A stretch of 6,264 bases of DNA from Candidatus Hydrogenedentota bacterium (GTDB lineage Bacteria > Hydrogenedentota > Hydrogenedentia > Hydrogenedentiales > GCA-2746185). The stretch covers positions 1 to 6,264 of the forward strand of contig DTSJ01000490.1 of assembly GCA_012965445.1 (NCBI GenBank). The letters run 5' to 3'. Below the pieces are notes generated by a model, which was not told the origin of the DNA, made no database searches, and was given only the letters and a program-made list of their open reading frames with translations. This document shows positions 1-6,264 of this stretch, piece after piece; the stretch's first letter is position 1; each line of letters starts with the position of its first letter. The position numbers and the translations under genes are program-made.

Positions 1-116
1 TTTTCCGTGTGTGGAAATATATTCTTGCCCGCGCATCTTGTTTTGGGAGAGTTTCGTTTGTGATACAGGGGTGTTGATACTGGAAACATGGGGGGATCTT
101 CAAGTTTCGACTGGAT
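1..116. other. left-edge stretch with no supported gene
   Basis: Nothing here can be called a gene. Plus-strand frames reach stops at 61-63, 75-77 and 122-124. Any of them could be the tail of a gene entering from the left, but none resembles a family I know. A minus-strand frame is open from an ATG at 244 to the left edge, but it has no ribosome binding site and an odd composition rich in Pro, Gln and His. Confidence 0.4.
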
Positions 117-131
117 TGGCATAGGGGTTGC
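117..131 (+). promoter_or_regulatory. sigma-54 (-24/-12) promoter candidate for the flagellar remnant
   Basis: TGGCAT at 117-122 and TTGC at 128-131 match the RpoN consensus TGGCAC-N5-TTGC. The key GG (118-119) and GC (130-131) doublets lie exactly 12 bases apart. Transcription would start near 143 and leave a leader of about 170 bases before the ATG at 313. Many flagellar operons are RpoN-dependent, so the position fits. No activator site was recognised, and the call rests on the motif alone. Confidence 0.45.
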
Positions 132-180
132 GTTATGGATTTTGGACCTGCTCCCATTTTAGTCCAATCCGTGAGTGGTT

Positions 181-242
181 GGCCCGGTGTTCGTGATACT
201 CCCCTAGGTATTCGATTCCGTCGCTGGAACAGCACCGGGGCC
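181..242 (+). other. nested hairpin in the leader of the flagellar remnant
   Basis: Bases 181-191 pair with 231-242 as an 11-bp stem with one bulged G (237) and one G-U pair. Inside it, 195-200 can pair with 207-212, closing a small loop. The G-U pairs favour a plus-strand RNA. It would lie within the 5' leader of a transcript from the 117-131 promoter. It has no U tract, so it is not a simple terminator, and it matches no RNA family I recognise. Confidence 0.35.
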
Positions 243-312
243 ATCCCATGGGATTGTATTGTGCAGCGGGACTAGGGAACGGATTGAGATACGCGCAAAG
301 GAAGATTGGTAC

Positions 313-480
313 ATGATTCAGGGATTGTACACAGCGGCAAATGGGATGATCGCGGTTGAGGATCGTCAGGCGGTAATTGCCAATAACATCGCGAATCTAT
401 CGACGAACGGTTTTAAGCGTCAGCTGAGTGTTCAGACCTTACTCTCTCGCGCGTATTGGTGCAACGCAAAACCGTCTTGA
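313..480 (+). pseudogene. FlgF/FlgG-type flagellar rod/hook protein, N-terminal fragment
   Basis: The ATG at 313 is preceded by AAAGGAAG (297-304), a good ribosome binding site. The first ~41 residues carry the signature N-terminus of axial flagellar proteins: MIQGLYTAANGM, then IANNIANLSTNGFKRQ. That helix packs in the basal-body rod or hook. FlgF and FlgG proteins are about 240-265 residues long. Here homology stops near codon 41 (about 435), followed by about 14 unrelated residues and a stop at 478-480. A TTG at 259 lengthens the frame but adds nothing family-like. After the break, the other frame encodes the end of a FlgL-like protein (428-661), so this is a deletion fusion rather than a simple nonsense mutation. 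FlgF and FlgG cannot be told apart from this fragment. The product is not expected to work. Confidence 0.85.
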
Positions 481-661
481 AAGCGTATTGAACAACACTG
501 AGGACTTTATATTGTCACTTCAGGAGCAGCTTTCGAATAAGGTGGATGCTGATTTTGCGGAGACGATGTTACAGTTCGATGTACAGCAAAACGCCTTCGA
601 ATCTGCGCTGAATGCTGTGGCACGAGTGATTCAGAACACATTGCTTGATTTCATTCGCTAA
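428..661 (+). pseudogene. flgL: FlgL/flagellin-type hook-filament junction protein, C-terminal fragment
   Basis: The open frame from a GTG at 428 has recognisable homology from about 446. It shows the flagellin-superfamily C-terminus: LARIGATQNRLESVLNN, then the VDADFAETMLQFDVQQNAFESAL region, ending in LLDFIR and TAA. In FlgL (hook-associated protein 3, about 290-400 residues) this helix pairs with the N-terminal helix in the filament core. The aromatic-hydrophobic LLDFI-type end fits FlgL better than flagellin. The N-terminal helix and central domain are absent, and the frame differs by one base from the FlgF/G fragment just before it, so no fused protein is made without a frameshift. There is no convincing ribosome binding site at 428. 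I infer a remnant left by a deletion. Confidence 0.8.
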
Positions 662-668
662 ATCGGGT

Positions 669-697
669 TTGTGAATCGATATCGACCTTGCTATACT
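669..697 (+). promoter_or_regulatory. sigma-70-type promoter for the lipoprotein gene
   Basis: TTGTGA (669-674, 4 of 6 to consensus), a 17-base spacer, and TATACT (692-697, 5 of 6) form the best housekeeping-type promoter in the window. The predicted start near 704 leaves about 32 bases before the GTG at 736. The spacer contains the perfect 10-base palindrome TCGATATCGA (676-685), a possible operator. Confidence 0.6.
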
Positions 698-735
698 TCT
701 TTCAGGCGTAGTTGATTTTGTAGAAGGGGGTTATC

Positions 736-1242
736 GTGCGCACATTCTGTATAGCTATCACGTCAATTTTCTTTGTCGGCTGCGGGGGAGGTGTCGGCAA
801 CACAATTCTTCAGGATTTTGGTATACGGGATCGGCCGGAAGATTATGTATCCGGGGCTGACCGTGTAATGGAGTCGATGCGAGCCGTTGGCGCGACGGAA
901 ATCAAGCGTTTGAATTCCGCGAATCGGCATGGGGAGATCAGGTACGACGGTTCCGATGCGCTTCGGGGAAAGTTTTATAAGGAAGTGCGCGTGTACACGA
1001 AGTCGTATCCGCTGGATGCCCAGCCTATTGGTCGTCAGGGGAATCGGAAAGAAACAGGCTTCAGGGGTCTGATTGAGTACGCTTACGTGTTGAATGAAAG
1101 CGCACGATTTGCGAATCGAACCGAAGCGGCTGCTGCGAACGCTGATATTCCCGGACGTGCGGTTGCGCGTGAGCGGTATCGGTATCGTTTTACATCTGGC
1201 GGTGCGTGGGACGGCGGGAAGGGTGAACTGGTCCGCCAGTGA
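736..1242 (+). CDS. predicted lipoprotein of unknown function
   Basis: I do not recognise the family of this 168-residue protein. The GTG start at 736 has a strong ribosome binding site, AGAAGGGGG (722-730). Residues 1-16 form a short lipoprotein signal: one Arg, a hydrophobic core, and the lipobox FVGC with the acylated Cys at 16, followed by GGG. Gly at +2 is not an inner-membrane retention signal, so an outer-membrane lipoprotein is likely. The mature part has no further membrane segment and is rich in Arg, Tyr and Glu. It has tyrosine-rich strand-like patches, KEVRVYTKSYPL (around residues 82-93) and ERYRYRFTSGG (around 146-156), and an Ala-rich stretch between them, which suggests a small soluble domain. 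It has its own promoter and faces the convergent TerB-like gene with a 16-base gap. It follows the flagellar remnant, but nothing in it suggests a flagellar role. Confidence 0.75.
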   Translation: MRTFCIAITSIFFVGCGGGVGNTILQDFGIRDRPEDYVSGADRVMESMRAVGATEIKRLNSANRHGEIRYDGSDALRGKFYKEVRVYTKSYPLDAQPIGRQGNRKETGFRGLIEYAYVLNESARFANRTEAAAANADIPGRAVARERYRYRFTSGGAWDGGKGELVRQ

Positions 1243-1258
1243 TTGGTTTCTGAACGGG

Positions 1259-1729
1259 TCAGGCGTTACGTGCTTCTTTGAGGATTTTCGTCTTAGACTC
1301 TATGAGTTCCCCGTGCGTGAGATTGAAGAGTTTGGCCAGCTGATGGGCGAGATGGTTTTCGTGTCCGTCGATTGATCCGTCAGCAACGACGACGCGCCAG
1401 ACTTCGTCGATGATCTCCAATTTTTCATCGTGATTGCATGAGTCGTTGATTTGATGGGTAAACGCCCATAAATCCTTGCTTTCTTTTCTTTCTTCGGTAG
1501 CGAGTTCGATGAGTTCGTTTGCGTCTTCTTCTGTAAGGACGAAACGTGTTCGCAATGATTGAACGACGCTGGTACGTTCTTCTGCGGTAAATTCGTCGTC
1601 AGCCATGGCCATTTCGAGGAGTACGACGCAGGTGGCGGCTTTCAATCGTTCTTCGCGAACGTTGGACGGCGGTAGTACATGCGAATCGGATGTTTCGGGT
1701 GAGAAAAGACTTTTGAGTGCTTGAATCAT
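1259..1729 (-). CDS. TerB-like family protein
   Basis: This 156-residue soluble protein looks all-helical and lacks a signal peptide. After a variable lead (1-25), it shows the two-repeat layout of TerB/DjlA-N-terminal-like domains. Residues 28-51 hold the first helix followed by the acidic motif MADDEFTAEE. Residues 105-142 hold the second half, with VADGSIDGHENHLAHQLAKLFNL, whose spacing mirrors the first acidic loop. In this family the acidic loops are thought to bind metal. TerB members are linked to tellurite resistance or stress, but many stand-alone copies, like this one, have no proven role, so tellurite resistance should not be assumed. No other ter genes are visible. The start at 1729 has GGAGAA about 12 bases upstream. 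A TATAAA at 1766-1761 (minus strand) could be its -10 box. Confidence 0.8.
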   Translation of the reverse strand: MIQALKSLFSPETSDSHVLPPSNVREERLKAATCVVLLEMAMADDEFTAEERTSVVQSLRTRFVLTEEDANELIELATEERKESKDLWAFTHQINDSCNHDEKLEIIDEVWRVVVADGSIDGHENHLAHQLAKLFNLTHGELIESKTKILKEARNA

Positions 1730-1786
1730 GTTTTGTAAGTTCTCCGTGCTTGGATAGCTTTTTATAAACCTGAGAGATTTGGCGTG

Positions 1787-1851
1787 AATAACTTGACCGG
1801 ATTTGAAGGCTTATTGCGAAACACAATGTCTCAGGTCCGAGTCAAGTTATT
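1787..1851 (+). repeat. long inverted repeat / RNA hairpin
   Basis: AATAACTTGAC (1787-1797) is the perfect reverse complement of 1841-1851. After one bulged A (1840), the stem continues as 1798-1805 with 1832-1839, including two G-U pairs, for 19 pairs in all. ATTG (1813-1816) and CAAT (1824-1827) can pair in the loop. The G-U pairs become A-C mismatches on the minus strand, so a plus-strand RNA is favoured. No run of T follows on either strand, which argues against an ordinary terminator. It could be a small RNA, a leader element or a miniature repeat. Confidence 0.6.
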
Positions 1852-2003
1852 TGGAATCCTGCCCGAATAACGTGGGGGGATGCAACTCTTTGGATGTTTT
1901 CCGAATAGAGTTACGGAAATCTTCGTTTGGAGTTCAGCGATCTCAAATGTGTTTATCATATGAATCTCATGCAGAATTTCTTTATCGTGGGTGTGTTTGG
2001 CTT

Positions 2004-2012
2004 TGATATACT
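2004..2012 (+). promoter_or_regulatory. extended -10 promoter candidate for murC
   Basis: TGATATACT combines a TG dinucleotide with TATACT (5 of 6 to the -10 consensus). No good -35 box lies 16-18 bases upstream, which is tolerated at extended -10 promoters. Transcription would start near 2019, giving a leader of about 44 bases to the murC start. Confidence 0.45.
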
Positions 2013-2041
2013 GCTGGAAATTTTGAACGGGGGAATCGGGC

Positions 2042-2053
2042 ATGGCCCGGTAA
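2042..2053 (+). promoter_or_regulatory. three-codon leader frame (Met-Ala-Arg-stop) in frame with murC
   Basis: The ATG at 2042 follows GGGGGA (2029-2034) with a 7-base spacer, a better initiation context than murC's own GTG. It reads three codons and stops at TAA (2051-2053), inside the murC ribosome binding site. The same bases form the hairpin 2035-2051. It could be a leader peptide affecting murC translation, or a former murC start cut off by a stop codon. Confidence 0.35.
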
Positions 2054-2062
2054 GGCGCTCCA

Positions 2063-3499
2063 GTGTTGATTGGCACTACCAAACAGATTCATTTCGTCGG
2101 GGTTGGCGGGATCGGTATGAGCGGTCTTGCTGAGATACTGATGAATCTGGGCTATAGTGTTACGGGATCTGATCTGATCACCTCGAGCATTGTGAAGCGT
2201 CTGGAGGGTTTTGGTCTTGGGTTTCATGAGGGCCATGCCGGGGAGAATATAGGCGACGCAGCGATCGTGGTGGTGTCCGCGGCTGTGGGGGATGATAATG
2301 CGGAAGTAAGAGCTGCGCGGGAACGTGGGATTCCGATCCTCCATCGCAGCGAGGTGCTGGCGGATATTCTTCGTATGAAACCGAATGCTGTCGTCGTGGG
2401 CGGCAGCCACGGTAAGACGACGACGACTTCGATGATCAGCGCGATACTGGACGAGGCGGATATTGGGGCTACTTCGATTGTGGGGGGGATTCTTCATCGG
2501 AGTGGAACGAATGCGCGTTGGGGGGCCGGAGAGTATATTGTGGCTGAGGCGGATGAGCATGACGGTTCGTTTTTGAGGCTCCATCCTACGATTGGGGTAG
2601 TCACGAATATTGACACGGAGCATTTGGAGTATTACGGTACGCTGGATAATCTGAAGCGGGCATTCGTTGACTTCTGTAACGGGGTTCCTTTTTATGGGTA
2701 CTCCGTATTGTGCAGCGATTCAGAGAACGTTCGAAGAGTACTCAATTCGATCGAAAGTGTGGCGATTACCTATGGTCTTGAAGAGGGGGCATCGCTGCGG
2801 GGTATGAACATGCGTCTGGGTCACAACGACACCTCGGAGAGTATGGCGAGTCGAATTCGGAGCGTGACAACCAGTATTGATGTGGTGTGTGAGGACGAGC
2901 GGCTAGGCGTTGAGGGGCTGCTGGGAACGCTGGAGGTTCGGTCGCTGGGGGAGAACAATGTTCGGAATGCTTTGGCGGCCTGTACGGTGGGATTGTGCCT
3001 TGGTCTTTCGTTTGACGTTATTTGTGAAGGCCTTCGGCATTTCGACGGGGTCGAACGGCGGCTTGAAGTTCGCGGCGAGTCAAAAGAGATTACGGTTGCT
3101 GAGGATTATGCGCACCATCCGACAGAGATCCAGAGTACGCTTGAGGCCATCCGGTGGATGGAGCCGAATCGCGTGGTCTGTGTGTTTCAACCACACTTGT
3201 ACAGTCGCACGAAGTTTTTTTATGCGGAGTTCAGCGATATATTGAGTGAGTTTGACCTTGCCATTGTGACGGACATTTATCCGTCGAGAGAGGAAGCGCT
3301 GCCGGGCGTGGATTCGGGATTGATAGTTGATCATGCACGGGCATCCGGGGCGGATCATGTGTCTCTGGTGAGCGACATGAATGGCGTGGCTAATGCACTG
3401 ATTCCGCAGCTTGAGGCCGGTGATGTGGTATTGGTGCTGGGTGCTGGTGATGTGAACAGGATAGTGCCTTCTCTTCTTGACGAGCTGGCTGGCGTGTAA
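2063..3499 (+). CDS. murC: UDP-N-acetylmuramate--L-alanine ligase (MurC)
   Basis: This cytoplasmic ATP-dependent ligase adds L-alanine to UDP-MurNAc, the first amino acid of the peptidoglycan stem peptide. It has 478 residues, normal for MurC. The N-terminal UDP-binding domain begins with HFVGVGGIGMSGLAEIL (10-26). The ATP loop is GGSHGKTTTT (113-122), followed by AEADEHDGSF (161-170), TNIDTEHLEYYG (181-192) and ENNVRNALAA (297-306). The C-terminal domain carries GVERRLEVRG (329-338), EDYAHHPTEI (347-356), QPHLYSRTK (376-384) and DIYPSREEALPG (404-415). These features point to MurC rather than MurD, MurE, MurF or Mpl. Asn replaces the His usual in the G-H-N-V motif at about 298, a change also tolerated in other Mur ligases. 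The GTG at 2063 has AAGG (2052-2055) upstream; an in-frame ATG at 2042 is cut off by a stop. Its TAA shares its last base with the ftsQ ATG. Confidence 0.97.
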   Translation: MLIGTTKQIHFVGVGGIGMSGLAEILMNLGYSVTGSDLITSSIVKRLEGFGLGFHEGHAGENIGDAAIVVVSAAVGDDNAEVRAARERGIPILHRSEVLADILRMKPNAVVVGGSHGKTTTTSMISAILDEADIGATSIVGGILHRSGTNARWGAGEYIVAEADEHDGSFLRLHPTIGVVTNIDTEHLEYYGTLDNLKRAFVDFCNGVPFYGYSVLCSDSENVRRVLNSIESVAITYGLEEGASLRGMNMRLGHNDTSESMASRIRSVTTSIDVVCEDERLGVEGLLGTLEVRSLGENNVRNALAACTVGLCLGLSFDVICEGLRHFDGVERRLEVRGESKEITVAEDYAHHPTEIQSTLEAIRWMEPNRVVCVFQPHLYSRTKFFYAEFSDILSEFDLAIVTDIYPSREEALPGVDSGLIVDHARASGADHVSLVSDMNGVANALIPQLEAGDVVLVLGAGDVNRIVPSLLDELAGV

Positions 3500-4287
3500 T
3501 GGGGAAACAGAGTGCATATGCACACCGCAAACGCGGACGCAAACCGCCGCAGAGTCGAAAACGATTCCTGCTGGTGTTTGAAGCGGGCGTGTGTGTTGCA
3601 GCCCTTGGTGCTCTTGGTTACTATTTTTATCAATACACGGTGGGTTCCGAACAGTTTCGGGTTGGTACGATTCGGATAGAGGGACTGCGGGTATTGGATG
3701 AGGATGACGTCGTGCGTCAGTCGGGATTGCTGGAAGGCGGCAACGTTCTCTATTTGGACGTCGAGGGAGTCTGTCGTTCCGTGGAGGAACTTCCCTACGT
3801 TCGTGCGTGCACATTGCGACAGGTGTTCCCGGATACGGTGATTCTGGAAATCACAGAGCGAGTCGGCATCCTGACGCTTCAATTGAACAGTCGTTCCTAT
3901 CTGATTGATGAGGATGGAGTGGTCCTTCGGGAATTTGCGAGCGAGGAATCGCCGTTGACTCCGTTTATTACCAATGTCGGGGAGCTGGATTTCGTTGAAA
4001 TAGGTGATGAGCTGGGTCAGGCAGGGCTGCAGGGTGCATTGGCGGTGTGGGCCGAGTTTTCCCGACTTCCCATGGCGAAGGGTATCACGGTATCGGAGAT
4101 AGCGGCCCTTTCTGAGAGGGAGTTGGTGATGTATTGTGATGACCTCGTTTATGAGATCCGGTGGGGACACGACGATGTAGAAGGTCAGGCGATGCGGTTG
4201 AATGTTCTCTGGGAAAGCGAGGGAGGCTCATTGAATTGCAACGAGTACCTGGATCTGAGATTTGAGGACAATCTGGTGTGTAAATAG
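3499..4287 (+). CDS. ftsQ: cell division protein FtsQ/DivIB
   Basis: FtsQ is a bitopic inner-membrane protein that, with FtsB and FtsL, links the Z ring to septal peptidoglycan synthesis. This 262-residue protein has the family layout. A very basic cytoplasmic tail (1-22, many Lys and Arg) is followed by one membrane segment (about 24-45, with a Glu at 28). A POTRA domain spans about 53-122, from FRVGTIRIEGLRVL through VFPDTVILEITER. The FtsQ beta domain then begins with SYLIDEDGVVL (133-143) and ends with a strand, YLDLRFEDNLVCK, typical of the FtsQ C-terminus. The ATG overlaps the murC stop (TAATG), so the two are probably translationally coupled. The next gene is ftsZ, and the usual ftsA between them is missing. 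An outer-membrane POTRA protein is excluded by the single membrane segment and small size. Confidence 0.92.
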   Translation: MGKQSAYAHRKRGRKPPQSRKRFLLVFEAGVCVAALGALGYYFYQYTVGSEQFRVGTIRIEGLRVLDEDDVVRQSGLLEGGNVLYLDVEGVCRSVEELPYVRACTLRQVFPDTVILEITERVGILTLQLNSRSYLIDEDGVVLREFASEESPLTPFITNVGELDFVEIGDELGQAGLQGALAVWAEFSRLPMAKGITVSEIAALSERELVMYCDDLVYEIRWGHDDVEGQAMRLNVLWESEGGSLNCNEYLDLRFEDNLVCK

Positions 4288-4308
4288 GCTTTAGGAAATC
4301 TGAGAGGG

Positions 4309-4337
4309 TTGTGTAGGGACAGCGCGGGTGATACTAT
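4309..4337 (+). promoter_or_regulatory. promoter candidate for ftsZ
   Basis: TTGTGT (4309-4314) and TACTAT (4332-4337) are 17 bases apart, and TG (4329-4330) makes the second an extended -10. Each box matches only 3-4 of 6 consensus bases. The predicted start near 4344 would let ftsZ be transcribed apart from murC-ftsQ. The similar TTGTG -35 in the lipoprotein promoter adds some support. Confidence 0.4.
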
Positions 4338-4348
4338 GATGTCGTCAT

Positions 4349-4382
4349 GGTTCGGGGCGCCAGTTCCGAATCGGGGGAACTG
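4349..4382 (+). promoter_or_regulatory. two mutually exclusive hairpins in the ftsZ leader
   Basis: Hairpin A pairs GGTTCGG (4349-4355) with CCGAATC (4366-4372), 7 pairs including one G-U. Hairpin B pairs CAGTTCC (4361-4367) with GGAACTG (4376-4382), 7 perfect pairs with an 8-base loop. They share bases and cannot form together. Hairpin B ends two bases before the ribosome binding site AGGAG (4385-4389). No run of T follows, so translational rather than terminator control would be the likelier use, if any. Confidence 0.4.
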
Positions 4383-4398
4383 ATAGGAGTAGTTTGCT

Positions 4399-5619
4399 AT
4401 GAGCATTGGTCTCAGTAACGAAACACCGTCTTTCGAGCAGAATGCGCTTATCAAGGTATGCGGCGTAGGCGGCGGCGGGGGGAACGCGGTCACGCGCATG
4501 ATCGAAGAGAATCTGCGGGACGTGGATTTTATTGCGATCAATACTGATGCGCAGGCGCTGAAGAAATCTCCAGCGGGTACTCGGCTTCAGATTGGTTCTG
4601 ATCTGACATCAGGCTTGGGATCCGGTGCGAAACCGGATATTGGGAAGCAGGCAGCGCTGGATGATCGGGAACGGATATTCGATGTGATCTCCGGCGCTGA
4701 CATGATATTTGTGACGACGGGCCTTGGGGGCGGAACGGGTACGGGAGCGGCACCGGTGGTGGCGGAAGTAGCGCGATCGAGCGGCGCGTTGACCGTGGGT
4801 ATCGCGACTCTGCCGTTTGCTTTTGAGGGTGCAGAACGTATGCAGAATGCTCTAAAGGGTCTTATTGAACTTGAAGAGCAAGTCGACACAATGATCGTGA
4901 TTCCGAATGATCGTGTTGAACGTCTTTGCCAGGAAAATATCTCGTTGCTGAACGCGTTTCATCAGGCTGATGAGGTGCTGCACAATGGTGTTCGGGCCAT
5001 ATCTGAGCTGATTACAATTCCCGGTCTAATCAATCTTGATTTCGCGGATGTGCGCACGATTATGCGGTCTCGCGGTCGCGCACTGATGGGTATTGGTGTT
5101 GCGGAAGGAGAGGGGCGCGCTGTCAGAGCGGCGGACGAGGCGATCATCTGTCCTTTGCTTGAGCAGAGTAATATTCATGGGGCTAAGGGCGTGATTGTGA
5201 ATATCAAGGGAGGATGTGATATCGGGATGCGGGAGGTGCAGGAGGCCGTATCTACGGTCCAGGCTGCGGCGCATCCGGACGCGAATATAATTTTCGGCGC
5301 GGTAATTGATGATGACGAACGGCCTGAGCTTCAAGTGACCGTGATTGCTGCGGGTTTTTCCCCGGGGGTATCGCAGGAATATCTTGCGAACAGCGAACGG
5401 ATTGCCCAAGGCACGGCTACGTCTGTCGCAGTTGAGAGCGACTCTGCGTCTACAGAGGCAGAGTCGGAAGAAACTGATGAGGCAGCATCTGAAAAGAGTG
5501 CAGATGAGTTATTGTTTCCGACGGAAGATACTGATGCTCCACAGCCTACGAAACGAGTGGAGGCGGATGAGGATTTGAGTATTCCGGCGTTTATGCGAAA
5601 GAGAAAGAAGAGTCTGTGA
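4399..5619 (+). CDS. ftsZ: cell division GTPase FtsZ
   Basis: FtsZ is a tubulin-like GTPase that polymerises into the cytoplasmic Z ring at midcell and recruits the divisome. The 406-residue protein is of normal length. It shows the glycine-rich start KVCGVGGGGGNAV (19-31), AINTDAQAL (46-54), and the tubulin signature GGGTGTG (110-116). The catalytic T7 loop NLDFADV (212-218) has both acidic residues (Asp214, Asp217) needed for GTP hydrolysis across the subunit interface. The core ends near 335. An acidic Ser/Glu/Asp-rich linker (about 340-392) leads to the conserved tail LSIPAFMRKRKKSL, the docking peptide for membrane anchors such as FtsA, ZipA or SepF. The ATG has AGGAG (4385-4389) nine bases upstream. 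No ftsA lies beside it, so the tail's partner is encoded elsewhere. Its TGA overlaps the start of pilT by four bases. Confidence 0.99.
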   Translation: MSIGLSNETPSFEQNALIKVCGVGGGGGNAVTRMIEENLRDVDFIAINTDAQALKKSPAGTRLQIGSDLTSGLGSGAKPDIGKQAALDDRERIFDVISGADMIFVTTGLGGGTGTGAAPVVAEVARSSGALTVGIATLPFAFEGAERMQNALKGLIELEEQVDTMIVIPNDRVERLCQENISLLNAFHQADEVLHNGVRAISELITIPGLINLDFADVRTIMRSRGRALMGIGVAEGEGRAVRAADEAIICPLLEQSNIHGAKGVIVNIKGGCDIGMREVQEAVSTVQAAAHPDANIIFGAVIDDDERPELQVTVIAAGFSPGVSQEYLANSERIAQGTATSVAVESDSASTEAESEETDEAASEKSADELLFPTEDTDAPQPTKRVEADEDLSIPAFMRKRKKSL

Positions 5620-6264
5620 GCGAGCAACGCGACAAGTTTCTGAAAGTGCTTCAACGCGGTATCCAAAAGGACGCTTCGGACATACATCTGAAGACGAGTT
5701 GTCCAGTCTACTATCGGATCGACGGAAACATCGAACCGGATCGTGATGTTATTGTTGATTCGGCTGACATCGAAAGTTTCGTGGACATCTTGTTGGGTGT
5801 GGATCAGAAGCGGCATTTCCTCAAGCGCGGCGAGATCGATCTTGCGTTTACGGAGAAGGGTGTCGGACGGTTTCGTGTGAATATATTTCGTCAGCGCGGC
5901 CAAGTCTCGCTTGTCATGCGGCGGATCAAGACGAAGATGCTGACGTTTGAGCAGTTGAATCTACCGAGTGCGGCGCTGAAACTTGCGGAGTATGTGCGAG
6001 GTCTGGTGTTGATCACGGGAACGACCGGCAGCGGGAAGTCTACGGCACTTGCATCGCTGATCGACCACATAAACGAACAACGGAAATGCCACATCGTTAC
6101 AATTGAAGATCCGATTGAATTCATCCATCAGGACAAATCGGCGATTGTGAATCAGCGCGAAATTACGATTGATACAGCTGATTTTTCGGCAGCGCTAAAA
6201 GCGGCAATGCGTCAAGATCCTGATGTACTGCTGGTGGGTGAGATGCGCGATCTGGAGACGTTTC
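5616..6264 (+). CDS. pilT: type IV pilus retraction ATPase PilT (partial, right edge)
   Basis: PilT is a hexameric cytoplasmic ATPase at the base of the type IV pilus that drives pilin disassembly, retraction and twitching. The first 216 residues are present and the frame is open at the edge; the family averages about 345-370. The N-terminal PAS-like domain has ASDIHLKTSCPVYYRIDGNI (20-39). The ATPase core has the Walker A loop GTTGSGKST (135-143), the Asp box VTIEDPIEFIH (161-171), and the Walker B region RQDPDVLLVGEMRD (199-212). Walker A near residue 135 fits PilT or PilU; PilB and GspE place it far later. PilU is the main alternative, as the distinguishing C-terminus is off the window. 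The GTG at 5616 overlaps the ftsZ stop (GTGA), and only a weak purine-rich site lies upstream, so translation is likely coupled to ftsZ. Confidence 0.9.
   Translation, partial: MSEQRDKFLKVLQRGIQKDASDIHLKTSCPVYYRIDGNIEPDRDVIVDSADIESFVDILLGVDQKRHFLKRGEIDLAFTEKGVGRFRVNIFRQRGQVSLVMRRIKTKMLTFEQLNLPSAALKLAEYVRGLVLITGTTGSGKSTALASLIDHINEQRKCHIVTIEDPIEFIHQDKSAIVNQREITIDTADFSAALKAAMRQDPDVLLVGEMRDLETF

What the first reader, a model, noticed from the sequence alone, without database searches (positions are those of the whole stretch)
313..661. Deletion scar joining the start of a FlgF/FlgG gene to the end of a flgL-type gene
The N-terminal axial-protein signature (codons 1-41 from 313) ends at about 435. 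By about 446, one frame over, the flagellin-superfamily C-terminus begins. In many genomes flgF/flgG and flgL lie near opposite ends of a flagellar gene run (rod, P/L ring, flgM, flgN, flgK, flgL), so one event could have removed several kilobases. Both ends remain well conserved, which suggests a recent loss. An intact-looking pilT in the same window suggests surface motility may have been kept.
Basis: partly seen in the sequence, partly recalled or inferred. Interest (0 to 1): 0.75.

Follow-up and report, generated by a model that had tools for sequence, protein, structure and literature searches.

The report
Scar of a deleted flagellar operon
An uncultured bacterium appears to have lost a stretch of genes for its swimming flagellum, leaving the start of one flagellar gene joined to the end of another; this is a clear but ordinary example of gene loss.

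Summary
Positions 313-438 encode the first 42 residues of a flagellar axial protein, probably FlgF; ~433-661 encode the last ~76 residues of FlgL, the hook-filament junction protein. The window belongs to Candidatus Hydrogenedentota (MurC, 98%). Relatives have full-length FlgL: 51 of 53 hits are 295-307 aa.

The pieces meet at a Gln-Thr codon pair (CAGACC, 433-438) that fits both genes, so the join looks like a short-homology deletion. The frame offset lies a few bases on, in a CT run (442-448), and is probably a separate small change.

The same junction, with one different residue, is the representative (P0176) of a protein cluster standing for three contigs from another source, so a chimeric assembly is unlikely. 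The FlgL piece has not drifted faster than intact relatives, so the loss looks recent within the clade. A sigma-54-type promoter-like site (117-131) survives upstream. The deletion's size, and whether the cell still swims, cannot be decided: no whole genome is held. Such scars are known (E. coli K-12 Flag-2 remnants). New member of a known kind.

The parts
117..131 (+). sigma-54-type -24/-12 promoter-like site (TGGCATAGGGGTTGC), possibly the surviving promoter of the lost operon
   Evidence: exact match to the pattern; 0.03 expected in the whole window, 5 of 200 shuffles have one. Consensus recalled; function not shown
297..304 (+). ribosome-binding-site-like AAAGGAAG, 8 bases before the ATG at 313
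   Evidence: read from the sequence; motif recalled
313..438 (+). first 42 codons of a probable flgF gene (axial rod protein)
   Evidence: Pfam PF00460 E 1.5e-10; relatives P0177-P0181 continue past this point with FlgF-like sequence
433..438 (+). junction: CAGACC, encoding Gln-Thr, fits both FlgF and FlgL; inferred short homology at the deletion
   Evidence: Gln in 53 of 53 and Thr next in 11 of 53 FlgL relatives; Gln in 5 of 5 and Thr next in 2 of 5 uninterrupted FlgF relatives. Protein-level inference
442..448 (+). CT dinucleotide run in which the reading frame changes
   Evidence: upstream residues fit the FlgL columns in the flgF frame, downstream part in the next frame
433..661 (+). last ~76 codons of a flgL gene, with its stop codon
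   Evidence: TIGR02550 E 1.7e-15, model 319-387 of 387; 81% identical over 94% of the piece to the 304-aa FlgL P0124
313..480 (+). 55-aa open frame now left: FlgF start plus a tail that ends out of the FlgL frame
   Evidence: the same 55-aa protein with one changed residue is P0176

Best explanation
This is the scar of a deletion in a Hydrogenedentota chromosome. Recombination or slippage between a short stretch shared by flgF and flgL (the Gln-Thr codon pair at 433-438) removed everything between codon ~42 of flgF and the last ~76 codons of flgL. That left the probable promoter, the ribosome-binding-site-like sequence and the first part of flgF joined to the end of flgL. A second, small change in the adjacent CT run put the FlgL part out of frame, so only a 55-aa peptide can now be read from the flgF start. 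Shown: both pieces, their families, the same junction in another protein record, full-length FlgL in relatives. Inferred: the short-homology mechanism, the order of the two changes, the size of the deletion, and loss of function of this flagellar gene set.
For: Family matches. Phylum from MurC, 98% identical to an NCBI protein named Candidatus Hydrogenedentota (P0003). Of 53 FlgL relatives, 51 are 295-307 aa; the two nearest of these are 81 and 78% identical to the window piece (P0124, P0125). Junction-specific tail shared by P0176 (55 aa, 98% identity over 100%; cluster of 5 member sequences and 3 contigs, of which only the representative was seen). Both ends lie on the same strand and in the order flgF...flgL seen in E. 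coli. Short homology: counts. The next three residues in the flgF frame (LLS) fit the FlgL columns at p 0.0056. No acceleration: mean identity to 50 outgroup FlgLs is 54.8% for the window piece, against 55.4, 54.8 and 53.8% for P0123, P0124 and P0125.
Against: No DNA of an intact close relative could be fetched, so the breakpoints are inferred from proteins. The deleted span was not observed. The rest of the genome is not held, so intact flgF and flgL copies elsewhere cannot be excluded. The two-step order rests on three residues, one of which (Leu before the Ser) is found in only 4 of 53 relatives. Three of the five uninterrupted FlgF relatives have Lys or Arg, not Thr, at the second residue of the shared pair.
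Confidence: 0.85

Rival explanations
1. The join is a chimeric assembly of two distant parts of one genome or of two genomes.
For: Metagenomic origin is likely; no reads could be checked.
Against: The same junction, with one changed residue, is the representative of a cluster from another source (P0176), although whether the samples are independent was not seen. The shared sequence inferred at the join is about 6 bases, far shorter than assembly k-mers (recalled). The two pieces are on one strand in the operon order.
Confidence: 0.05
2. The pieces were brought together by an inversion, insertion-excision or translocation, and the missing parts survive elsewhere in the genome.
For: The rest of the genome could not be searched.
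Against: A simple deletion between same-strand genes explains all that is seen; no transposase is among the family matches shown for the eight ORFs scanned (other small ORFs were not scanned, and the list for the pilT frame was capped at 25).
Confidence: 0.07
3. A variant of the best explanation: one out-of-frame deletion made the scar directly at about 443-446, and the FlgL-like fit of the residues just upstream is chance. (Confidence is for this detail, within the deletion reading.)
For: Simpler: one event instead of two.
Against: The three residues after the shared pair (LLS) fit the FlgL columns at p 0.0056, and the five FlgF relatives do not read so there.
Confidence: 0.15
4. The 55-aa remnant, or a once in-frame FlgF-FlgL miniature, is a working product kept by selection.
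For: Promoter-like site, ribosome-binding-site-like sequence and start codon remain; P0176 differs by only one residue of 55.
Against: The window's changed residue (Leu29) is seen in none of the six relatives. One close variant cannot show constraint. The end of the tail is out-of-frame sequence.
Confidence: 0.03

Closest known systems
[quoted passage not shown]
   Same: A flagellar gene cluster is gone and only its two terminal gene remnants are left (passages of PMC3032704).
   Different: There a whole second cluster was lost in a well-studied species. Here the ends are flgF and flgL, the host is an uncultured candidate phylum, and whether another flagellar set remains is unknown.
FlgF rod protein (TIGR02490; Flg_bb_rod PF00460)
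   Same: First 42 residues with the full axial-protein signature.
   Different: About 80% of the protein is missing (estimate from the model length of 218).
FlgL / HAP3 (TIGR02550; Flagellin_C PF00700)
   Same: Last ~76 residues to the native stop codon.
   Different: The first ~228 residues are missing and the frame is offset from the flgF start.

Membership tests
FlgF (flagellar rod protein) | N-terminal Flg_bb_rod signature | tested here: met
   PF00460 41.2 bits, cut-off 20.7
FlgF (flagellar rod protein) | full length, FlgF model over its cut-off | tested here: not met
   TIGR02490 36.9 bits against cut-off 178.5: a fragment
FlgF (flagellar rod protein) | FlgF rather than FlgG or FlgE | tested here: inconclusive
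   fragment: FlgE model 38.7, FlgF 36.9, FlgG 35.3 bits; five partial relatives favour FlgF over FlgG in 5 of 5 and over FlgE in 4 of 5, none over cut-off
FlgL (hook-filament junction protein) | C-terminal flagellin-superfamily region to the end of the protein | tested here: met
   TIGR02550 E 1.7e-15, model 319-387/387; alignment
FlgL (hook-filament junction protein) | N-terminal Flagellin_N region | tested here: not met
   no PF00669 match in either fragment; present in relatives P0124 and P0128
Deletion scar / pseudogene remnant | same junction in another assembly | tested here: met
   P0176, representative of a cluster of 5 member sequences and 3 contigs; the other members were not seen
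Deletion scar / pseudogene remnant | intact genes at the same place in relatives | tested here: inconclusive
   FlgL P0124 and MurC P0005 both list a longest contig of 16,920; P0130 and P0016 both 7,661; two such coincidences above 5 kb have p 0.0007 in a rough simulation, 0.043 without the 5-kb limit. The contigs themselves were not read
Deletion scar / pseudogene remnant | missing parts absent from the rest of the genome | not testable with these tools
   no genome held for the window

The most novel reading that the evidence does not exclude
The deletion first produced an in-frame miniature protein, the FlgF start joined to the FlgL end, which was made from the sigma-54-type promoter and had a role of its own before a step in the CT run silenced it, so that the locus is caught between loss of an operon and birth of a new gene.
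Probability: 0.03. Interest if true: 0.6.

Novelty: new member of a known kind. Interest (0 to 1): 0.3.

Why it matters
It records flagellar gene loss close to base resolution in a candidate phylum described in print as motile (PMC11406978, passages), with a likely mechanism (short-homology deletion) and rough timing. It gives a marker for tracing when one lineage gave up this gene set. It does not point to a new kind of system.

Tried and rejected
Searching the window's own genome: none held. The one scan of genome contigs with MurC found only an Omnitrophota locus at 35% identity. A search of 39 genomes (that Omnitrophota genome and 38 of its relatives) matched MurC in 37, with the best match per genome at 22-44% identity, so no Hydrogenedentota genome could be reached for direct synteny. 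Viral-contig scans with MurC and with FlgL P0124 found no relative (2 of 8 scans used). Rfam at gathering threshold: no match in the window. Repeat-mediated loss: the longest direct repeat in 1-800 is 15 bases at 80% identity and does not touch the join; an imperfect palindrome (409-438, 72% complementary arms, overlapping) ends at the join and could have helped slippage, but was not tested against chance. Mobile elements: no transposase among the matches shown for the eight ORFs scanned. Timing by private residues: the window FlgL piece has 2 residues unseen in 53 relatives; P0123, P0124 and P0125 have 3 each against the other 52. Omnitrophota gene order: in L007 ten of the 64 listed ORFs were scanned and show flgI (partial), sugar-modification genes, flgK, flgL, fliW and flagellin on one strand; flgF was not looked for there. 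The literature search for flgF/flgL loss gave one listing, a Brucella review, not opened. The frame-2 residues upstream of the FlgL match (RPY) do not fit FlgL at all, but that does not separate the one-step from the two-step reading, so it is not used. The p of 9e-5 for QTLLS counts two residues that FlgF also has, so only the 0.0056 for LLS is used.

The coincidence test of contig lengths used 119 of the 120 MurC rows listed (themselves the best of 7,754) and all 53 FlgL rows. The search behind P0176-P0181 could by design see only proteins of about 54-171 aa, so it favours truncated forms and says nothing about how common full-length FlgF is; four of these six lie on contigs of 431-1,033 bases.

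Full report
What was checked. Both pieces are there. The 55-aa frame at 313-480 matches the whole Flg_bb_rod model (E 1.5e-10). The 77-aa frame at 428-661, one frame over, matches Flagellin_C (E 1.6e-6) and the last 69 positions of the FlgL model TIGR02550 (E 1.7e-15).

Whose DNA it is. The gene at 2063-3499 is murC (TIGR01082). Its best relative is 98% identical and named Candidatus Hydrogenedentota in NCBI (P0003). No genome is held for the window. The neighbours are a putative lipoprotein without a family match, a TerB-domain protein on the other strand, murC, ftsQ, ftsZ and the first part of a pilT-family gene that runs off the window.

Relatives of the FlgL piece. A search found 53 proteins (E up to 0.001) among 72 candidates; 51 are 295-307 aa, that is, of full FlgL size, and the two nearest of these are 81 and 78% identical to the window piece. 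P0128, the one row with an organism name shown, is Candidatus Hydrogenedentota. Two pairs of a FlgL and a MurC row share the same longest-contig length (16,920: P0124 and P0005; 7,661: P0130 and P0016), which suggests that flgL lies near murC in relatives. For contigs above 5 kb a rough simulation gave p 0.0007, and 0.043 without that limit (119 of 120 listed MurC rows used). The contigs themselves were not read.

The junction is not unique to this record. A search limited to about 54-171 aa found six relatives of the FlgF piece. P0176 is 55 aa, identical to the window's frame but for residue 29, and carries the same tail across the join. It represents a cluster of five member sequences on three contigs, source 'lgn' (taken to mean Logan assemblies of single sequencing runs; recalled). 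Only the representative was seen. A misjoin at the same base in another assembly, across only about six shared bases, is unlikely. The other five relatives keep FlgF-like sequence past the join. They are partial and were selected by the length limit. They score higher with the FlgF than the FlgG model in 5 of 5, and higher than with FlgE models in 4 of 5. The fragment itself does not decide between these.

How the join was made. At the join the five uninterrupted FlgF relatives read Gln in 5 of 5, then Thr in 2 (P0177, P0178), Lys in 2 and Arg in 1. FlgL relatives read Gln in 53 of 53, Thr next in 11 of 53, and Leu after that in 46 of 53. The window reads Gln-Thr-Leu-Leu-Ser in the flgF frame and then continues as FlgL (LARIGATQNRL) in the next frame. 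The three residues after the shared pair fit the FlgL columns at p 0.0056, although the second of them is found there in only 4 of 53. So the join is best placed at the shared Gln-Thr codons, 433-438, and the frame change a few bases on, in the CT run at 442-448, is best read as a separate small event. A single out-of-frame deletion at about 443-446 is not excluded. An imperfect palindrome (409-438) ends at the join (not tested against chance). No transposase is among the matches shown for eight ORFs. DNA of an intact relative would test this order of events.

How old it is. The FlgL piece is no further from 50 outgroup FlgLs (mean 54.8% identity) than are three close relatives (55.4, 54.8, 53.8%). 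It has two residues not seen in 53 relatives. It has therefore not drifted for long. If P0176 and the window share the event, the scar is older than the split between these two variants.

What else survives. A sigma-54-type site lies at 117-131, where 0.03 is expected by chance in the window (5 of 200 shuffles have one), about 180 bases before the ATG, and a ribosome-binding-site-like sequence precedes the ATG. These fit the front end of a flagellar operon, though function was not tested.

What is not known. The deletion removed at least the rest of flgF (about 180 codons by the model length) and about 228 codons of flgL, roughly 1.2 kb. In E. coli the span from flgF start to flgL end is 7,185 bp on one strand, so several kilobases are plausible. 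Whether other flagellar genes remain, and whether the cell swims or uses pili, cannot be said. Hydrogenedentota as a group are described as motile (PMC11406978, passages read), and a paper on flagellin diversity names Hydrogenedentes in its list of phyla in the section on flagellin distribution (PMC7018530, passage read).

Verdict. Such remnants are known, for example those left of the Flag-2 cluster in E. coli K-12 (PMC3032704, passages read). The finding is genuine but ordinary.

Noticed in passing
window 117-131 (+): Exact sigma-54-type -24/-12 pattern about 180 bases upstream of the flgF start; 0.03 expected by chance in the window.
   Followed up: partly
window 409-438 (+): Imperfect palindrome (72% complementary, overlapping arms) that ends at the inferred breakpoint; not tested against chance.
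   Followed up: no
P0123, not in the window: A relative has a FlgL frame of only 165 aa, lacking the N-terminal half, in a cluster of three contigs: possibly a second, independent decay of flgL in the clade, or a broken assembly.
   Followed up: no
window 736-1242 (+): Putative lipoprotein of 168 aa with no Pfam or NCBIfam match, directly downstream of the scar.
   Followed up: no
window 1259-1729 (-): TerB-domain protein (PF05099, E 5e-28) on the opposite strand between the scar and murC.
   Followed up: no
window 2063-5619 (+): murC, ftsQ and ftsZ follow one another with no murB, ddl or ftsA between them, unlike the common order (recalled).
   Followed up: no
window 5616-6264 (+): pilT-family gene runs off the window; 216 residues seen, so whether it is intact cannot be judged.
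   Followed up: partly
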